Translations under genes and position numbers: made by a program
Shown: one piece after another, positions 1 through 64,000 of the stretch
Numbering within the stretch: the stretch's first letter is position 1
Layout: the number at the start of each line of letters is the position of its first letter
The notes under the pieces: model-generated
What the model was told of the DNA's origin: nothing
Seen by the model: the letters and a program-made list of their open reading frames with translations, nothing else
Databases searched by the model: none
DNA from: Aquificota bacterium
GTDB lineage: Bacteria; Aquificota; Aquificia; Aquificales; Aquificaceae
Assembly: GCA_013153495.1 (NCBI GenBank)
Contig: JAADEH010000012.1
Span: 1-64,000, forward strand
DNA: 64,000 nucleotides
Direction of reading: 5' to 3'

Positions 1-91
1 AAGGAGCCGTGCGGACCCTTGCGTTCCGCTCTTACTTACTCAAGAATTTAACACATTCTCCCGAAATTTTCTATATGATTTTCCCCATAAA
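1..91 (-). repeat. Inverted copy of the CRISPR leader segment
   Basis: Read on the minus strand, this 91-bp stretch matches 49213-49303 at 89 of 91 positions. The mismatches are C for T in the TTTCGGGAG part and T for C in GAGTAAG. The match stops at position 92 and is cut by the window edge at position 1, so it may run further left. At 49213 the same sequence is the start of the leader of a CRISPR array. The inference is that a second array lies left of position 1 on the minus strand. Confidence 0.85.
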
Positions 92-105
92 TTATGATTT
101 TAAAG

Positions 106-1206
106 TCATAAATTGCCCGTCCCTTTCAAAACCACAATCACAACATCCGGGGGAGATAGAAGCCTCATAGGGGGTCCACCTGTTCCCACTCCTTTGCTAA
201 CAATTATGAACTTTCCCGGGACAAGCTCCTTTATCCCCCTGTCGGTTTCATATAGAACCCTCAAAAGGGTATATCCCACAAAGAAGAGCACTCCGCCGTG
301 GGTGTGTCCCGCCAGGACGAGGTCAATGTAAGGCAGGGCTTTTTCGTTTATTTGGGGTCTGTGTTTTATCACTATGGTGTAAAGGGGGCTTGGGTTATTC
401 AAAACCTGTAGCTCGTCGGTAATTACTTTATACCCGAGCCTTTCACCCGCAGGGTCGTCTAAACCTACAATTCTTAAAAGACCGCCTACGGCGGTGGTTT
501 CTCCTCTTAAAACCCTAAAACCTGCTTCCTCCAAAAACTTTTGCGATTGCTCTGCTCCCACATAGAACTCATGGTTTCCCAAAACAGCGAACTTTCCCAA
601 AGGTGGTTCTATCTGAGAGAGCATGTGTGCCAAGTGCTTTAGCCTTTCCATGTTCCCATCCACCATGTCCCCCGTGGCTATCACGATGTCAGGCTTCTCC
701 TTTTCGTAAACTTCGAGCACCTTTCTAACCTTGTCCTCCCTCATCACCGGTCCCAAGTGCAGGTCCGAAATGTGAAGTATCTTTAGACTCGTTCCTGCGG
801 GGAGCTTGGGGGTCTCTATGGTGTATCTTTCCACTTTCAGAAAGTGGGTCTCCGCATGGCTGTATGCGCTCAGAAAAAGAGCAACCACAAGGCTTATGAA
901 AAATGCCTGCCTTTTGGAGGGTGAGTGAAACCTGCGGTATAGGTCTAAAACAAAGCTGGCAAGCACGAAGTAAAAGAGAAAACCCATCCAGAGCAGTCCC
1001 GAAAGAGCTACCCAGTAGGTGGCTTCCTCAAAGCCTCTGCGGTCTAAGAACCTCCACAGGGCAGGTGAGAAGGTGGTGAGGGTAAATAAAAGCACGAGGG
1101 CTAATCTGCTGAGTTTGGACAGGTTAAAGACGAACACGACCTTCCGGTATGCATAGTAGTGCATAAGGGAGTATATTGAGAAGAATACAACCGCAAAGAG
1201 GCTCAT
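106..1206 (-). CDS. Membrane-anchored metallophosphoesterase (YkuE/YaeI-like)
   Basis: A 366-residue protein with about four hydrophobic segments in residues 1-118, followed by a calcineurin-like phosphoesterase domain. The metal-binding motifs are all visible: DLH at 148-150, GDMVDG from 179, GNHE at 210-213, a histidine in KHRP near 282, and GHTHGG at 300-305. Proteins with this layout are two-metal phosphohydrolases, and some relatives (LpxH/YaeI-like) act on membrane lipids. The domain is probably on one face of the inner membrane. The substrate cannot be told from sequence. The start ATG directly follows the ilvD stop codon, so the two are probably co-transcribed. Confidence 0.85.
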   Translation of the reverse strand: MSLFAVVFFSIYSLMHYYAYRKVVFVFNLSKLSRLALVLLFTLTTFSPALWRFLDRRGFEEATYWVALSGLLWMGFLFYFVLASFVLDLYRRFHSPSKRQAFFISLVVALFLSAYSHAETHFLKVERYTIETPKLPAGTSLKILHISDLHLGPVMREDKVRKVLEVYEKEKPDIVIATGDMVDGNMERLKHLAHMLSQIEPPLGKFAVLGNHEFYVGAEQSQKFLEEAGFRVLRGETTAVGGLLRIVGLDDPAGERLGYKVITDELQVLNNPSPLYTIVIKHRPQINEKALPYIDLVLAGHTHGGVLFFVGYTLLRVLYETDRGIKELVPGKFIIVSKGVGTGGPPMRLLSPPDVVIVVLKGTGNL

Positions 1207-2877
1207 CTAAGCCTCTAAGACTGCTCCCTTTGAGGCGTCCGTAACGAGTTTGGCATACCGCCTGAGCCAGGGACTCGGAATGTCCTTTTGCTTTGGCTTG
1301 AAGCTCTTGAGCCTCTCCTTGAGTTCCTCTTCGGAGATAAGAAGCTCTAACCTTCGGTTAGGAATGTCTATGAGTATCTCGTCTCCGTCTTGAACTACTC
1401 CTATTGGACCACCCTGTGCCGCCTCGGGGGAAACGTGTCCTATACAGGCTCCTCTGGTTCCTCCCGAGAACCTTCCGTCGGTTATGAGAGCCACTTTGTC
1501 TCCTAAGCCCATACCCACTATGGCTGAGGTGGGCGAGAGCATTTCCCTCATTCCGGGACCGCCTTTTGGACCTTCGTAGCGTATAACTACCACATGACCG
1601 GGCTTGACCTTTCCTCCGAGGATACCCTCTATCGCCTCTTCCTCCGAGTCAAAGCATATGGCTTTCCCTCTGAACTTGAGCATGCTCTCTACGACACCTG
1701 CGGTTTTAACAACAGACCCTTCGGGTGCGAGGTTACCAAAGAGTATGGCTATCCCACCATCTTCTGAATAGGGGTTGTCTATGGAGCGAACCACCTCCCC
1801 ATCCGCATCGGGAGCGGAGTTGGCTATCTCGCCGAGGGTTTTACCGCTCACGGTTATCCTGTCAAGATGTAGCAGTCCCTCCTTTTTGGAGAGTTCTTTC
1901 AGTATGGTGGGAATTCCGCCTACCCTGTCCAAGTCCTCTATGTGGTAGTGAGAAGCGGGGGCAATCTTACACACCGTAGGTGTCCTCTTAGAAATCTCGT
2001 TTATCTTCGCAAGGTCGTATTCAATCCCGGCTTCTCTGGCTATGGCGAGCAGGTGCAGAATGGTGTTGGAAGAGCCACCCATCGCTATGTCCACCGTGAA
2101 GGCATCGTCTATTGCCTCCTCCGTGAGTATGTCCCGCGCCTTTATGCCCTTTTCGAGGAGTTCCATTATCTTCCTCGCCGCCTCTCTGGCAAGAAGCTCC
2201 CTTCTGGGGTCTATGGCAAGGATTGTTCCGTTTCCGGGCAGAGCTAAGCCTAAAACTTCCGTGAGGCAGTTCATGGAATTGGCTGTAAACATTCCCGCAC
2301 AGCTACCGCAGGTGGGACAGGCGTTCTGCTCTATAACCTGAAGTTCCTTTTCCGTTATCTGTCCGCTCTTTAGCTGTCCTATACCCTCAAAGACGGAAAT
2401 AAGGTCTATCTTCTTTCCTTCGTGCTCTCCCGCAAGCATGGGACCCCCGCTTATGAATATCGTGGGGATATTTACCCTCATAGCACCCATCAGCATTCCG
2501 GGGACTATCTTGTCGCAGTTGGGTATGCATATAAGGGCATCGAGCTGGTGGGCATTTACCACAGTCTCTATTGAGTCCGCTATAAGCTCTCTCGAGGGCA
2601 GGGAGTAGTGCATCCCGTAATGTCCCATCGCTATCCCGTCGTCAACCCCTATGACGTTGAACTCTATGGGAACGCCTCCCGCCTTGCGAACCTCCTCCTT
2701 TATAGGCTGGACGAACTCCCTCAGATGGACGTGTCCGGGAATTATGTCTATGTAGGAGTTAGCTATGCCTATCAGAGGCTTGTCAAAGTCTTCCTCCGAA
2801 AGTCCGCAGGCTCTCAGGAGCGCTCTGTGGGGTGCTCTCTCTATTCCTTTCTTGACCACATCACTGCGATATCTCAT
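1207..2877 (-). CDS. ilvD: Dihydroxy-acid dehydratase
   Basis: A 556-residue enzyme that converts 2,3-dihydroxy-isovalerate and -methylvalerate to the 2-oxo acids in valine, isoleucine and leucine synthesis, with an iron-sulfur cluster. Visible family motifs are [10 protein letters not shown], the cysteine-rich [11 protein letters not shown], and the C-terminal GRFSGGTRG and GHVSPEAA stretches. Length is normal for the family. A strong GAGGAGG ribosome binding site precedes the ATG at 2877. The gene leads a two-gene operon with the phosphoesterase downstream and is divergent from the diguanylate cyclase. Confidence 0.97.
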
Positions 2878-2940
2878 ATTATCCTCCTCAAATATTTTGC
2901 CAATTTACCAATTAATATTATTAAACGTGGTTGGCGGAAT

Positions 2941-3918
2941 ATGATTCCTGACACGCTGAAAATTTATAAAGAGCGCTTCGTATATGCCTACACCGCAACA
3001 GGTGTAATATCTCTTCTGGCGTTTGGCGTTACACCCCACCTGAGAGCCGGCAACACAAAGATTGCAATAATTGAATTTTTCATGGCTCTTGCTTTAATGG
3101 GCAACCTGCTTGCTTATTTTAAGCACAGGAACTACACGATACTGTCCAACATAGCTCACTTCATAATAATGGTAATATTCATATTCCTCATAATAACCGG
3201 AGGTTATAAAGGAACAGGTATATTCTGGACATTTAGTTATCCTCTCCTTTCCTTCTTTCTGAATAGAATTCACGAAGTTATTTTTTGGAATTTGGCTTTC
3301 TTCCTTTCAATTCTTACTATTTATTTGGTCAAGCCGGACATGATTTATTACGAACCTGAAGTGTTGAGGCAGGCTGCGGGTGTATATACAGCCATATTCA
3401 TACTTGCTTTCGTTTACAATTCTGTCATATCCAAACTTATAAAGGCTCTGTCCCGCAAGGCTTCCTTCGATGCTCTCACCGGTTTATACAGCAGAAACTT
3501 TGCTCTCGAAACTTTAGAGAAAATTTTTTCTAAAAGTCCTAACGAAAGACCTCCTCTAATTCTCGTTTACATAGACCTTGACAACATGAAAGGTGTAAAT
3601 GACTCCTTGGGACACGATGAAGGTGATAGGGTTCTCGAAAGGGTTGCGGAGATAATCCGCAGTAAGTTCCGCAAGGAGGACATAGTTGCCCGCTTTGGAG
3701 GAGATGAGTTCGTTATCGTATCCTTCAGCACGAGTGTAAAGAGCATAGAAGAAAGACTTATAGAAGTTAAGGAGCTAATAGAAAAAGAATTCAAAGATTA
3801 CGGGTTATCCATAAGCTGGGGAATTGTTAGAACTCCTGAGGAAGGTAGTGACCTTGACACACTCATAAAAAAGGCAGATGAGAAAATGTATGCTATGAAA
3901 TCTGCCAAGAAGTCGTGA
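2941..3918 (+). CDS. Membrane diguanylate cyclase (GGDEF)
   Basis: A 325-residue protein with several hydrophobic helices in residues 10-165 and a C-terminal GGDEF domain. The active-site loop RFGGDEF (about 251-257) is intact, as are DLDNMKGVNDSLGHDEGD and an RKED inhibitory site five residues before GGDEF. It should make cyclic di-GMP from two GTP and be subject to product inhibition. An upstream open frame reaches back to 2608 inside ilvD, but its residues are unrelated to any sensor. The ATG at 2941, between the divergent promoters, is the sensible start. The stop is only five bases from the tmRNA 3' end, so the genes converge. The signal sensed is unknown. Confidence 0.88.
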   Translation: MIPDTLKIYKERFVYAYTATGVISLLAFGVTPHLRAGNTKIAIIEFFMALALMGNLLAYFKHRNYTILSNIAHFIIMVIFIFLIITGGYKGTGIFWTFSYPLLSFFLNRIHEVIFWNLAFFLSILTIYLVKPDMIYYEPEVLRQAAGVYTAIFILAFVYNSVISKLIKALSRKASFDALTGLYSRNFALETLEKIFSKSPNERPPLILVYIDLDNMKGVNDSLGHDEGDRVLERVAEIIRSKFRKEDIVARFGGDEFVIVSFSTSVKSIEERLIEVKELIEKEFKDYGLSISWGIVRTPEEGSDLDTLIKKADEKMYAMKSAKKS

Positions 3919-3922
3919 TTTC

Positions 3923-4271
3923 TGGTGGAGGCGGCGGGAATCGAACCCGCGTCCGAGACCGGTGGCCCGTCCGAGGCTCTACAGGCTTAGCCCGTGTTTT
4001 GGTTCGCCCTCAAGGCGCCCACGGGCAGGCTCCCTGAGGGGAGCACGGAATAGGTTTCTCGGGAGTTCCTCACCGTGCGTCGGAACCCCCAAAGCCTCTG
4101 TTGTCTGACGCCTTCGGGTCAGCCAGAGGCGCACCTCCCCGAGGCGCGCTGCCTTTCTAATTAGGCAGCGAGAGCGACTTCAGCTTCGGGAAGTGTTGTT
4201 AGTGGCTATTAAGGTTGCCACCCTGCCTGCTCCTCGGGGACCACTCGGTCCCGTCGAAACCAGTCGCCCCC
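3923..4271 (-). ncRNA. ssrA: tmRNA (transfer-messenger RNA)
   Basis: Read on the minus strand it begins GGGGGCGACTGGTTTCGACG and ends GGTTCGATTCCCGCCGCCTC plus ACCA, the tRNA-Ala-like T arm and encoded CCA tail. The 5' GGGGGCG pairs with 3' CGCCTCC to form the acceptor stem. Near 4155-4190 an open stretch ending in TAA reads LPEAEVALAA, very close to the APEAELALAA tag I recall for Aquifex aeolicus. The resume codon cannot be fixed by eye (CTT or the preceding ACA). It rescues stalled ribosomes with SmpB and tags the protein for proteolysis. GC-rich pseudoknot-like hairpins fill the middle. Confidence 0.97.
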
Positions 4272-4290
4272 TTGTTAGCCGATGTTTTAA

Positions 4291-4317
4291 TTTATAACTT
4301 TTACTGTGTCCCGTCAA
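4291..4317 (-). promoter_or_regulatory. Promoter of tmRNA
   Basis: On the minus strand TTGACG (4312-4317) is followed about 15-17 bases later by TATAAATT (-10 region around 4289-4296). Transcription would begin roughly 10-15 bases before the mature 5' end at 4271, as expected for a precursor trimmed by RNase P. Confidence 0.65.
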
Positions 4318-4423
4318 GATATGATTTAAATCATTACTTTAAATTGCATAAATGTCGAATAATTAATCTCAAAACAATGTTTTATTTTTTACAAACGAAG
4401 CGGGAGGGGAGTTTCGGCAGTAC

Positions 4424-4455
4424 GGGGGGTCGGTTAGGTGCCACCCCCTCTTTTT
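4424..4455 (+). terminator. Candidate intrinsic terminator upstream of kamA
   Basis: GGGGGT (4425-4430) pairs with ACCCCC (4443-4448), with extra pairing inside the loop, and is followed by TCTTTTT. It is oriented for the plus strand, though the nearest plus-strand gene upstream ends 500 bases away on the other side of tmRNA. It may insulate kamA from antisense transcription through tmRNA. Confidence 0.4.
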
Positions 4456-4470
4456 AATAAAATGTAAATA

Positions 4471-5571
4471 ATGGTTTTCTTCCGCGTTCCTCAGCATTTG
4501 TGGAGAGATTACAACTGGCAAATAAAGAACAGAATAAAAACTATAGAGGAACTTCAAAAGTTCATCATCCTTACGAGGGAAGAGATAGAGGGAATAAAGA
4601 GGACGCAGGGTCTCTATCCTATGGCTATAACTCCCTATTACCTGTCTCTGATAGACCCCGAAGACCCAAACGACCCCATAAGACTCCAGGCGATACCCAG
4701 GGCTGTGGAGGTTGAGGAGGAGGTGCAGAAGTTCGGAGAGCCGGACGCTCTGAGAGAGGAGGGAGAAATACCCGGGCTTACCCACCGTTATCCCGACAGA
4801 GTTTTAATGACGGTTACGACCTTCTGTGCTGTTTATTGCAGACACTGTATGCGTAAGAGGATTTTTGCAGAGGGAGAGAGGGCGAGGACAAAAGAGGAAA
4901 TAGACAGGATGCTCGACTACATAAAGGAGCACGAGGAGGTGAGAGATGTCCTCATATCGGGAGGGGAGCCTCTGAGTTTGGGCAACGAGAAGTTGAGGTA
5001 TATACTCAGTAAGCTCAGAGAAATAAAGCACGTGGAGATAATAAGGTTCGGAACCAGGCTTCCCGTTCTCGCTCCCCAGAGGTTCTTTGACGAGGAGCTA
5101 CTCGACATACTCGAAGAACACTCCCCTATATGGATAAACACCCACTTCAACCACCCGAAGGAGATAACGGAACTCTCCCAAGAAGCCGTTGATAAACTCC
5201 TTAGAAGAGGTATCCCGGTAAACAATCAGACCGTTCTTCTCAAGGGTGTAAACGACGACCCCCGGGTCATGCTGGAACTGATGAGGGGTCTGCTGAGAAT
5301 AAAGGTAAAGCCTCAATACCTCTTTCACTGCGACCCGATAAGGGGTGCGGTTCACTTCAGAACTACGGTGGATAAGGGTATGGAGATTATGCGCTACTTG
5401 AGGGGTAGAATATCTGGCATGGGAATTCCTACCTATGCGGTTGACCTGCCGGGCGGGAAGGGTAAAGTCCCCATACTTCCAAATTACATAATAGAGAGGG
5501 AAGGAGACCGTTTCGTTTTTGAGAGCTTCACGGGAGAAGCTGTGGAGTATGTGATAAATGAACCTGTTTAA
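4471..5571 (+). CDS. kamA: Lysine 2,3-aminomutase-like radical SAM enzyme
   Basis: A 366-residue radical SAM/PLP enzyme. The cluster-binding CxxxCxxC is C119, C123, C126. The PLP-lysine region reads DLPGGKGKVPILPNY. The two aspartates typical of lysine-specific aminomutases are kept, in FHCDP and AVDLPGG, which argues for lysine to beta-lysine rather than glutamate. It is shorter than the clostridial enzyme of about 416 residues and nearer in size to EpmB-type proteins, but no epmA or efp is adjacent. The start has no ribosome binding site; a TAAAAT element ends 7 bases before the ATG, so the message may be leaderless. It overlaps yihY by 14 bases. Confidence 0.85.
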   Translation: MVFFRVPQHLWRDYNWQIKNRIKTIEELQKFIILTREEIEGIKRTQGLYPMAITPYYLSLIDPEDPNDPIRLQAIPRAVEVEEEVQKFGEPDALREEGEIPGLTHRYPDRVLMTVTTFCAVYCRHCMRKRIFAEGERARTKEEIDRMLDYIKEHEEVRDVLISGGEPLSLGNEKLRYILSKLREIKHVEIIRFGTRLPVLAPQRFFDEELLDILEEHSPIWINTHFNHPKEITELSQEAVDKLLRRGIPVNNQTVLLKGVNDDPRVMLELMRGLLRIKVKPQYLFHCDPIRGAVHFRTTVDKGMEIMRYLRGRISGMGIPTYAVDLPGGKGKVPILPNYIIEREGDRFVFESFTGEAVEYVINEPV

Positions 5572-6325
5572 AGCTATCGCTTTGAGCTTTTACGACCTTA
5601 TTCGTCAGAATTATGCTTATCATTCGGGTGCTCTGACCTATCAATTCCTGCTTTCGATAGCACCTCTTACCATAGTGCTCGTCAACGCTTTGAGCCTTAT
5701 GCCGGTGATAGACTTGGACAGGATAATAGAAACGGTTGACCGCATACTGCCTCAATACACCAACAAGGTGGTTCACGAGATACTCGCTCTCCAGAAGAAA
5801 AGCGGGCAGGTGTCCTTTATAGCGCTGGGTTTGTCCTACTTCTTCTCGGTTGGGTTTATAAAGAACCTCGGGAAGGCTTTTTACTTCGTGTCGGAGGGTC
5901 TTCTGGGACAGAAGAGGGAGTTCCTTTACTGGCTCCTTATGCCTGTGCTTCTGCTCGTGTTTATCCTCGTTATGTCCGCTTTCTTTTTCCTGAGCCTTTA
6001 CATGAAGTTCGTAATACCGAAAACTTACACCTTTGTGAGCGACCTGCTCTATGTGCTTCCCGGAGCGCTGATACTTATGGTTCTTTACGGAAGTTTTCTT
6101 ACCCGAAGGGTCAGTCCATATAAACTCATGTTCGTATCTTTCTTCGTTTCCGTTCTTATCTTCCTAATACAGTGGGTCTTTACATGGTATGTTGCCAACA
6201 TCTTCAAGGGGAGTCTCCTTTACGGTTCTCTGAGCACGGTTGTTGCCTTTCTGATTTGGGCAAACCTGATATTTTTGATGATAGTGTTGGGTGCTCGCTT
6301 GATTTACCGGCTTGAAAATTCGTAA
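5558..6325 (+). CDS. YihY/BrkB-family membrane protein
   Basis: A 255-residue integral membrane protein with about six helices. The N-terminal NYAYHSGALTYQFLLSIAPL stretch and the following GLSYFFSVGF and FLIWANLIFLMIVLGA segments are typical of the YihY/BrkB family. Such proteins were once called ribonuclease BN, which is now considered wrong; their role is unsettled, with envelope or transport functions proposed. The start lies inside the end of kamA, so the two are translated together. Nothing in the sequence links the two functions. Confidence 0.85.
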   Translation: MNLFKAIALSFYDLIRQNYAYHSGALTYQFLLSIAPLTIVLVNALSLMPVIDLDRIIETVDRILPQYTNKVVHEILALQKKSGQVSFIALGLSYFFSVGFIKNLGKAFYFVSEGLLGQKREFLYWLLMPVLLLVFILVMSAFFFLSLYMKFVIPKTYTFVSDLLYVLPGALILMVLYGSFLTRRVSPYKLMFVSFFVSVLIFLIQWVFTWYVANIFKGSLLYGSLSTVVAFLIWANLIFLMIVLGARLIYRLENS

Positions 6326-6349
6326 AATACTGTTTTAATCCACAGGAGG
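6299..6349 (+). promoter_or_regulatory. Promoter and ribosome binding site of ccsB
   Basis: TTGATT (6299-6304), an 18-base spacer and TAAAAT (6323-6328) form a sigma70-like promoter at the end of yihY. AGGAGG at 6344-6349 lies 6 bases before the ATG at 6356. Confidence 0.5.
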
Positions 6350-6355
6350 AAGGAC

Positions 6356-7399
6356 ATGGAAAGGGATTGGAACGTAGGCACCAAGTATCTCAACGATAAG
6401 ACTCGTGTGATAGTTATAGGGATAACGGGAAGGGAAGCTTCTCAGGTGGTATCGGAAACGGAGGCTCTCTATCCGGGAATAATAAAGGTCGGTGTTACTC
6501 CCGGTAAGGGCGGTCAGGAAGTTGCAGGCGTGCCGGTTTTCAACACCGTGAGGGAAGCCTTAAGCTCTCCCGAAGGCAAAGATGTAAATACGGGACTAAT
6601 CTATGTTCCACCTGCGTCCGTAAAGGATGCGGTCATAGAGCTGGTAGATGCGGGGATAAAGGTCATATACATAATCACGGAGCATGTTCCGATAAGGGAT
6701 ACGGTTTACTTTTACCACTACGCAAAGGAGAGGGGCGTTACCATTGTGGGACCCACTTCCTTGGGTTGTATAGTTCCCAGAATTCCCGCAAGGATAGGGG
6801 CTATAGGAGGTAAAAATCCTTCCATAGCGTATAGGGACGGAGGGCTGGTTATACTCTCCAAGTCTGGAGGACTTACGACCACGACCGCAGAGATGTTTAT
6901 GAGGAGAGGTTGGGGAGTTTACATGGCTCTCGCTCTCGGAGGGGACGTTATATCCTGCACCACCTTTGCGGATGTTTTAGAGGAAATAAAAGACGACCCC
7001 AACGTTAAGGGCGTGATAATTCAGGGTGAAGTGGGAGGAACTTACGAGGAGCAGGCGGCGGAGACTATAAGGAGGCTTTACAAGGAGGGCAAGTGGAACA
7101 AGCCTGTTGCAGCTTTCGTTGCTGGAAGGTTCCAGGAAGGTCTCGAAGGCGTTTCCTTCGGGCATGCGGGTGCTATAGTTGAGAGGGGTAAGGGTAAGGC
7201 AACCGATAAGATAAGGCTCTTTAACGAAGTAGGTAAGGAAACGGGTCTCGTAAAGGTTGCGGAGTTCTATCACGACCTCGTTAACTGCATAGAGGAACTC
7301 GGTGTGGAGAGGGACTTTGAAGACTCCACACCTGAAGGCAGGGTTCAGCCTCTTTACTCTACCATAGACCCCGAGACCTGCAAGTTTAAGGGTGATTGA
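6356..7399 (+). CDS. ccsB: Citryl-CoA synthetase small subunit (SucD-like)
   Basis: A 347-residue relative of the succinyl-CoA synthetase alpha subunit. It has an N-terminal CoA-binding fold with GITGREASQV and TPGKGGQEV, and a C-terminal half with the phosphohistidine H270 in FGHAGAIVE. SucD proteins are usually about 290-305 residues. The extra length, the N-terminal extension and the C-terminal tail with RDFEDSTPEGRVQPLY fit the small subunit of citryl-CoA synthetase, which in Hydrogenobacter thermophilus makes citryl-CoA from citrate, ATP and CoA in the reductive TCA cycle. The large subunit is not in the window, so plain succinyl-CoA synthetase alpha remains possible. Strong promoter and ribosome binding site precede it. 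Confidence 0.75.
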   Translation: MERDWNVGTKYLNDKTRVIVIGITGREASQVVSETEALYPGIIKVGVTPGKGGQEVAGVPVFNTVREALSSPEGKDVNTGLIYVPPASVKDAVIELVDAGIKVIYIITEHVPIRDTVYFYHYAKERGVTIVGPTSLGCIVPRIPARIGAIGGKNPSIAYRDGGLVILSKSGGLTTTTAEMFMRRGWGVYMALALGGDVISCTTFADVLEEIKDDPNVKGVIIQGEVGGTYEEQAAETIRRLYKEGKWNKPVAAFVAGRFQEGLEGVSFGHAGAIVERGKGKATDKIRLFNEVGKETGLVKVAEFYHDLVNCIEELGVERDFEDSTPEGRVQPLYSTIDPETCKFKGD

Positions 7400-7928
7400 A
7401 GACCGAGTTCGCTGGAATAAAAAGTATCTCGAGGGGAGGGCTTCCTCCCTTCATCTTACCTTGGTTCGTTTTTATCACCTTGCCAAAGGGGGAAAGGCTC
7501 TCGACATAGCCTGCGGAACCGGCGAAAACTCGGTCTTTTTAGCAAAGAAGGGCTTTGAGGTGGTAGCCTTCGATGTTTCAGATGTAGCCGTAAGAAAGGC
7601 ACGCAGGCTTGCAAAGAGGGAAGGCGTAAGGGTTCTCTTCAAACCGGTAGATGTAAAGTCCTTTTCCTTCGGAAGGGGTCGCTTCGACCTTATACTGAAC
7701 TTTTACTTCCTCGACAGAAGTATCTTTAAAAGGATAGAGAGGGCTTTGAAGCCAAAAGGTATATTGATATTCGAAACCTACAACGAGGAACATCTAAAGG
7801 TAAAGCCTACCTTTAATCCCCAATACCTGCTCAGGAAGGGGGAGCTGATGAACTCCTTCGAGAACTTGGAACCTCTATATTACTGCGAGGTGTCCAACGT
7901 AACCACCTTGGTGGCAAGGAAACCTTAG
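7392..7928 (+). CDS. Class I SAM-dependent methyltransferase
   Basis: A 178-residue protein starting at a GTG that overlaps the end of ccsB by 8 bases. The SAM-binding glycine motif reads ALDIACGTGENSVFLAKKG near residues 35-53, followed by an acidic residue in AFDVSD and the fourth-strand RFDLILNFYFLDR. It resembles small TehB/UbiE-like methyltransferases. The substrate is not evident. Its last 4 bases overlap the end of hypX on the other strand. Confidence 0.8.
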   Translation: MIEDRVRWNKKYLEGRASSLHLTLVRFYHLAKGGKALDIACGTGENSVFLAKKGFEVVAFDVSDVAVRKARRLAKREGVRVLFKPVDVKSFSFGRGRFDLILNFYFLDRSIFKRIERALKPKGILIFETYNEEHLKVKPTFNPQYLLRKGELMNSFENLEPLYYCEVSNVTTLVARKP

Positions 7929-9616
7929 CCTTTGAAGCTAAGCCTCCTGTGAATTGCTAAGTAGGGCGGGGTTCTGAAGTGGGGTATGCGGTGGACGAAG
8001 TAGTGACGGGCTATGTGGTAGCTGGTGTCAAAGCCGTAAAAGTTGAGCTTCATATGCTCGAGTTCCTCTTCTCTGCACCTCTTTATCAGCTCCTTCCAGC
8101 GGGGCGATGTTCGCTCGGAGATTTTCCGCTTGATAAACTCCTCGAACTCGGGAGAGTTTACAAACTCCTTTATCTTCTCCTTCAAAATTTCTCTAAACTC
8201 CGAAGGAGTTCTTCCAAAAACTCCATCTATAAGACCTATCTCGAAAGCCTTTTTTGAGCTTAGAGGCATCCTTTCTTCCATAACTTCTTTGCCTTTTTCC
8301 CATCCGAGCCTTTTAGGTAGGGTGTAGGTCCAGAACTCCGAGCCGTATAGGTTGCCTATGTTCTTGTAGTGGGGATTTAAAACTACCCCTTCCCTCGCAA
8401 AGACCGTGTCGCAGGTCAGAGCTAAAAATACACCTCCCGCTCCCGCATTCCCCTGCATTCCTGCCACTGTGAGTTTGTCTGGGGTGGTGAGTATCTCCTC
8501 GCACAGGTCGTCCATAGCGTTTATGTTCCTCCAGGATTCGTCAGGTGGGCTGTCCGCATGCTCGATGGTGTTTAGGTTCATGCCGTTTGAGAAAAAGTCC
8601 TCCTGTCCCAAAAGCACTATTGCCTTCACGGGTCTGTTTTTCATGTATCTGACCGCTTCTTTGAGCCTTTGGCACTGTTCGGTGGACATGGCACCGTTGT
8701 AAAAGTTGAAGTGTATAAAGCCTATATCACCTTCCTCTTCACACACTATCTCCCTGTAGGTTTTGAACTCTACTTTCTCCCAGGGTTTTATTTGAACCTC
8801 CGGAACGCTGTCGGAAAGCTCAGGAAGGACCCGCAGAGCGGGTAGCTTTATAGACCTCTTACTTCTCTCCCTCATGTGGGTTATCCAGACCGCACCGTCG
8901 GTGGTAGCAACGCACACCGCTTCGTCCCGATGGGCTATCACCTGACCGGGTCTGCCTTTGAGTTCCTCCTCCGGAAAAGCGTTGTATAGCAAAACTTCTT
9001 TGTCGAAGATTTTTTGCTCCAGCACCCCTGGCTGGCTGTCGGAAGCGTATATTTTCCTGAGAACATCACGGGTCGTGTCCCTCTCCCAATCTATCCTCCT
9101 TACGCTCTGTTCCATCTTAGGGTTCCACACCCCTTCCCTCTGGGGTTCGGGGGTGAAGTTTCCGCTCTCGAACTTTTCCACCGCTTCCAACACGCACTCC
9201 ACCGCACCTTCGGTAACCTCGAGTCGGTATATACTCGACTTCCTGGCAAACCTCATGGGGAACTCTCTCCAAGCCCACACATCTCCCGCATCGTATTCGT
9301 CGCTCGCCTCTATGAGGGTTACACCCCACCTATTTTCGCCACGCATTATCGCCCAATCAAGAGCGGAAGGACCTCTGTCCCCCCTCACGCCCGGGTGAAT
9401 TATGAGGGTTTTAACCTTTTTCCAGACTTCACTCGGAATTTTCCTCCTCAAAAAGGGTGCAATCACGAGGTCGGGTTTGTAAAGCTCTACCGCTTCCACC
9501 GTAAGGTCCGGATGAACGTCAAGCTCAACGGATACCTCGTGTCCCCTTTCGGTCAGCTCGCAGTATAACCTCTGGGAGAGAGAATTGAAGCGATAGCACA
9601 AAAACAGAATTCTCAT
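7925..9616 (-). CDS. hypX: Hydrogenase maturation factor HypX (CO-ligand synthesis)
   Basis: A 563-residue fusion. Residues 1-270 are a formyl-tetrahydrofolate-binding, formyltransferase-like part with IIHPGVRGDRGPSALDWAI near H74 and a Fmt C-like domain. Residues 290-563 are an enoyl-CoA hydratase/crotonase fold with QGNAGAGGVFLAL. This is the architecture of HypX/HoxX, which releases CO from N10-formyl-THF for the active-site iron of NiFe-hydrogenases under aerobic conditions; the Aquifex aeolicus protein has a known structure. No hydrogenase or other hyp genes are nearby. It converges on the methyltransferase and is divergent from the MATE gene. Confidence 0.93.
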   Translation of the reverse strand: MRILFLCYRFNSLSQRLYCELTERGHEVSVELDVHPDLTVEAVELYKPDLVIAPFLRRKIPSEVWKKVKTLIIHPGVRGDRGPSALDWAIMRGENRWGVTLIEASDEYDAGDVWAWREFPMRFARKSSIYRLEVTEGAVECVLEAVEKFESGNFTPEPQREGVWNPKMEQSVRRIDWERDTTRDVLRKIYASDSQPGVLEQKIFDKEVLLYNAFPEEELKGRPGQVIAHRDEAVCVATTDGAVWITHMRERSKRSIKLPALRVLPELSDSVPEVQIKPWEKVEFKTYREIVCEEEGDIGFIHFNFYNGAMSTEQCQRLKEAVRYMKNRPVKAIVLLGQEDFFSNGMNLNTIEHADSPPDESWRNINAMDDLCEEILTTPDKLTVAGMQGNAGAGGVFLALTCDTVFAREGVVLNPHYKNIGNLYGSEFWTYTLPKRLGWEKGKEVMEERMPLSSKKAFEIGLIDGVFGRTPSEFREILKEKIKEFVNSPEFEEFIKRKISERTSPRWKELIKRCREEELEHMKLNFYGFDTSYHIARHYFVHRIPHFRTPPYLAIHRRLSFKG

Positions 9617-9680
9617 GATGAATACCTATTCATAGAATTTAGAAAGACCGCTTCGCGGTGCAAGTATAATAAGAGAGCTT

Positions 9681-11051
9681 ATGCAACCCGTAATAATAAA
9701 TCCCGAGGACCCGAAAAGGGAAAACGCCAAGAAGATAATAAAGCTCGCCTTCCCGGTCATAGTGGTGAACCTCCTCTACACGGTGGAGAGCATGTTCTCC
9801 CTGGTTCTCGTCTCGGGAATTTCCGCCTCAGCGGTCGCCTCGGTGGGCTTTAGCCTGAGCCTGCTCTGGTTCATATACTCCCTTATGGCTCTGTCCTATA
9901 CGGGAACCAGCGTCCTCGTCGCCCAGCGGGTAGGTGCGGGAGAAGACCCCTCTCCCATACTCACCACAGGTCTGGTCATATCCTTCCTGATAGCCCTTCC
10001 CCTGACCTTCTTCGGCAGGGATTTAGTTCTGTTTTTAATGTCCCTCTTGGGAGCCTCCGAAAGGGTAGTGTCCTTGGCAGGTGAGTATTTAGAACCGATT
10101 TTCTGGTTTATAACCGTAGGTTTTATGACGAACACCTTTTACGGAGCCTTCAACGGTGCGGGGGACACGAAAACGCCCATGAAGGTTGCCATACTCATGA
10201 ACATAGTAAACATTTCCACAGCCTACTGTCTCATATACGGCAAGCTCGGACTACCAGCACTCGGTGTGGCAGGTGCAGGGTGGGGGATAGTCCTCTCTGA
10301 GCTGTTGGCTTTCGTGATTTACCTTTACCTTACTGCGGTTAAGGGAAAGCCCTTTCATCTGTCCTTTAAAACCGACAGGAAGGTGGTTACCAAGTTCCTG
10401 AGAATAGGGTTCCCCACAGCGGTGGAGAGAGCCATAACGAGCCTGTCCTTCAACATATTCGTCGGGTTCCTTGCCAAGTTCGGAGACAAAGTTCTCGCCG
10501 CACACCAGATAGGTCTGAGGGTAGAGAGCATATCCTTTATGGTGGGTTTCGGCTTCATGGTAGCGAGCACCGTAATAGCGGGGCAGAACTTCGGAGCAAA
10601 AAACCTGAAGGGACTCGTGTATGGGACATACTTCACCGCTCACCTGACCGCTTTTATCATGGGCATAGGTGGTCTCCTCCTTATCCTCTTCCCCAAATAC
10701 CTGACGCTACCCTTCAGCAGGGACCCGGAGGTTATCAAGTGGGCAGTTTACTACCTCGTAATAGTCGGAATATCTCAGGTTCCCATGGCTTATGCGGTCA
10801 TATTCTCAGGTGCTCTGAAGGGAATGGGAAGAACTACCGTAACTATGGTGCTGAACATATTTTCCTTCTGGGCTTTCAGGATTGTCCCTTCCTACTTTCT
10901 GCTCAAAGTCTTTCCCACACCTCTCGTTCCCTGGATTTTCATGACCGTAGAGATGTTCCTCAGAGCGTTGATGTTCTTTTTTGCCTTTAAACGGGAGGTC
11001 AGACGTCAAAGCCCTTCATTCCCTCCTCAACTTCCTGAGCAATCCGGCTGA
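9681..11051 (+). CDS. MATE-family efflux transporter
   Basis: A 456-residue protein with twelve predicted membrane helices in two related halves, including [16 protein letters not shown] near the start and [15 protein letters not shown], the typical NorM-like loop. MATE proteins export cationic drugs or metabolites using a Na+ or H+ gradient. TATAAT at 9665-9670 ends 10 bases before the ATG and there is no ribosome binding site, so the transcript may have almost no leader. A small perfect hairpin (9647-9659) lies in the spacer. The last 53 bases overlap the chemoreceptor gene on the other strand. Confidence 0.9.
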
Positions 11052-12651
11052 TGCTCTTTATCTCCTTAACTATTTCCTTAACGCTGGCAGTATTTTTCTC
11101 GGAGACGGAAGTTATCTCCGTCATGTTGTCCCTTATTATGTCTATTGCTCTGCTCTGCTCCTCCATGGCTGTCGCTATGGTGTCTATTATGTTCGCTATC
11201 TCCTTAGTTACCTCCTCTATCTTTCCGTAACTGCTAACCACATCTTCCGAGGCATTCCTGCCCTCCTCTATTGCGTTTAGAGCCTTCTCAACGAGGGAAG
11301 CGATTTCTTTGGCAGCGTTTCCCGATATTTCCGCAAGCCTTCTGACCTCGTCCGCAACTACCGCAAATCCTCTTCCCATCTCTCCGGCTCTTGCGGCTTC
11401 TATCGCAGCGTTGAGTGCCAGAAGATTTGTCTGCTCCGCTATAGTGATTATGGTCTCCGTTATAGAGCTTATCTCCTTGCTTACCTCAACTATGCGGTTT
11501 ATTGCGGTGTGCATAATGTCAACCTTCTCCTTGCCTGCCCTTATGCTTTCTTCCATCTCGAGGGATACATTCCTCGCACGCAGTGTTTCCTCCGATACCT
11601 GTCTGAGCGCTTCGGAGGTTTCGTCAACCGAAGTCATTATGCTCGCTATACTGCTGTTGAGGTTGTCATTCTCCCTCTCCATACGGTCCGCATTTTTGTC
11701 CAGAACCTTCACGCTCTCGGAAATCCTGTCCAGACCCTCCTTTACGTTCTTCAAAGCCTTTTGAAGGTCTGCCAATGACCTGTTTATGTAGTTCTTCAGC
11801 TCTTCGAGGTCTCCCCTATACTCACCCGACAACCGAACTTTCAGGTTTCCCTTAGAGACCTTTTCCATAACGTCCTTTATGGATACGACCGCATTCCCTA
11901 TGTCCCTAACCATCTGCCCCAGGGAGTCCACCAGCCTGTCAAGCTCGTTCCTGAACCTTTTAAACTGTATGTCCCTAAAGACCATGTTGGTTGCAAGCTC
12001 TTCAACCTTTGAGGAAAGTTCCTTTATGTTGCCCGTTATTCCCCTCGAAACCCACCAGAGAGCTACGGACACTACGAGTATAGAGGGTATGGTTATTCCT
12101 ACCACCACGTTGTTGGCAAAGGCTATGTCTTCCTTAAGCTCTTCCTGCTCCTTTCTTATCTGCTTGAGACGATGCTCTATCAGAAGGTCTAAGGTTTCTA
12201 TGGTATCCTTGAAGCCCTTTTTCTCAACCTCCAGGAGCATATCCTTAGCTTCCTCGTAAGCCTCAAGCTCCAAGAGCTGAACGACACCTTCGAGGTCTCC
12301 CTGATAGGTAAAGAAGGAGAGTGTTCTCGTAAGCTCCGCTTCTTCCTTGCTCAGGTTCTTTATGTTTTTCTGAAGGACAGCTAACTTGTCCATAAAGGAC
12401 TTGAAGTTCTCCTTTATCTGTCTGCGTGCCTCCTCGTCCTGGGGGTTAAATATTAGGTTCCTTATGCCTATTGCCGCATACAAGAGGTTCATCTTCATGT
12501 CCTTGTAAATGTCAAGCTCCTCAACCGCATCCTGCACGTCGTTTACCGAACGGGTAACCTTTTGCTGGGTGGTGTAAAGAACGGTGGTTACGGCAACGGC
12601 AACCACTATGAGAAGTACATTAACTCCGAGGAGCTTACCTTTTATAGTCAT
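10999..12651 (-). CDS. Methyl-accepting chemotaxis protein
   Basis: A 550-residue chemoreceptor. A first membrane helix (about 5-27) leads to a helical sensor region of about 150 residues resembling a four-helix-bundle domain. A second membrane helix ([20 protein letters not shown]) and a HAMP-like linker follow, then a long coiled-coil signalling domain whose tip contains [20 protein letters not shown]. The frame is open further upstream, but the ATG at 12651 has a clear GGAGG 8 bases before it and is followed directly by the first membrane helix. It is divergent from the flagellar operon, as expected for a motility gene. Confidence 0.95.
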
Positions 12652-12720
12652 CCCTTGCCTCCTTCCTGAAAAATAATCGGAAAGTAACGAAAGAATATTA
12701 ACAGCAGGAGGAAGAGAGAC

Positions 12721-12972
12721 ATGCACCTTAAGGAGAAGATAAACACCATAAAGGAAAAGCTCTTGGACCCCTTTAACGTGAACGACCTCGAGAGAGAATT
12801 CGAAGAGCTTTTAAACCTCATGAAGAACTCGGACCCGAAAGACATTCTCTCCATCAGAGAGGACTTCGAGGAAGTCAGAAAGCTCCTTTCGAGAAACCTA
12901 TCCATCATATCGGGAGGTCTTAAGCCCCTTCTCGAGAGGGAACAGGGAAGCATATTCTCGAGGAGAGTGTAA
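12721..12972 (+). CDS. Small FlgN-like flagellar protein (hypothetical)
   Basis: An 83-residue, mostly helical charged protein with a good AGGAGG ribosome binding site. Its stop codon overlaps the flgK start by one base. Its place directly before flgK and flgL suggests a FlgN-like export chaperone for the junction proteins, but it is short for FlgN (about 140 residues) and the sequence alone does not prove that. The function is inferred from position only. Confidence 0.6.
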
Positions 12973-14555
12973 TGTTCGGGTCTTCCTTCGGTATAATCTC
13001 TCAGGCTCTTGAGATATACAGAAAGTCCTTAGACATACACAACAGGAACGTTATAAACGCCAACAATCCCGATTATGTCCAAGAGGACCCCGTAATCGAG
13101 AGCTTTGCCCCCGCAGGTATAAACTTCCAGGAGGTCAGACGGGACCAGAACATTTACTATCTCAACCTCAGAAACTCCAAACTCTCCCTCGTATCATACC
13201 TACAGGAAAGGAGCGGGTTTCTCGAAAATGTGGAAGGTATATTTCAGGAGCTTTTTGAAGGGACGGGTATAAACGACTACACAAACAGGTTCTTTCAAGC
13301 CTACTTAGACCTCATGAAGGACCCAACAAACGAGGGAGCCAAGAACGAACTTATCAACTCCGCAAAGGCACTGAGCGACTTCCTGCAAACCAAAACCTCT
13401 GACCTCGACAAGCTGGACCAGAGCGTAGATTACACCCTCAGAGACAAAGTCAGCAGAGCAAACGAACTTATAAGAAAACTATTCGTAATAAATAAGGACA
13501 TAACTATCTCCTACGCCCAGACCTACGCAAGGGGGAAGGACTACAAAAATCTACTCGACACGAGGGATAAGTATCTGAGAGAGCTATCCGAGCTTATAAA
13601 CATCAACATTCAGGAGGACGAGATAGGCAGGGTCAAGCTCACCACCTCCAAAGGTTTCGCACTCCTTGACTACACCGACAACTACTGGCAACTGGAATAC
13701 TCAGGGGGAAGACTTTACTGGAAGTCCAAGAGCGGACCCGATACGGACATTACCGACATAGTTGAGTCCGGCAAGATAAAAGCCCTATTAGATGTCAGAA
13801 GCGACATATCGAGGTTCAGAAGTAAACTGTCCAACATCGCAACGAGCCTAATATCCTCGGTAAAGATACCGAGAGAAAACTCCAACACGGTGTATCTCAT
13901 CAAAAATGTCTCGGACCCTACTGTCCCCCTCTCGGGATACGGTATAGACGGCAACCTTGAATTTTACGACGACTCCGCCACTCCACCACTTTTAACTACA
14001 ATAAGCAACTACGGAACCCTATCATTGAACGACCTTGCCAACGCAATAAACACCGACCCGGCACTCTCCTCTGCGGGAATATCCGCCACGGTGATAAACA
14101 ACCCCGACGGAACATATACCCTCAGAATAGACCTCCCGACCGCCAACCACTCTGTATCCGACAGCGGTGGAAACTTCTTCGAAAGCTCACCCCTCTTTAC
14201 GGGAACGGGAGCGAGGGACATAAAACCTGTCAGCACGCTCGGGTCCGACCTACAGGACCTCGACTTTGCCTTTGCGGATACCTTCAGCGACTTTGCAAAT
14301 ACCTGGTGGCAGTCTATCAAGGACAGCGTAAACGACCTCGTGAGCGACATATCAAACACCCAAGCGGACACAAAGGACAAGCTCTACATAGAAGAAGCCC
14401 TGCTACAATCCCTCGATAGAAAACTTCAGGAGATGCAGGGAGTTTCCATAGACAGGGAGTTTATGGAAATAATGAAGGTTAAAAGAACCTACGAAGCGGT
14501 CGCAAAGATAGTTTCCACCATAGACGAGCTACTGCAAACGACCTTGAACATGTGA
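12972..14555 (+). CDS. flgK: Flagellar hook-associated protein 1
   Basis: A 527-residue protein. The N-terminal helix has the rod/hook signature (LEIYRKSLDIHNRNVINANNPDYV) and the C-terminal end has the matching coiled coil (RTYEAVAKIVSTIDELLQTTL). FlgK forms the junction between hook and filament together with FlgL. Residues 314-389 form an inserted module (DPTVPLSGYGIDG through NPDGTYTLRI) that also occurs in the next gene, flgL. That module resembles flagellin hook-IN repeats. The gene lies in an operon with the small upstream gene and flgL. Confidence 0.93.
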   Translation: MFGSSFGIISQALEIYRKSLDIHNRNVINANNPDYVQEDPVIESFAPAGINFQEVRRDQNIYYLNLRNSKLSLVSYLQERSGFLENVEGIFQELFEGTGINDYTNRFFQAYLDLMKDPTNEGAKNELINSAKALSDFLQTKTSDLDKLDQSVDYTLRDKVSRANELIRKLFVINKDITISYAQTYARGKDYKNLLDTRDKYLRELSELININIQEDEIGRVKLTTSKGFALLDYTDNYWQLEYSGGRLYWKSKSGPDTDITDIVESGKIKALLDVRSDISRFRSKLSNIATSLISSVKIPRENSNTVYLIKNVSDPTVPLSGYGIDGNLEFYDDSATPPLLTTISNYGTLSLNDLANAINTDPALSSAGISATVINNPDGTYTLRIDLPTANHSVSDSGGNFFESSPLFTGTGARDIKPVSTLGSDLQDLDFAFADTFSDFANTWWQSIKDSVNDLVSDISNTQADTKDKLYIEEALLQSLDRKLQEMQGVSIDREFMEIMKVKRTYEAVAKIVSTIDELLQTTLNM

Positions 14556-14566
14556 GGTGAGAAGAG

Positions 14567-16012
14567 ATGAAAGTGCCCGACTATCTTATATACACCGTCT
14601 TCCAACAGCAGGACGAAAGGCTCAAGAGGGAGCTAACACGCAAAACCCTCGAAATAGCCACGGGCAAGAGAATTCAAAACCTCTCCGACGACCCGGTAGC
14701 TACCTACAACGTCCTACAGCTCAAGAAGGACATAGCCCAGCTCTCCCAGTTCTCCAGGAACAGACTCTTTGCGGACGTGAACCTGACCTACATAGACGGA
14801 GTTCTCTCCAAGATGTCCGACAAAGTTAAGTTCCTATACACCAAAGCGGTTCAAGCTAAGAACCAGATACACACAGCGGACAACCTGAAAGCCCTCAGCT
14901 CCGAATTCAGAGAAGCCATAGACTTTCTGCTCGTTCGGGCAAACGAGAAGGTAGGTGAAAACTACATATTCTCAGGTTCAGCCTTGACCACCAAACCCTT
15001 TACCGACACCTTCACCTACCAAGGCTCTCAGGAAGAGTTCAACGTCCAGATAGGTGAGGTAAACTTTGTGGAAGTATTCCCACGGGGGGACAGACTCTTT
15101 TCCACAAACGTGTATGAGCTGAGCACCACCTACAACTCCCCTACCGACAGCCTCGGGACGAGCGGAACCCTTCAGGTAAGCTACAACTCCACCACCGTGA
15201 GCGTGGACTACGGCAGGGGAGTATGGTATTTAGGGGAAAAGGTTCAGGACCCCGACATCCCCCTCTCCGCCTACGGACTCGACGGAGACCTGATACTCTA
15301 CGACAGCTCCATGAACGAGCTTGCCCGCATAGACAACTACGGACAGTATTCCCTAAACTACTTAATTAGTCTTATAAATACCACCTTCGGTGGTGGGAAC
15401 ATAAACGCCTCCCTCGTTTCAAATCCTGACGGCACCTACACCCTCAAAATAACCGATGCCGACTTCCCTCCCGACAACTTTATACAGGACACATCCAACG
15501 CCGTGGTGGAAACCGACAATCTCGAAAACCTCGTCAGAGCCTTCAACGCCCTCTCTCCCTCAAACCTGAGAGCTTACGTCCATCAAACCCCCACTTCCCG
15601 ATACACTCTGAGACTAATACCCGAAGATGCATCCACAACCCTCAACATCTCCTTCTCGGGAACTCCCCTCGGCAGCTTTTCAACCCCAAACGTATTTCAG
15701 CTTTTAGCTAAGGTCAGAGATAAGCTCTCCGCAGGACTAAGTCCCGACGAATCCGACCTTATGGCAATAGAGCGAAGCTACGACAAAATTACTCAAGAGC
15801 GCTCGAGGCTCGGAAGTATCCTCTCCCAGGTTAAAGAAGAACAACCCCTTCAGGAAAACAAGATGGACGCCCTCAAGAAACGGAAGTCGGATACCGAAGA
15901 GGTGGAAGTTTCCGAAAGCATAATGGAATACACCAGATACAGGATAGCTTACGAAGCCCTCATGAGAATAGTGGCAGACACTAAGGACATGACCATACTC
16001 AAATACCTCTAA
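14567..16012 (+). CDS. flgL: Flagellar hook-associated protein 3
   Basis: A 481-residue flagellin-like protein. The N-terminus shows KRIQNLSDDPVATYNVLQLKKDI and the C-terminus shows SIMEYTRYRIAYEALMRIVADT, the paired coiled-coil ends of the family. FlgL is usually 300-400 residues; the extra length includes a module at about 228-298 (DPDIPLSAYGLDG to NPDGTYTLKI) closely similar to one in FlgK. It starts 11 bases after flgK. The last 4 bases overlap the gene on the other strand. No flagellin gene is in the window. Confidence 0.92.
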   Translation: MKVPDYLIYTVFQQQDERLKRELTRKTLEIATGKRIQNLSDDPVATYNVLQLKKDIAQLSQFSRNRLFADVNLTYIDGVLSKMSDKVKFLYTKAVQAKNQIHTADNLKALSSEFREAIDFLLVRANEKVGENYIFSGSALTTKPFTDTFTYQGSQEEFNVQIGEVNFVEVFPRGDRLFSTNVYELSTTYNSPTDSLGTSGTLQVSYNSTTVSVDYGRGVWYLGEKVQDPDIPLSAYGLDGDLILYDSSMNELARIDNYGQYSLNYLISLINTTFGGGNINASLVSNPDGTYTLKITDADFPPDNFIQDTSNAVVETDNLENLVRAFNALSPSNLRAYVHQTPTSRYTLRLIPEDASTTLNISFSGTPLGSFSTPNVFQLLAKVRDKLSAGLSPDESDLMAIERSYDKITQERSRLGSILSQVKEEQPLQENKMDALKKRKSDTEEVEVSESIMEYTRYRIAYEALMRIVADTKDMTILKYL

Positions 16013-16353
16013 TCCTCCTCCTCCGTAAAGGCACTCAGGACAGTCTCTATTATGGAGATTATTACGGAAATTATGTTTGCTGCGAGAGCACCCTGAGCCA
16101 AACCCACCGCCTCGTGAGAGTCTCCCATAAAGAAGATAAAGAGAGCAGGTATAAGGTGCAGGTCCGCCACAAGGCTCGAAGCGAGCATCTCCGTAGAGAG
16201 AACTCTCCCCTCCCCTATTTTGAGTATCGTTGCAGCGAGATTTGCGGCAACCGTTATAACCAGCTCGTAGGGGTTGGGGCTGACTATGAAACTTATGTTG
16301 GTCGTAAGAGCCATCAATATAAAGAAGTCCGTTATTATCTTCTTGTATCTCAT
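16009..16353 (-). CDS. Small conserved membrane protein
   Basis: A 114-residue protein with three or four hydrophobic segments (IITDFFILMALTTNISFIV, ELVITVAANLAATIL, LIPALFIFFMG, ANIISVIISIIETVL) and an acidic tail. Its start overlaps the end of the potassium-channel gene by 4 bases, so it is probably made with the channel. From memory it resembles a family listed as DUF6394, which I cannot verify here. A role as partner of the channel is an inference from the coupling. Confidence 0.7.
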   Translation of the reverse strand: MRYKKIITDFFILMALTTNISFIVSPNPYELVITVAANLAATILKIGEGRVLSTEMLASSLVADLHLIPALFIFFMGDSHEAVGLAQGALAANIISVIISIIETVLSAFTEEED

Positions 16354-17495
16354 GCTTTATCCTCCAGGACCTTGTGAGCCTCCTCCAAGAGAACTTTCTG
16401 CGCCCTTCGCAGGTTTTTGGGTCTTCCGAATATTATCAGCGTATCCCCTTCCTCTATGGTGGTCTCACCGGAGATGGTGATGTCAAGCTCCCCGTCGGGC
16501 TTCCTTATGGCTATTATGGTTACCTTGAGACTCCGTCTGAGGTCTATCTCTTTCAGTTTCTTCCCCACGAGAGGTGAACCCGGCTCTACCCTCAGCTCGA
16601 GTATGTCTATGTCCGTCTCTTCACCGAAGGCTATCCTGTCGAAAAGGTCCGATATAAAGGCTGAACCGGTGTGGAATATGTAGGCAGCAAGTCTTGTAGC
16701 CAAGAGCTTGTTGGGAACGAACGCCTTATTTGCTCCCAGCTCTTCCATCTTCTCCGCCGTTCCGTCGGTGGAAGCGAAGGAGTATATGTAAAACTCCTCC
16801 TTAGAAGGTCTTAGCAATCTTGCGGTAACTATAACCGCTATGTTCCTCGCATCGTCTCTGAGGTTAACCACCATGCCCTTCGCCCGCTTTATCCCTGCGG
16901 ACAGCAGAACTGACCTCTTGTAAGGTTCCTCGGTAATGAAATACTTTATGTTGTGCTCCTGAAGGTATTTTAGGGCTTCGGGGTTGTCCTCTATCACCAC
17001 GAACTCTATTTTTCTCTTCTTTAGCGTTTGAGCGAGCCATGCGGAAGTTTTATCGTATCCGCAGACTATAAAGTGTCCCTCAAGTTCCTCTATTTCTCTC
17101 AGCATTCTTATAGCCCTGTAGAGGGTAATTATATCTTCCTTAAAGAATATCCTTACTATCACCGTTACAGAGGTGGTGAACACCCCTATTCCCAAGAGCG
17201 ACAGAAAGGAAGTAAATATCCTCCCGTAAACCGTATCGCTTCCGGCAACAACCTCCCCGTATCCTATGGTTCCGATGGTAATTATGGTCATGTAAAAGGA
17301 GTTTATAAAGTCCCCTCCCGAGAGTAGCATGTAGCCTAAAGTTCCCACCGTCAGGGCTGTGTGAAGCATCAGGAGTGGAATTCTCAACTCCCGCAGAGCC
17401 TCTATAAAACGCCTCTGATAAATTTCTATCAGCTTTGGCTCTCTCTTTTTGCGAAGCCTTCTTTTGATTTTCCTCTTCAGCTTTAAACGAGGCAT
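16350..17495 (-). CDS. Potassium channel with RCK (TrkA-N/C) domains
   Basis: A 381-residue protein with a basic N-terminal tail, two membrane helices and a pore loop with the K+ selectivity filter TIGYG (76-80). A cytoplasmic TrkA-N nucleotide-binding fold follows (HFIVCGYDKTSAWLAQTLKK, with the acidic residue in FVVIEDNP), then a TrkA-C domain. This is the layout of MthK/Kch-like ligand-gated K+ channels. It shares a 4-base overlap with the small membrane protein downstream. Confidence 0.92.
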   Translation of the reverse strand: MPRLKLKRKIKRRLRKKREPKLIEIYQRRFIEALRELRIPLLMLHTALTVGTLGYMLLSGGDFINSFYMTIITIGTIGYGEVVAGSDTVYGRIFTSFLSLLGIGVFTTSVTVIVRIFFKEDIITLYRAIRMLREIEELEGHFIVCGYDKTSAWLAQTLKKRKIEFVVIEDNPEALKYLQEHNIKYFITEEPYKRSVLLSAGIKRAKGMVVNLRDDARNIAVIVTARLLRPSKEEFYIYSFASTDGTAEKMEELGANKAFVPNKLLATRLAAYIFHTGSAFISDLFDRIAFGEETDIDILELRVEPGSPLVGKKLKEIDLRRSLKVTIIAIRKPDGELDITISGETTIEEGDTLIIFGRPKNLRRAQKVLLEEAHKVLEDKA

Positions 17496-17528
17496 AACCC
17501 TACCGAAAATTTATAATAATAGACAGCA

Positions 17529-17735
17529 ATGAGAGTTAACGCACTCGTTATCGACATAGAGGGGACTACCTCCGAGATAACGGACAAACTCAACGAAGTT
17601 CTTGACACCATATACGACGAAGGGGGAGAAGTTATAGACGTCAAAGTTACCCACGCCAGGGAGCACGGTATAGACGGCTTTACGGTCGTTTACACCATAG
17701 TTTATAAAAGCGAGAGGGAAATACCGGAGGAATAA
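17529..17735 (+). CDS. Small conserved protein of unknown function
   Basis: A 68-residue protein with an alternating strand-helix-strand pattern. Its second half (GEVIDVKVTHAREHGIDGF, then TVVYTIVYK) vaguely resembles the Cse60-like small protein family. No catalytic motif is visible. TATAAT at 17512-17517 ends 11 bases before the ATG and no ribosome binding site is present. It precedes the CZB/EAL gene by 38 bases and may be co-transcribed with it. Confidence 0.65.
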   Translation: MRVNALVIDIEGTTSEITDKLNEVLDTIYDEGGEVIDVKVTHAREHGIDGFTVVYTIVYKSEREIPEE

Positions 17736-17773
17736 AGGCATGTCCATAGAAAAATGCTCCTGGAGGTTTCCCC

Positions 17774-19786
17774 TTGGAGGAGATAAGAAGCGTGCAAAAG
17801 TATCTCAAAACCATCTTTCAGGACATAAGAAAAGAACTTGAGGAAAACGAGTTCATACGAGCGCTCGTAGGTTCTCAGGAAAACCTAACCAACCTCATGG
17901 AAGGTCAGGAAAAGCTAATAGCTGAGTATCTTGAGCATTGGCAGAGCGGAGCGGTTGACTTTTCCAAACGCTTTGAAGAGCTTTACAGTAAAACGGACGT
18001 TCCTTACGCAGTCATAGCCTGGAACATAGACCGCATAAAGAGCAAGATAATGGAAAAGCTCATCGACGAGCAATACTCCCAAGAGTTCCTCTTGAAGATG
18101 AAAGCCTACCTCGAGGACCTCGTTAACCAGATAGCCAAGATATACCTCAAGAAAGAGAGCAAAACCCTGAGAAACTTCAAAAAATCCCCCTTTTCCGAAA
18201 AGCTCCTATACGTAACCCACAGGGATTGGCTCACGAGGATTGCTGATGCCATAGAGAAAGACGACTTTTCTCAATTTCCCGTGATGTCCGCCAGCGAGTG
18301 TGAGTTCTCCCATGTGCTTGAATACCCCGAGTCCCTATTTGTGTGCATGGATGCCAACATGTGCACCTACGTTCACAACCTCCACGCTTTAATACACGAC
18401 ACCGCCAACACCTTCTATACCTTCTACACTAAGGGAGCTTACTATCAGGCTTACAGGGTCTTTAAGGACATGACCGAGCTGATAGCAAAACTGCTAAAAA
18501 CCATTTCCGAGCTATACTTCCTCGCCTATTCGGACCCGGAGTCAAACTTTTTCAAGCTGGTTCACCTGCTTTCCTCGAGGGGAGATTACAAATACGTATC
18601 CATGATAGACGTGGTAGGACTTAAGAACATAAACAGAACCTACGGGGACAAGGCTGGAGACCAGGTGGTCAGGGAAGTGGAAAAGCGACTTATGGAGACT
18701 TTCGGTAAGGACATAGAAAGAACCCTGATAATAAAGGGTTCCACTGCGGACTTTTTCATGCTCAACATGGACTTTTCCGAGGAGGAGATAAGAGAGCGTA
18801 TGCTGGAGGTTTCCAAAAACCTTCACTTTGAGGTGCAGATAAACGGAAAGAAGATACCCATATCGGTTACCGTATCTACGGTGGAGATAGAACCCTACAT
18901 GGAACTTGTGGAGGCTGACCTCAGAGACATACTCTACTTCCTGAAGGAGGAAGCCAAAAAGTCCGTAGAGCACACCAGCATTTCCATAGGAAAGGAGAGA
19001 CGGCAGGAGATACTCAACTGGATTAACGAGAAGTATAGAAATGTCGAGAAGGTAAAGAGCAGGATAGAGAGGGGAGAGATAGAGCTTATGTTTCACCCCA
19101 TAGTGGAAACTTTCAACACAAACCGGGTTGTAGGTGCGGAGGTCCTGGTTCGAATAAAGGACGGAGAGAAGCTCATACCCGCAGGGGTGTTCATAGACCT
19201 CATATACGAGCTAAACCTCGTTGAAGAGCTTGACAAGAAGGTTCTTGACAAACTGCTCGAATACTCCGACCTGCTGAGGGGTGTAATTAACTCCCTGTTT
19301 ATAAACGTTAGCTCAAGGTCTCTGATGTCGGACAGCTATCTGAAGAAGCTCTGCGACTTTATAAGGGAGATGAAAGACTTCAACATAACGGTGGAGCTTA
19401 CGGAACAGCAGTTGATAGAGAACTTCGAAGCGGTGGTAAAGATAGCGGAAAACAGCCACGTTGCGGTTGCGGTGGACGACTTCGGGACGGGATACTCTTC
19501 CCTCAAGGTCGTGGCTGACCTCGTCGAGAAAAACCTGCTCAAGTTCCTAAAGATTGACGGTTCCCTTATAAGGGACATTCTCAAGTCCCATGCCATATGG
19601 AAGGTCGTTGACATAATCTCCGTCCTGAGCAAGAGACTTGAAACCAAAACCGTAGCGGAGTTCATAGAAAATCCGGAGGAGCTTACGGTCGTTAGGTCTA
19701 TGGGTATAGATTACTGTCAGGGATACTACATAGCAAAACCTATGACCATTACGGAGTTGATAACTTGGGTAAAGTCCTTAGGATAG
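17774..19786 (+). CDS. c-di-GMP phosphodiesterase with CZB-like zinc sensor and degenerate GGDEF
   Basis: A 670-residue soluble protein starting at TTG, supported by GGAGG 8 bases upstream. Residues 1-140 are helical. Residues 145-245 fit a CZB zinc-binding domain: H149, C176, H204 and H208, with spacings near those of E. coli DgcZ. Residues 265-420 are a GGDEF fold whose motif reads GSTADFF, so it is degenerate. The C-terminal EAL domain keeps GAEVLVR, ELTEQQ, DDFGTGYSS, LKIDGS and CQGYYIAKP and is probably active. It would break down cyclic di-GMP in response to zinc or a related signal. It overlaps the DUF167 gene by 22 bases. Confidence 0.85.
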   Translation: MEEIRSVQKYLKTIFQDIRKELEENEFIRALVGSQENLTNLMEGQEKLIAEYLEHWQSGAVDFSKRFEELYSKTDVPYAVIAWNIDRIKSKIMEKLIDEQYSQEFLLKMKAYLEDLVNQIAKIYLKKESKTLRNFKKSPFSEKLLYVTHRDWLTRIADAIEKDDFSQFPVMSASECEFSHVLEYPESLFVCMDANMCTYVHNLHALIHDTANTFYTFYTKGAYYQAYRVFKDMTELIAKLLKTISELYFLAYSDPESNFFKLVHLLSSRGDYKYVSMIDVVGLKNINRTYGDKAGDQVVREVEKRLMETFGKDIERTLIIKGSTADFFMLNMDFSEEEIRERMLEVSKNLHFEVQINGKKIPISVTVSTVEIEPYMELVEADLRDILYFLKEEAKKSVEHTSISIGKERRQEILNWINEKYRNVEKVKSRIERGEIELMFHPIVETFNTNRVVGAEVLVRIKDGEKLIPAGVFIDLIYELNLVEELDKKVLDKLLEYSDLLRGVINSLFINVSSRSLMSDSYLKKLCDFIREMKDFNITVELTEQQLIENFEAVVKIAENSHVAVAVDDFGTGYSSLKVVADLVEKNLLKFLKIDGSLIRDILKSHAIWKVVDIISVLSKRLETKTVAEFIENPEELTVVRSMGIDYCQGYYIAKPMTITELITWVKSLG

Positions 19787-19998
19787 AGGTCAGGGTAAAA
19801 CCGAGGTCAAAGAGGGAGGAGATAAGGGAGGTTGAGAAGGGAAAGCTCGAGGTGCGTGTAAAGGAACCACCGGAGGGAGGTAAGGCAAACAGAAGGGTGA
19901 TAGAGCTTGTGGCTTCCTACCTAAAAATTCCCAAATCCAGACTCAGGATAGTGAGGGGACACACATCCAAGGAAAAGGTTCTGGAAGCGGAGCTGTGA
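19765..19998 (+). CDS. DUF167/YggU family protein
   Basis: A 77-residue protein with the family pattern VRVKPRSKREEI, PPEGGKANRRVIELVASYL and a C-terminal RIVRGHTSKEK. Structures of relatives show a small alpha/beta fold; the function is unknown. It starts at a TTG inside the end of the EAL gene and its stop overlaps the pyrB start by 4 bases, so the three genes are translationally linked. Confidence 0.88.
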   Translation: MGKVLRIEVRVKPRSKREEIREVEKGKLEVRVKEPPEGGKANRRVIELVASYLKIPKSRLRIVRGHTSKEKVLEAEL

Positions 19999-20900
19999 GT
20001 AAAATATCTCTTTTAGAGATGAAAAGCCTCATATCCACCAGAGACCTGAGCAGGGAAGATGTAGAGAGAATACTCAACTACGCACAACAGATAAAGGGAG
20101 GAGATGTTCCCCAGCTTGAAGGTGATGTGGCTCTCCTCTTTATGGAACCTTCCACCAGAACGAGGATTTCCTTCGAAAAAGCCTGCAGGAAGCTGGGTCT
20201 CGAGACATACACGGTGGTGGGGGAGAGTAGCTCCATGGTCAAGGGAGAGAGCTTTTTCGATACTTTAAAGACCTTCGAGGCTTTGGGTTTTTCCTCGGTG
20301 GTTTTCAGGGTTCCCTTCGTCCTGTTCCCCTACGAAGACTTGGTGAAGAACCTCTCCCTGTCCCTCGTAAATGCGGGGGACGGAACACACCAGCACCCTA
20401 CCCAGGGACTTATAGACCTCTTCACTCTTCTGGAGGAGTTCGGAAGCTTGGAAGGTCTTCGTGTCCTCTACGTGGGAGACATAACCCACAGCAGGGTTTT
20501 CAGGTCCGGGGTTCATCTTCTCAATGCCTTCGGAGTGAAGGTGTCCGTCTGCGGACCGAGGACGCTCATTCCACGGGAGGTTAAGAGCCTCGGTGTTGAG
20601 GAGGTCTTTGACGACATCGACGAAGCCTTAGAAAATTCCGATGCGGTCATCTGGCTCAGACTTCAGAAGGAAAGACAGAAGGAGAACTTTATCCCTTCCG
20701 AGAGGAGCTATTTTAGGCAGTTCGGGTTGACGGTGGAAAGATACGAAAAGCTCAGGGGAAAGTTCCTTCATCCCGGTCCGGTAAATCGGGAGATTGACAT
20801 AGACGGGAGGCTGATGTATTCGGAAAAGTCTCTCATTCAAAAACAGGTTGAGAACGGACTCTACGTGCGAATGGCAGTTATGAGGTGGTGTTTGGAGTGA
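19995..20900 (+). CDS. pyrB: Aspartate carbamoyltransferase catalytic chain
   Basis: A 301-residue enzyme joining carbamoyl phosphate and aspartate in pyrimidine synthesis. The carbamoyl-phosphate loop STRTR is at 53-57 and the GDGTHQHPTQ motif near 130; HPGPVNR is close to the C-terminus. In Aquifex aeolicus this chain associates with dihydroorotase; no pyrC or pyrI is adjacent here. It starts at a GTG overlapping the DUF167 stop. Its end overlaps ispF. The carA gene for the preceding pathway step lies 4 kb downstream on the other strand. Confidence 0.95.
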   Translation: MSKISLLEMKSLISTRDLSREDVERILNYAQQIKGGDVPQLEGDVALLFMEPSTRTRISFEKACRKLGLETYTVVGESSSMVKGESFFDTLKTFEALGFSSVVFRVPFVLFPYEDLVKNLSLSLVNAGDGTHQHPTQGLIDLFTLLEEFGSLEGLRVLYVGDITHSRVFRSGVHLLNAFGVKVSVCGPRTLIPREVKSLGVEEVFDDIDEALENSDAVIWLRLQKERQKENFIPSERSYFRQFGLTVERYEKLRGKFLHPGPVNREIDIDGRLMYSEKSLIQKQVENGLYVRMAVMRWCLE

Positions 20901-21370
20901 GGGTGGGTCTGGGTTTTGACTCCCACGAGTTCGAAGAAGGAAAACCTCTCCTTTTGGGAGGTGTGGAGATAGACTTTCCCTACGGTCTCAGGGGACACTC
21001 GGACGGTGATGCTCTCCTTCATGCCATAACCGATGCCCTTCTGGGTGCCCTCGGTGAGCCGGACATAGGGGAGCTTTTTAAGGATACGGAAGAGAAATGG
21101 AGAGGTGCGTCCTCGGAAATCTTTTTGAAGGAAGCCCTCAGAAGGGTGAAAGAGAAGGGATACAGGATTATAAATCTCGACTGCGTTCTGATAGCGGACA
21201 AGCCGAAGATAGCTCCTTACAAGGGGAGAATAAAGGAAAACCTATCCGAGCTTCTGGGTATTCCAAGAGAGTGTATATCCGTAAAGGGGAAGAGGAGGGA
21301 AGGTTTTTGCTCCGAAGAGGGTGTAGCTTGCATGTGCGTGGTTCTTTTGAGGAAAGAAGATGAGGATTAA
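20897..21370 (+). CDS. ispF: 2-C-methyl-D-erythritol 2,4-cyclodiphosphate synthase
   Basis: A 157-residue enzyme of the MEP isoprenoid pathway. The start chosen is the GTG at 20897, because MRVGLGFDSH then aligns with the usual N-terminus; upstream GTGs at 20885 and 20888 are possible. The metal ligands are seen in GFDSH and in RGHSDGDALLHAITDALLGA. The C-terminal loop that normally reads KATTTEKLGF is replaced by KGKRREGFCSEEG, an odd feature. It is packed between pyrB and the patatin gene with overlaps on both sides. The dxs gene of the same pathway lies at 51515. Confidence 0.92.
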   Translation: MRVGLGFDSHEFEEGKPLLLGGVEIDFPYGLRGHSDGDALLHAITDALLGALGEPDIGELFKDTEEKWRGASSEIFLKEALRRVKEKGYRIINLDCVLIADKPKIAPYKGRIKENLSELLGIPRECISVKGKRREGFCSEEGVACMCVVLLRKEDED

Positions 21371-22106
21371 TCTCGTCCTTTCGGGAGGTGCCGCGAGGGG
21401 GATAGCCCACATAGGGGTCCTGAAAGCCCTCGAGGAGATGGGATTTAAGGTAAAAGCCCTGAGCGGGTCCAGCGCGGGAGCCATAGTTTCCGTTTTCTAC
21501 TCCTACGGATACAGCCCCGAGGAGATGATGGGTCTTATTCAGGAAACGAAGTGGTTTTCTCTCTTCCGTCCCAAAATACCGCGAAGCGGTCTTTTCTCAC
21601 TGAAAAAATCCGAAGACTACCTGAGAAAGCTTATAAAGACCGATAGGATAGAGGATTTGTCCAAAAGGGTGTTTATATGCACCACCGACTTGCTTTCCGC
21701 AAGACCTCTCTACTTCAGCAAGGGAGACCTCGTCCCAATACTTTTAGGAAGCTGTGCCCTGCCGGGTATATTTGAGCCTGTAAGATACGGGGAATACCTT
21801 TTCGTAGATGGAGGTGTTATGAACAACCTACCGGTGGAACCTTTCGAGAGGTATAAAACGCTAAAGGTGGGTGTGGACGTCAATCCCATAGAGAGGGTGG
21901 AGGAGGTGAGCAACGTGGTAAGCATACTCATAAGGAGCTTCTTCTTAGCGGTTAGGTCTAACGTGGACAAGCGGAAGGAACTCTGCGACGTGGTCATAAC
22001 CCCAGACATAGTTGAGTTTTCCCCCCTCGACGTGAGAAAGGCTCGGGAATTATACCGTTTAGGTTATGAAAAGACCCTTCGGGTGATGGAGAGATTTTTG
22101 GATTGA
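21360..22106 (+). CDS. Patatin-like phospholipase (RssA-type)
   Basis: A 248-residue lipid acyl hydrolase. The oxyanion glycine-rich loop GGAARG is at 9-14, the nucleophile serine in GSSAG at 36-40, and the catalytic aspartate in DGG at 150-152. The length and compact form match bacterial RssA/YlbK-like proteins, which are probably membrane-lipid hydrolases. Its start overlaps the end of ispF by 11 bases and it ends the operon; a gap of 61 bases follows. Confidence 0.9.
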   Translation: MRINLVLSGGAARGIAHIGVLKALEEMGFKVKALSGSSAGAIVSVFYSYGYSPEEMMGLIQETKWFSLFRPKIPRSGLFSLKKSEDYLRKLIKTDRIEDLSKRVFICTTDLLSARPLYFSKGDLVPILLGSCALPGIFEPVRYGEYLFVDGGVMNNLPVEPFERYKTLKVGVDVNPIERVEEVSNVVSILIRSFFLAVRSNVDKRKELCDVVITPDIVEFSPLDVRKARELYRLGYEKTLRVMERFLD

Positions 22107-22167
22107 CCGTCCCGTAGCTTTAAATTTTTCCCTTTTATGCTTATACTATCCTCTTAAGGAGTTTGGC

Positions 22168-24018
22168 ATGAGAGAGATACTGGTAACGGACGTTTCTTTG
22201 AGGGACGGTATTCAGAGTCTTCTCGCTACCCGGGTAAGGACGGAGGACATGCTCGAAACCCTCGAGGTGCTCGACAAGTGCGGGTTCTGGTCCCTCGAGG
22301 TCTGGGGTGGAGCAACCTTCGATGTGTGCCTCAGGTTCCTGAAGGAAGACCCCTGGGAAAGACTCCGCAAGTTTAAAGAGATAGCCAAAAACACCAAGTT
22401 GGAGATGCTCCTCAGAGGTCAGAATGTAGTCGGATACAGGCACTATGCGGACGATGTGGTGGAGGAGTTCGTAAAGAGAGCATACGACAACGGTATAGAG
22501 GTCTTCAGGATATTCGATGCCCTGAACGACACCCGAAACATGCGCAAATCCATAGAGGTAGCCAAAAAGGTTGGAGCTATAGTCAAAGGTGTTCTTTCCT
22601 ATACCATAAGCCCAGTGCACACCGTCGAATACTACGTAAAAATTGCGGGACAGCTCGTTGACATGGGAATAGACATAATATCCATAAAGGACCAGGCAGG
22701 ACTGCTTTCTCCGAAGGTAGCCTACGACCTCGTGTCTGCCCTAAAGAGCGAGTATCCTGACTATCCCGTTCACCTGCACACCCAAACCACAGCGGACCTT
22801 GCTGAGATGGCACAGCTAAAAGGTATAGAAGCCGGAGCGGACATGATAGACACCGCCTTTTACTCTCTCTCCTGCCAGACCTCTCACCCGCCCGGTGAGA
22901 CCATGATATACGTTCTGAGGGAATTCGGATACAAAGTGAACATAGATGAGAGCCTATACAAAAAGGCTGGGGACATGTTCAGGGAGATAAGGAACAAGTA
23001 TAAGAAGTTCGACGTCCTTCCGCCCTATCCCGATGTGGGTGTTCTCATACACCAGATACCGGGAGGTATGATAACCAACTTCATAAACCAGCTCCGGGAG
23101 CAGAACTTGGAAGACAAGCTCGAGGAGGTTCTGGAGGAAGTTACCCGTGTCAGGGAAGACCTCGGCTACCCGCCTCTCGTTACCCCCACAAGTCAGATAG
23201 TGGGAACCCAAGCCTTTATGAACGTCCTGCACGGGGAAAGGTATAAGGTGGTTACTAAGGAAACAAAGGACTACGTAAAAGGTCTATACGGAAGACCACC
23301 GGCACCAATAAAGGAGGAGGTTTTGAGAAAAATCCTCGGGGACGAAGAACCCATATACGACAAGAGACCTGCGGACCTTCTCGAACCAGAGCTTGAAAAG
23401 GCAAGAGAAGAAGCCATAGAGGCAGGTGCAAAGAGCGAAGAGGACATTCTCTCCTACGTCCTTTTCCCCGTGGTTGCCAAGGAATTTTTCGAGTGGAGAG
23501 AGAAGGTGGAAAAAGGAGAGGTCCCGCCCGTTCCTATGGAGGACATGGAAGGAGAGGCTTGCCTCGAAAAAGCTCCCGTTGAGTTCAACATAACCGTTCA
23601 CGGAGAGCAGTATCACGTCCAGATAGCGGGAAGGGGAGAAGAAACCGCAGGTGGTAGAACCTTCTTCATAAGGCTCGACGGAAGACTCGAAGAGGTAGTT
23701 CTTCAGCCCATAAGGGAAGTGGAGGTAGGTGGAGGAGGATACGAACTTTCCGAAGGAGCACCCGTAACCCCCAAGAGACCCAAACCGAGAAATGTAGGTG
23801 ATGTAACCTCTCCAATATCCGGTAAGGTGGTAAACATAAAAGTCAGTGTGGGACAGGAAGTGAAGGAAGGGGACGTTCTCCTCGTGGTGGAAGCTATGAA
23901 GATGGAGAACGAAATACACAGCCCCGTTGACGGAGTTGTGGAAGAGATACTCGTTCAGGTTGGAGAGAGCGTAAACCCCGACGAGGTCCTGATAAGGATA
24001 AAACCCAAAAAGAAATGA
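22168..24018 (+). CDS. Biotin-dependent 2-oxoacid carboxylase, carboxyltransferase/biotin subunit (PycB or CfiA)
   Basis: A 616-residue protein. The N-terminal HMGL-like TIM barrel has TDVSLRDGIQSLLATR and the metal-binding HLHTQTTADLAE. A PYC/OadA conserved domain follows, then a C-terminal biotinyl domain with EAMKMEN where K578 carries biotin. Such subunits carboxylate pyruvate to oxaloacetate or, in Hydrogenobacter (CfiA), 2-oxoglutarate to oxalosuccinate for the reductive TCA cycle. The sequence alone does not decide between them. The biotin carboxylase partner is not adjacent. TATACT at 22142 and AAGGAG at 22155 precede the ATG. It overlaps hisG by 4 bases. Confidence 0.88.
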   Translation: MREILVTDVSLRDGIQSLLATRVRTEDMLETLEVLDKCGFWSLEVWGGATFDVCLRFLKEDPWERLRKFKEIAKNTKLEMLLRGQNVVGYRHYADDVVEEFVKRAYDNGIEVFRIFDALNDTRNMRKSIEVAKKVGAIVKGVLSYTISPVHTVEYYVKIAGQLVDMGIDIISIKDQAGLLSPKVAYDLVSALKSEYPDYPVHLHTQTTADLAEMAQLKGIEAGADMIDTAFYSLSCQTSHPPGETMIYVLREFGYKVNIDESLYKKAGDMFREIRNKYKKFDVLPPYPDVGVLIHQIPGGMITNFINQLREQNLEDKLEEVLEEVTRVREDLGYPPLVTPTSQIVGTQAFMNVLHGERYKVVTKETKDYVKGLYGRPPAPIKEEVLRKILGDEEPIYDKRPADLLEPELEKAREEAIEAGAKSEEDILSYVLFPVVAKEFFEWREKVEKGEVPPVPMEDMEGEACLEKAPVEFNITVHGEQYHVQIAGRGEETAGGRTFFIRLDGRLEEVVLQPIREVEVGGGGYELSEGAPVTPKRPKPRNVGDVTSPISGKVVNIKVSVGQEVKEGDVLLVVEAMKMENEIHSPVDGVVEEILVQVGESVNPDEVLIRIKPKKK

Positions 24019-24620
24019 TAAGGCTCGCCGTTCCCAAAGGAAGGCTCTTTGAGGAGAGCGTTGAGGTTCTGTATTCGAAGGGACTGATACCCCAAAAGCT
24101 CAAGGAGGGTAGGAAGCTCACCGTAGAGGTGGGAAACCTGACCATACTCCTCGTCAAACCCTTCGATGTTCCCGTGTATGTGGAGAATGGAGTTGCGGAC
24201 CTCGGAATATGCGGATACGACGTGTATCTGGAAAAAAGCCCCGACGTTTACAGAGTTTTAGACCTCGGCATAGGTGCCTGCAGAATATCGGTAGCGGGGA
24301 GACCCGAGAGTGAAGAGAAATACTGGAACAGCTCCTATCTGAAGGTTGCAACGAAATACGAAAGAATAGCCAAAGAGTTCTTTACCAGGAAGGGAGTAAA
24401 GGCAGAAATTGTGCCTCTGAGCGGTTCCGTGGAGCTTGCACCCCTGATAGGACTTTCCGATTACATACTCGACCTCGTCCAGACGGGCAGAACCCTTAAG
24501 GAAAACGGACTTATAGAGATAGAGGAGGTGGGTAAGTCCACCGCATGGCTCATATGCAACCGAGCGAGCTTCAGAAACAAAGGAAGTGAAATAAGGGAGT
24601 TTATAGAGAGCCTCTCTTAG
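24015..24620 (+). CDS. hisG: ATP phosphoribosyltransferase, short form
   Basis: A 201-residue enzyme for the first step of histidine synthesis. The N-terminus reads LAVPKGRLFEESVEVL, with NGVADLGICGYD in the middle and the PRPP-binding region DLVQTGRTLKENGL near 160. It lacks the C-terminal regulatory domain of the long form, so it should need a HisZ partner, which is not in this window. It overlaps the carboxylase gene by 4 bases at its start and carA by 20 bases at its end, tail to tail. Confidence 0.95.
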   Translation: MIRLAVPKGRLFEESVEVLYSKGLIPQKLKEGRKLTVEVGNLTILLVKPFDVPVYVENGVADLGICGYDVYLEKSPDVYRVLDLGIGACRISVAGRPESEEKYWNSSYLKVATKYERIAKEFFTRKGVKAEIVPLSGSVELAPLIGLSDYILDLVQTGRTLKENGLIEIEEVGKSTAWLICNRASFRNKGSEIREFIESLS

Positions 24621-25725
24621 CCACCTCTACGAACTCTTTGAACAGGTAATAAGAGTCGTGGGGTCCCGGTGAATTTTCGGGGTGATACTGGATAGCCATA
24701 ACGGGAAGTTCCCTGTGTCTTATACCCTCAACGGTGTCGTCCAGCAGGTTTACGTGGGTTATTTCCACTTCCGGAGGCAAGGAGTCGGGGTCTATAGCAA
24801 AGTTGTGGTTCTGAGCGGTTATCTCTACCTTTCCCGTTCTCAGGTCCTTTACGGGGTGATTACCGCCGTGATGACCGAACTTGAGTTTGTATGTCTTCCC
24901 ACCGAGAGCGAGACCTATTATCTGACACCCCAAGCATATCCCGAATATGGGCTTTTTTCCCAAAAACTCCCGAACGAGCCTTATACCTGCTACCACCCTC
25001 TCCGGGTCTCCGGGTCCGTTGGATAGAAAGATTGCGTCCGGGTTCATCTCCTTTATAAGCTCCTTAGCTTCATTGGGAGGGATAACCACCACCCGTGCAC
25101 CTTCCGAGGTAAAGCGCCTGAGTATGTTGAACTTTATCCCGAAATCCACAACCGCCACGAGGGGTCTGTCGTTTTCCAAGAGGGGATAGCCTCTACCTAA
25201 CTTCCAATCTCCCCTGTTCCAGAAGTAAACCTCTCGGGTTGCCACCTCGCTCACGAGGTCAAGGTCAGATATGTCGGGAACTCTGCGAGCCTTTTCCACA
25301 GCCTCTTTTGGGTTCAAAGTCTCGGTCGATATTATCCCCCTCACCACACCCTTTTCTCTTATCCTCTTTACGAGCGCCCTCGTATCTATTCCCTCTATAC
25401 CCACCACTCCGTTCTCTTTCAGGTATTGGTGAAGGCTCTTGCTCGCCCGCCAGTTGGAGTATCTCGAAAAGGCTTCCTTCACCACAAAACCGTTTACCTG
25501 AACCTTTTTGGACTCCAAATCCTCATCGTTTATCCCGTAGTTTCCCATCTGGGTGTAGGTCATTACAACTATCTGCCCCCTGTAGGAGGGGTCCGTGAGT
25601 ATCTCCTGGTATCCTGTCATGGAAGTGTTAAATATTAGCTCTCCCTGGGTTTCCCCCTCCGCACCGAAGGAGTATCCCAAGAAGTAAGTTCCGTCCTCGA
25701 GCGCAAGTATAGCTCTCTTTCCCAT
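24601..25725 (-). CDS. carA: Carbamoyl-phosphate synthase small subunit (glutaminase)
   Basis: A 374-residue protein that supplies ammonia from glutamine to CarB for pyrimidine and arginine synthesis. The N-terminal CPSase small-chain domain has FNTSMTGYQEILTDPSY. The C-terminal class I glutaminase has the nucleophile cysteine in FGICLGCQIIGLALGG and the histidine in QYHPENSPGP. The ATG at 25725 is used rather than the TTG just before it. A hypothetical gene lies 18 bases upstream in the same direction. Confidence 0.96.
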   Translation of the reverse strand: MGKRAILALEDGTYFLGYSFGAEGETQGELIFNTSMTGYQEILTDPSYRGQIVVMTYTQMGNYGINDEDLESKKVQVNGFVVKEAFSRYSNWRASKSLHQYLKENGVVGIEGIDTRALVKRIREKGVVRGIISTETLNPKEAVEKARRVPDISDLDLVSEVATREVYFWNRGDWKLGRGYPLLENDRPLVAVVDFGIKFNILRRFTSEGARVVVIPPNEAKELIKEMNPDAIFLSNGPGDPERVVAGIRLVREFLGKKPIFGICLGCQIIGLALGGKTYKLKFGHHGGNHPVKDLRTGKVEITAQNHNFAIDPDSLPPEVEITHVNLLDDTVEGIRHRELPVMAIQYHPENSPGPHDSYYLFKEFVEVAKRGSL

Positions 25726-25743
25726 CAAAGGTAATATCTTAAC

Positions 25744-26070
25744 TCACAGCTCTATGCTTTCGATGTTGTAAACCTCGAAGACTTCCCGATGCCTCAGCAG
25801 ACCGAGAGCTTCCCGATAGATAATCAAATACTTCCTCTGCTCGATAGCCTTCTCTCTAAGGTAAAAGAACCTCTTCCTCAACCTCACCATCAACCGCATC
25901 GAAAAGAGGGAGGGCTTAGCTTCCCTTTCTATACGAACCTTCAGGTATGCAACCGCCCTGCTTATCCTCTCCATCTCCCTCATGCATAGCTCTATCTTTG
26001 CACCGTATCCGCCCCCTACGCTCGCTATCTCCTTGATAAACTCCTCGTCAAGTTCGGATTTATCCAGCAT
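25744..26070 (-). CDS. Hypothetical helical protein upstream of carA
   Basis: A 108-residue, very basic and helical protein (pattern FYLREKAIEQRKYLIIYREALGLL). I do not recognise a family. It ends 18 bases before carA and is divergent from rsgA with only 27 bases between starts. The ATG at 26070 is chosen; a TTG at 26079 is possible. Neither has a ribosome binding site. Confidence 0.6.
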   Translation of the reverse strand: MLDKSELDEEFIKEIASVGGGYGAKIELCMREMERISRAVAYLKVRIEREAKPSLFSMRLMVRLRKRFFYLREKAIEQRKYLIIYREALGLLRHREVFEVYNIESIEL

Positions 26071-26097
26071 CTTTATCAAATATAGAATAGTTATGAA

Positions 26098-26985
26098 GTG
26101 GAAAAGGCACTGGTAGTGGAGAGGGTAGCCCAGCTCATAGGGGTATATGTCCTCTCCGAAGGTAAAGTCTTGAGAGGAATTCCCAGAGGAAAGGTTCTTA
26201 AAAAGACCCGCATATATGCGGGTGATTACGTATTAGGAAAGGAGATAGACGACCAGACCTTTGCCATAGAAGAGGTCTTGGACAGAAAAAACGTCCTCGT
26301 CAGACCGCCCATAGCCAACGTGGACCGGGTTATATGCGTTATGACTATTCAAAAGCCCGACTTTGACAACTACCTCTTGGACAGTCTTCTCGTGGTCTAT
26401 GACCATGTGGGTTGTAAGCCCGTGATAATTTTCAACAAGGTGGACATACTCGACGAGGAAGGAAGGCAGGAGCTTAAAAGGTGGACCAGCATATACGCAG
26501 ATGCAGGATACGATGTGTTTCATGTAAGTGCAAAGACCGGTGAAGGTCTCGATAAGGTAGTTCAGCTGGTAGAAGGGGAGATATGCATACTTGCGGGACC
26601 CTCGGGAGTAGGTAAAAGCTCTATTCTCAAACATCTGACGGGAGAAGAACTCAGGACAGGGGAAGTAAGCGAAAAGACCCACAGAGGAAGACACACCACC
26701 ACGGGAGTTAAGCTCATTCCCTTCGGGAGCGGGTCCTTCATAGGGGATACGCCGGGTTTCTCCCGGGTCGAAGTCCTTCAATTTGTGAGGAAGAGGGACG
26801 TTAAAAACTACTTCAGGGAATTTCTCAGATACGAATGTAAGTATCCGGACTGCACCCACCTGAGAGAACCCGGATGCGAGGTCAGAGAAGCCCTTAAAAG
26901 AGGAGAGATAAGTTGCGAAAGATATAAAAGCTACTTGAAGATGCTTAAAGAATACATAGAGGAGCTAAAGGAGATATGCGGGTAA
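26098..26985 (+). CDS. rsgA: Ribosome small-subunit biogenesis GTPase RsgA
   Basis: A 295-residue protein with an N-terminal OB-fold, then a circularly permuted GTPase: NKVD (G4) comes before the P-loop GPSGVGKSS and then GDTPGFS. A C-terminal zinc site has the pattern CKYPDCTHLREPGC. RsgA binds late 30S precursors and hydrolyses GTP during maturation. It starts at a GTG and its end overlaps the HDOD gene by 10 bases. Confidence 0.95.
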   Translation: MEKALVVERVAQLIGVYVLSEGKVLRGIPRGKVLKKTRIYAGDYVLGKEIDDQTFAIEEVLDRKNVLVRPPIANVDRVICVMTIQKPDFDNYLLDSLLVVYDHVGCKPVIIFNKVDILDEEGRQELKRWTSIYADAGYDVFHVSAKTGEGLDKVVQLVEGEICILAGPSGVGKSSILKHLTGEELRTGEVSEKTHRGRHTTTGVKLIPFGSGSFIGDTPGFSRVEVLQFVRKRDVKNYFREFLRYECKYPDCTHLREPGCEVREALKRGEISCERYKSYLKMLKEYIEELKEICG

Positions 26986-28142
26986 AACTGACATCTTTTA
27001 TATTCAGGAGGCAAAACGTAAGGGACAGCAACGGTGATATTATTTTTCACCGCATCTGGATTGACCGCTGGGAAGAAGAAAGAACACCCGTAGAACCAAA
27101 GGAGCTAATCCTTCATCTCGTAGCTAACTATTCCCCCGAGTTGGAGAACAAGCTGTTGGGGAACAGAAGAGGTATTGTAGATATTCCCGTTGACATGCTT
27201 ATTCTCAGGTCAGTCGTCAGCGTTCTAAATGGTCTAAAGTTTGTTCTGAACTTAACTCCCCCGAGAAAAGTCTTAAAAGAGGAGCACCTTGAATCTATAG
27301 AAACCGTATTGGACAAGTATCAGGAGGAGGGATTTTTATTTTCCATAGACGAAAGCCTATTAAGAACCAATAGGGAGTTTTACAAGCGGTTTTCCGACTT
27401 TATAACTTATGCATTCTTTAAGGAGTCTATAATTCCCCTTGACGGTAAACTGAGCATAGGATGTTCGGAAAGCTTCTCCCCCACAGAAGTGGACTTCGTA
27501 TGTGAAGGTGAGTTCGAGGACGTCTTTGTAGTTAACTCTCTAAAGCACCTTCAAACAGCTTTATCGAAGGTCATATCTATGATTTCTGAGGATGTATCCG
27601 TCGAAGAATTAGCGGATGCAATAAAGGGAGACCCGGCTCTCGTAACGAAACTCCTTCAATACGTTAACTCGCCTCTCTTCCCCCACCGTAAAAGGATAGA
27701 AAGTATAACGAACGCTATCAGTTATTTAGGACTTGAAAACCTGAAGAAGTTTCTCATAGCTGTGTGGATGTCCCAGTTCTTTGGCAGAGACCCAACCTTT
27801 TTAGAGTTTGTTAAGGAGATGATTTTTAATGCATTCTTCTTGGAGAGTTTCCACAGAAAACTCAACAGCCTACCCAAGGACAAGCTCTTCCTTGCAGGTC
27901 TTTTTTACAAAATGCCGGACGCATTTGGTGTGAGACCCGAGGTTTTCTTCAGCTCAATACAGATACCGGAGGACATACTTAAACTCCTCGATTCTGAAGA
28001 ACTTAAACCTTTCCTCAAAATCTTAGATTGCTTTAGGGAAGGATGTCCGAAGGAAACCCTTTCTAAGTTAGGTATCGGTGAGGAGGATATGTCAAAAGGT
28101 ATTGAGTATGCACGGAAGAATCTTGAGATGTTCCTCTCTTAG
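26976..28142 (+). CDS. EAL-like/HDOD signalling protein (YuxH-type)
   Basis: A 388-residue protein. Residues 1-185 are a degenerate EAL-like fold in which the catalytic motif is lost (RIWIDRW takes its place). Residues 195-388 are an HDOD domain with LADAIKGDPALVTKLLQYVNSPLF and SITNAISYLGLENLKKFL. Such proteins bind partners in signalling and motility control rather than cleaving cyclic di-GMP. The DNA is AT-richer than rsgA. It starts inside the end of rsgA, without a strong ribosome binding site, so translation is probably coupled. Confidence 0.85.
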   Translation: MRVKLTSFIFRRQNVRDSNGDIIFHRIWIDRWEEERTPVEPKELILHLVANYSPELENKLLGNRRGIVDIPVDMLILRSVVSVLNGLKFVLNLTPPRKVLKEEHLESIETVLDKYQEEGFLFSIDESLLRTNREFYKRFSDFITYAFFKESIIPLDGKLSIGCSESFSPTEVDFVCEGEFEDVFVVNSLKHLQTALSKVISMISEDVSVEELADAIKGDPALVTKLLQYVNSPLFPHRKRIESITNAISYLGLENLKKFLIAVWMSQFFGRDPTFLEFVKEMIFNAFFLESFHRKLNSLPKDKLFLAGLFYKMPDAFGVRPEVFFSSIQIPEDILKLLDSEELKPFLKILDCFREGCPKETLSKLGIGEEDMSKGIEYARKNLEMFLS

Positions 28143-28157
28143 GAAGATATTTTAAGC

Positions 28158-28340
28158 ATGGAAACCTGTCCCAAGTGCGGATACTTTCTGGAAATAATTG
28201 AGTGTTGTGGAGGGGGTATCTGGCGCTGTGATAAGTGCGGGGAGTATTTTTACTACGGAGAGCTTATAGGTCAAACTCCTCACCCGGAGAGCGAAGAAGC
28301 ATCTCCCGAAGAACCTCCCTCAAATCCTCACGAACAATAA
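28158..28340 (+). CDS. Small zinc-ribbon protein
   Basis: A 60-residue protein with CPKC at 4-7 and CDKC at 24-27, plus a further cysteine pair between them (ECCGGG), then an acidic proline-rich tail. It looks like a single zinc ribbon. It follows the HDOD gene by 15 bases, and its last 77 bases overlap the end of gpsA on the opposite strand, which also accounts for the low-complexity tail. Function unknown. Confidence 0.6.
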
Positions 28341-29244
28341 CTACCCTGTAAACCGCTTCGGTTATGGGAGCGTATATGTTCCTTTTCTTTACAAGCTCAT
28401 ACAAGGCTTCTGCAGTTTTTACACCTTCAACCACCTGACCTATCTTCTCAAGAGCTTCCTCCACATCCATACCCCTACCCAAAAGCAGTCCGAAGGTTCT
28501 GTTCCGGGAAAGGTCGGAGGTTGATGTAAGTATGAGGTCTCCCGCTCCTGAAAGACCGAAAAAGGTTTCCCTCTTAGCTCCCAAGGAAACTCCTATCCTC
28601 GTCATCTCGAGCAGACCCCGTGTAATGAGCGCAGCTCTGGCGTTGTATCCCAACCCCAAGCCGTCGGATATACCGCAGGCGATAGCGATGACGTTCTTGA
28701 GCGCACCACCGAGTTCCACACCTACCATGTCTTCGTTCAGATAAACACGGAAGTTTGGGTCGTTAAAGGCTTCCTGAAGCTCGAGTGCACTCTCCCTGTT
28801 TTCTTCAAAACCTAAAACTATTGCCGTAGGCAGTCCTTTAGAAACTTCCTCAGCAAAAGAAGGTCCCGAGAGAGCGAAAACTTCGGCGGAAGGTTCTATT
28901 TCCTTTATTATCTCGCTTACCCTCTTGAAGGTTTTCAGTTCCAAGCCCTTTGATGCATTAACTACTTTTTTCCCTTTCAGTTTCAGAGGGGAAAACACCT
29001 CTCTTACGACCTGTGTCGGTAGTGCACAAATCAAATTTTCGTATCCTTTGAGCTTTGAAAGGTCTGTGGTCGCTCTCAGGTTTTCAGGAAGCTCTATACC
29101 CTCTATGTAGGGATGTTTTCCGGAGTTAAGTTTATCGACCGTAGCGGGGTTTATGTCGTATATGAGAACCGCGTGCCCTTTACGGGAAAGGTGGAGTCCG
29201 AGAGCGGTTCCCCACCTCCCACCTCCGAGGACGGCAAACTCCAT
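28264..29244 (-). CDS. gpsA: Glycerol-3-phosphate dehydrogenase [NAD(P)+]
   Basis: A 326-residue enzyme making sn-glycerol 3-phosphate for membrane lipids. The N-terminal dinucleotide motif reads [19 protein letters not shown], the active-site lysine lies in [21 protein letters not shown], and NSASKGLE-like [10 protein letters not shown] is present. The ATG at 29244 is used; a TTG at 29250 is possible. TATAAT on the minus strand at 29257-29262 lies 12 bases before the ATG, so the leader is very short. Confidence 0.95.
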
Positions 29245-29276
29245 ACCCAACTTAGGATTATACTATTGAAGCGGGG

Positions 29277-29972
29277 ATGTTAAAGGGTGCTGTTGAGGAG
29301 GCTCTTTACTGGATAATTTCTATCCTGATAAACCTGATAATGTTCTCCCTTTTGACCACCGTGTTCATAGTGAAGGTTCAAGAGGTGCCCGAGATTTATC
29401 CTCTAAGAGTTGAGATAAGAGAGCTGAAGGTTGAAAAGCCTCAAAGGAACAAATCCGTTGTGGAGGCTCGTTCTGAGGCAAAGAGAACCGTATCAAAAGC
29501 CAGACCAAAGGGAGGTGCTCAAAAAAGGCAGGCTGGAGCTACTATCACCCAAGCTCACTCGAAGGGTGATGTAAAAGTCCCCGTTCAGGAAGAGGAGGAC
29601 GTGTCAGTCTTAGCGGAGCTTCAGAAAAAGATAGAAAGCAGGTTGAAAAAGAGACAACAGGTTAAAAAGCAGGTTGGTGCTCTCTCCGCGGTGGTTACGG
29701 GTAAGGAGGTAAAGATAAAGGGGGGTAGCAGGAGCATAGTTTACATACCACCGGCTCCGGACCTCATATCTTCCGAGTTCCCGAGTGCGGTCAGAGTCAG
29801 GATATGGGTTGCACCCGACGGGAGAGTCGTTAAGGCTATTCTCCTTCAGAGGAGTGGAAATGTTAATATAGATAATACGCTTCTCGCATACGTTAGAGGG
29901 ATAAAGTTTGAAAGGGTAGAGGATGAGGAGGTGCAGGTGGGGGAGATAACCTTCAGCTTCCGAGGAGGTTGA
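29277..29972 (+). CDS. TonB-like energy transducer
   Basis: A 231-residue protein with one N-terminal membrane helix (about 11-33), a long lysine/glutamine-rich periplasmic linker, and a C-terminal TonB-type domain (VRVRIWVAPDGRVVKAILLQRSGN). TonB passes the energy of the inner-membrane gradient from ExbB/ExbD to outer-membrane receptors. No exbB or exbD is adjacent. The divergent gpsA shares the intergenic region. The next gene follows after 5 bases. Confidence 0.82.
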   Translation: MLKGAVEEALYWIISILINLIMFSLLTTVFIVKVQEVPEIYPLRVEIRELKVEKPQRNKSVVEARSEAKRTVSKARPKGGAQKRQAGATITQAHSKGDVKVPVQEEEDVSVLAELQKKIESRLKKRQQVKKQVGALSAVVTGKEVKIKGGSRSIVYIPPAPDLISSEFPSAVRVRIWVAPDGRVVKAILLQRSGNVNIDNTLLAYVRGIKFERVEDEEVQVGEITFSFRGG

Positions 29973-29977
29973 GATAG

Positions 29978-30778
29978 ATGGGAATAGGAAAGGTGGTTAG
30001 ACTCGAGAGGATAATGAACAGAAGCACTAAGAGAACGATAATAGTTCCCATGGACCACGGCGTAAGCTCCGGTCCCATAGAGGGAATTAGAGACATAAAG
30101 CAGGCGGTTGACAAGGTGGCGGAAGGCGGAGCTAATGCGGTGGTTCTCCACAAGGGAATGGTCAGAGCGGGACACAGAGGAGGAGGCAGGGACATAGGTC
30201 TAATAGTGCATCTTTCCGCTTCTACGGACCTTTCTCCGTCTAAGAATGACAAGGTTCTGGTCTGCACAGTGGAAGAAGCTATAAAGCTGGGAGCGGATGC
30301 GGTTTCCATACACGTGAACATAGGTGCGGACATGGAAAGGGAGATGCTCAGGGACTTCGGGATAGTGTCGAAAGCCTGCGAGGAGTGGCAGATGCCCCTT
30401 CTGGCTATGGTTTACGGGAGGGGACCCAAGATAGAGAACCAGTATGACCCCAAGGTGGTAGCTCACTGTGCGAGGATAGGTGCGGAGCTGGGAGCGGACA
30501 TCGTTAAAGTTCCCTACTCCGGAGACCCGGAAAGTTTCAGCCTTGCCACGGAAGGTTCTCCCATACCCGTCGTTATTGCAGGCGGTCCAAAGATGAAGTC
30601 CGAAAGGGACGTCTTGGAGATGGTCTATGGAGCTATAAGAGCGGGTGCTTCGGGACTCTCCATAGGAAGGAACGTCTTTCAGGCAAAAGACCCAGCCCTG
30701 ATGGTGAGAGCGATGGCAAAGATAGTCCACGAGGGTGGAACCGTAGAGGAAGCCTTGGAAATTCTCGGAAGTTCATAG
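29978..30778 (+). CDS. Class I aldolase of the FbaB/ADH-synthase (DeoC/LacD-like) family
   Basis: A 266-residue TIM-barrel enzyme. [14 protein letters not shown] near the N-terminus, [11 protein letters not shown], and the Schiff-base lysine in [14 protein letters not shown] are all visible. The family includes archaeal-type class I fructose-bisphosphate aldolase and 2-amino-3,7-dideoxy-threo-hept-6-ulosonate synthase. Sequence alone does not separate these two. For an autotroph, an aldolase role in gluconeogenesis is plausible. Confidence 0.82.
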
Positions 30779-30813
30779 TCCATTTTCCATATAAATCCCG
30801 CAGGAGGTAGTTA

Positions 30814-31620
30814 ATGGGACTTCTCGAAGGTAAAAAGGCTCTTATAACGGGAATAGCGAATGAGAGAAGTATAGCCTACGGCATAGCTAAATCTTTCCAC
30901 AGAGAGGGAGCACAGCTCGCCTTCACATACGCCAACGACAAACTCAAAAAGAGGGTAGAAGAGATAGCCAAAAGCTTCGGGAGCGAGCTTATGACCAAGT
31001 GCGACGTATCCCTCGACGAGGACATAGTTTCTTTGAAGGACTTCCTGAAGGAAGCGTGGGGTGAGCTGGACATAATCGTGCATTCCATAGCCTTCGCACC
31101 CAAGGATGAGTTCAAAGGTGGTGTTATAGACACATCAAGGGAAGGTTTCAAGGTAGCTATGGATATATCCGTGTATTCACTAATAGCTATGACGAGGGAG
31201 CTTCTCCCTCTCATGGAGGGGAGAAATGGAGCCATAGTAACGCTGTCCTACTACGGAGCGGAGAAGGTTGTTCCTCACTACAACGTTATGGGGATTGCCA
31301 AAGCGGCACTCGAGAGCACCGTAAGGTATTTAGCCTACGACATAGCCAAACACGGACACCGCATAAACGCCATATCCGCCGGACCGGTTAAAACCCTCGC
31401 CGCATACAGCATAACAGGCTTCCATCTTCTCATGGAACACACCACAAGGGTAAACCCCTTCGGAAGACCCATAACCATAGAAGATGTAGGAGACACAGCG
31501 GTTTACCTGTGTAGTGATTGGTCCAGAGGAGTTACGGGAGAGGTCATACACGTGGACAATGGCTACCACATTATGGGAGTTTTCGACAAGGAAGAACACA
31601 TAAAGAAAGAGGACTCCTGA
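30814..31620 (+). CDS. fabI: Enoyl-[acyl-carrier-protein] reductase (NADH)
   Basis: A 268-residue member of the short-chain dehydrogenase superfamily that completes each fatty-acid elongation cycle. GIANERSIAYGIAK is the FabI-type cofactor loop, with HSIAFAPK in the middle and the catalytic Y-x6-K in HYNVMGIAK. GCAGGAGGT provides a good ribosome binding site. The next gene starts 2 bases after its stop. Confidence 0.96.
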   Translation: MGLLEGKKALITGIANERSIAYGIAKSFHREGAQLAFTYANDKLKKRVEEIAKSFGSELMTKCDVSLDEDIVSLKDFLKEAWGELDIIVHSIAFAPKDEFKGGVIDTSREGFKVAMDISVYSLIAMTRELLPLMEGRNGAIVTLSYYGAEKVVPHYNVMGIAKAALESTVRYLAYDIAKHGHRINAISAGPVKTLAAYSITGFHLLMEHTTRVNPFGRPITIEDVGDTAVYLCSDWSRGVTGEVIHVDNGYHIMGVFDKEEHIKKEDS

Positions 31621-31621
31621 G

Positions 31622-33187
31622 GTGTTTTTGAAACCTACGAATGTCCCCCTAACGGTAAAGGAGTTCGATACCACAAGGTGCGGAGTCTGCGTAGCCTGCG
31701 GTTGCCACTGCGGATACATAGCCTACTTAAAAGAAGGTGAGCTGATAGACCTCTACGGACACCCCCACGACCCCAACGGCATAGGGAGTTTGTGCACCAA
31801 GGGTATAACCCTCATACAGGAAGCTAAAAACAACCCCCTCAGGCTCGACAAACCCCTGCTAAGGGAAGGGGACAGCTTCAGGGAAGTGCCCGCCGAAACC
31901 GTTAAAAACCTCATCAAGGGAAAGGTTGCAGTATTTTTGGACAGACTCACGGATTTGAACGATTACCTGTCCGCCAGAAAACATGCGGCTCAAACCTTTT
32001 CCGACTCGGTGCACCTTCCTTTCCAACCCAGCACCCTAAGACCCCAGGAGTGGAGAGAACAGAAGGTCATACTCGCCTTCGAGTGCGAGACGGTCTTCTC
32101 CGAGGTTATGGCTACACGCTGGCTCATAGACGCCTTCGAAAGGTCCGCCTACATAGTTGCCATATCTTCCCGATACGGAACAACTTCCGCAAAGGCTAAG
32201 AAGAGAATTCTTCTAAAACCACCTTCGGTGGTGAGATTTCTAAAAGAACTTGCGGACAGGATAGAAGGAAAGGAAGTTCAGAGCAGGTTCGAAGAAACCG
32301 AGCACCTCGCAAAACTCCTCTCAACCATAAAAGAGTCCCTAATTCTCATAGGTGAAACCTTGCTCAGAAGCCCCTGGAAAGGAACGGTTTTAAGCTCCCT
32401 TCAAAGGATAAGGAAGAAGCTGAAAGTCCACTACTCCATAGTTGGAAATGTATCACCCCTACCCTCGAAGGGATTGGAGGATTTCCTGCAAGAGTTCGAA
32501 AGCTACGACACCCTAATCCTCACAGGAAACCCGGCTATGTTCATGGACGAGGACAAACTCAAAGCCCTCTCGAAGAGAAACGTCATATACCTCGGACTTT
32601 TCCCCAACCTAACCGCCAACAACTCTAAAGCCGTAATCCCAGCAGAGCTTTTCCCCGAAAGGGAGTTTATAGCCTTCAGAAACGGCTTCGGACTTCTGAC
32701 ATACACCCCTCAGGTTCTAAGCCCGCCCCCGAACGCAACGAGCCTTCACGAACTCCTCGGAGAGGTATCACGGGAAGAGCTAAACGACACCCTCAAGGAA
32801 TTAGGTTCTTCTTTAAATTCTGTTATAAACCTTCCCAAAATAGAGGACGTTTCCTTAGAGTTTGAGGAAGAACCCGTAGAGGAGGAAGGCATTTACTTAG
32901 TTTGCGACAGCACCCTCGTGGACGAACTCGGACACTGGAACGCATGGACCCACGACATAGAGAGAAGGCAGTTTGCTTACACAAACCCTAAGACAGCCGA
33001 GAAGTTGAAAGTGCAAGAACGCATAAACTTAAGAGGTGTTCAGCTCGAGGTCAGGCTAAGCTCCAACATAGCTCCCGACGTGATATTCGTGCCGAACTCT
33101 TACGAGGAGAGCCAGCCCTTCGACCCCGGAATCAGGGTGGGGAGACTTTTGGAGAAGCCATATCTGAGTGTAGAGAGGTATGAGTAA
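31622..33187 (+). CDS. Short molybdopterin-oxidoreductase-family protein
   Basis: A 521-residue protein starting at GTG. An N-terminal Fe-S domain holds C20, C23, C26, C28, C30 and C58 (pattern CGVCVACGCHCGY ... LCTKG), followed by a molybdopterin-oxidoreductase-like core and a C-terminal part resembling a dinucleotide-binding domain. It is much shorter than catalytic formate dehydrogenases (700-1000 residues) and nearer to FwdB/FmdB-like proteins. No cysteine or selenocysteine ligand of the formate-dehydrogenase type is obvious. It could be a real small oxidoreductase or a structural relative. It sits in an operon with fabI. Confidence 0.65.
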   Translation: MFLKPTNVPLTVKEFDTTRCGVCVACGCHCGYIAYLKEGELIDLYGHPHDPNGIGSLCTKGITLIQEAKNNPLRLDKPLLREGDSFREVPAETVKNLIKGKVAVFLDRLTDLNDYLSARKHAAQTFSDSVHLPFQPSTLRPQEWREQKVILAFECETVFSEVMATRWLIDAFERSAYIVAISSRYGTTSAKAKKRILLKPPSVVRFLKELADRIEGKEVQSRFEETEHLAKLLSTIKESLILIGETLLRSPWKGTVLSSLQRIRKKLKVHYSIVGNVSPLPSKGLEDFLQEFESYDTLILTGNPAMFMDEDKLKALSKRNVIYLGLFPNLTANNSKAVIPAELFPEREFIAFRNGFGLLTYTPQVLSPPPNATSLHELLGEVSREELNDTLKELGSSLNSVINLPKIEDVSLEFEEEPVEEEGIYLVCDSTLVDELGHWNAWTHDIERRQFAYTNPKTAEKLKVQERINLRGVQLEVRLSSNIAPDVIFVPNSYEESQPFDPGIRVGRLLEKPYLSVERYE

Positions 33188-33210
33188 AATAGTAAAGCGG
33201 AGGTAGAAGA

Positions 33211-33813
33211 ATGAATATAGAGTTCAGGGGTGTAGACATTCAGATAACTGACGCTATGAAGAGCTTCATCGAAAGCAAGCTCAGGAGGTTTCACAGGTAT
33301 CTCAAGGAGGCAGGAGAGGACCAAGTAGAAGTTATAGTTTCCATATCCGCCGTCCGCTCGAGGCACAAAGATTATGCGGGGGACAGCAAACCCATAGTTT
33401 ACAGGGTGGACATGCACATGTATCTCAAGAACGTCCCCCACGGTTCTATACATGCCTGGGAGGAAGACACCGACGTATTTACCGCCCTTGACCAGGTGCT
33501 GGACGAGATAGAGAGACAGCTCATAAAGCTCAAACAGAGGAGGCTCGAACAGAGGAGGGTCTCCGCCAAGCTCAAGGAACAGATGCACGCACCCGAACAG
33601 CTACCCCCAGAGGAGAGGGAAAAACCCCTCGTGGTGGAGGAGGACCTCATAGTGGACAAACCGATGAGCGTAGAGGATGCCATATTCGAGCTTGAGAGCA
33701 ATCATGCCTTCTTCCTTCCTTTCGTGGACATAGAGACTGGGAACCTGAGAATTCTCTATCGCAAGAAGGGAGGCAACTTCGGAATAATCAATACCAAGTG
33801 CAGGCTGATGTGA
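33211..33813 (+). CDS. hpf: Ribosome hibernation-promoting factor, long form
   Basis: A 200-residue protein with an N-terminal S30AE/YfiA domain ([43 protein letters not shown]), a charged linker and a C-terminal dimerisation domain ([21 protein letters not shown]). The long form drives 100S ribosome dimers in stationary phase. A GGAGG lies before the ATG and secF begins 1 base after the stop. Confidence 0.94.
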
Positions 33814-33814
33814 T

Positions 33815-34699
33815 ATGGAATACAGGTTTAAGTTTTTAAGGTTCAGGTTTATCTCCTACGGGGTGTCTCTCCTTTTGGTTTTAGGAAGTGTTCTTCTGCT
33901 CTTCACTAAAGGTCTTAACCTCGGTCTGGACTTTACAGGCGGAAAGGTCGTGGAGGTTCGCTTCGAAAATCCGCCCGATATAGGCAAGCTGAGAAAAGCT
34001 CTGAAAGAGAGGGGTCTCGAGTCCTTTTTGGTTCAGGAAACCAAGGAGGGCACCTACATAATCAAGGTCAGGCAGGGGGAGAACTTTTCGGCGGTCAAGG
34101 AAGCCATATCCGAGTTTGGAAAGTATGAGCTTATAAGAGAAGAACTTATAGGTAGCGTGATAAGTGAGGAACTCAGGCAGAAGGCTATAATGGCTATACT
34201 AACCGCCCTGGGCGGTATTCTCCTCTACCTCGCCTTTAGGTTCAAACCCCTTTGGGGTGTGGGAGCGCTCGTAGCCCTGATTCACGATGTTCTGATAGTG
34301 CTCGGAGCATATTCTCTTACATACCGTGAGGTTAACCTTGAAGTGGTCTCCGCCCTTCTAATCGTGGCGGGATACTCGGTGGCGGACTCGGTGGTAATTT
34401 TCGACCGCATAAGGGAAAACCTCAAAATAAGAAAAACCCTTCCCCTCGAGGAGATAATGGACATATCTATAAACCAGACTCTATCGAGAACTATAATGAC
34501 CTCTCTCACCACCTTTGCGACTGCCCTGACTCTCTTTATACTCGGCGGATACGCTTTGTCGAACATAATGTTCGCCTTTGTAGTAGGCGTGGTGGTGGGA
34601 ACCTTCTCTTCCGTGTTCGTGGCAAGCGCCTTTGCTTTGGACATGAGCAGGTTTTTCAAGGTTAAGGAAAAAGAGGAGACACAGGAAGAGACCGTTTGA
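33815..34699 (+). CDS. secF: Protein translocase subunit SecF
   Basis: A 294-residue inner-membrane protein with six helices. [18 protein letters not shown] marks the first periplasmic loop and the C-terminal half has the RND-like [24 protein letters not shown]. SecDF helps pull secreted proteins across the membrane. The usual upstream partner secD is absent; hpf takes its place. The stop overlaps the start of the prepilin peptidase gene by one base. Confidence 0.95.
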
Positions 34700-35457
34700 T
34701 GGAATACGGACTTCTCTTTATTCTCGGACTGGTTCTCGGCAGTTTTTACAACGTTCTCATCTACCGCCTTCCGAGAAATGTATCCGTCGTATTTCCTCCC
34801 TCTCACTGCCCCGAGTGCAAGAGCAGGATAAGGTGGTTCGACAATGTCCCCCTAATTTCCTACATTCTCCTGAGAGGCAGGTGCAGGAACTGCGGAGCTA
34901 AAATCTCCCTTCAATACCCTCTGGTGGAGCTTTCTTCGGGACTTCTTGCGGTTTACTCCTACTGGAGGTGGGGGTTTTCCGTAGATGCCTTGGTTTACTA
35001 TCTCTTCTTCAGTGCCCTGCTCGTAGCTTCCCTTATAGACCTCAAGTTTTTCATAATCCCTGATGTCATAACGATACCCGGAACCCTTTTGGGTCTTGCC
35101 TCTTCCTTCTTTCGGGAAGACATAACGCCCCTGCACAGCTTCGTGGGTTTTCTTGTAGGTCTGGGAATTCCTCTTCTTATTTACCTCTACTATGTGAAGT
35201 TCCGTAAAATGGAAGGCTTAGGTTTCGGAGACGTAAAGCTCTTAGCCTTTGTGGGTTCGGTGAGCGGTGTTTACGGTGTCCTGAGTGCCCTGTTTCTGGG
35301 AAGTCTATTCGGACTCCTCTTCGCCCTACCCATGCTTATCAAAAACAGAAACCTTCAGTTCGTAATCCCCTTCGGACCCTTTTTGTCTCTCGGATGCTTT
35401 GCGGGAATTTTGATGGAGGATTACATAAAAGTCTTCCTGCGGTTCAGCATACCCTGA
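34699..35457 (+). CDS. pilD: Type IV prepilin peptidase
   Basis: A 252-residue membrane aspartyl protease. A four-cysteine zinc loop ([19 protein letters not shown]) near residues 35-65 is present. The two catalytic aspartates are in [12 protein letters not shown] and [10 protein letters not shown]. It cleaves and N-methylates type IV pilins and pseudopilins. The ATG at 34699 overlaps the secF TGA; a TTG just before it was not chosen. No other pilus gene is nearby. Confidence 0.94.
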
Positions 35458-35479
35458 AAAACCGTGTATCATAAAACCC

Positions 35480-36391
35480 ATGCAAGTTAGAATAGGCACC
35501 AGAAAGAGCAAACTCGCCCTTTGGCAGGCTAACTTCGTAAAGAGCTTTCTCGAGAAACACTGGAGTGTGGAGATCGAGCTTGTAAAGATAACCACGACCG
35601 GAGATAAAATACTCGACTCCCCCTTAGCAAAGATAGGGGGGAAGGGGCTATTCGTCAAAGAGATAGAGCAGGCTCTAATAGAAGGGAGAATTGACCTTGC
35701 GGTTCACTCCCTGAAAGATGTTCCCATGGTAATACCGGAGGGTTTGAAACTCGGTGCCATAACCGAAAGGGAGGACCCTTACGACGTTCTACTCTCGAGA
35801 GAAGGACTCAAGCTCCGAGACCTTCCCTCCGGTGCAAAGGTGGGAACTTCCTCCCTTAGAAGGCAGGTTCAGATAAAGAAACTCCGTAGGGACCTTGAGG
35901 TGGAAGTCCTCAGAGGGAATGTAGATACGAGAGTAAGGAAGCTCAAGGAAGGTCTTTACGACGCAATAATCCTCGCCTATGCGGGTGTTAAAAGAATGGG
36001 ATACGAAGAGGAGGTCGTCGAGGTTCTGGATTACTTCATACCTGCGGTAGGACAGGGAAGCCTTGCCATAGAGATAAGGGAAGGGGACGAGAGAATAGAA
36101 GAGCTTATAAAGCCTCTGGACCACTTCGAAAGCAGGGTTCGTGCGGAATGTGAGAGGTCCTTCCTAAGAGAGCTGGAAGGAGGGTGTCAGGTTCCCATAG
36201 GTGCCTTTGCCCAGGTGGAAAACGGAAAGCTTACCATAAAAGGTTTTGTGTCCGACCTGGAAGGTATTAAATTTATCGAAGGAGAGGAGTCGGGAAGCGT
36301 GGAGGAAGCACGGGAAATAGGTAGAAGGCTTGCAAAGGACATTCTCTCACGGGGAGGAGAAGAGATACTCAAAGAGATATACGGAGGTTGA
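35480..36391 (+). CDS. hemC: Porphobilinogen deaminase
   Basis: A 303-residue enzyme that polymerises four porphobilinogen units to hydroxymethylbilane in heme and siroheme synthesis. Typical motifs are [32 protein letters not shown] and [11 protein letters not shown]236 in [13 protein letters not shown] binds the dipyrromethane cofactor. There is no ribosome binding site at the ATG; TATCAT ends 7 bases before it. The downstream small membrane gene begins 2 bases after the stop. Confidence 0.97.
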
Positions 36392-36393
36392 GT

Positions 36394-36609
36394 ATGGATG
36401 TCGCTGTAAAGGAACTGGGAAAGTGGCTGTTGAACTTTGCTCTCGTAGTAAGCGCAACGCTGGTTTTACAGCCTCTCATTCAAAAAGATGTCCATCAAAG
36501 CTATACAGGGCTGGGCATAGTTTCAACCCTTATACTGTTGGCAGGAGGTTTTTCACTCATATGGTTAGGAGAACTCATTAGGAAGAAAAATCTGGAGGTC
36601 GAGGAATGA
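36394..36609 (+). CDS. Small two-helix membrane protein
   Basis: A 71-residue protein with two hydrophobic segments (LLNFALVVSATLVLQPL and GIVSTLILLAGGFSLIWLG) and a charged C-terminus. GGAGG lies 8 bases before the ATG at 36394. Its stop overlaps the start of the next, 36-residue gene (ATGA). Function unknown; it sits between hemC and a HerA-like ATPase. Confidence 0.65.
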   Translation: MDVAVKELGKWLLNFALVVSATLVLQPLIQKDVHQSYTGLGIVSTLILLAGGFSLIWLGELIRKKNLEVEE

Positions 36610-36716
36610 AAGATATTTACATGTATGCAATATTGATTGGTGTCATCGTATGGTTGGTGGGAATGATAATGGGAATATACGAGCTTAAAAGGAGAAAGCA
36701 GGCAAGGTCGGTATGA
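36606..36716 (+). CDS. Single-helix membrane micropeptide
   Basis: A 36-residue protein (begins MKDIYMYAILIGVIVWLVGM, ends with a run of basic residues) made of one membrane helix and a basic tail, so the tail should be cytoplasmic. Its ATG overlaps the preceding stop as ATGA and it lies 10 bases before the HerA-like gene. A start coupled to the upstream gene supports translation. No family recognised. Confidence 0.55.
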   Translation: MKDIYMYAILIGVIVWLVGMIMGIYELKRRKQARSV

Positions 36717-36726
36717 GGTGTAAGGT

Positions 36727-38388
36727 ATGAAACCTGTCGGTATAGTTTTGGGAACGAAGCCTTCAAATCCCTTAGAGTTCTGGGTGGGAGTGGAAAGGGG
36801 AAGCCTTTTACAGCTCGACGATGTGGTGGTTGTGCACTCCCGCATAGATGGCTCCTCTGAGGAGATAAGGTTTTACGGCATAGTTCAGGAGGTTCAGAAA
36901 TACCTGGAAGGTATAGAGCTGGTCTATGACGCAAAGCTGGTTAACGAAGGCATAGTGCCTGCAAATCTCGCCTACATGGCAAGGGTTGCGGTTACGAGGA
37001 TAGAACCCGAAATATTCATACCGCCCACTCCCGGAGACCCCGCCTACAGAGCACGTGGAAGAGAGCTTGAGAAAGCCCTCTACTACGACAACATGAGAAG
37101 TAAGATACCAGTGGGAATATCCAGAAGCGGAGACGTTGTGTATCTCAACTACGACTTTCTCAACGGAAGGGAAGGTGCTCACGTTTCCATATCTGGAATG
37201 TCCGGAGTAGCCACCAAAACCTCCTATGCGCTCTTTCTCCTATACTCCATATTCCAGAAAGCGGACGACAGAAACCGCATTCACGGTTTGATATTTAACG
37301 TAAAGGGGAAGGACCTCCTGTGGATAGATAAGAAGAACAAAAGGTTTACGGAAAAGTTCGAGGAAGACTTTAAGAAAATGGGTCTGGAACCAAGACCTTT
37401 CCACAACGTCGGTTTTTACGCTCCCCCGGAAACACCCGGTAGCACCGTCCCGGCTACCAAGGACAGGCTCGAGGGTGTGAACCCCTACTGCTGGAGCATG
37501 AAAGAATTTGCTCAAGAGGGTCTTCTTAGGTTCCTCTTTGCGGAGGGAGACGAAGGAGCAACATCCCTGCACTACGTTATAGACAGAGTGTCCGAGAAGC
37601 TCCAACAGCTCGCAAAGAACAGCCCTCCCGACATACTCACCGACGAAAACGGCAGGGAGATTGAAAGCCTTGCTGACCTTCTAAGATTGCTTCAGGAAGT
37701 TATAGAGGACAGAGAAAACAAAACGGACCCCGATAGATACAAGGAGTGGTTCGGAACCGCCGCCACCTCCACCGCCTACGCCTTTCTCAGAAGGTTTCAT
37801 CACGCAGCCTCCCACTGCAGGACCCTCATACACGGCTCTGGCTCAAGACCCATAGACTGGAAAGCGAACCAACTGACAGTAATAGACATATCCGACCTCC
37901 ATGGCATAGCCAAAATGTTCGTGGTAGGTTCCATACTCAAGAGAGTCTTTAAAGAAAAAGAAGAAAGTGCTAACCCGTATCCTAAAATCTTCGTGGTTCT
38001 CGACGAACTAAATAAATACGCACCCAAGGACAGGTGGAGTCCTATTAAGGACATACTGCTTGACATAGCTGAGAGGGGAAGGAGCTTGGGAGTAATACTT
38101 ATAGGTGCTCAGCAGACCGCAAGCGAGGTAGAGAAGAGGATAGTGGCAAACGCAGCCATAAAAGTTACCGGCAGACTCGACAGCTCGGAAGTCCTAAGCA
38201 AAGAATACGAGTTCCTGACGGGGAACTTCAGGCAGAGAGCAATTATGCTCAAGAAGGGAACCATGATACTTTACCAGCCTGACATACCTAACCCCATGGT
38301 GATAACCTTTCCCCTCGGACCCTGGGCTACCAAGAAAGAGGAGGTTGAGGAGGAAGTCTATGTTCCCGAGGAATTTGATAACTTTTAG
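36727..38388 (+). CDS. HerA-like hexameric ATPase (HAS-barrel/DUF87)
   Basis: A 553-residue protein. An N-terminal HAS-barrel (GIVLGTKPSNPLEFWVGVE) precedes a RecA-like core. The Walker A loop is unusual, GMSGVATKTS instead of GxxGxGKS. Walker B is FVVLDELNKY, and ERGRSLGVILIGAQQTASEV holds the sensor/arginine-finger region. HerA proteins are FtsK/VirB4-related DNA pumps that usually act with the nuclease NurA, which is not here. The small membrane proteins upstream could be partners. Its end overlaps the amidase gene by 29 bases. Confidence 0.82.
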   Translation: MKPVGIVLGTKPSNPLEFWVGVERGSLLQLDDVVVVHSRIDGSSEEIRFYGIVQEVQKYLEGIELVYDAKLVNEGIVPANLAYMARVAVTRIEPEIFIPPTPGDPAYRARGRELEKALYYDNMRSKIPVGISRSGDVVYLNYDFLNGREGAHVSISGMSGVATKTSYALFLLYSIFQKADDRNRIHGLIFNVKGKDLLWIDKKNKRFTEKFEEDFKKMGLEPRPFHNVGFYAPPETPGSTVPATKDRLEGVNPYCWSMKEFAQEGLLRFLFAEGDEGATSLHYVIDRVSEKLQQLAKNSPPDILTDENGREIESLADLLRLLQEVIEDRENKTDPDRYKEWFGTAATSTAYAFLRRFHHAASHCRTLIHGSGSRPIDWKANQLTVIDISDLHGIAKMFVVGSILKRVFKEKEESANPYPKIFVVLDELNKYAPKDRWSPIKDILLDIAERGRSLGVILIGAQQTASEVEKRIVANAAIKVTGRLDSSEVLSKEYEFLTGNFRQRAIMLKKGTMILYQPDIPNPMVITFPLGPWATKKEEVEEEVYVPEEFDNF

Positions 38389-39592
38389 TCTTTTGCTTTT
38401 TTTCCTGACATTAAGTTTGGTGCAGGCAAAGGTAACCGGTGCGGATTACGGAATATACGAGGGAAAGATAAGGCTCGTCTTACACCTTTCCAAGAAAAGG
38501 GACTTTAAAGTGTTCACCCTCGAAAATCCCCGCAGAATAGTAATTGACATATACGGAGAGAATAAGGTTGCCAAACTCAAACTCCCAGTGGACATGCGAT
38601 ACAGAGTCGGCAAACACCGCTGGGGAACGAGGATAGTTATACTCTACCAGAGGGATTTTTCCCTAAAATACTTTTACCTAAGAAACCCCGACAGGATAGT
38701 CTTAGACATATACAGGGAGGATAACAACCTATACACAGAGCTTTTGAAAATAATAGGGGAAGACCACAAGGAAGAGAAAAAAATCCCGCAAAAGGTAGTA
38801 AAAAAGGAACCTAAGGAAGAAGACCCCATAAAGGAGTTGATAAGAAAAGCCCGTTCCCAGCCTATGGTTTACGAGGAAAAAGTTATAGTTATAGACGCAG
38901 GACATGGAGGTAAAGACCCGGGAGCCATAGGATACGGAGGTATAAAGGAAAAGCACATAAACCTCGCCATAGCAAAGAAAGTTGCCTATTTCCTGAAAAA
39001 GGACGGCAGGTTTAAAGTAATACTCACGAGAAAGGGAGACTACTTCATACCGCTTCACGAAAGGGCAGAAATAGCACTGCGAAACAGGGCAGACCTGTTC
39101 ATCAGCATACACTCAGACGCCGCTCCCAGAAGAAACCCCAGAGCGAGAGGAACTCAAGTTTTCGCTCTGTCCTACAAAAGAGCGGTTGAAAAGAAGAGGC
39201 AGATACTCAGAAACAGGAGATACGCAAAGCTCGTTCTCGGGGACGCTGCGAATATAAGGTCGGGAGTCGTAAGAAAAGTCCTTGCGGACTTAGCTATAGA
39301 TGTAACCCTTACCGAAAGCGTTTACTTTGCACGCCTGCTTGCAAGTGAGCTGAAAAAAGTGGTAGGAAAAGAGGTGTATTTTAAAGGTATAAACAGAGCG
39401 GGATTTGCAGTTCTCAAAACACCCGGGATACCTTCCGTTCTGGTCGAAACCGGCTTTATAACCAATCCTTCGGAGGCACGAAAGCTCAGAAACCCAGAAT
39501 TTCAGAGAAAGGTTGCGTGGTCCATATACAGGGCTATAGTTCGCTACTTTTACGGTGACGATTTCGGTCGCAAACTCGTAAAATATAAGTAA
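38360..39592 (+). CDS. N-acetylmuramoyl-L-alanine amidase (AmiC-type, AMIN domain)
   Basis: A 410-residue exported enzyme. The signal peptide spans about 1-22, an AMIN domain about 25-115, and a charged linker leads to an amidase_3 domain. VIDAGHGGKDPGA, ISIHSDAA and VLVETGFITNP hold the zinc ligands and the catalytic glutamate. It cuts peptide stems from peptidoglycan at septation. The ATG at 38360 is chosen because AGGAGG lies just before it; the open frame runs slightly further up. Confidence 0.93.
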   Translation: MFPRNLITFSLLLFFLTLSLVQAKVTGADYGIYEGKIRLVLHLSKKRDFKVFTLENPRRIVIDIYGENKVAKLKLPVDMRYRVGKHRWGTRIVILYQRDFSLKYFYLRNPDRIVLDIYREDNNLYTELLKIIGEDHKEEKKIPQKVVKKEPKEEDPIKELIRKARSQPMVYEEKVIVIDAGHGGKDPGAIGYGGIKEKHINLAIAKKVAYFLKKDGRFKVILTRKGDYFIPLHERAEIALRNRADLFISIHSDAAPRRNPRARGTQVFALSYKRAVEKKRQILRNRRYAKLVLGDAANIRSGVVRKVLADLAIDVTLTESVYFARLLASELKKVVGKEVYFKGINRAGFAVLKTPGIPSVLVETGFITNPSEARKLRNPEFQRKVAWSIYRAIVRYFYGDDFGRKLVKYK

Positions 39593-39614
39593 ATACTAAC
39601 CGGAGGTGGGCATA

Positions 39615-40577
39615 ATGCTCCTACTGATACTACTTGCGAGCTTCGGTATGGTCTTAGCCAAACCTATACTTGACTCCTTTGAAGAGGTGAAGAGGTTTCC
39701 TTTCATAACCTATAAACCCGCTTGGACCGGGACACCCGCCCAATCTGAGGAGGTTGCAGTTCCCAATGTGGTAATAACCTATGGAAAAAATGAAGATAAG
39801 TCCATTGTGGCTTCCGCTTCCCAGATAGCCTATTACCTGGGGCAGTGGACCGATGACATGGGACTCACACCCAAGATGGTAAAGGAGGGCAAACTACCCT
39901 CCCTGATACTTCCCTGGACAAAGGCTTTGGAAAGTGGAAAGAACCTTATAGTTGTTGGAACTAACAACCCGCTCGTTAAAGAGCTTGGTCTGACCTTCAA
40001 GGGACCCACCCTAAAGGTTATAGAGTGGAAGGGAAGAAAGGTGCTTATAGTGGGTGGTAGAAACACCCAAGAAGTTTTAAAGGCATCCGGTTTTCTGGCT
40101 CACAGGGTTGTGGGTTTCAAAGCGGGAGCTTACAAGACCTTTTTCAGCTTCGTCAAACTCAGAGGGCTTATAGAACACGAGAATTACACGGCAGCAATTG
40201 ACCTGATAAGGGACTCGTCGGGATTGTCCGCCTGTGGTAAAAACATGTCCCTCGCAGCTCCTATGATGGCTAAGTTTCCACCCGAGGTAAAGAAGGTAGT
40301 CAAAAAGAGAAACAGGATAATGTATGTGGAACTCGTAAAAGCCTTAGAAGCTAAGGACAAAGATAAAGCGGTTAACCTTTGGAAAGAGGCTATGTTCACC
40401 TGCTACCAGTGCCATCAAGGCATAAACATAAAGAGGCTCAGAAAGTTCGTTCCCAACCCGGAGATACACTCTAAACACCAAAGGATAGCTCAAAGCTTCG
40501 GACTCGTTAAGAAAGTAAACGGTCAGGTAAGTTGCACAGCCTGCCACAGCGGAAGAACAGAGCACAGGGGGTATTGA
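39615..40577 (+). CDS. Exported diheme cytochrome c with S-layer-like N-terminal domain
   Basis: A 320-residue protein with a signal peptide (about 1-16). A middle region (PNVVITYGKNEDKSIVASASQIAYYLGQW, near 47-160) resembles the nucleoside-like/cell-wall repeat seen in archaeal S-layer proteins. A helical C-terminal part follows, with two heme c motifs, CYQCH at 263-267 and CTACH at 307-311. It is probably periplasmic and used in electron transfer. GGAGG lies 8 bases before the ATG. The gene order after amiC does not reveal the partner. Confidence 0.75.
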   Translation: MLLLILLASFGMVLAKPILDSFEEVKRFPFITYKPAWTGTPAQSEEVAVPNVVITYGKNEDKSIVASASQIAYYLGQWTDDMGLTPKMVKEGKLPSLILPWTKALESGKNLIVVGTNNPLVKELGLTFKGPTLKVIEWKGRKVLIVGGRNTQEVLKASGFLAHRVVGFKAGAYKTFFSFVKLRGLIEHENYTAAIDLIRDSSGLSACGKNMSLAAPMMAKFPPEVKKVVKKRNRIMYVELVKALEAKDKDKAVNLWKEAMFTCYQCHQGINIKRLRKFVPNPEIHSKHQRIAQSFGLVKKVNGQVSCTACHSGRTEHRGY

Positions 40578-40579
40578 GT

Positions 40580-40885
40580 TTATAACCCTTTAAGACGCTT
40601 AATTAAGGCTTCAAGATTTACATTTTTATATGCATCTTTTCTATGAGCGATTGCGAGTATGTAAACCACCTTAGTTTCATCATCAATTATGTATATCACT
40701 CTATATCTACCCACTCTCAACTTCCACAAATCCTTTACTGTCCCCTTTAGACGCTGTCCATATATAAATGGCTCGCTGGACAACTTGTTTTCTATAGCTG
40801 TTTTTATTTTCTTCTTCACACTTGCATCAAGTGTTTTTATGTCATCTTTAATTTTGGAATGGTATCTAATCCCATACTTCTTCAT
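40580..40885 (-). CDS. RelE/ParE-type toxin
   Basis: A 101-residue basic protein with the RelE pattern: an N-terminal helix pair, RLKGTVKDLWKLRVGRYRVIYIID, and a terminal strand VVYILAIAHRKDAY. RelE-like toxins cut mRNA on the ribosome. It overlaps the antitoxin gene by 20 bases, so both come from one message. The DNA is AT-richer than the neighbouring genes. Confidence 0.9.
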   Translation of the reverse strand: MKKYGIRYHSKIKDDIKTLDASVKKKIKTAIENKLSSEPFIYGQRLKGTVKDLWKLRVGRYRVIYIIDDETKVVYILAIAHRKDAYKNVNLEALIKRLKGL

Positions 40886-41093
40886 GAGTTAGGGTTTTGT
40901 CTTTATCAAGTGTTGATAACCTCTCCTCCCCTATTTTAGATAGACCAATATCCTCTGCAAGGTTCATTCCTAACTCAATATATTCTTCTATGACTGAGGA
41001 TAGGCTTTCACCTCTACTGCGGGCAACTTCCTTTATTGCATCAAATAATTCTTGTTCCATTGTGATGCTAACCTTTCTACTCTTTACAGACAT
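40866..41093 (-). CDS. Ribbon-helix-helix antitoxin
   Basis: A 75-residue protein with an N-terminal ribbon-helix-helix DNA-binding motif (RKVSITMEQELFDAIKEVA, then GESLSSVIEEYIELG) and an acidic C-terminus suited to bind the toxin. The ATG at 41093 gives the normal RHH start; an upstream frame to 41132 would cross the promoter. TAAACT ends 7 bases before the ATG, so the message may be leaderless. Confidence 0.88.
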   Translation of the reverse strand: MSVKSRKVSITMEQELFDAIKEVARSRGESLSSVIEEYIELGMNLAEDIGLSKIGEERLSTLDKDKTLTHEEVWD

Positions 41094-41100
41094 GCAATTT

Positions 41101-41136
41101 AGTTTAGAATTTACCTTTAAAGTTGTCAACAACTTT
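41101..41136 (-). promoter_or_regulatory. Promoter and operator of the toxin-antitoxin pair
   Basis: On the minus strand TTGACA (41124-41129), a 17-base spacer and TAAACT (41101-41106) form a near-consensus promoter. The -35 element lies inside the inverted repeat AAAGTTGTCAACAACTTT (41119-41136; 8-bp arms with a 2-base centre). This is where an autoregulating RHH antitoxin would bind. Confidence 0.75.
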
Positions 41137-41144
41137 TCAGCCCG

Positions 41145-41642
41145 ATGAAAGCAAGTAGAGTTTTCCTCGTAGGCTTTATGTGTAGCGGTAAGACGACCGT
41201 TGGAAAGCTCCTCGCCCAGAGGCTCGGTTGGGACTTCTTAGATGTTGACGAGGAAATAGAGGGGAGGGAAAGGCTTACCATACCCGAGATATTCGACAAA
41301 AAGGGGGAAAACTACTTCCGTGAGCTTGAGCTAAAAACGCTCCGAGAGCTTGCGGAAAGGGATAGGGTCGTAATATCCACCGGCGGTGGATTGGGAGCTA
41401 ACGAAAAAGCTATGGAGTTTATGAAAGATAAAGGTCTTGTGGTGTGGCTAAAGGTTTCCTACGAGGAGTTTCTAAAGAGGTGCGGAAAGGACCCAAACAG
41501 ACCCCTCCTAAAAAAGGGTGAGGAGTTTCTTAGAAAACTTATGGAGGAGAGGAGCAAAATCTACTCTAAGGCTCACCTTCATGTAGAAAACAAAGAGCCT
41601 GAAAGTGCAGTCAAAATTATACTGAAGAGTTTAAAAAGCTGA
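41145..41642 (+). CDS. aroK: Shikimate kinase
   Basis: A 165-residue enzyme of aromatic amino-acid synthesis. The P-loop GFMCSGKTT is at 10-18, the shikimate-binding DVDEEIE near 35, STGGGLG in the middle, and the lid region KDPNRPLL near 120. It is a normal-length AroK. No strong ribosome binding site is seen. It lies between the toxin-antitoxin pair and the efflux operon, whose last gene it faces. Confidence 0.96.
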   Translation: MKASRVFLVGFMCSGKTTVGKLLAQRLGWDFLDVDEEIEGRERLTIPEIFDKKGENYFRELELKTLRELAERDRVVISTGGGLGANEKAMEFMKDKGLVVWLKVSYEEFLKRCGKDPNRPLLKKGEEFLRKLMEERSKIYSKAHLHVENKEPESAVKIILKSLKS

Positions 41643-41660
41643 GGGGAGACCCCCGGCGCA

Positions 41661-44600
41661 TCAGTCAGCCAGGAGGTCTCTTCTTATCTGCTCGGGTGTG
41701 GGGCATTCGGAAGGAGGTAATCCCTTAGTCTTCGAAGCGTAATACATCAGGGGGATAAGGACTAAGGTAAGGGTTGTAGAGCCTATCGTTCCGAAAATCA
41801 GGGATATAGCAAGCCCGTTGAATATTGGGTCGAAGAGTATTACGAAGGCTCCTATAATGACCGCTACCGCGGTGAGGAGTATGGGACGAGTTCTTATAAC
41901 TCCCGCCTCTACAACCGCCATGTGGGGCGGTAGTCCCTCCTTCATGCGCTCTTCCGCAAAGTCCACAAGCAGTATGGAGTTCCTCACGATTATTCCCGCG
42001 AGAGCTATGAAACCTATCATCGAAGTTGCGGTAAAGAACACTCCCCCGAGTATGTGGTCCATTATCCAGTGTCCGGGGATTATTCCCACGAGGGTAAGGG
42101 GTATAGGAGCCATGATTATTCCGGGAGCTTTGAAGCTCTTGAACCAACCGAGTATGAGAACATACATCACAAACAGGGCAACGCCGAAGGCAAGACCCAG
42201 GTCTCTGAAGACCTCAAGGGTTATGTGCATCTCCCCGTCCCACTTTACATATACCCTGTCCTCTATAAGAGGAAGGGACATCCAGAGTTCCCCTATCTCA
42301 CCGTAGGGGTTTTCTATGTTAAGAACCTTATCTCGGACGTCCATTATACCGTAAAAGGGAGCTTCTTCCCTTCCGGCCACATCTCCTATCACGTATATAA
42401 CCTTTCTGAGGTTTTTGTGGTATATGGTCTCGGGTATGGTGGTCTCTTCAAGTTCAACCAGCTCCGCGAGGGGGACCGCCTGACCTTTGGAGTTTACAAG
42501 TTTGAAGTTCTTTAGTATCTCGGGAACTCTATATTCCTCCGCAAGTCTCAGCTTTATGGGAACGTGCTCCGTGTCGGTGCTCTGGAGAACACCCACCTGC
42601 ATACCGCCTATGAGTGCACGCATGGTCATGACTATTTCCTCTTTGGAGAAGCCGGAGAGCTTAGCCTTGTCTTCCTTCACGCGGAAGTTGAGCATGGGAG
42701 CGGGGTGCTCCAAGTAAATTCCCTCGTCCGTAACCTGCTTGGAGTCCTTAAATATCTCGAGAACCTTCAAGGCAACCTCTTTCTGTGTCTTCCTGTCGGG
42801 TGCATAGACCTCGGCTACTATTGGGGAGAGAACCGGGGGTCCGGGCGGAACTTCCACCACAGCCACATATTTAGCTCCGTGCTTCTTGGCTATCTCGTGG
42901 ACTTTAGGTCTTATGAGTTTGGCAAATTCGTGAGACTGCTCTTTGCGGTCGTGCTTGCCGACGAGGTTGACCTGTATCTCCGCAAAGTGGGAAGCCTGTC
43001 TGAGGTAGTAGTGCCTGACGAGTCCGTTAAAGTTAAAGGGCGCAGCTGTTCCCACGTATATCTGGTAGTCGGTAACTATGTTCTGCTTTGCTATGTAATT
43101 TCCTATTTCCTTTGCCACGCGGAGCGTCTCTTCAAGGGTTGTGCCTTCGGGCATGTCTAAGACTATCTCAAGCTCGGACTTGTTGTCGTAGGGGAGCATT
43201 TTCACCACGACCGCCTTGGTGTAGAACATAAGCATGGAGGCTCCCATAAGCAGAAGAACGAAAGCGTAGAAGGCGTATCTCTTTGCCTTGCTCATCAGCA
43301 TGGGAGCCATTATCCTGCAGTAGAGTCGCCAGAAGAAGGTCTTTCTTATGTCAACCTCTTCGTGTTTGCGCTCCTTCTCAAGGAACTTGTAGGCTGCCCA
43401 CGGGGTTATTATGAAGGCAACCAGCAGGGAGAAGAACATGGCAACCGATGCGTTTATGGGTATGGGTCTCATGTAGGGTCCCATCAGTCCCGTAACGAAA
43501 GCCATGGGCATAAGAGCCGCTATAACCGTAAAGGTAGCGAGTATGGTGGGGTTTCCGACCTCGTCGGTAGCTCGAACTATCGCATCTCTGGGTGGGAGTT
43601 TCTGCATCTCGAACCATCGGTGAATGTTTTCCACAACCACTATGGCGTCGTCAACGAGTATCCCTATGGCGAATATGAGGGCAAAGAGGGTAACCCTGTT
43701 CAGGGTAAATCCATACATCTCGCTGAGGAATAGGGCTATGGCGAGGGTAACAGGAACCGCTATCCCCACGACGAGAGCTTCCCTTACTCCGAGTGCCACC
43801 GCTATAAGGAGTATCACCGAGAAGGTAGCTATGAGAAGGTGCTCGAGGAGTTCGTTGGCTTTTTCCTTTGCGGTTTCTCCGTAGTTTCTCGTAACGGTAA
43901 TGTTCAGGTCCTTGGGGAGTATTTTCCCCTTTGCATGTTCTACGAGCTGGAGAACCTCCTCAGCAACGTCAACCGCGTTCGTTCCCTTCCTCTTGGACAC
44001 CGCTATGGTAACCGCAGGCATGAGTTTGTCCTGGGGTTTTTCTATTCCCTTGTGCTCGGCGGAGGGACCAAAACCCATCAGAACGTAGTCCTTTATCTCC
44101 GCGGGACCGTCTATGACGGTGGCAACATCCTTTAGATATACGACCCTTCCGTCTCGGACGCTGACCACGAGGTTCTCAACATCTTCTTTGGACTTGAAGA
44201 AGTTTCCGACCTTTATGAGGTATTCCCTGTTTCCTTTATTGACCTTTCCGCTTATAGCCTGAGCGTTTGCAGCTTTAAGTAGCTGGGCTATGTATAGGGG
44301 GGATACTCTGTAAGCCTCTAACTTCTGAGGGTCTAAGATAATTCTTATTTCACGAGGAGTTCCTCCAACGAGGAAGACGTCCGCGACGTTCTCTATCTTC
44401 TTTATCTCGTTTTGAAGGGTTGCGGCAAAGCGTCTGAGGTCATACCAGTCGTAGTTTTCTCCCCAGAGGGTGAGGGTAACTATGGGGACGTCGTCTATGG
44501 ACATGGGCTTTATGAGGGGCGGTAGAACCACACCCGGGGGAGCTAAATCCATGGCGGACATCATCTTGGAGTTGAGGTCAACGAGAGCCTTAACGGGGTC

Positions 44601-44909
44601 CGTGCCAACGTAGAAGCGGGCAGTAACTATTGCCATATCGTTCATAGAAGCGGAGTATATGTATTCGATGTCCTTGAGTTCCCAGAGTTTCTTTTCAAGG
44701 GGAATAACTACCCTGCTCTCCACCTCCTCCGGGGTGGCTCCCGGATAGGAGATGAATATGTCTATCATGGGAACAACTATCTGAGGCTCTTCCTCCTTCG
44801 GTGTAGTTAGAACCGCAAAGGCACCGAGGGCAAGGGAAACGAGTATGAGTATGGGGGTTAGCTTTGAATCTATGAAGTAATGGGCGAGTCTCCCTGCAAG
44901 TCCATACAT
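41661..44909 (-). CDS. RND efflux transporter, inner-membrane pump
   Basis: A 1082-residue proton-driven exporter with twelve membrane helices and two large periplasmic domains. Helix 4 reads AIGILVDDAIVVVENIHRW, the HAE-type (AcrB-like) pair of aspartates rather than the CzcA heavy-metal pattern. With the adaptor and TolC-like protein encoded upstream, it forms a tripartite pump across both membranes. The substrate is not evident; hydrophobic drugs or other small molecules are plausible. It starts 3 bases after the adaptor stop. Confidence 0.94.
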   Translation of the reverse strand: MYGLAGRLAHYFIDSKLTPILILVSLALGAFAVLTTPKEEEPQIVVPMIDIFISYPGATPEEVESRVVIPLEKKLWELKDIEYIYSASMNDMAIVTARFYVGTDPVKALVDLNSKMMSAMDLAPPGVVLPPLIKPMSIDDVPIVTLTLWGENYDWYDLRRFAATLQNEIKKIENVADVFLVGGTPREIRIILDPQKLEAYRVSPLYIAQLLKAANAQAISGKVNKGNREYLIKVGNFFKSKEDVENLVVSVRDGRVVYLKDVATVIDGPAEIKDYVLMGFGPSAEHKGIEKPQDKLMPAVTIAVSKRKGTNAVDVAEEVLQLVEHAKGKILPKDLNITVTRNYGETAKEKANELLEHLLIATFSVILLIAVALGVREALVVGIAVPVTLAIALFLSEMYGFTLNRVTLFALIFAIGILVDDAIVVVENIHRWFEMQKLPPRDAIVRATDEVGNPTILATFTVIAALMPMAFVTGLMGPYMRPIPINASVAMFFSLLVAFIITPWAAYKFLEKERKHEEVDIRKTFFWRLYCRIMAPMLMSKAKRYAFYAFVLLLMGASMLMFYTKAVVVKMLPYDNKSELEIVLDMPEGTTLEETLRVAKEIGNYIAKQNIVTDYQIYVGTAAPFNFNGLVRHYYLRQASHFAEIQVNLVGKHDRKEQSHEFAKLIRPKVHEIAKKHGAKYVAVVEVPPGPPVLSPIVAEVYAPDRKTQKEVALKVLEIFKDSKQVTDEGIYLEHPAPMLNFRVKEDKAKLSGFSKEEIVMTMRALIGGMQVGVLQSTDTEHVPIKLRLAEEYRVPEILKNFKLVNSKGQAVPLAELVELEETTIPETIYHKNLRKVIYVIGDVAGREEAPFYGIMDVRDKVLNIENPYGEIGELWMSLPLIEDRVYVKWDGEMHITLEVFRDLGLAFGVALFVMYVLILGWFKSFKAPGIIMAPIPLTLVGIIPGHWIMDHILGGVFFTATSMIGFIALAGIIVRNSILLVDFAEERMKEGLPPHMAVVEAGVIRTRPILLTAVAVIIGAFVILFDPIFNGLAISLIFGTIGSTTLTLVLIPLMYYASKTKGLPPSECPTPEQIRRDLLAD

Positions 44910-44912
44910 CCC

Positions 44913-46034
44913 TTAACCTCCTACCTTGCATCCGTCGCAAGCTTTCTCCAAGCCTTCGACCACTATCCTTTCGGTGCCTTCCAAGCCGGACAGAACCTCA
45001 ACCTTGCCGTTTACCTTCCTACCTAAGCGAACGAACCTGAGTTCCAAGGTGTTGTCGGGCTTTACCACCCAAACTCCCGTAAAGTCCCACCTCTTATAGA
45101 CCGCTTCCTCCGGTATGAGAACGGTTTTCCTAATAGGTTCTTCCACATAAACCTTTACGAAGAAGCCACCCTTTATGCTCTTGTCTTCCAAGAGAGCCTT
45201 TACCTTAAAGGTTCTGCTCATCGGGTTTACGGAAGGTTCCACCTCCACCACCTTTGCGGTGGTCCACCTTTTCAAAGTTTCTACATACACCCGAAGGGTG
45301 TCTCCTCTCTTAACTTTTCCGTATAACCTTTCGGGAAGGCTCACCTCAACCTTGTAAGGCGGTTTTTCCAGGACAAGAAGCGGGTATCCGGGTTTTGCTA
45401 TGTCTCCTACATCCGCAAGCTTTGAGACCACATAACCGCTGAAGGGTGCTCTGACTTCCGTGTAGGAGAGGTTTGAAGAAACTGCCTTGAGGTTCTGCTT
45501 TGCCATCTCTATTCCAGACTTTGCCGCTTCCAGCTGTGCCTGCGCAGCCTTGAACTTAGCCTCCACCATGTCGAACTCGTGCTGGGTGATTGCGTTGGCG
45601 GACAGGAGTTTTTTGAACCTCTCGTAGGTCTTCTTCACAGCTTCGTAATTGGCGAGGGCTGCCTTGTATTGCTTCTGAGCCTGGACGACCTGCTGGCGTG
45701 CTGCTTCAACCTGAGCCTTCGTATCCCTGGGGTCTATCCTGACGAGAAGCTGTCCCTTCTTCACGTAATCCCCTTCCTTGACGGGAAGGTGGCTAATGTA
45801 TCCCATTAACCTCGTGGATACCTCCGCTCTATCGGAAGGAACGACCGTTCCCGCAAAGGATATGTAGCTCTTCTGGATAACCTCAACGGGGGCAACCTTT
45901 ATTCCCTTCACGACCTTTCTCTCAGGCTCGACCTCTTTGGCGGATATCCTGGGGTGGAAAACCCCTGCCAGCCACAGAACTATGAGGGCAACGGGCAAAA
46001 ACAGAAAGAAGAAGTATTTTCCGAAAGTTCTCAT
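44913..46034 (-). CDS. RND periplasmic adaptor (membrane-fusion protein)
   Basis: A 373-residue protein with an N-terminal membrane anchor (about 8-25). The lipoyl-like half-motif is near 70-100 (GDYVKKGQLLVRIDPRD), followed by a coiled-coil hairpin (YKAALANYEAVKKTYERFK) and the second lipoyl half (APFSGYVVSKLADVGDIAKPG). It links the pump to the outer-membrane channel. It overlaps the tolC-like gene by 4 bases. Confidence 0.93.
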   Translation of the reverse strand: MRTFGKYFFFLFLPVALIVLWLAGVFHPRISAKEVEPERKVVKGIKVAPVEVIQKSYISFAGTVVPSDRAEVSTRLMGYISHLPVKEGDYVKKGQLLVRIDPRDTKAQVEAARQQVVQAQKQYKAALANYEAVKKTYERFKKLLSANAITQHEFDMVEAKFKAAQAQLEAAKSGIEMAKQNLKAVSSNLSYTEVRAPFSGYVVSKLADVGDIAKPGYPLLVLEKPPYKVEVSLPERLYGKVKRGDTLRVYVETLKRWTTAKVVEVEPSVNPMSRTFKVKALLEDKSIKGGFFVKVYVEEPIRKTVLIPEEAVYKRWDFTGVWVVKPDNTLELRFVRLGRKVNGKVEVLSGLEGTERIVVEGLEKACDGCKVGG

Positions 46035-47341
46035 CTCACCACCTCCTTAAATAGACCCGCTTCTAACAGAGCTTTCCCGTAGCTGAGATTACACTCGTAA
46101 AGAGCCTGAATGTAGTCAAATCTTGCGTTCTCGAGCTGTGTCTGGGCGTCCAAAAGGTCCACCATACGGGCAAGACCGTTCTCATATCTGACCTCAAGAA
46201 TTCTGACCGCTTCCTGTGCGGACTTTACCCTTGCCTTTGCGGACTCGAGCATGCTGAGAGCCGTTTCGTATTGGGAGTATGCTCTTTCTATACCGAAGAG
46301 TATAGCCTTCTTGAGTAGCTCCCTTCTCTTGAGGAGTGCCTGTTCCTTCTCTTTGAAGCTCTTAGCCTTCTGAAGGGAAGAAAGTCCCGTATTGAAGTTT
46401 AAAGATACATTCACCCCAAACATATAACCGCTCCCGTCGGAGCCGAAGGGCACATCCTTGTCGTATAGGCTGTAAGAAGCGAAGGCACCTACCTGCGGTA
46501 AGTTGTCCGCTATGGACGCTCTGTATCCTTCCCTCAGAACCTTAAGGTAATCCTCTACCGCTACGAGGTCTTCCCTGTTTTCGAAGGCTCTCCTTTTCAG
46601 GTCTTCGAGGTCGAGAGAGGGACACTCATTTAGAGCAGGGACGGTGTAGCCTTCATAATCGGTGTTGGCAACGAGGCTCAGACCTTTCATGGCTACCTTG
46701 TAGTTGTTTTCAGCCTCCGTCAACTTTTCCTCGGTTTTCTTCAGGAAAACTTCCGCTCTGAGGACGTCCGATAGGAGAGCCATACCCACCTGATTTAGCT
46801 TTTTGGCTATTCTCAGATGCTCCTTTGCGTCCTGAATGTTCTTCTTGGCTACCTTAACCGCAGAGCTTGCGAGAGAAGCTCCCAAGTAAGCCTCGTAGGC
46901 TTTAAAGAGTATCTCCTCTTCCCTGCGGGAGACCTTCTTCTCCTCTGCCTTTTTCCTGTATAGAGCCATGTTCTTGTAGGCTCTAATCTTTCCCCCTATC
47001 CAGACAGGAATTTCTAAGTAAAGCTTTGTTTCGAAGTTGCTGACCGCATCGGGGTCGTTGAGTTTAGAGGGTATAAAGTCCGTTGCCTGTATCCTCTCCT
47101 GATTGAGCTTCGTAAAGAGAACGTAAGCGGGTATGTCCGTTCTTGTGAAGGTTTCTTCGAGTTTCAGGTTGGGAAAGAGCTTTGCTCTGACAGCTTTGTA
47201 TTCGAGTTCGTAGGCTTTAAGCTCGTGTTTGAGAGCCTTTATCTCAAGGTTATTTTTTAGCGTATCCTCCATTACCCTGTTCAGGCTCAGCTCACCTGCA
47301 AAGGTCAGAGATGCGGTGAGCGTAAGGAGTATCCATCTCAT
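46031..47341 (-). CDS. TolC-like outer-membrane efflux protein
   Basis: A 436-residue exported protein with a signal peptide (MRWILLTLTASLTFA) and two long helical repeats typical of TolC channels (LRIAKKLNQVGMALLSDVLRAEVFL and VRILEVRYENGLARMVDLLDAQ). It is the first gene of the RND operon. The ATG at 47341 has GGAGG 6 bases upstream. A palindrome covers its promoter (see 47362). Confidence 0.93.
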   Translation of the reverse strand: MRWILLTLTASLTFAGELSLNRVMEDTLKNNLEIKALKHELKAYELEYKAVRAKLFPNLKLEETFTRTDIPAYVLFTKLNQERIQATDFIPSKLNDPDAVSNFETKLYLEIPVWIGGKIRAYKNMALYRKKAEEKKVSRREEEILFKAYEAYLGASLASSAVKVAKKNIQDAKEHLRIAKKLNQVGMALLSDVLRAEVFLKKTEEKLTEAENNYKVAMKGLSLVANTDYEGYTVPALNECPSLDLEDLKRRAFENREDLVAVEDYLKVLREGYRASIADNLPQVGAFASYSLYDKDVPFGSDGSGYMFGVNVSLNFNTGLSSLQKAKSFKEKEQALLKRRELLKKAILFGIERAYSQYETALSMLESAKARVKSAQEAVRILEVRYENGLARMVDLLDAQTQLENARFDYIQALYECNLSYGKALLEAGLFKEVVR

Positions 47342-47361
47342 CACCGACCTCCCAATTTAGA

Positions 47362-47395
47362 ATATAAGAATATTCTTATATCCTTATAAAGTCAA
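47362..47395 (-). promoter_or_regulatory. Promoter with palindromic operator for the RND operon
   Basis: On the minus strand TTGACT (47390-47395), a 17-base spacer and TATTCT (47367-47372) precede the tolC-like gene. The perfect 20-bp palindrome ATATAAGAATATTCTTATAT (47362-47381) covers the -10 and part of the spacer. It looks like the operator of a dimeric repressor (TetR, MarR or ArsR type). No regulator gene is next to it. Confidence 0.75.
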
Positions 47396-47494
47396 GTGCA
47401 AAGTTCACAAAGCTATACACAACCGCTCCTCGAACTATCATAGTCCAAAAGTTGAAACTACGCTATCCGGAGCTTGGTAATATAATCCTTCCCG

Positions 47495-48304
47495 ATGGAT
47501 ACCCTCCGGGAGCTTTTGAGTCTCTTGGGGAAGAGATTGAAAAGGGAAGACTATCCCGACTCTTTCTTTGAAAACCACCTGGCATTTAGGCTCAAAGGAA
47601 ACACCCTCGAGGCAGTGAAGCATCCTTCCCTTCCCAACCCGGAAAGCCTGAAAAACATAAACCGTCAGAAGACGGTTCTTTTCAGAAATACTGAGCAATT
47701 TATTCGGGGACTGCCTGCGAACGATGTCCTGCTCTGGGGTGAGAGGGGAACGGGCAAGTCCTCTCTGGTAAAGGCAACATTAACCGCATTCCACGAAAGA
47801 GGACTCAGAATTATTCAGGTCTATAAGCTGGATATTATGTTTTTAACAGACCTCTACGAGGTGATAAGGGACAGAAAACAGAAGTTTATCCTCTTCTTCG
47901 ACGACCTCTCCTTTGAGCCTTCCGACGAGAGCTTTAAGCTCTTAAAGTCCATACTCGAGGGGGACGTGGAAGAGAGACCTAATAACCTTCTGGTGTATGC
48001 AACTTCCAATCGAAGGAACATAGTGGCTGAGCGGGAGCTTGAGGAGAAGTTCCCTTCAGAGGGACTTCAGGAGAGGGTATCTTTGGCTGACAGGTTCGGG
48101 ATAAGGTTGGGGTTCTTTCCTTTCGGTCAGGAAGAGTATTTGAACGTGGTCCTGTCCGCTCTCAGGAGTATGGGAATAGAGGTTGAAGAGGAAGCGGTCA
48201 GAGAAGAGGCTCTGAGGTGGGCTACCGAAAGGGGCAGTTTTTCCGGAAGGACCGCGGTTCAGTTTGCAAAGGATTATGCGGGAAGGCTTAATCTCGGTCT
48301 CTGA
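47495..48304 (+). CDS. DUF815-family AAA+ ATPase
   Basis: A 269-residue P-loop ATPase. GERGTGKSS is at 82-90, the Walker B region reads FILFFDDLSF, and YATSNRRNIV follows, as in the DUF815 family. The C-terminal lid contains SGRTAVQFAKDYAG. The function of the family is unknown; members are widespread and sometimes called YbbC-like ATPases. TATAAT ends 8 bases before the ATG, with no ribosome binding site. Its end overlaps the ferritin gene by 17 bases tail to tail. Confidence 0.85.
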   Translation: MDTLRELLSLLGKRLKREDYPDSFFENHLAFRLKGNTLEAVKHPSLPNPESLKNINRQKTVLFRNTEQFIRGLPANDVLLWGERGTGKSSLVKATLTAFHERGLRIIQVYKLDIMFLTDLYEVIRDRKQKFILFFDDLSFEPSDESFKLLKSILEGDVEERPNNLLVYATSNRRNIVAERELEEKFPSEGLQERVSLADRFGIRLGFFPFGQEEYLNVVLSALRSMGIEVEEEAVREEALRWATERGSFSGRTAVQFAKDYAGRLNLGL

Positions 48305-49154
48305 GGTCTCCTACGGTGAACTTTCTCATTCTCTTGAAAAACTCCAAGAGTTTGTGTCGGTGATACTCCTCCTGAGAATTTATCCACTCCAAGAGCCTCT
48401 TTAAAGAGGGGTCCGATACCTGCTTGGCTACCTCCAGATACTCCTTTTTGGAACTCTCCTCGTATAGTATGTGGTCTTCCACTTTTGCTGTTCCGGAAGT
48501 CTTCGGCATAGACAGGTCAGGAAAACCTCCCATCTCCCCGACTTTTTCCCCCAGCTCACCCATGTGAACCATACTCTCTATAGCAAGGTCGAGCATTATG
48601 TCCTTGTATTCACAGTTTTTCGAGTGGAAGAAACTCTTAAGATAGTCGAGAATTATCCTATACTCCTCCTTGAGGAGTTTGTTAACAAGCTCTACCGTCT
48701 TTTTATCCGCTTCCCTCTTTTCCTCTTCGGTAAATTCCATCTCCTTTACTTCCTCGAGAAGTTCCTCAAACTCGTGTTTGTGCTCGGTCTCGTCCCTTAT
48801 TACCCTCTCGAGAAGTCTCTTTACGGAGTCGTCCTTCACCTCTTCGAGCTGTTTAGTGTAAGTATCTATGGCAAACTGCTCCGCATTTACGTTGTTCTGT
48901 ATCATGCTTGCCCAATCGGGACCACCGACCTTTATCTCCTCCTCTACCCTTTTGAGTTCCACTTCACCACCCAGCTGAACTACTTTCTGGGCAAACCACT
49001 TCATGTGCCTCATTTCCTGACGGGCTATCCTCTCTATCTCTTCGGTTATCTCGGCATTCCTTATGAGGAATATGTGGTATAGATACTGGATTATGGCAGA
49101 GTGCTCGAGGGCAACGTCGTAAAGCAGGACACCTATAAGCTCGGACTTCTTCAT
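48288..49154 (-). CDS. Tandem ferritin-like protein
   Basis: A 288-residue protein of two ferritin-like four-helix units. In the first, E17, E47xxH50, E92 and E122xxH125 form a complete di-iron ligand set. In the second (about 155-275), E163/E164, E193 with H197, E232/E233 and E262xxH265 give a similar set with one changed spacing. Each unit has a matching segment before a double glycine (WFAQKVVQLGG; LGEKVGEMGG). It may store iron or act in oxidative defence. GGGAGG precedes the ATG. Confidence 0.8.
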   Translation of the reverse strand: MKKSELIGVLLYDVALEHSAIIQYLYHIFLIRNAEITEEIERIARQEMRHMKWFAQKVVQLGGEVELKRVEEEIKVGGPDWASMIQNNVNAEQFAIDTYTKQLEEVKDDSVKRLLERVIRDETEHKHEFEELLEEVKEMEFTEEEKREADKKTVELVNKLLKEEYRIILDYLKSFFHSKNCEYKDIMLDLAIESMVHMGELGEKVGEMGGFPDLSMPKTSGTAKVEDHILYEESSKKEYLEVAKQVSDPSLKRLLEWINSQEEYHRHKLLEFFKRMRKFTVGDLRDRD

Positions 49155-49212
49155 GGCTTAACCTCCCGATAATAGGCTATGGGTTTTTCTTCCGAAAAAC
49201 AACCCCAAATTT

Positions 49213-49453
49213 TTTATGGGGAAAATCATATAGAAAATTTTGGGAGAATGTGTTAAATTCTTGAGCAAGTAAGAGCGGAACGCAAGGGTCCGCACGGCTC
49301 CTTGTCAACCGAATAGGGCAATTTAAGGCAAAGCCTTGGGAGAGAAGCTCGAGAAGGAATTTATTGATAATTCTGCAAAATTTTGACAGGTGGGTTAATT
49401 GCGAACAATTCTCACTCCCGAGGCGTTGATTTTCAACAAGATAAAAAGGTGCC
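49213..49453 (+). promoter_or_regulatory. CRISPR leader
   Basis: About 240 bases without an open frame between the ferritin gene and the first repeat. It is AT-rich, and its first 91 bases are repeated in inverted orientation at 1-91. TTGACA at 49383 could be the -35 of the array promoter, though the -10 is weak. A small hairpin AATTG-CGAA-CAATT lies at 49397-49410. The position opposite to the decayed repeats marks it as the leader side. Confidence 0.75.
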
Positions 49454-49844
49454 CTTAAAGGTTATCCCTGAAAATGAGGGATTGCGACTTGTGTATTCAC
49501 CATATATGCAAAACAACCTTTCTCTCTTAAAGGTTATCCCTGAAAATGAGGGATTGCGACAAGCTTATACTTCTTCCTCTCCCAGAAGGGTGTAAAGACC
49601 TTAAAGGTTATCCCTGAAAATGAGGGATTGCGACCTATTGAAAACACAGTTACAACTATATGTAAGTAGAATGCTTAAAGGTTATCCCTGAAAATGAGGG
49701 ATTGCGACCCATCTAATTGCCTTGCCCCGTCGCATAGAGACAGGCTTAAAGGTTATCCCTGAAAATGAGGGATTGCGACCTGGGTATGGAGTAGCCATTT
49801 GCCTCAAGTCTTGAAGGTTATCCCTGTAAACGAGGGATAAAGTT
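49454..49844 (+). CRISPR. CRISPR array, five intact and one decayed repeat
   Basis: Five identical 35-base repeats begin at 49454, 49526, 49600, 49674 and 49745. Each starts CTTAAAGGTTATCCCTG and ends GAGGGATTGCGAC; ATCCCT and AGGGAT form a hairpin, and the last 8 bases (ATTGCGAC) would be the crRNA 5' handle after Cas6 cleavage. Spacers are 37, 39, 39, 36 and 30 bases. A sixth copy at 49810-49844 has a changed middle and end, the usual sign of the leader-distal end. No cas gene is in the window, so the type (I-B or III likely) is inferred only from the repeat. Confidence 0.97.
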
Positions 49845-49938
49845 CCTCTACTCTGCGGGAGTGATTATCTTTACACCTTTAAAGAGGTATGACTTATAAA
49901 CACACCGTAAAAAATCTCAAGCGGAAGGATGAACAAAA

Positions 49939-49973
49939 GTTGAAGGCTATTCCTATAAATGTGGATTTGACTC
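49939..49973 (+). repeat. Relic of a seventh CRISPR repeat
   Basis: A 35-base stretch (begins GTTGAAGGCTATTCCTATA) matches the array repeat at about 24 of 35 positions with no gaps. It lies 94 bases beyond the decayed sixth repeat, a distance too long for one spacer. It suggests the array was once longer and its old end is eroding. The bases between (49845-49938) hold no gene. Confidence 0.55.
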
Positions 49974-50011
49974 CGTTCTTCCCTTAAGGAAGCTTAAAAT
50001 AATCTCTCGGT

Positions 50012-50911
50012 ATGCACTGTCTGATAAATTACATGGAAGTTGAGAAACCTCTATCTTGGGATAACTTGCTCGTTGAGGTAGGTTTCGGACGGGGAGACTT
50101 TACCGTAAGGTTGGCACGGGAAAATCCCGACAGGGTAGTTCTGGGGTTTGAACTTTCGGGAATATCCATAGAGAAGTTGCTTAAAAGAGTAAAGAGAGAA
50201 AACATAAAAAATGTATTTTGCGTGCCTATGGATGCCTTTTGGGGGTTTTACTTCCTTTTGAAAGACTCTTCCGTGGAGAAGATATTCATGAATTATCCCG
50301 ACCCCTGGTTTAAGAAAAAACATCACAAAAGGAGATTGACCTCCGAGAGGAACTTATACCTCTTTGCCAGAAAGCTGAAAGACAAAGGAGAGATAGTCGT
50401 AAGAACGGACCACTATCCCTTTGTAGAATACACGCTACGAGAGTCTGAAAAGGTGCAGGCATTTAAGCATAAACTCAAAGAGTTAGATGTAGAGGAACCT
50501 CTGACTAAATACGAAAGGAAGTGGCTTTCTATGGGAAAGAAGCTCTACGAGCTTAGGTTGATAAAGGTAAAAGAACCGAAACCCACACCTATGCCGAAGG
50601 TAAGGGAGGTAAAGGAAGTGTTTCCCGTAAAAGTTGAGAGTAAAGAGATAAACATCGGAGCTTTGGAAAACAGAGAGGAAAGGCTCGAAGAACAGGTGGT
50701 TTTAAAGACATTCAGGGTCTTTGAGGGGAAAAACTCATACCTCGTAGAGGTCCTTCTATCCGAAGAGGGTTTCGTTCAAAAGTTCTTCGTTGAGCTGAGG
50801 AAGAAGAATGAAAGCTGGATTGTAGATTTGTCCAAGTTCAGTCAGGTTTTGAGGACGGAGAAAATTCAAAGGACTGTGGAGTTTATAGCAAAGGAAGTCC
50901 TTAGACCATAA
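50012..50911 (+). CDS. trmB: tRNA (guanine-N7-)-methyltransferase with C-terminal extension
   Basis: A 299-residue enzyme that methylates G46 of tRNA. The SAM site is VEVGFGRGDFTVRLA (about 21-35), and NYPDPWFKKKHHKRRLT is the family signature. Residues from about 195 on are an extension not present in E. coli TrmB; the Aquifex aeolicus enzyme is known to carry such a C-terminal region. TAAAAT at 49995-50000 lies 11 bases before the ATG, with no ribosome binding site. It faces the next gene with an 11-base overlap. Confidence 0.93.
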   Translation: MHCLINYMEVEKPLSWDNLLVEVGFGRGDFTVRLARENPDRVVLGFELSGISIEKLLKRVKRENIKNVFCVPMDAFWGFYFLLKDSSVEKIFMNYPDPWFKKKHHKRRLTSERNLYLFARKLKDKGEIVVRTDHYPFVEYTLRESEKVQAFKHKLKELDVEEPLTKYERKWLSMGKKLYELRLIKVKEPKPTPMPKVREVKEVFPVKVESKEINIGALENREERLEEQVVLKTFRVFEGKNSYLVEVLLSEEGFVQKFFVELRKKNESWIVDLSKFSQVLRTEKIQRTVEFIAKEVLRP

Positions 50912-51437
50912 TCTCGTTGATGCCTTCGCACTTCATAATTTTTGAGAAAAAGGTGCTTATTATGTAGTCCGCAAGTTTTACCACCTCGGTTTGAAGTTTG
51001 TGGGCTATGTAAACTCCCTCTTTGGGAAACTTCTCTAAAACGTATTCCTCCACTCCCTTTCCGTTTATTTCTATGGTTTCCTTTTTGGAAATCCAGCCCT
51101 TTTTGTATCTGAACTGGGCGTTGTAGCTTATCTGGTGTGCACCCCCCAGGGGTATGTCCCATAGTATGACGGGATAAACCGTCATGTTGAGCTGAAGTCC
51201 GAGGATGTTTATGTATTTGTATATCTTGAGCCAGTTCACCATACACCTGTCCTTTTCGCAATCCTCTATGAGGTGGGCGTATTCGTCGAAGGCAAAGTGA
51301 TGTTCTAAGATACACATAAAGCGCTTTTCATTTCTGCCGAGCCAGCTTCTGAGCTTTTGAAGTTCCTCTTCCCTCGCTGATTCAATCCCCGACAAAAACT
51401 TTTTGATGTTGAAGGTAAACTCTTCAACTTGTTCCAT
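50901..51437 (-). CDS. Hypothetical protein
   Basis: A 178-residue soluble protein with a helical N-terminal half holding paired histidines (LEHHFAFDEYAHLI) and two cysteines (EDCEKDRC), and a mixed C-terminal half. I do not recognise the family. The ATG at 51437 gives a leader with a weak GCAGGT; an in-frame ATG at 51452 lies too near the CATAAT -10 element (51457-51462). A terminator between it and dxs means it is transcribed on its own. Confidence 0.7.
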   Translation of the reverse strand: MEQVEEFTFNIKKFLSGIESAREEELQKLRSWLGRNEKRFMCILEHHFAFDEYAHLIEDCEKDRCMVNWLKIYKYINILGLQLNMTVYPVILWDIPLGGAHQISYNAQFRYKKGWISKKETIEINGKGVEEYVLEKFPKEGVYIAHKLQTEVVKLADYIISTFFSKIMKCEGINEIMV

Positions 51438-51462
51438 GGGACCTGCCCCCATTTACATTATG

Positions 51463-51487
51463 TAAAAAATCGCTTACTCTTCAAGCG
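51463..51487 (-). terminator. Intrinsic terminator after dxs
   Basis: On the minus strand CGCTT and AAGCG form a stem (51471-51487) followed by A and six T residues. It follows the dxs stop by about 28 bases. Confidence 0.7.
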
Positions 51488-51492
51488 GTTAG

Positions 51493-51510
51493 CTTTATAG
51501 CCCTATAAAG
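51493..51510. repeat. 18-bp inverted repeat next to the dxs stop
   Basis: CTTTATAG-CC-CTATAAAG has perfect 8-bp arms. It lies between the dxs stop and the terminator hairpin. It may stabilise the 3' end of the message or be a protein-binding site. Confidence 0.5.
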
Positions 51511-51514
51511 GTGA

Positions 51515-53401
51515 TTAATATCCGACTGTCCTTCTGCTCAAAAGGTCCCTTACGGTCTTCTCTATGCCCTCCGCATCTATACCGACGAGGTTCCTGAGAA
51601 GGTTTTGATTTCCGTGCTCTATGAACCTGTCCGGAACTCCGAGGTTCACCACTTTCTTGAGTATTCCTTTCCTTGCAAAGAACTCCAAGACAGCGGAGCC
51701 GAAGCCTCCCACGACCGTGTTGTCCTCCACCGTGATGAAAAGGTCATACTTAGAAGCGAGTTTTTCGAGGAGCTTTTCGTCTAAAGGTTTTACAAATCTT
51801 GCGTTGACCACTCCTACCCTTATGCCCTCTTTGTATAGTTTCTCGGAAGCCTTTAGTGCCTGATACACGGGATACCCCACCGCAAGTATGACGACCTCTT
51901 CCCCTTCGAGAAGTTCCTCCCAACTACCTATGGGTATCTCCTTAAAGCCTTCCGTGGGAACTCCGTAGGCTGCACCCCTTGGGTATCTGACCGCAAAGGG
52001 GACTGAGCTGTTTATGGCGGTGTAGAGCAGGTCCCTAAGCTCTTGCTCGTCCTTGGGAGCGGACACCACCATGTTGGGAACGCACCTCAGATATGAGAGG
52101 TCAAAGACCCCGTGGTGGGTGGGTCCGTCGTCTCCCACCAAACCTCCCCTGTCTATGGCGAAGGTTACGGGAAGGTTCTGGAGAGCTATGTCGTGAATTA
52201 CCTGGTCGTAAGCCCTCTGAAGGAAGGTGGAATAGTAAGAAGCTACGGGTTTTAAGCCCTCACAGGCAAGCCCGGCTGCAAAGGTCGCTGCGTGTTGCTC
52301 CGCAATACCTACATCAAAGAACCTTTCGGGGAAACGCTTTGAAAACTCCACAAGCCCCGAGCCTTCCCTCATTGCGGGAGTTATCACCACTATCCTCTCG
52401 TCCTGCTCCGCAAGCTCCACTATTGCCTTTCCGAAGACGGATGTCCATGTGGGCGGTGAGGGTTTTTTGATTATCTCCCCCGATTCTACCTTGTAAGGTG
52501 CTACCCCGTGCCACTTTACGGGGTCCTCCTCCGCATGGGGATAACCTTTACCTTTCTTTGTAGCTACATGTAGCAGAACAGGCCCCTTTATGTCCTTAAC
52601 ATTTTGAAGGGTTTGCTCGAGAGCCTGAAGGTCGTGCCCGTCTATAACACCTATGTAGTTGAAGCCGAGTTCTTCGAATATAACACCCGGAGAGATTAAT
52701 CCCTTTAGAAACTCCTCGGTAAGCTTCATAAACCTAAGAGGTGTCTCTCCCAAATGGCTCAGGAGGCTCTTTATCTTCTGCCTCGACTCTTGAACGAAGT
52801 GCCCGCTTATTATCCTACTTAGATATGTCGATATAGCTCCCACGTTGGGGGAGATGGACATCTCGTTGTCGTTGAGTATGACGATGAACTTATCGGGTCT
52901 TATGTGTCCTGCGTTGTTGAGAGCTTCAAAAGCCATACCTGCGGTCATTGCCCCGTCGCCTATAACCGCTACCACGTATCCGTCTTCACCTTTGAGGTCC
53001 TTTCCAACTCTGAAACCCAAAGCGGAAGATATGGATGTAGAACTGTGCCCCGCTCCGAAGGCGTCGTAGGGACTCTCTTCCCTCCTAAGAAACCCCGCTA
53101 TACCTCCGTATTGGCGTAAAGTAGGGAACTTCTCCTTACGGTCCGTCAGTATCTTCCAGGGATAGCCCTGATGCCCTATGTCCCAAACTATAACGTCCTT
53201 CGGAGGTTCGAATACTCTGAGCAGAGCTATTGTAAGCTCCACAACTCCGAGACCCGGTCCGACGTGCCCACCGTTTTTGGAAGTAACTTCTATTATGTAA
53301 TCCCTGACTTCCTGAGCGAGCTTCTTGAGTTCCTCCTCGGAAAGGTTCTTTAAATCCTGCGGACCCTCGTATCTTGAAAGGATTTCATACTTCTCAAGCA
53401 T
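51515..53401 (-). CDS. dxs: 1-deoxy-D-xylulose-5-phosphate synthase
   Basis: A 628-residue thiamine-diphosphate enzyme for the first step of the MEP isoprenoid pathway. HGGHVGPGLGVVELTIAL and DIGHQGYPWKILTDR open the protein, the ThDP motif GDGAMTAGMAFEALNNAG is near 150, and DRGGLVGDDGPTHHGVFD is in the pyrimidine domain. It lies 20 bases after the DUF2231-like gene and ends at an intrinsic terminator. Confidence 0.97.
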   Translation of the reverse strand: MLEKYEILSRYEGPQDLKNLSEEELKKLAQEVRDYIIEVTSKNGGHVGPGLGVVELTIALLRVFEPPKDVIVWDIGHQGYPWKILTDRKEKFPTLRQYGGIAGFLRREESPYDAFGAGHSSTSISSALGFRVGKDLKGEDGYVVAVIGDGAMTAGMAFEALNNAGHIRPDKFIVILNDNEMSISPNVGAISTYLSRIISGHFVQESRQKIKSLLSHLGETPLRFMKLTEEFLKGLISPGVIFEELGFNYIGVIDGHDLQALEQTLQNVKDIKGPVLLHVATKKGKGYPHAEEDPVKWHGVAPYKVESGEIIKKPSPPTWTSVFGKAIVELAEQDERIVVITPAMREGSGLVEFSKRFPERFFDVGIAEQHAATFAAGLACEGLKPVASYYSTFLQRAYDQVIHDIALQNLPVTFAIDRGGLVGDDGPTHHGVFDLSYLRCVPNMVVSAPKDEQELRDLLYTAINSSVPFAVRYPRGAAYGVPTEGFKEIPIGSWEELLEGEEVVILAVGYPVYQALKASEKLYKEGIRVGVVNARFVKPLDEKLLEKLASKYDLFITVEDNTVVGGFGSAVLEFFARKGILKKVVNLGVPDRFIEHGNQNLLRNLVGIDAEGIEKTVRDLLSRRTVGY

Positions 53402-53421
53402 AAGCTAAAAATTATTCTACC

Positions 53422-53826
53422 TCAGAAGAAAATCAATCTCAGAAGCCATCCGAATATGAGAACAGCCAGAGACAGCCCCAGTCCCAAGAAGGAAAAAGCT
53501 ATACCGAGCTTCCTTCCCATGTCCCTCTGCTTAATCCAGAGAATTACGAAGGTCAGAAGCGTGTAACCCATCAGAGCTATACCGAGCCACTTGTGGGGGA
53601 AGAGGAATATAAAGGGTGCCTTTTGTTGAACGTATTGGGTTCCCGCTACCGTCAGCCCCGTGAGGACGGCAAGTATCGAGAAAACGGTCGCCATGGCATG
53701 GTTTGTAAGTGCATAGTAAAAAACGAAGTTGCTCCTCTTCAAGATTGTGAAGTATAGGAAGTATGCTCCGTAGGCAAACACCAGTGCTCCTACCGTGAAG
53801 TATATCACCAGCGGATGATAGTTCAT
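53422..53826 (-). CDS. Four-helix membrane protein, DUF2231-like
   Basis: A 134-residue protein with four membrane helices. Histidines at the ends of helices (HPLVIYF, LTNHAMATV, FPHKWLG) follow the pattern of DUF2231-like and cytochrome b-like small membrane proteins, so heme binding is possible but unproven. The ATG at 53826 has GGAGG 8 bases upstream, inside the end of the reverse gyrase gene, so translation follows that gene. Confidence 0.7.
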   Translation of the reverse strand: MNYHPLVIYFTVGALVFAYGAYFLYFTILKRSNFVFYYALTNHAMATVFSILAVLTGLTVAGTQYVQQKAPFIFLFPHKWLGIALMGYTLLTFVILWIKQRDMGRKLGIAFSFLGLGLSLAVLIFGWLLRLIFF

Positions 53827-53831
53827 ACTCA

Positions 53832-56800
53832 CTACCTCCTCACACTCGCCTCAAACTCTATTATATCTTCGTATAGCTTCTTAAGAATATTCTTATAGTC
53901 TTCCCTGCCTTCTTCGACGCTGTCCATCAACTCCTCCAGCCTTCTCGTGAACTCCTCCGAAACGAAGGGAATAATCTTCTCCTGCTTCTTCAGAAACTCG
54001 TATATCTCCTTCCCGAGCTTTGTGGGTATGAGGAAGCCGTTTCTCTCTATGACGTATCCTCTCTCCAAGAGCTTCTCGACGGTGCTCGCATAAGTAGAAG
54101 GTCTGCCTATGCCCCTCCTCTTCATCTCCTGAACGAGACTTCCCTGGGTAAAGAGGTAAGCACTGGGAACTTCCTTAAACTCCTTAACCTTTGATACATC
54201 TACCCTGCCTTCGAGGTCTGGATGTAGCTCCAAGGGATAAACCCTGTCAAAACCGCTCTCCTCAATTCCCACTTTCAGAGTAAGCTCAAGCTCCCTTCCC
54301 TGCGCCTTTACCAAAATTCTGCGAACTCTCACCCTTGCGGGTTTCATCTGGGAAGCTATGAACTTCTTAAAGATTAGGTCGTATAGGGATATGTGGTCCC
54401 TGCCCAGGTCCTGAACCTGTCCCGAAAGAACCACCGAGCGTAGCTCCTCCGACTCCATCGGCTTTGTCGGTCTTATGCACTCGTGCGCTCCTCCCTCTCC
54501 CCACCTGCGGGGACTGAAAAACTCCTCCGACAGATTTTCCCTGAGATAACTCCTTGCGAGGGAAATTCCCGCATCGGACACCCTCGTGGAGTCGGTTCTG
54601 TGATAGGTTATAAAGCCCTTCTCGAAGAGTTCCTGAGCGAGGCTCATAGTTTTCTTTACACCGAACTTAAAGCGGTCCGAAGCCTCCTTAAGAAGCGTGT
54701 CGGTGGTAAAGGGTGGGGGTGGTCCCACTTCCTGCACTTCCTCGGAAAGGACTTCAAACTCAACAAACTCGAGACTTTCAAAAAACTCCTTAGCTTCTTT
54801 CTTGTTGGAAAATTCAAACTCAATCCTGAGCCACCTTCCGTTTTCACGGAAGGTCAAAAACACTACCGGTTTTTTCTTTCTGTATTCCCTTTCCCGCTCT
54901 ATTATCCATCCTAAGACGGGTATCTGAACCCTCCCGCCCGAGAGCCAGAGCTTCTGGAAGGTGGACTGAAGAATTCTGGAGACCTCAAAGCCTATCCACC
55001 TGTCGGATATGCGCCGAAGAACCTGAGCCTTAACGAGGTTTTCGTCAAACTCCCTCGGACTTTTCAGAGCTTCCGAAATCGCCCTTCTGGTAACTTCGTG
55101 AAACTCAATTCTCCTTATGTTCCCCACATAGGGAGAAAGAACAGCTCCCACGTCCCAACCTATCTTCTCCCCTTCCGTGTCAGGGTCCGTTGCCACGTAA
55201 GCACTTTCCACCTCCTCCCCTATCTGCCTCAAGCCCTCCACTGTTCCCTCCTTCCCCTCTATCACTTCATACACGGGGATAAAGTCTCCGTTATCCACGA
55301 AGACGCCGTGAAATCCTCCTTCCTTAGCAAGGTCAAGGATGTGCCCCAAAGATGAGGTAATCATAAGGTATAGGTCTCCTGCGGTAACCTCGAGAACCTC
55401 AAAATCACCGAACCTCCTGGATATGGGTTTTCCGAAGAAGTTAGCTATTGTTCTCGCCTTGTTGGGAGACTCCACCACTATGAGGACGGGCTTTATGTGC
55501 TCCCTTCGCTCTATGTTTGCCTTTCCCGCTATTATTTCTCTGACCTTTTTCCTGTCCAAGTCTATTTCTTGAAGGACCTCTTCGAGGTTTACCCTGTCGC
55601 ACGGGACGAATTTAACCTCCTCGTTAAACCACCTGACTTTTCTAATCAAGTTGTTGAGAGCTTTGCTGTCGTCAACGAGTATGTAGGAAAGCCCTTTCGT
55701 TATTCCACCCGCATACATTCGGGAAGTTCTGCCCGAAGCCTGAAGGTATCCCGTAACGTCCGCAACCACGAGGGTATATCCTCCCTCCGTCCTTCTTAGG
55801 GTTATCTCCTCGGACTCCTCTACGAGCCTTCTTACCTCCTCAGACAGAAGGAAGCCCTTTACCTCCTCTCTCAGAGCCTCTATCCGCTTTTTGAGGTCGG
55901 GTGTTCTATCCACGAACTCCTCGCTCAGGAAGGAATACCTCCTCAAGGTCTGTATCCAGCGGTCCACCTCACGGAGTTTGTCTTTGAGGTGCTTGGCTAT
56001 GCTGGGTCTGAGAGACAGAAGCGCCCAGAGAAGGTGGGAAACGCTCGTCTCTATGTTTAATGAAACCGTTATCTTGGGAACTCCGTAAAAGAGAGCGTAG
56101 CGAACCACGTGGGGTAAGTCCAACCCCCTCACGAGGGGATTTTTGTAAGAGGATATGCCCACTAAGACCTCAACCTCTCCCCTCTCGAACTCGGAAAAGT
56201 CCTTAACCTCTTCGTAGGACTTAGCGGATATGCCCGCTTCCCTCAGAGCCTCGACCACCTCCTTGACACCTTCCCTTCCCATCTCGGAAGATATAAAGAC
56301 AAGACCCCCCTTTCCTAAGAGCTTTACCCTCTCAAGGAGAGATTTTTTCAAGTCCCGAGTTTCTTCGTAGAGGTCGAGAACATTTCTTAAAAACACCGTA
56401 GGTCTTCCCACCTCAAACCCCAAAAGCTCCCTGAAGAGTTTTATCCTGCTCGAGCGTGGATTTCCCGTTGCGGAAGAGACCACTATCACACCCCTTGCCT
56501 TCTTAGAAATATCCTGAACCTCTCTGGAAAGCCTCCTTATCTCCTCCCAATCTTCTTCACCTTTGTTTCTCTTCTCCTTTAGCTTTATGAGCTGGTAAGC
56601 CTTCTCCACGTCCTCTTCGGAAAAACCCAGAAGGTAGAGAGCTTTATCTATGTTCTTTGCGGTCTTGAGGAAGGAGTCAACGTCGTCCACGAAAATAAAC
56701 TCGAAATCTTTGGGGATAATGTCGTAGTTTTTGTATAGATACATAGAGGTGGTAACGAGAACCTTAAAGTCTCCCCTCTCTATCCTTGCCTTCGTTTCCT

Positions 56801-57275
56801 TCTTTTTCTTCTCGGTTTTGTCCCCCGCAACGAGGAGTTCCCCCTCAGAAATTCCCATCTCAAGGAGCCTTTTCTGGGTCTGTTCCACTAAAAGCTTTGT
56901 GGGCAGGATTATGTAGCTCTTTTTTCCCTTCTTTGCAAGGTGGTATGCGGTTATAAGACCGAAGGTCGTTTTACCCACTCCCGTGGGAGCCAGAAGCGCA
57001 AAGCTCCTTTTGAGAAAAACTTTCTTCGCCCAGGACCTCTGAAGGCTCCAAGGGTCCGCCCCTACCTTTTCGAGGAAAATCCCTTCCCATTCTTTTACCT
57101 CCCTCTCCACCTCGCAGAGGTCCTTTAAAAAACCTTTTTTTATGTGAGAGCAAAGCTCCTCTCTTTGGACTTGTTCGGGAAGGCATCTTTCACAGGGAAG
57201 TCCTCTAACGAGCCTGTCCGAGCCTATGTCCCCCCCGCAGTTGGGACAGAGCTTCTCGAATACCGCTGAAATCAT
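53832..57275 (-). CDS. rgy: Reverse gyrase
   Basis: An 1147-residue enzyme that puts positive supercoils into DNA, found almost only in hyperthermophiles and extreme thermophiles. An N-terminal zinc finger (CPNCGGD, then CERC) precedes a helicase-like half with P-loop APTGVGKTT and FVDDVDSF. The topoisomerase IA half has VVESPNKARTIANFFG, ATDPDTEGEKIGWD and the catalytic tyrosine in FITYHRTDSTR (near 890). All key parts are present. TAAAAT on the minus strand (57285-57290) lies 9 bases before the ATG, with no ribosome binding site. Confidence 0.97.
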   Translation of the reverse strand: MISAVFEKLCPNCGGDIGSDRLVRGLPCERCLPEQVQREELCSHIKKGFLKDLCEVEREVKEWEGIFLEKVGADPWSLQRSWAKKVFLKRSFALLAPTGVGKTTFGLITAYHLAKKGKKSYIILPTKLLVEQTQKRLLEMGISEGELLVAGDKTEKKKKETKARIERGDFKVLVTTSMYLYKNYDIIPKDFEFIFVDDVDSFLKTAKNIDKALYLLGFSEEDVEKAYQLIKLKEKRNKGEEDWEEIRRLSREVQDISKKARGVIVVSSATGNPRSSRIKLFRELLGFEVGRPTVFLRNVLDLYEETRDLKKSLLERVKLLGKGGLVFISSEMGREGVKEVVEALREAGISAKSYEEVKDFSEFERGEVEVLVGISSYKNPLVRGLDLPHVVRYALFYGVPKITVSLNIETSVSHLLWALLSLRPSIAKHLKDKLREVDRWIQTLRRYSFLSEEFVDRTPDLKKRIEALREEVKGFLLSEEVRRLVEESEEITLRRTEGGYTLVVADVTGYLQASGRTSRMYAGGITKGLSYILVDDSKALNNLIRKVRWFNEEVKFVPCDRVNLEEVLQEIDLDRKKVREIIAGKANIERREHIKPVLIVVESPNKARTIANFFGKPISRRFGDFEVLEVTAGDLYLMITSSLGHILDLAKEGGFHGVFVDNGDFIPVYEVIEGKEGTVEGLRQIGEEVESAYVATDPDTEGEKIGWDVGAVLSPYVGNIRRIEFHEVTRRAISEALKSPREFDENLVKAQVLRRISDRWIGFEVSRILQSTFQKLWLSGGRVQIPVLGWIIEREREYRKKKPVVFLTFRENGRWLRIEFEFSNKKEAKEFFESLEFVEFEVLSEEVQEVGPPPPFTTDTLLKEASDRFKFGVKKTMSLAQELFEKGFITYHRTDSTRVSDAGISLARSYLRENLSEEFFSPRRWGEGGAHECIRPTKPMESEELRSVVLSGQVQDLGRDHISLYDLIFKKFIASQMKPARVRVRRILVKAQGRELELTLKVGIEESGFDRVYPLELHPDLEGRVDVSKVKEFKEVPSAYLFTQGSLVQEMKRRGIGRPSTYASTVEKLLERGYVIERNGFLIPTKLGKEIYEFLKKQEKIIPFVSEEFTRRLEELMDSVEEGREDYKNILKKLYEDIIEFEASVRR

Positions 57276-57307
57276 AACTTAGATATTTTATGATGACTAA
57301 GAGGAGG

Positions 57308-57325
57308 GCGGGGAGGAAACCCCGC
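57308..57325 (-). terminator. GC-rich hairpin between the lipoprotein and reverse gyrase genes
   Basis: GCGGGG and CCCCGC form a 6-bp stem with a 6-base loop just beyond the lipoprotein stop. The T run that would follow on the minus strand is missing, so it may be only a 3'-end stabiliser. Confidence 0.35.
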
Positions 57326-57333
57326 TATAGATT

Positions 57334-58110
57334 TTAAGAGCTTCCTTTTAGAGATTTGACGCTTTCCATGTTATGCTCGAGTTCATCAACGTCTATAACT
57401 TTTTCCACCCGTTCCATTATTTGAGAGTATATCTTGTTTAAAAGAGCCATAAGTTTCTTATCCGCATCCTCGTAGCCGGAATATTCTATTGCGGAGTTAT
57501 ATCCCAATGACGACAAATCTATTCTCTTGATAATAATTTTTTCCATAGATACTGGTTCATAGAAAACTAATTTTATTCCACCGATGAACTGTATAGTTCC
57601 CTTATCCCTACACCCAATAACCGGCAAACACTCACGCCTATTCTTTATTATAGGTCCGAAATCGAATTCAGGGACTACTACATAATGTATCTGCTTCTTT
57701 TGGGCGTAAGTTATTTCGTCAAAGTTATCAAAGCCACCTACAATCTTCAGCCCTTTACTTTCAAGTATTTTTTCCATGTCTGTTAACATAGCATTTCTGA
57801 GTCGTTGAGCATAATCAGAGTAATACTTTGCCTTAAGCCTATAATCAACAGGCATATTTTTTGCTATTAACGCACCAAAAGGAGATGTTGCTATAGATTC
57901 GGACATTTTTTCTTTAAAGGTGATGACAGGCTTTACAACCGCAACTTTTATATCTTTTTTAGCCTTAGATGTTGCTTTTGGTGAATAGGATAGGTCTAAT
58001 GTAGTAACTTGAGTTTTAGTGCTACACGATAAAACAATCATCACGATAACAATGAGGGTTAGAGGTAAAGTGGAAATATTAGAGGCTTTGAAAAAAGACC
58101 TTATACTCAT
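57334..58110 (-). CDS. HpaA-like lipoprotein
   Basis: A 258-residue predicted lipoprotein: basic start, hydrophobic helix, then VLSC with C29 as the lipidated cysteine. The mature part, with LDLSYSPKAT, RNAMLTDMEKILESKGLKIVG, YVVVPEFDFGPII and FYEPVSMEKIIIKRIDLSSLG, follows the order of segments in the Helicobacter HpaA (neuraminyllactose-binding hemagglutinin) family as I recall it. The family role is unclear (outer-surface or flagellar-sheath lipoprotein). The gene is AT-rich and has its own strong promoter and GGAGGG ribosome binding site, unlike its neighbours. The frame runs further up but the ATG at 58110 fits. Confidence 0.65.
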   Translation of the reverse strand: MSIRSFFKASNISTLPLTLIVIVMIVLSCSTKTQVTTLDLSYSPKATSKAKKDIKVAVVKPVITFKEKMSESIATSPFGALIAKNMPVDYRLKAKYYSDYAQRLRNAMLTDMEKILESKGLKIVGGFDNFDEITYAQKKQIHYVVVPEFDFGPIIKNRRECLPVIGCRDKGTIQFIGGIKLVFYEPVSMEKIIIKRIDLSSLGYNSAIEYSGYEDADKKLMALLNKIYSQIMERVEKVIDVDELEHNMESVKSLKGSS

Positions 58111-58144
58111 ATAAACTCCCTCCTGCTTAATTATATTGGGACAT

Positions 58145-58173
58145 ATTATAACTAATCTTACTGTAAAATTCAA
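58145..58173 (-). promoter_or_regulatory. Promoter of the HpaA-like gene
   Basis: TTGAAT (58168-58173), a 17-base spacer and a consensus TATAAT (58145-58150) on the minus strand. The leader is about 28 bases and holds GGAGGG before the ATG at 58110. Confidence 0.75.
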
Positions 58174-58187
58174 GACAAAAATAAAAT

Positions 58188-61100
58188 TTACCCCGCCTCT
58201 TCCTGCTCACGGACCACTGCGGAGAGGTTTTCTACGGGGAATACCCTAGATATTCCTCCTCTTGCGGATACTCCGAGGAGTTTGTCCGCAAAGCTGGCAA
58301 GCACTTCCCGAAGGGTTACTACTATAAACTGAGCTTCCTTGGACTTTTCCTTTATAAGCTCCCCTACCTTGCGGGCATTTGCCTCGTCCAAATGTGCGTC
58401 AACCTCGTCAAAGTAGTAAAAGGGAGAAGGCTTATACTCCTGTATGGCAAATATGAGGGACAGAGCGGCAAGGGTCTTTTCCCCTCCCGACATGGCTTCC
58501 AAATACTGAACGTCTTTGCCTCTGGGTTTGACCACGAGGTTTATACCACCGCTGAAGGGGTCTATCTCGTTCTCTATAACCATCTGAGCCTTACCGCCTG
58601 GTGATAGGAAGGAGAAGGTTTTTCTTAGGTTCTTGTTTATGTTTTCGAAGGCTTCCATAAAGGTTTTGAGTTTTTTGGTTTCTATCTCCTCTATCATCTC
58701 CTTTATGGCTTTGCGCTCTTCCTGGAGCTTTGCGTGTTTGTCCTGGTAGTCCTGATACCTTTCAAGCTCCTCCTTGTAATCTTCATCCGCTCTGAGGTTC
58801 ACATTTCCTAAGTGCTGAAGCTCCCTCTCTATACGGAAGAGCCTTTCCTTGAGCTTTGCGGTGCTTTCCTTTACCTCGGGAAGAGGTCCTTCAAATTCAA
58901 GCTCCTGAAGTCTTTGATTTAGGTCCGTGAGCTTCTGCTCAACTCTGCTGAGATTTGCGCTAAGGTCTCCAACCTTTGAATGCAGGTCTTCCTCCTCAAC
59001 TCTGAGCCTGCCGAGGCTCGCCTGAAGGTCCCTCACTTCCTCCTCGAGCTTGTCCTTTTCCTTGTAGTGCTGATATACCTGAGCTTCTATGTCCTTCACT
59101 TTCTCCTCGAGCTGAGACCTTCTGGTTTTAAGCTCCTCTATCTCCTTCCCGAGGGTTTCGAACTCCCTTTCGAGGTCTTCTATGCGGAGCTTTTTCCTGT
59201 TTATCTCCTCTTCGAGAGCCTTTATTTCCGACTCTTTGTCCTTGAAAGCGAGCTTTATCTCCTCGAGCTGTGCCCTCTTGTTCTCCGCCTTTCTCTTTAT
59301 CTTCTCGTATTCCTGTCTTTTTTCCTCTATTCCCGAAGAACGGTAGTAATTTATTATGTCCTGTCGCTTGAGTATCAGGTTCCTGAGCTTCTCCTCACTG
59401 TATTCTATGTCTTCTTTTAGAGCCTTCAGTTTCTCCCTTATTTCCTCCTCCTGAGACTTGAGAACTTCCACGTATTCGTAGGCTTTTTCTATTTTCTGGT
59501 CGAACTCCTTGAGCTTTTTGTCTCCTTCTTTCGAAAGCTCTTCAAACTCGGAGAGTTTCTTTTCGAGAACCTTTAAAACTCCTTCTTTCTCCGCTATCTC
59601 GCTCCTTATTGCCCTGAGCTTTATTATGAGGTCCTGCTCCTTCTCTCTCAGCTCCTGCTCCTCTATGTCGAGCTTTCTCTTTTCCTCTTCGTAAAACTTG
59701 CGACCGAGTTCCCCTCCCGACCTCTGACTGCCCCCCGTTATAACACCGCTCTTTTCGAACAGCTCACCTTCGAGGGTAACCATTCGGTAGTTTCCTATTC
59801 CTATGTTCTTAGCGGACTCAAAATTTTCCACTATCAGGGTGTCTCCGAAGGCAAAGCGAACAGCCCTTTCAAAGCGCTTGTCGTATTCCACGAGGTTTAT
59901 GGCAAAGTCAATAGCTCCCCTCGTGCGGGGGTAGGGGGGAAGTGTGCTCTCCGCCCTTATGCGGTTGAGAGGTATAAAGCTCATACGACCGAGATTTCTT
60001 TCCTTCAGAAAGTCTATGCACCTTTTGGCTACGTCTTCGTTTTCAACTACCACATACTTGAGCCTTCCGCCTCCCGCAACTTCTACCGCCCTTATGTGCT
60101 CGGGGTCTTTTACGGTTATGAGGTCCCCTACTGTTCCGTAAACTCCCTCTATGCCTTCGAACAGAACATCCAAAGGCTCCGAGCTGGCAAGCTTGCTCTC
60201 CACGTAAGCCTTTGCCTTTATAACCTCCTCTATCTTCTTCCTTACCTGTCGCAGTTCCTCCTCGGTCTTTTTCAGGTAATCCTTTTCCTGTTTTAGGGTG
60301 TCCTGCTCCACCGCTTTCATTCTTCTATACTTTTCAAGCTCGCCGAAGGACTCCTCTATGCGCCTTTTTGTCTCCTCCTTCTCTTCCTTGAGCTTCTCTA
60401 TGTCCTCAAGGGTCTTCTCTATCTTCAGCTCTATCTCCCTCAGCTTCAGTCTCAGGTTGTTTTCCTCCTCTTTCTTCTTCTCTATGTGTTCCTTGAGCTG
60501 TTTTTCCTTCTCCTCCGCACGCTGAGCCTCTTCTATTGACACTTTGAGTTTGTCGTCAAGCTCCTTGAGCTTTCTGTAGGCTTCCTCTTCCTCCTCCTTC
60601 AGGGTTTCGTATTCCCTCTCCCTTAGTCTCAGCTCCTCCTCGAGAGCGGAAAGCTCTTCTTTTAGGTTTTCCACGTCCTTGAGAAGATATCCGAGAGCCT
60701 TCTCCTCCTTCTCCTTTTCCAGAAGGAGTTCCTCCCTGCGTCTCTCCTTAGCCTCTATTTCCTTCCCTATGTGCTCTATGTCCGAAGAAATCTTCCCTAT
60801 CCTTTCCCTAAAGGGGAGAAGCTTCTCACTGAGTTCCTTGAGTCTTCCTTCCTTTTCCGAGAGCAAAGCTTCTCTTTCTCTTATCTCCTCCTTTATCTGG
60901 GAGAGCTTTTCCTTGAGTTCCTGAAGTTGAGCGCTCAGCTTCTCCTTCTCGGAGCTGAACTTCTTAATTTCCTTGGAAAGCAGAGCTATTTCAAGCTCTC
61001 TTTTCTCTTTGTTTAATTCCCTATACCTGTCGAGTTTTTCCTTCTCCTCCTTGAGTTTGTCCAGCTGAATTTTTATCTCGTCCAGAAGGAGCTTCAGCTC

Positions 61101-61667
61101 CCTTATCTTTATGTCCACCTCCATGAGGTCGTTTATGGCTCTTTGCTTCTTGGTCTCGTATTCGCTTATTCCCGCAACGTCCTCTATTACCTTCCTCCTC
61201 TCGACGGGGGTCATCTTGAGAAACTTTATGATGTCCCCTTGGAGAACCACGTTGTATCCGTTCTCGTATATGCCAGCCTTCGAGAGGAAGTCCTTTAAAT
61301 CCTTTTCCCTAACGGTGGTGCCGTTAACTTTAAAGGTGCTCCTCCCGTCCTGAGACACCTTACGGGATATAACTATCACCTCATCGGGAACGGGGAAAGC
61401 CCCTTCGTTCCTAAAGTGAACCTCAACGTAAGCGTGGGGTGCCCTGTCCCCATCTTTGGAAAATATCAGGTAGGAGAGGTTTTTTGCTCTGAGGGTCTTT
61501 GTGGTGGCTATCCCCAAAGCGAAGGATATGGCATCTCCTATGTTGGACTTGCCCGCACCGTTGGGACCAACTATGGATATGAAGCCCGCACCGAGAGGTA
61601 TCTCCCTCCTTTCCTTCCCGTAGGACTTGAAGCCCTCAACGACTATCTTCTCAACGAAAGCCTTCAT
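58188..61667 (-). CDS. smc: Chromosome segregation protein SMC
   Basis: An 1159-residue condensin ATPase. The head halves are at the ends (IVGPNGAGKSNIGDAISFALG near 30-50; EAMSGGEKTLAALSLIFAIQEYKPSPFYYFDEVDAHLDEAN near the C-terminus). Two long coiled coils flank a hinge near 500-640 (EGIEGVYGTVGDLI, GGRLKYVVVE, GGELFEKSGVITGGSQRSGG-like end). It compacts and aligns sister chromosomes with ScpA/ScpB, which are not in the window. It overlaps lpxD by 4 bases at its start, so it belongs to the envelope operon. Confidence 0.97.
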   Translation of the reverse strand: MKAFVEKIVVEGFKSYGKERREIPLGAGFISIVGPNGAGKSNIGDAISFALGIATTKTLRAKNLSYLIFSKDGDRAPHAYVEVHFRNEGAFPVPDEVIVISRKVSQDGRSTFKVNGTTVREKDLKDFLSKAGIYENGYNVVLQGDIIKFLKMTPVERRKVIEDVAGISEYETKKQRAINDLMEVDIKIRELKLLLDEIKIQLDKLKEEKEKLDRYRELNKEKRELEIALLSKEIKKFSSEKEKLSAQLQELKEKLSQIKEEIREREALLSEKEGRLKELSEKLLPFRERIGKISSDIEHIGKEIEAKERRREELLLEKEKEEKALGYLLKDVENLKEELSALEEELRLREREYETLKEEEEEAYRKLKELDDKLKVSIEEAQRAEEKEKQLKEHIEKKKEEENNLRLKLREIELKIEKTLEDIEKLKEEKEETKRRIEESFGELEKYRRMKAVEQDTLKQEKDYLKKTEEELRQVRKKIEEVIKAKAYVESKLASSEPLDVLFEGIEGVYGTVGDLITVKDPEHIRAVEVAGGGRLKYVVVENEDVAKRCIDFLKERNLGRMSFIPLNRIRAESTLPPYPRTRGAIDFAINLVEYDKRFERAVRFAFGDTLIVENFESAKNIGIGNYRMVTLEGELFEKSGVITGGSQRSGGELGRKFYEEEKRKLDIEEQELREKEQDLIIKLRAIRSEIAEKEGVLKVLEKKLSEFEELSKEGDKKLKEFDQKIEKAYEYVEVLKSQEEEIREKLKALKEDIEYSEEKLRNLILKRQDIINYYRSSGIEEKRQEYEKIKRKAENKRAQLEEIKLAFKDKESEIKALEEEINRKKLRIEDLEREFETLGKEIEELKTRRSQLEEKVKDIEAQVYQHYKEKDKLEEEVRDLQASLGRLRVEEEDLHSKVGDLSANLSRVEQKLTDLNQRLQELEFEGPLPEVKESTAKLKERLFRIERELQHLGNVNLRADEDYKEELERYQDYQDKHAKLQEERKAIKEMIEEIETKKLKTFMEAFENINKNLRKTFSFLSPGGKAQMVIENEIDPFSGGINLVVKPRGKDVQYLEAMSGGEKTLAALSLIFAIQEYKPSPFYYFDEVDAHLDEANARKVGELIKEKSKEAQFIVVTLREVLASFADKLLGVSARGGISRVFPVENLSAVVREQEEAG

Positions 61668-62638
61668 CTCAGCTTCTTAATTATCTCGGGAAGCCTCATA
61701 AGAGTCGCATATATGCGCTTCCACTTACTCCACTCCACAGCGGGAATTGAAGACCCATAGACCTTTCCGCCCTCGAGACTCTTTGATACACCCGACTTGG
61801 CAGTTACCGTAGCGTTGTCCCCTATCTCTACGTGGTCCGCAACCCCCACCTGACCTGCGAGCACCACACCCTTTCCAGTCCTCACGCTTCCCGATATTCC
61901 CACCTGACTCACTATTATGTTCCCCTCACCTATATCACAATTATGAGCAATCATAACGAGGTTATCAACCTTGGAGAACCTTCTCACACGGGTCGAGTCT
62001 ATGAGCGCCCTATCGATGGTGGTGTTAGCCCCAATTTCCACATCGTCCTCTATAACCACATTCCCTATGTGATTGAGCTTCCTTATGCCCTCCTTCCCTA
62101 TGTGGTATCCGAAGCCGTCCGCCCCTATTACAGCCCCGCTGTGAATTCTCACCCTCTTCCCTATCACCGTGTTGGGATATATGTGAACACCGCTGAAGAT
62201 AACGCTCCCCTCACCCACGACCGTGTTCCTGCCTATGTAAGTAAAGGGATAAACCTTCACCCCCTCTTCGAGAACTACCCCGTCCTCTATGCAGACGAAG
62301 GGACCCACATAAACGCCCCTGCCCATTTTCACATCCTTTCCTACATGAGCCTTTGGAGATACCCCTTCGGGGTGTTTTTCAGGATAAAAGAAGTCTAAGA
62401 ACTTAGCCAAAGCCAGCCTGACGTCATCAACGAGTATGTAGTTGGGAAAGTCTATCTCGGAACTCACCACCAAGGCTGAGGGATTTCCCCTGAGAGCCTT
62501 TTCCACGTCTTTGGCAGAGGGACAAAAGACAACCGTCCCCTCCTTGGGAACGGAAGGAGAAGATATACCCCTAAGCTCGAGGTTTTCGTCGCCCTTTAGC
62601 TCACCCTCTACCGCACGAGCAACTTCGCCCAGCTTCAT
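61664..62638 (-). CDS. lpxD: UDP-3-O-acylglucosamine N-acyltransferase
   Basis: A 324-residue enzyme that adds the second acyl chain in lipid A synthesis. An N-terminal uridine-binding domain (residues 1-100) precedes a left-handed beta helix of hexapeptide repeats (VIGKRVRIHSGAVIGADGFGY). The catalytic histidine is in VMIAHNCDIGEGN. It shows the organism makes LPS. It is linked by 4-base overlaps to ompH before it and smc after it. Confidence 0.96.
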   Translation of the reverse strand: MKLGEVARAVEGELKGDENLELRGISSPSVPKEGTVVFCPSAKDVEKALRGNPSALVVSSEIDFPNYILVDDVRLALAKFLDFFYPEKHPEGVSPKAHVGKDVKMGRGVYVGPFVCIEDGVVLEEGVKVYPFTYIGRNTVVGEGSVIFSGVHIYPNTVIGKRVRIHSGAVIGADGFGYHIGKEGIRKLNHIGNVVIEDDVEIGANTTIDRALIDSTRVRRFSKVDNLVMIAHNCDIGEGNIIVSQVGISGSVRTGKGVVLAGQVGVADHVEIGDNATVTAKSGVSKSLEGGKVYGSSIPAVEWSKWKRIYATLMRLPEIIKKLR

Positions 62639-63141
62639 TTCTTCTTGGGAACTCCTGCATCGATTATGTTAATAACGTCGGTGGTTATGTCCATATCTGA
62701 TTCCTTGTATATGAACACACCGCAGTCTATAACGCCCGAATAGCCCCTCTCCTTCGCCAGCTTCTCCGAAGCCTCCTTCACCCTGTTATAAACCATGTTT
62801 TCGAGCCTCTGTCTCATATCGGTAAGCTCCTTCTGAGCCTTCGCCTGCAACTCCCTCGCCTGACTTTCGAGCTTCTGATACTCCTTTATCTTCTCCTCCT
62901 TAGCCTTCTGGGATATGGCTTTACTCTCTATCTGCTTCTTGAGGTCCTCGAGCTTTTTCTCCAACTCCCCCAACCGCTTCTGGTATTCAACCAGCTTGTC
63001 CCTGAGTTCCGCCTGTGCCTGAGCCACGAGCTTCGACTCCTGAAGTATCCTGTTGGTGTCCACGCAAGCGAGCTTTCCCTGAGCAAAGGACATAAGGGAT
63101 AAACTGAAAATCCCGACCAGAAGAATGAGAACCTTAACCAT
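62635..63141 (-). CDS. OmpH/Skp-family periplasmic chaperone
   Basis: A 168-residue exported protein: signal peptide MVKVLILLVGIFSLSLMSFA, then GKLACVDTNRILQES and a long charged helical hairpin. Skp holds unfolded outer-membrane proteins. GGAGGTGAAA sits directly before the ATG at 63141, so the longer frame to 63189 is not used. The gene order ompH-lpxD is common in Gram-negative bacteria. Confidence 0.93.
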   Translation of the reverse strand: MVKVLILLVGIFSLSLMSFAQGKLACVDTNRILQESKLVAQAQAELRDKLVEYQKRLGELEKKLEDLKKQIESKAISQKAKEEKIKEYQKLESQARELQAKAQKELTDMRQRLENMVYNRVKEASEKLAKERGYSGVIDCGVFIYKESDMDITTDVINIIDAGVPKKK

Positions 63142-63160
63142 TTTCACCTCCTTTTCTATA

Positions 63161-63574
63161 TTAACCTCCCCCCAGCTTGAGGAAGGCATATATCAACCAT
63201 CCCGTTATAGCAACATATATCCATACAACAGCGGTAATGGGAGCAATCTTTTTGTGTTTCGAGAGCCTGTCCGTTATCCCCAGAAACACCGTTATCACCG
63301 CAAGAGGTAAGTTTATGGCAGCGAGGATAGAGTGCGAAATAAGTATGAACATGTATAGACCCTTGTAAGGACCCTCGTAAGGCTTCGGAGGATACATAAA
63401 GTATTTAATCCCGTAAAAGACTAAAAACAGAAGCGCTAAGAAGGAAGCGCTGAGCATAGCCTTCTTGTGAAGCTCCTTCCTGCCCGTCTTTACGAAAAAA
63501 AGACCCAGCAGTATCAAAATCCCGCTCGCACCTATGGTTGCCAAACTCAAAAAGGTCAAAAGCTCGTAACTCAT
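63161..63574 (-). CDS. DUF420 membrane protein
   Basis: A 137-residue protein with four membrane helices and conserved histidines, including LISHSILAAINLPLAVITVFLG and HKKIAPITAVVWIYVAITGWLIY, as in DUF420. Genes of this family often lie with heme-copper oxidase genes, as here, and are thought to help assemble or support the oxidase. The small membrane gene just before it overlaps by none and lies 3 bases away. Confidence 0.88.
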   Translation of the reverse strand: MSYELLTFLSLATIGASGILILLGLFFVKTGRKELHKKAMLSASFLALLFLVFYGIKYFMYPPKPYEGPYKGLYMFILISHSILAAINLPLAVITVFLGITDRLSKHKKIAPITAVVWIYVAITGWLIYAFLKLGGG

Positions 63575-63577
63575 AAA

Positions 63578-63700
63578 TCACCTCAAGAGATGAACTATAA
63601 CGAAAGTCATAAGGTAAGTAAGCAGAGCGAAAACCGCCAACATTATGGCTATGGTAAAGTTAGTCCGCTTGGTGTGTTTCTTTCTGGACTCTAAGCTCAT
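63578..63700 (-). CDS. Small single-helix membrane protein in the cox operon
   Basis: A 40-residue protein (begins MSLESRKKHTKRTNF) with a basic N-terminus and one membrane helix (IAIMLAVFALLTYLMTFVIVHLL). It starts 41 bases inside the end of the oxidase gene and ends 3 bases before DUF420. Size and position suggest a small oxidase subunit or assembly factor, which is an inference. Confidence 0.6.
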   Translation of the reverse strand: MSLESRKKHTKRTNFTIAIMLAVFALLTYLMTFVIVHLLR

Positions 63701-64000
63701 GCCTTCTAATTATAGAGTAAAGAACGAACAAAACGAATATGATTCCCCCCATAACCGAAAGAACCGAACCGACACCCATAAGCACCATAAACAGATACAC
63801 CTTCAAGGACTCTATGTATCCCGTCCCGAAAGTCTTGCGGGGAGCACCATAGACGCCCGCCCAGAACAGCCCCGAAGTGAAGAGGAACATACCCACACCG
63901 TATAGATAAGGCTGAACCCTAATTAACTTGGGAAGTCTCCCCACATACCCCAGCTCTTCCAAAAACCTGTAAGTGAGAACCATCAAAGCTATCAAGATGC
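63660..64000 (-). CDS. Heme-copper oxidase subunit I, C-terminal part (cut by window edge)
   Basis: The last 113 or so codons of a membrane protein whose frame is open to the window edge. RVQPYLYGVGMFLFTSGLFWAGVYGAPRKTFG and KVYLFMVLMGVGSVLSVMGGIIFVLFVLYSI match the last two helices of cytochrome c oxidase subunit I. The metal ligands lie outside the window. Aerobic or microaerobic respiration fits a hydrogen- or sulfur-oxidising organism. It leads an operon continuing through DUF420 towards smc. Confidence 0.8.
   Translation of the reverse strand, partial: ILIALMVLTYRFLEELGYVGRLPKLIRVQPYLYGVGMFLFTSGLFWAGVYGAPRKTFGTGYIESLKVYLFMVLMGVGSVLSVMGGIIFVLFVLYSIIRRHELRVQKETHQAD

What the first reader, a model, noticed from the sequence alone, without database searches (positions are those of the whole stretch)
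1..91. Inverted 91-bp copy of the CRISPR leader predicts a second array just outside the left edge
Seen: 1-91 read on the minus strand equals 49213-49303 with 2 mismatches in 91. At 49213 this sequence heads the leader of a CRISPR array. Known: arrays served by the same Cas1-Cas2 share leader sequences. Inference: another array with the same 35-base repeat begins left of position 1 on the minus strand. The two leaders face each other across 49 kb, so recombination between them could invert the whole segment.
Basis: partly seen in the sequence, partly recalled or inferred. Interest (0 to 1): 0.7.

Follow-up and report, generated by a model that had tools for sequence, protein, structure and literature searches.

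The report
Truncated CRISPR leader at contig end
The first 91 bases are the cut-off start of a real CRISPR leader, so a further array almost certainly lies just outside; its length of 91 looks set by the assembly software, and the leader carries an RNA signal that these bacteria also place before their ribosomal RNA genes.

Summary
The match is real: window 1-91 (minus) equals 49213-49303 with 2 mismatches. Window position 1 is also the start of a contig in a 12-contig draft. The 91-base length looks like the assembler's k-mer overlap: contigs C1 and C8 share exactly the same first 91 bases, and two other contig pairs overlap by exactly 91. Elsewhere the leader is about 240 bp and ends at a 35-nt repeat. 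Contig C7 ends in that leader with a one-spacer array and overlaps this start by 85 identical bases, and equally contig C8. The genome has five leader-upstream flanks but four assembled arrays. An array about 150 bp left of position 1 is therefore very likely, either C7's or an unassembled one. The two leaders point away from each other. A 49-kb inversion is possible but unproven; however, all three testable arrays of this family sit on gene-order breakpoints. The unit is a promoter-side leader with a covarying hairpin plus CGGCTCCTTGNCAANNGAATAGG, a boxB/boxA-like element. Relatives have it before CRISPR arrays and before 16S rRNA, which suggests Nus antitermination of CRISPR transcripts, a known kind of mechanism.

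The parts
1..91 (-). Truncated 5' part of a CRISPR leader, cut by the contig start; the array side lies to the left
   Evidence: 98% identical to 49213-49303; contig start and 91-nt shared end with C8; 85-nt exact overlap with the end of C7
11..29 (-). Hairpin GCGGA-ACGCAAGGG-TCCGC (boxB-like)
   Evidence: Stem conserved by covariation at 36 of 37 sites
1..9 (-). First 9 nt (CGGCTCCTT) of the boxA-like element, cut by the contig end
   Evidence: Alignment A1; the full element is seen at 49295-49317
106..1206 (-). Metallophosphoesterase gene whose stop codon is about 14 bp from the leader; in nine relatives it adjoins the homolog of 16350-17495 or 17774-19786 instead
49213..49453 (+). Full-length CRISPR leader of the array inside the window
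   Evidence: 94-96% identical to the other full leaders; alignments
49275..49293 (+). boxB-like hairpin
49295..49317 (+). boxA-like element CGGCTCCTTGTCAACCGAATAGG
   Evidence: the same element lies 58-85 nt before 16S rRNA in the own genome and in relatives
49454..49779 (+). CRISPR array, five identical 35-nt repeats (CTTAAAGGTTATCCCTGAAAATGAGGGATTGCGAC) and four spacers
49810..49866 (+). Degenerate terminal repeat and a trailer shared with the C2 array (58 nt aligned, 88%)
49940..49974 (+). Second degenerate repeat downstream, weakly like the last repeat of the C7 array

Best explanation
Window 1-91 is the upstream part of one of five copies of a roughly 240-bp leader that heads CRISPR arrays with the same 35-nt repeat type, all presumably served by the Cas1, Cas2 and Cas6 locus next to the C2 copy. 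The contig starts here because the leaders are identical over at least an assembly k-mer. The missing remainder (rest of the leader, then the array, first repeat about 151-186 bp to the left) is either the one-spacer array at the end of contig C7 or a short array that was never assembled. Functionally the leader most likely starts a CRISPR transcript and loads a Nus antitermination complex through the hairpin plus boxA-like element, as in the rRNA operons of the same bacteria, so that RNA polymerase crosses the untranslated array. Shown: copy, contig end, overlap, copy count, element shared with rRNA, covarying hairpin, nusB gene. Inferred: the array beyond position 1 (about 0.93), promoter activity, Nus binding (antitermination role about 0.75). 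The confidence given is for the first part, a truncated CRISPR leader with an array beyond the contig end.
For: Match and copies. Contig-end logic: C1 and C8 share exactly 91 nt and then diverge; the C2/C6 and C5/C10 ends overlap by exactly 91; the C7 end overlaps both C1 and C8 starts by 85 nt. Five upstream flanks (C1:49.2k, C2, C5, C1 start, C8 start) against four assembled arrays. In the ...GGGATTGCGAC repeat family the repeat core starts 159-160 nt after the element in the relatives checked, and at 159 in this window. All 26 distinct non-rRNA sites with enough sequence downstream lead into at least one CRISPR repeat; three more are cut by contig ends. Element in rRNA leaders, 16S 58-85 nt downstream, and once in a 16S-23S spacer. 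Stem of at least 5 bp at 36 of 37 sites against a mean of 18 and a maximum of 26 in 300 swaps of 3' arms. Cas1, two Cas2 and Cas6 next to the C2 leader. NusB encoded and close to NusB chains of solved structures.
Against: The sequence left of position 1 is not held; no read, finished chromosome or second assembly shows the junction. Which of C1 or C8 joins C7 is undecided, so one of the two arrays is inferred only from the count. C7 overlaps by 85 nt, not 91, unexplained. A simple consensus scan found no sigma-70 promoter on the plus strand of this leader, and single-sequence folding of the element is no better than shuffles. No transcription or binding data.
Confidence: 0.88

Rival explanations
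1. The leader at position 1 is an orphan: a leader remnant without any array.
For: The C7 array is nearly empty (one spacer, degenerate second repeat), so arrays of this family do decay.
Against: All four full copies in the genome are followed by a repeat, and so are all 26 readable non-rRNA sites of the core element in the own genome and relatives.
Confidence: 0.05
2. The two contig starts (C1 and C8) are alternative arrangements of one locus in a mixed population, produced by recombination between leaders, so that only four arrays exist and C7 joins both.
For: C7 overlaps C1 and C8 equally well; arrays of this family lie on rearrangement breakpoints.
Against: Reciprocal recombination keeps the number of flanks and arrays equal, so a fifth array end would still be needed; no second set of junctions was seen in the assembly.
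Confidence: 0.05
3. The unit is a dispersed repeat or mobile element unrelated to CRISPR function.
For: Copies abut different genes with no shared flank beyond TTTATGGGG.
Against: No copy away from an array or contig end in the genome; the array-side end of every full copy is the first repeat at fixed distance; relatives carry the same architecture with diverged sequence.
Confidence: 0.02

Closest known systems
CRISPR leaders shared by several arrays of one genome (e.g. Aquifex aeolicus VF5, five arrays with one repeat, PMC1892036)
   Same: Several dispersed arrays with one repeat type, including a one-spacer array; here a common leader is shown
   Different: The organism is a relative, not VF5 (FabI clearly diverged from 2p91, PyrB more so from 3d6n; that these entries are from A. 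aeolicus is my own knowledge); array sizes differ
boxA-mediated Nus antitermination of CRISPR arrays (Stringer et al. 2020, eLife e58182, not held; read only as cited in PMC7862264 and PMC12691694)
   Same: rRNA-type boxA in the leader upstream of the array
   Different: Here boxA comes with a covarying hairpin just upstream, in an Aquificaceae genus, and before several repeat types; function untested
rrn antiterminator of Aquificales (NusB structures 2jr0, 3r2c, 3r2d, 4eya)
   Same: Same 23-nt element and hairpin before 16S rRNA in this genome and relatives
   Different: That some of those structures hold boxA RNA is from my own knowledge; not tested here
CRISPR arrays and large inversions in Thermotogales (DeBoy et al. 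2006, known here only by its title as cited in PMC5637354, and from memory)
   Same: CRISPR arrays considered together with chromosome inversions
   Different: Here only three to four loci, in comparison with distant relatives

Membership tests
CRISPR leader | Lies directly upstream of the first repeat of an array | tested here: met
   49213-49453 ends at the first repeat at 49454; same for C2, C5, C7. For 1-91 itself the array side is not held, so this is met for the copies and inferred for 1-91
CRISPR leader | Conserved among arrays with the same repeat in one genome | tested here: met
   94-96% pairwise identity of four full leaders
CRISPR leader | Adaptation genes cas1 and cas2 in the genome, one array beside them | tested here: met
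   Cas1, two Cas2, Cas6 next to the C2 leader
CRISPR leader | Drives transcription and polarised spacer integration | not testable with these tools
   Needs RNA and acquisition assays; no consensus sigma-70 promoter found on the plus strand
rrn-type boxB/boxA antiterminator | Same element in the rRNA leader of the same organism | tested here: met
   C9:39457, 16S begins about 85 nt downstream
rrn-type boxB/boxA antiterminator | Hairpin immediately upstream, kept by compensatory changes | tested here: met
   36 of 37 sites, 300 arm-swap controls reach at most 26
rrn-type boxB/boxA antiterminator | Nus machinery present | tested here: met
   nusB over the curated cut-off; other Nus factors not searched
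rrn-type boxB/boxA antiterminator | Binds NusB/NusE and suppresses termination | not testable with these tools
   No binding or transcription data
Leader-mediated 49-kb inversion | Both orientations of the segment found among relatives or reads | tested here: inconclusive
   The segment is broken into several blocks against G002 and the left junction is not held

The most novel reading that the evidence does not exclude
In this bacterial genus CRISPR leaders of several repeat types carry a complete rRNA-type antitermination module (covarying boxB-like hairpin plus boxA), and the near-identical leaders and arrays of one family have acted as sites of chromosome rearrangement, splitting an ancestral gene pair (trmB and its divergent neighbour) between two arrays.
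Probability: 0.4. Interest if true: 0.5.

Novelty: new member of a known kind. Interest (0 to 1): 0.35.

Why it matters
It shows that a striking repeat at a window edge is a draft-assembly break inside a CRISPR leader, and gives a testable prediction of an array beyond it. The leader's rRNA-like antitermination signal extends a known mechanism to a deep-branching thermophile lineage whose NusB has solved relatives. If leader- or array-mediated inversions are real, CRISPR arrays shape gene order in these small genomes.

Tried and rejected
Scan of named genomes with a degenerate core of the leader: six hits, none from this organism or a near relative, so no finished chromosome to read across the gap. 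Viral contigs with two leader patterns: none. Identity with Aquifex aeolicus VF5: suspected from genome size, rejected by protein divergence. Deciding whether C7 joins C1 or C8 by gene order in relatives: no conserved neighbours of either junction. Single-sequence RNA folding of the element: uninformative; replaced by the arm-swap test. A direct test of the 49-kb inversion: abandoned because the segment is too rearranged against G002. The eLife paper on CRISPR antitermination is not held.

Full report
Observation. Window 1-91 read on the minus strand equals 49213-49303 at 98%. At 49213 the sequence starts a 241-bp leader that ends at the first of five identical 35-nt repeats at 49454. In the genome the sequence occurs six times: four full leaders, each followed by at least one repeat (C1:49.2k, C2:113.9k, C5:93.7k, C7:42.6-42.9k), and two copies cut at contig starts, C1:1-91 and C8:1-94. 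No copy stands away from an array or a contig end.

The window edge is a contig edge. The window is G000:C1:1-64000 of a 12-contig, 1.59-Mb draft. C1 and C8 begin with the same 91 bases and then diverge; the ends of C2/C6 and of C5/C10 overlap by exactly 91 bases. The simplest reading is an assembly-graph overlap of 91, so the length of the unit is technical (inference). The end of C7 overlaps the starts of C1 and C8 by 85 identical bases in the right direction; why not 91 is unexplained. C7's end carries the leader, one full repeat, one spacer and a degenerate repeat. So C7 joins C1 or C8, and the other needs an array that is missing from the assembly: five upstream flanks, four arrays. I could not decide which. 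A similar contig break inside a leader, with an 80-nt overlap, is seen between C8's right end and C11's right end in the second CRISPR family.

Prediction. In relatives the repeat core of the ...GGGATTGCGAC family starts 159-160 nt after the conserved element, and in this window at the same distance. That places the first repeat about 151-186 bp left of position 1 (inference).

What the unit is. The leader contains a hairpin followed by CGGCTCCTTGTCAACCGAATAGG. The element CGGCTCCTTGNCAANNGAATAGG is found in 14 of 17 genomes of the genus, with none for the reversed control pattern. Of 37 distinct sites, seven lie 58-85 nt before 16S rRNA, one lies after a tRNA gene downstream of 16S, read as the 16S-23S spacer, and all 26 others with enough sequence downstream lead into a CRISPR repeat; three are cut by contig ends. 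A stem of at least 5 bp lies directly upstream at 36 of 37 sites, against a mean of 18 and a maximum of 26 in 300 swaps of 3' arms among sites. The exception is the spacer site. Sites were collected by pattern similarity and several come from one genome, so they are not independent. This is the anatomy of an rrn boxB/boxA antiterminator. NusB is encoded and is close to NusB chains of entries 2jr0, 3r2c, 4eya and 3r2d. Papers held describe boxA upstream of CRISPR arrays as known from Stringer et al. 2020; that paper itself is not held. So the mechanism is a known kind, proposed here by sequence only.

Cas genes. Next to the C2 leader are Cas6, Cas1 and two Cas2, with a SAVED/CARF-Lon-like protein carrying a Csx16-like C-terminus and a CRISPR-T-like protein.

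Inversion. The two window leaders point outward, away from each other; they are still inverted repeats, so recombination between them would invert the segment. The 49-kb segment maps to several separate blocks of G002, the single-contig relative, so its inversion cannot be tested. But the array at 49.2k lies exactly between a block matching G002 763.8-776.5 kb and a block matching 757.0-734.0 kb reversed. trmB (50012-50911) and its divergent neighbour are adjacent in G002, G003, G008, G012 and G013; here trmB follows the 49.2k array, while the neighbour lies beside the cas locus of the C2 array. An exchange of tails between these two arrays would give this. The metallophosphoesterase at 106-1206 adjoins other genes in nine relatives, so the leader at position 1 also sits at a changed junction. 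All three testable arrays of this family are at broken adjacencies: C1:49.2k and C2, C5, where one flank gene is only 47% identical to its G002 match. The background is 27 of 215 gene pairs; the chance of three of three is about 0.002, my arithmetic, and the comparison was chosen after seeing the data. Two arrays of the other family on C8 sit between genes that are neighbours in G002. Insertion of arrays at older breakpoints would look the same.

Verdict. Observation confirmed; predicted array very likely; facing orientation wrong; 49-kb inversion open. The item is an assembly-truncated member of a known kind, of moderate interest for its rRNA-like signal.

Noticed in passing
C2:109341-111053 (L184:9341-11053): SAVED/CARF-Lon-like protein (CRISPR-Lon) with a C-terminal STIV B116/Csx16-like domain, next to a CRISPR-T-like protein and Cas6.
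   Followed up: no
C8:69.7-71.1k, C8:91-92k, C8 right end / C11 right end: Second CRISPR family with 30-nt repeat GTTTATTAGGTGCCTATAAGGAGTTGAAAC; its leaders have a TTGACA/TATAAA-like promoter, a 7-bp hairpin with a TACG loop and the same boxA-like element.
   Followed up: partly
window 49810-49974: Two successive degenerate terminal repeats after the array; the first shares its trailer with the C2 array, the second resembles the last repeat of C7: possibly a composite array end.
   Followed up: partly
window 49219-49260 and relatives: Leaders of the ...GGGATTGCGAC family share an ATCATAT ... TTAAATT-like motif instead of a plain sigma-70 promoter; promoter type unknown.
   Followed up: no
C7:42151, C7:356, C5:3086, C5:106179, C6:108: Multicopy family of about 118-aa proteins, several copies near contig ends.
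   Followed up: no
G002:C1:1722426: boxA-like element without hairpin directly after a tRNA gene downstream of 16S.
   Followed up: no
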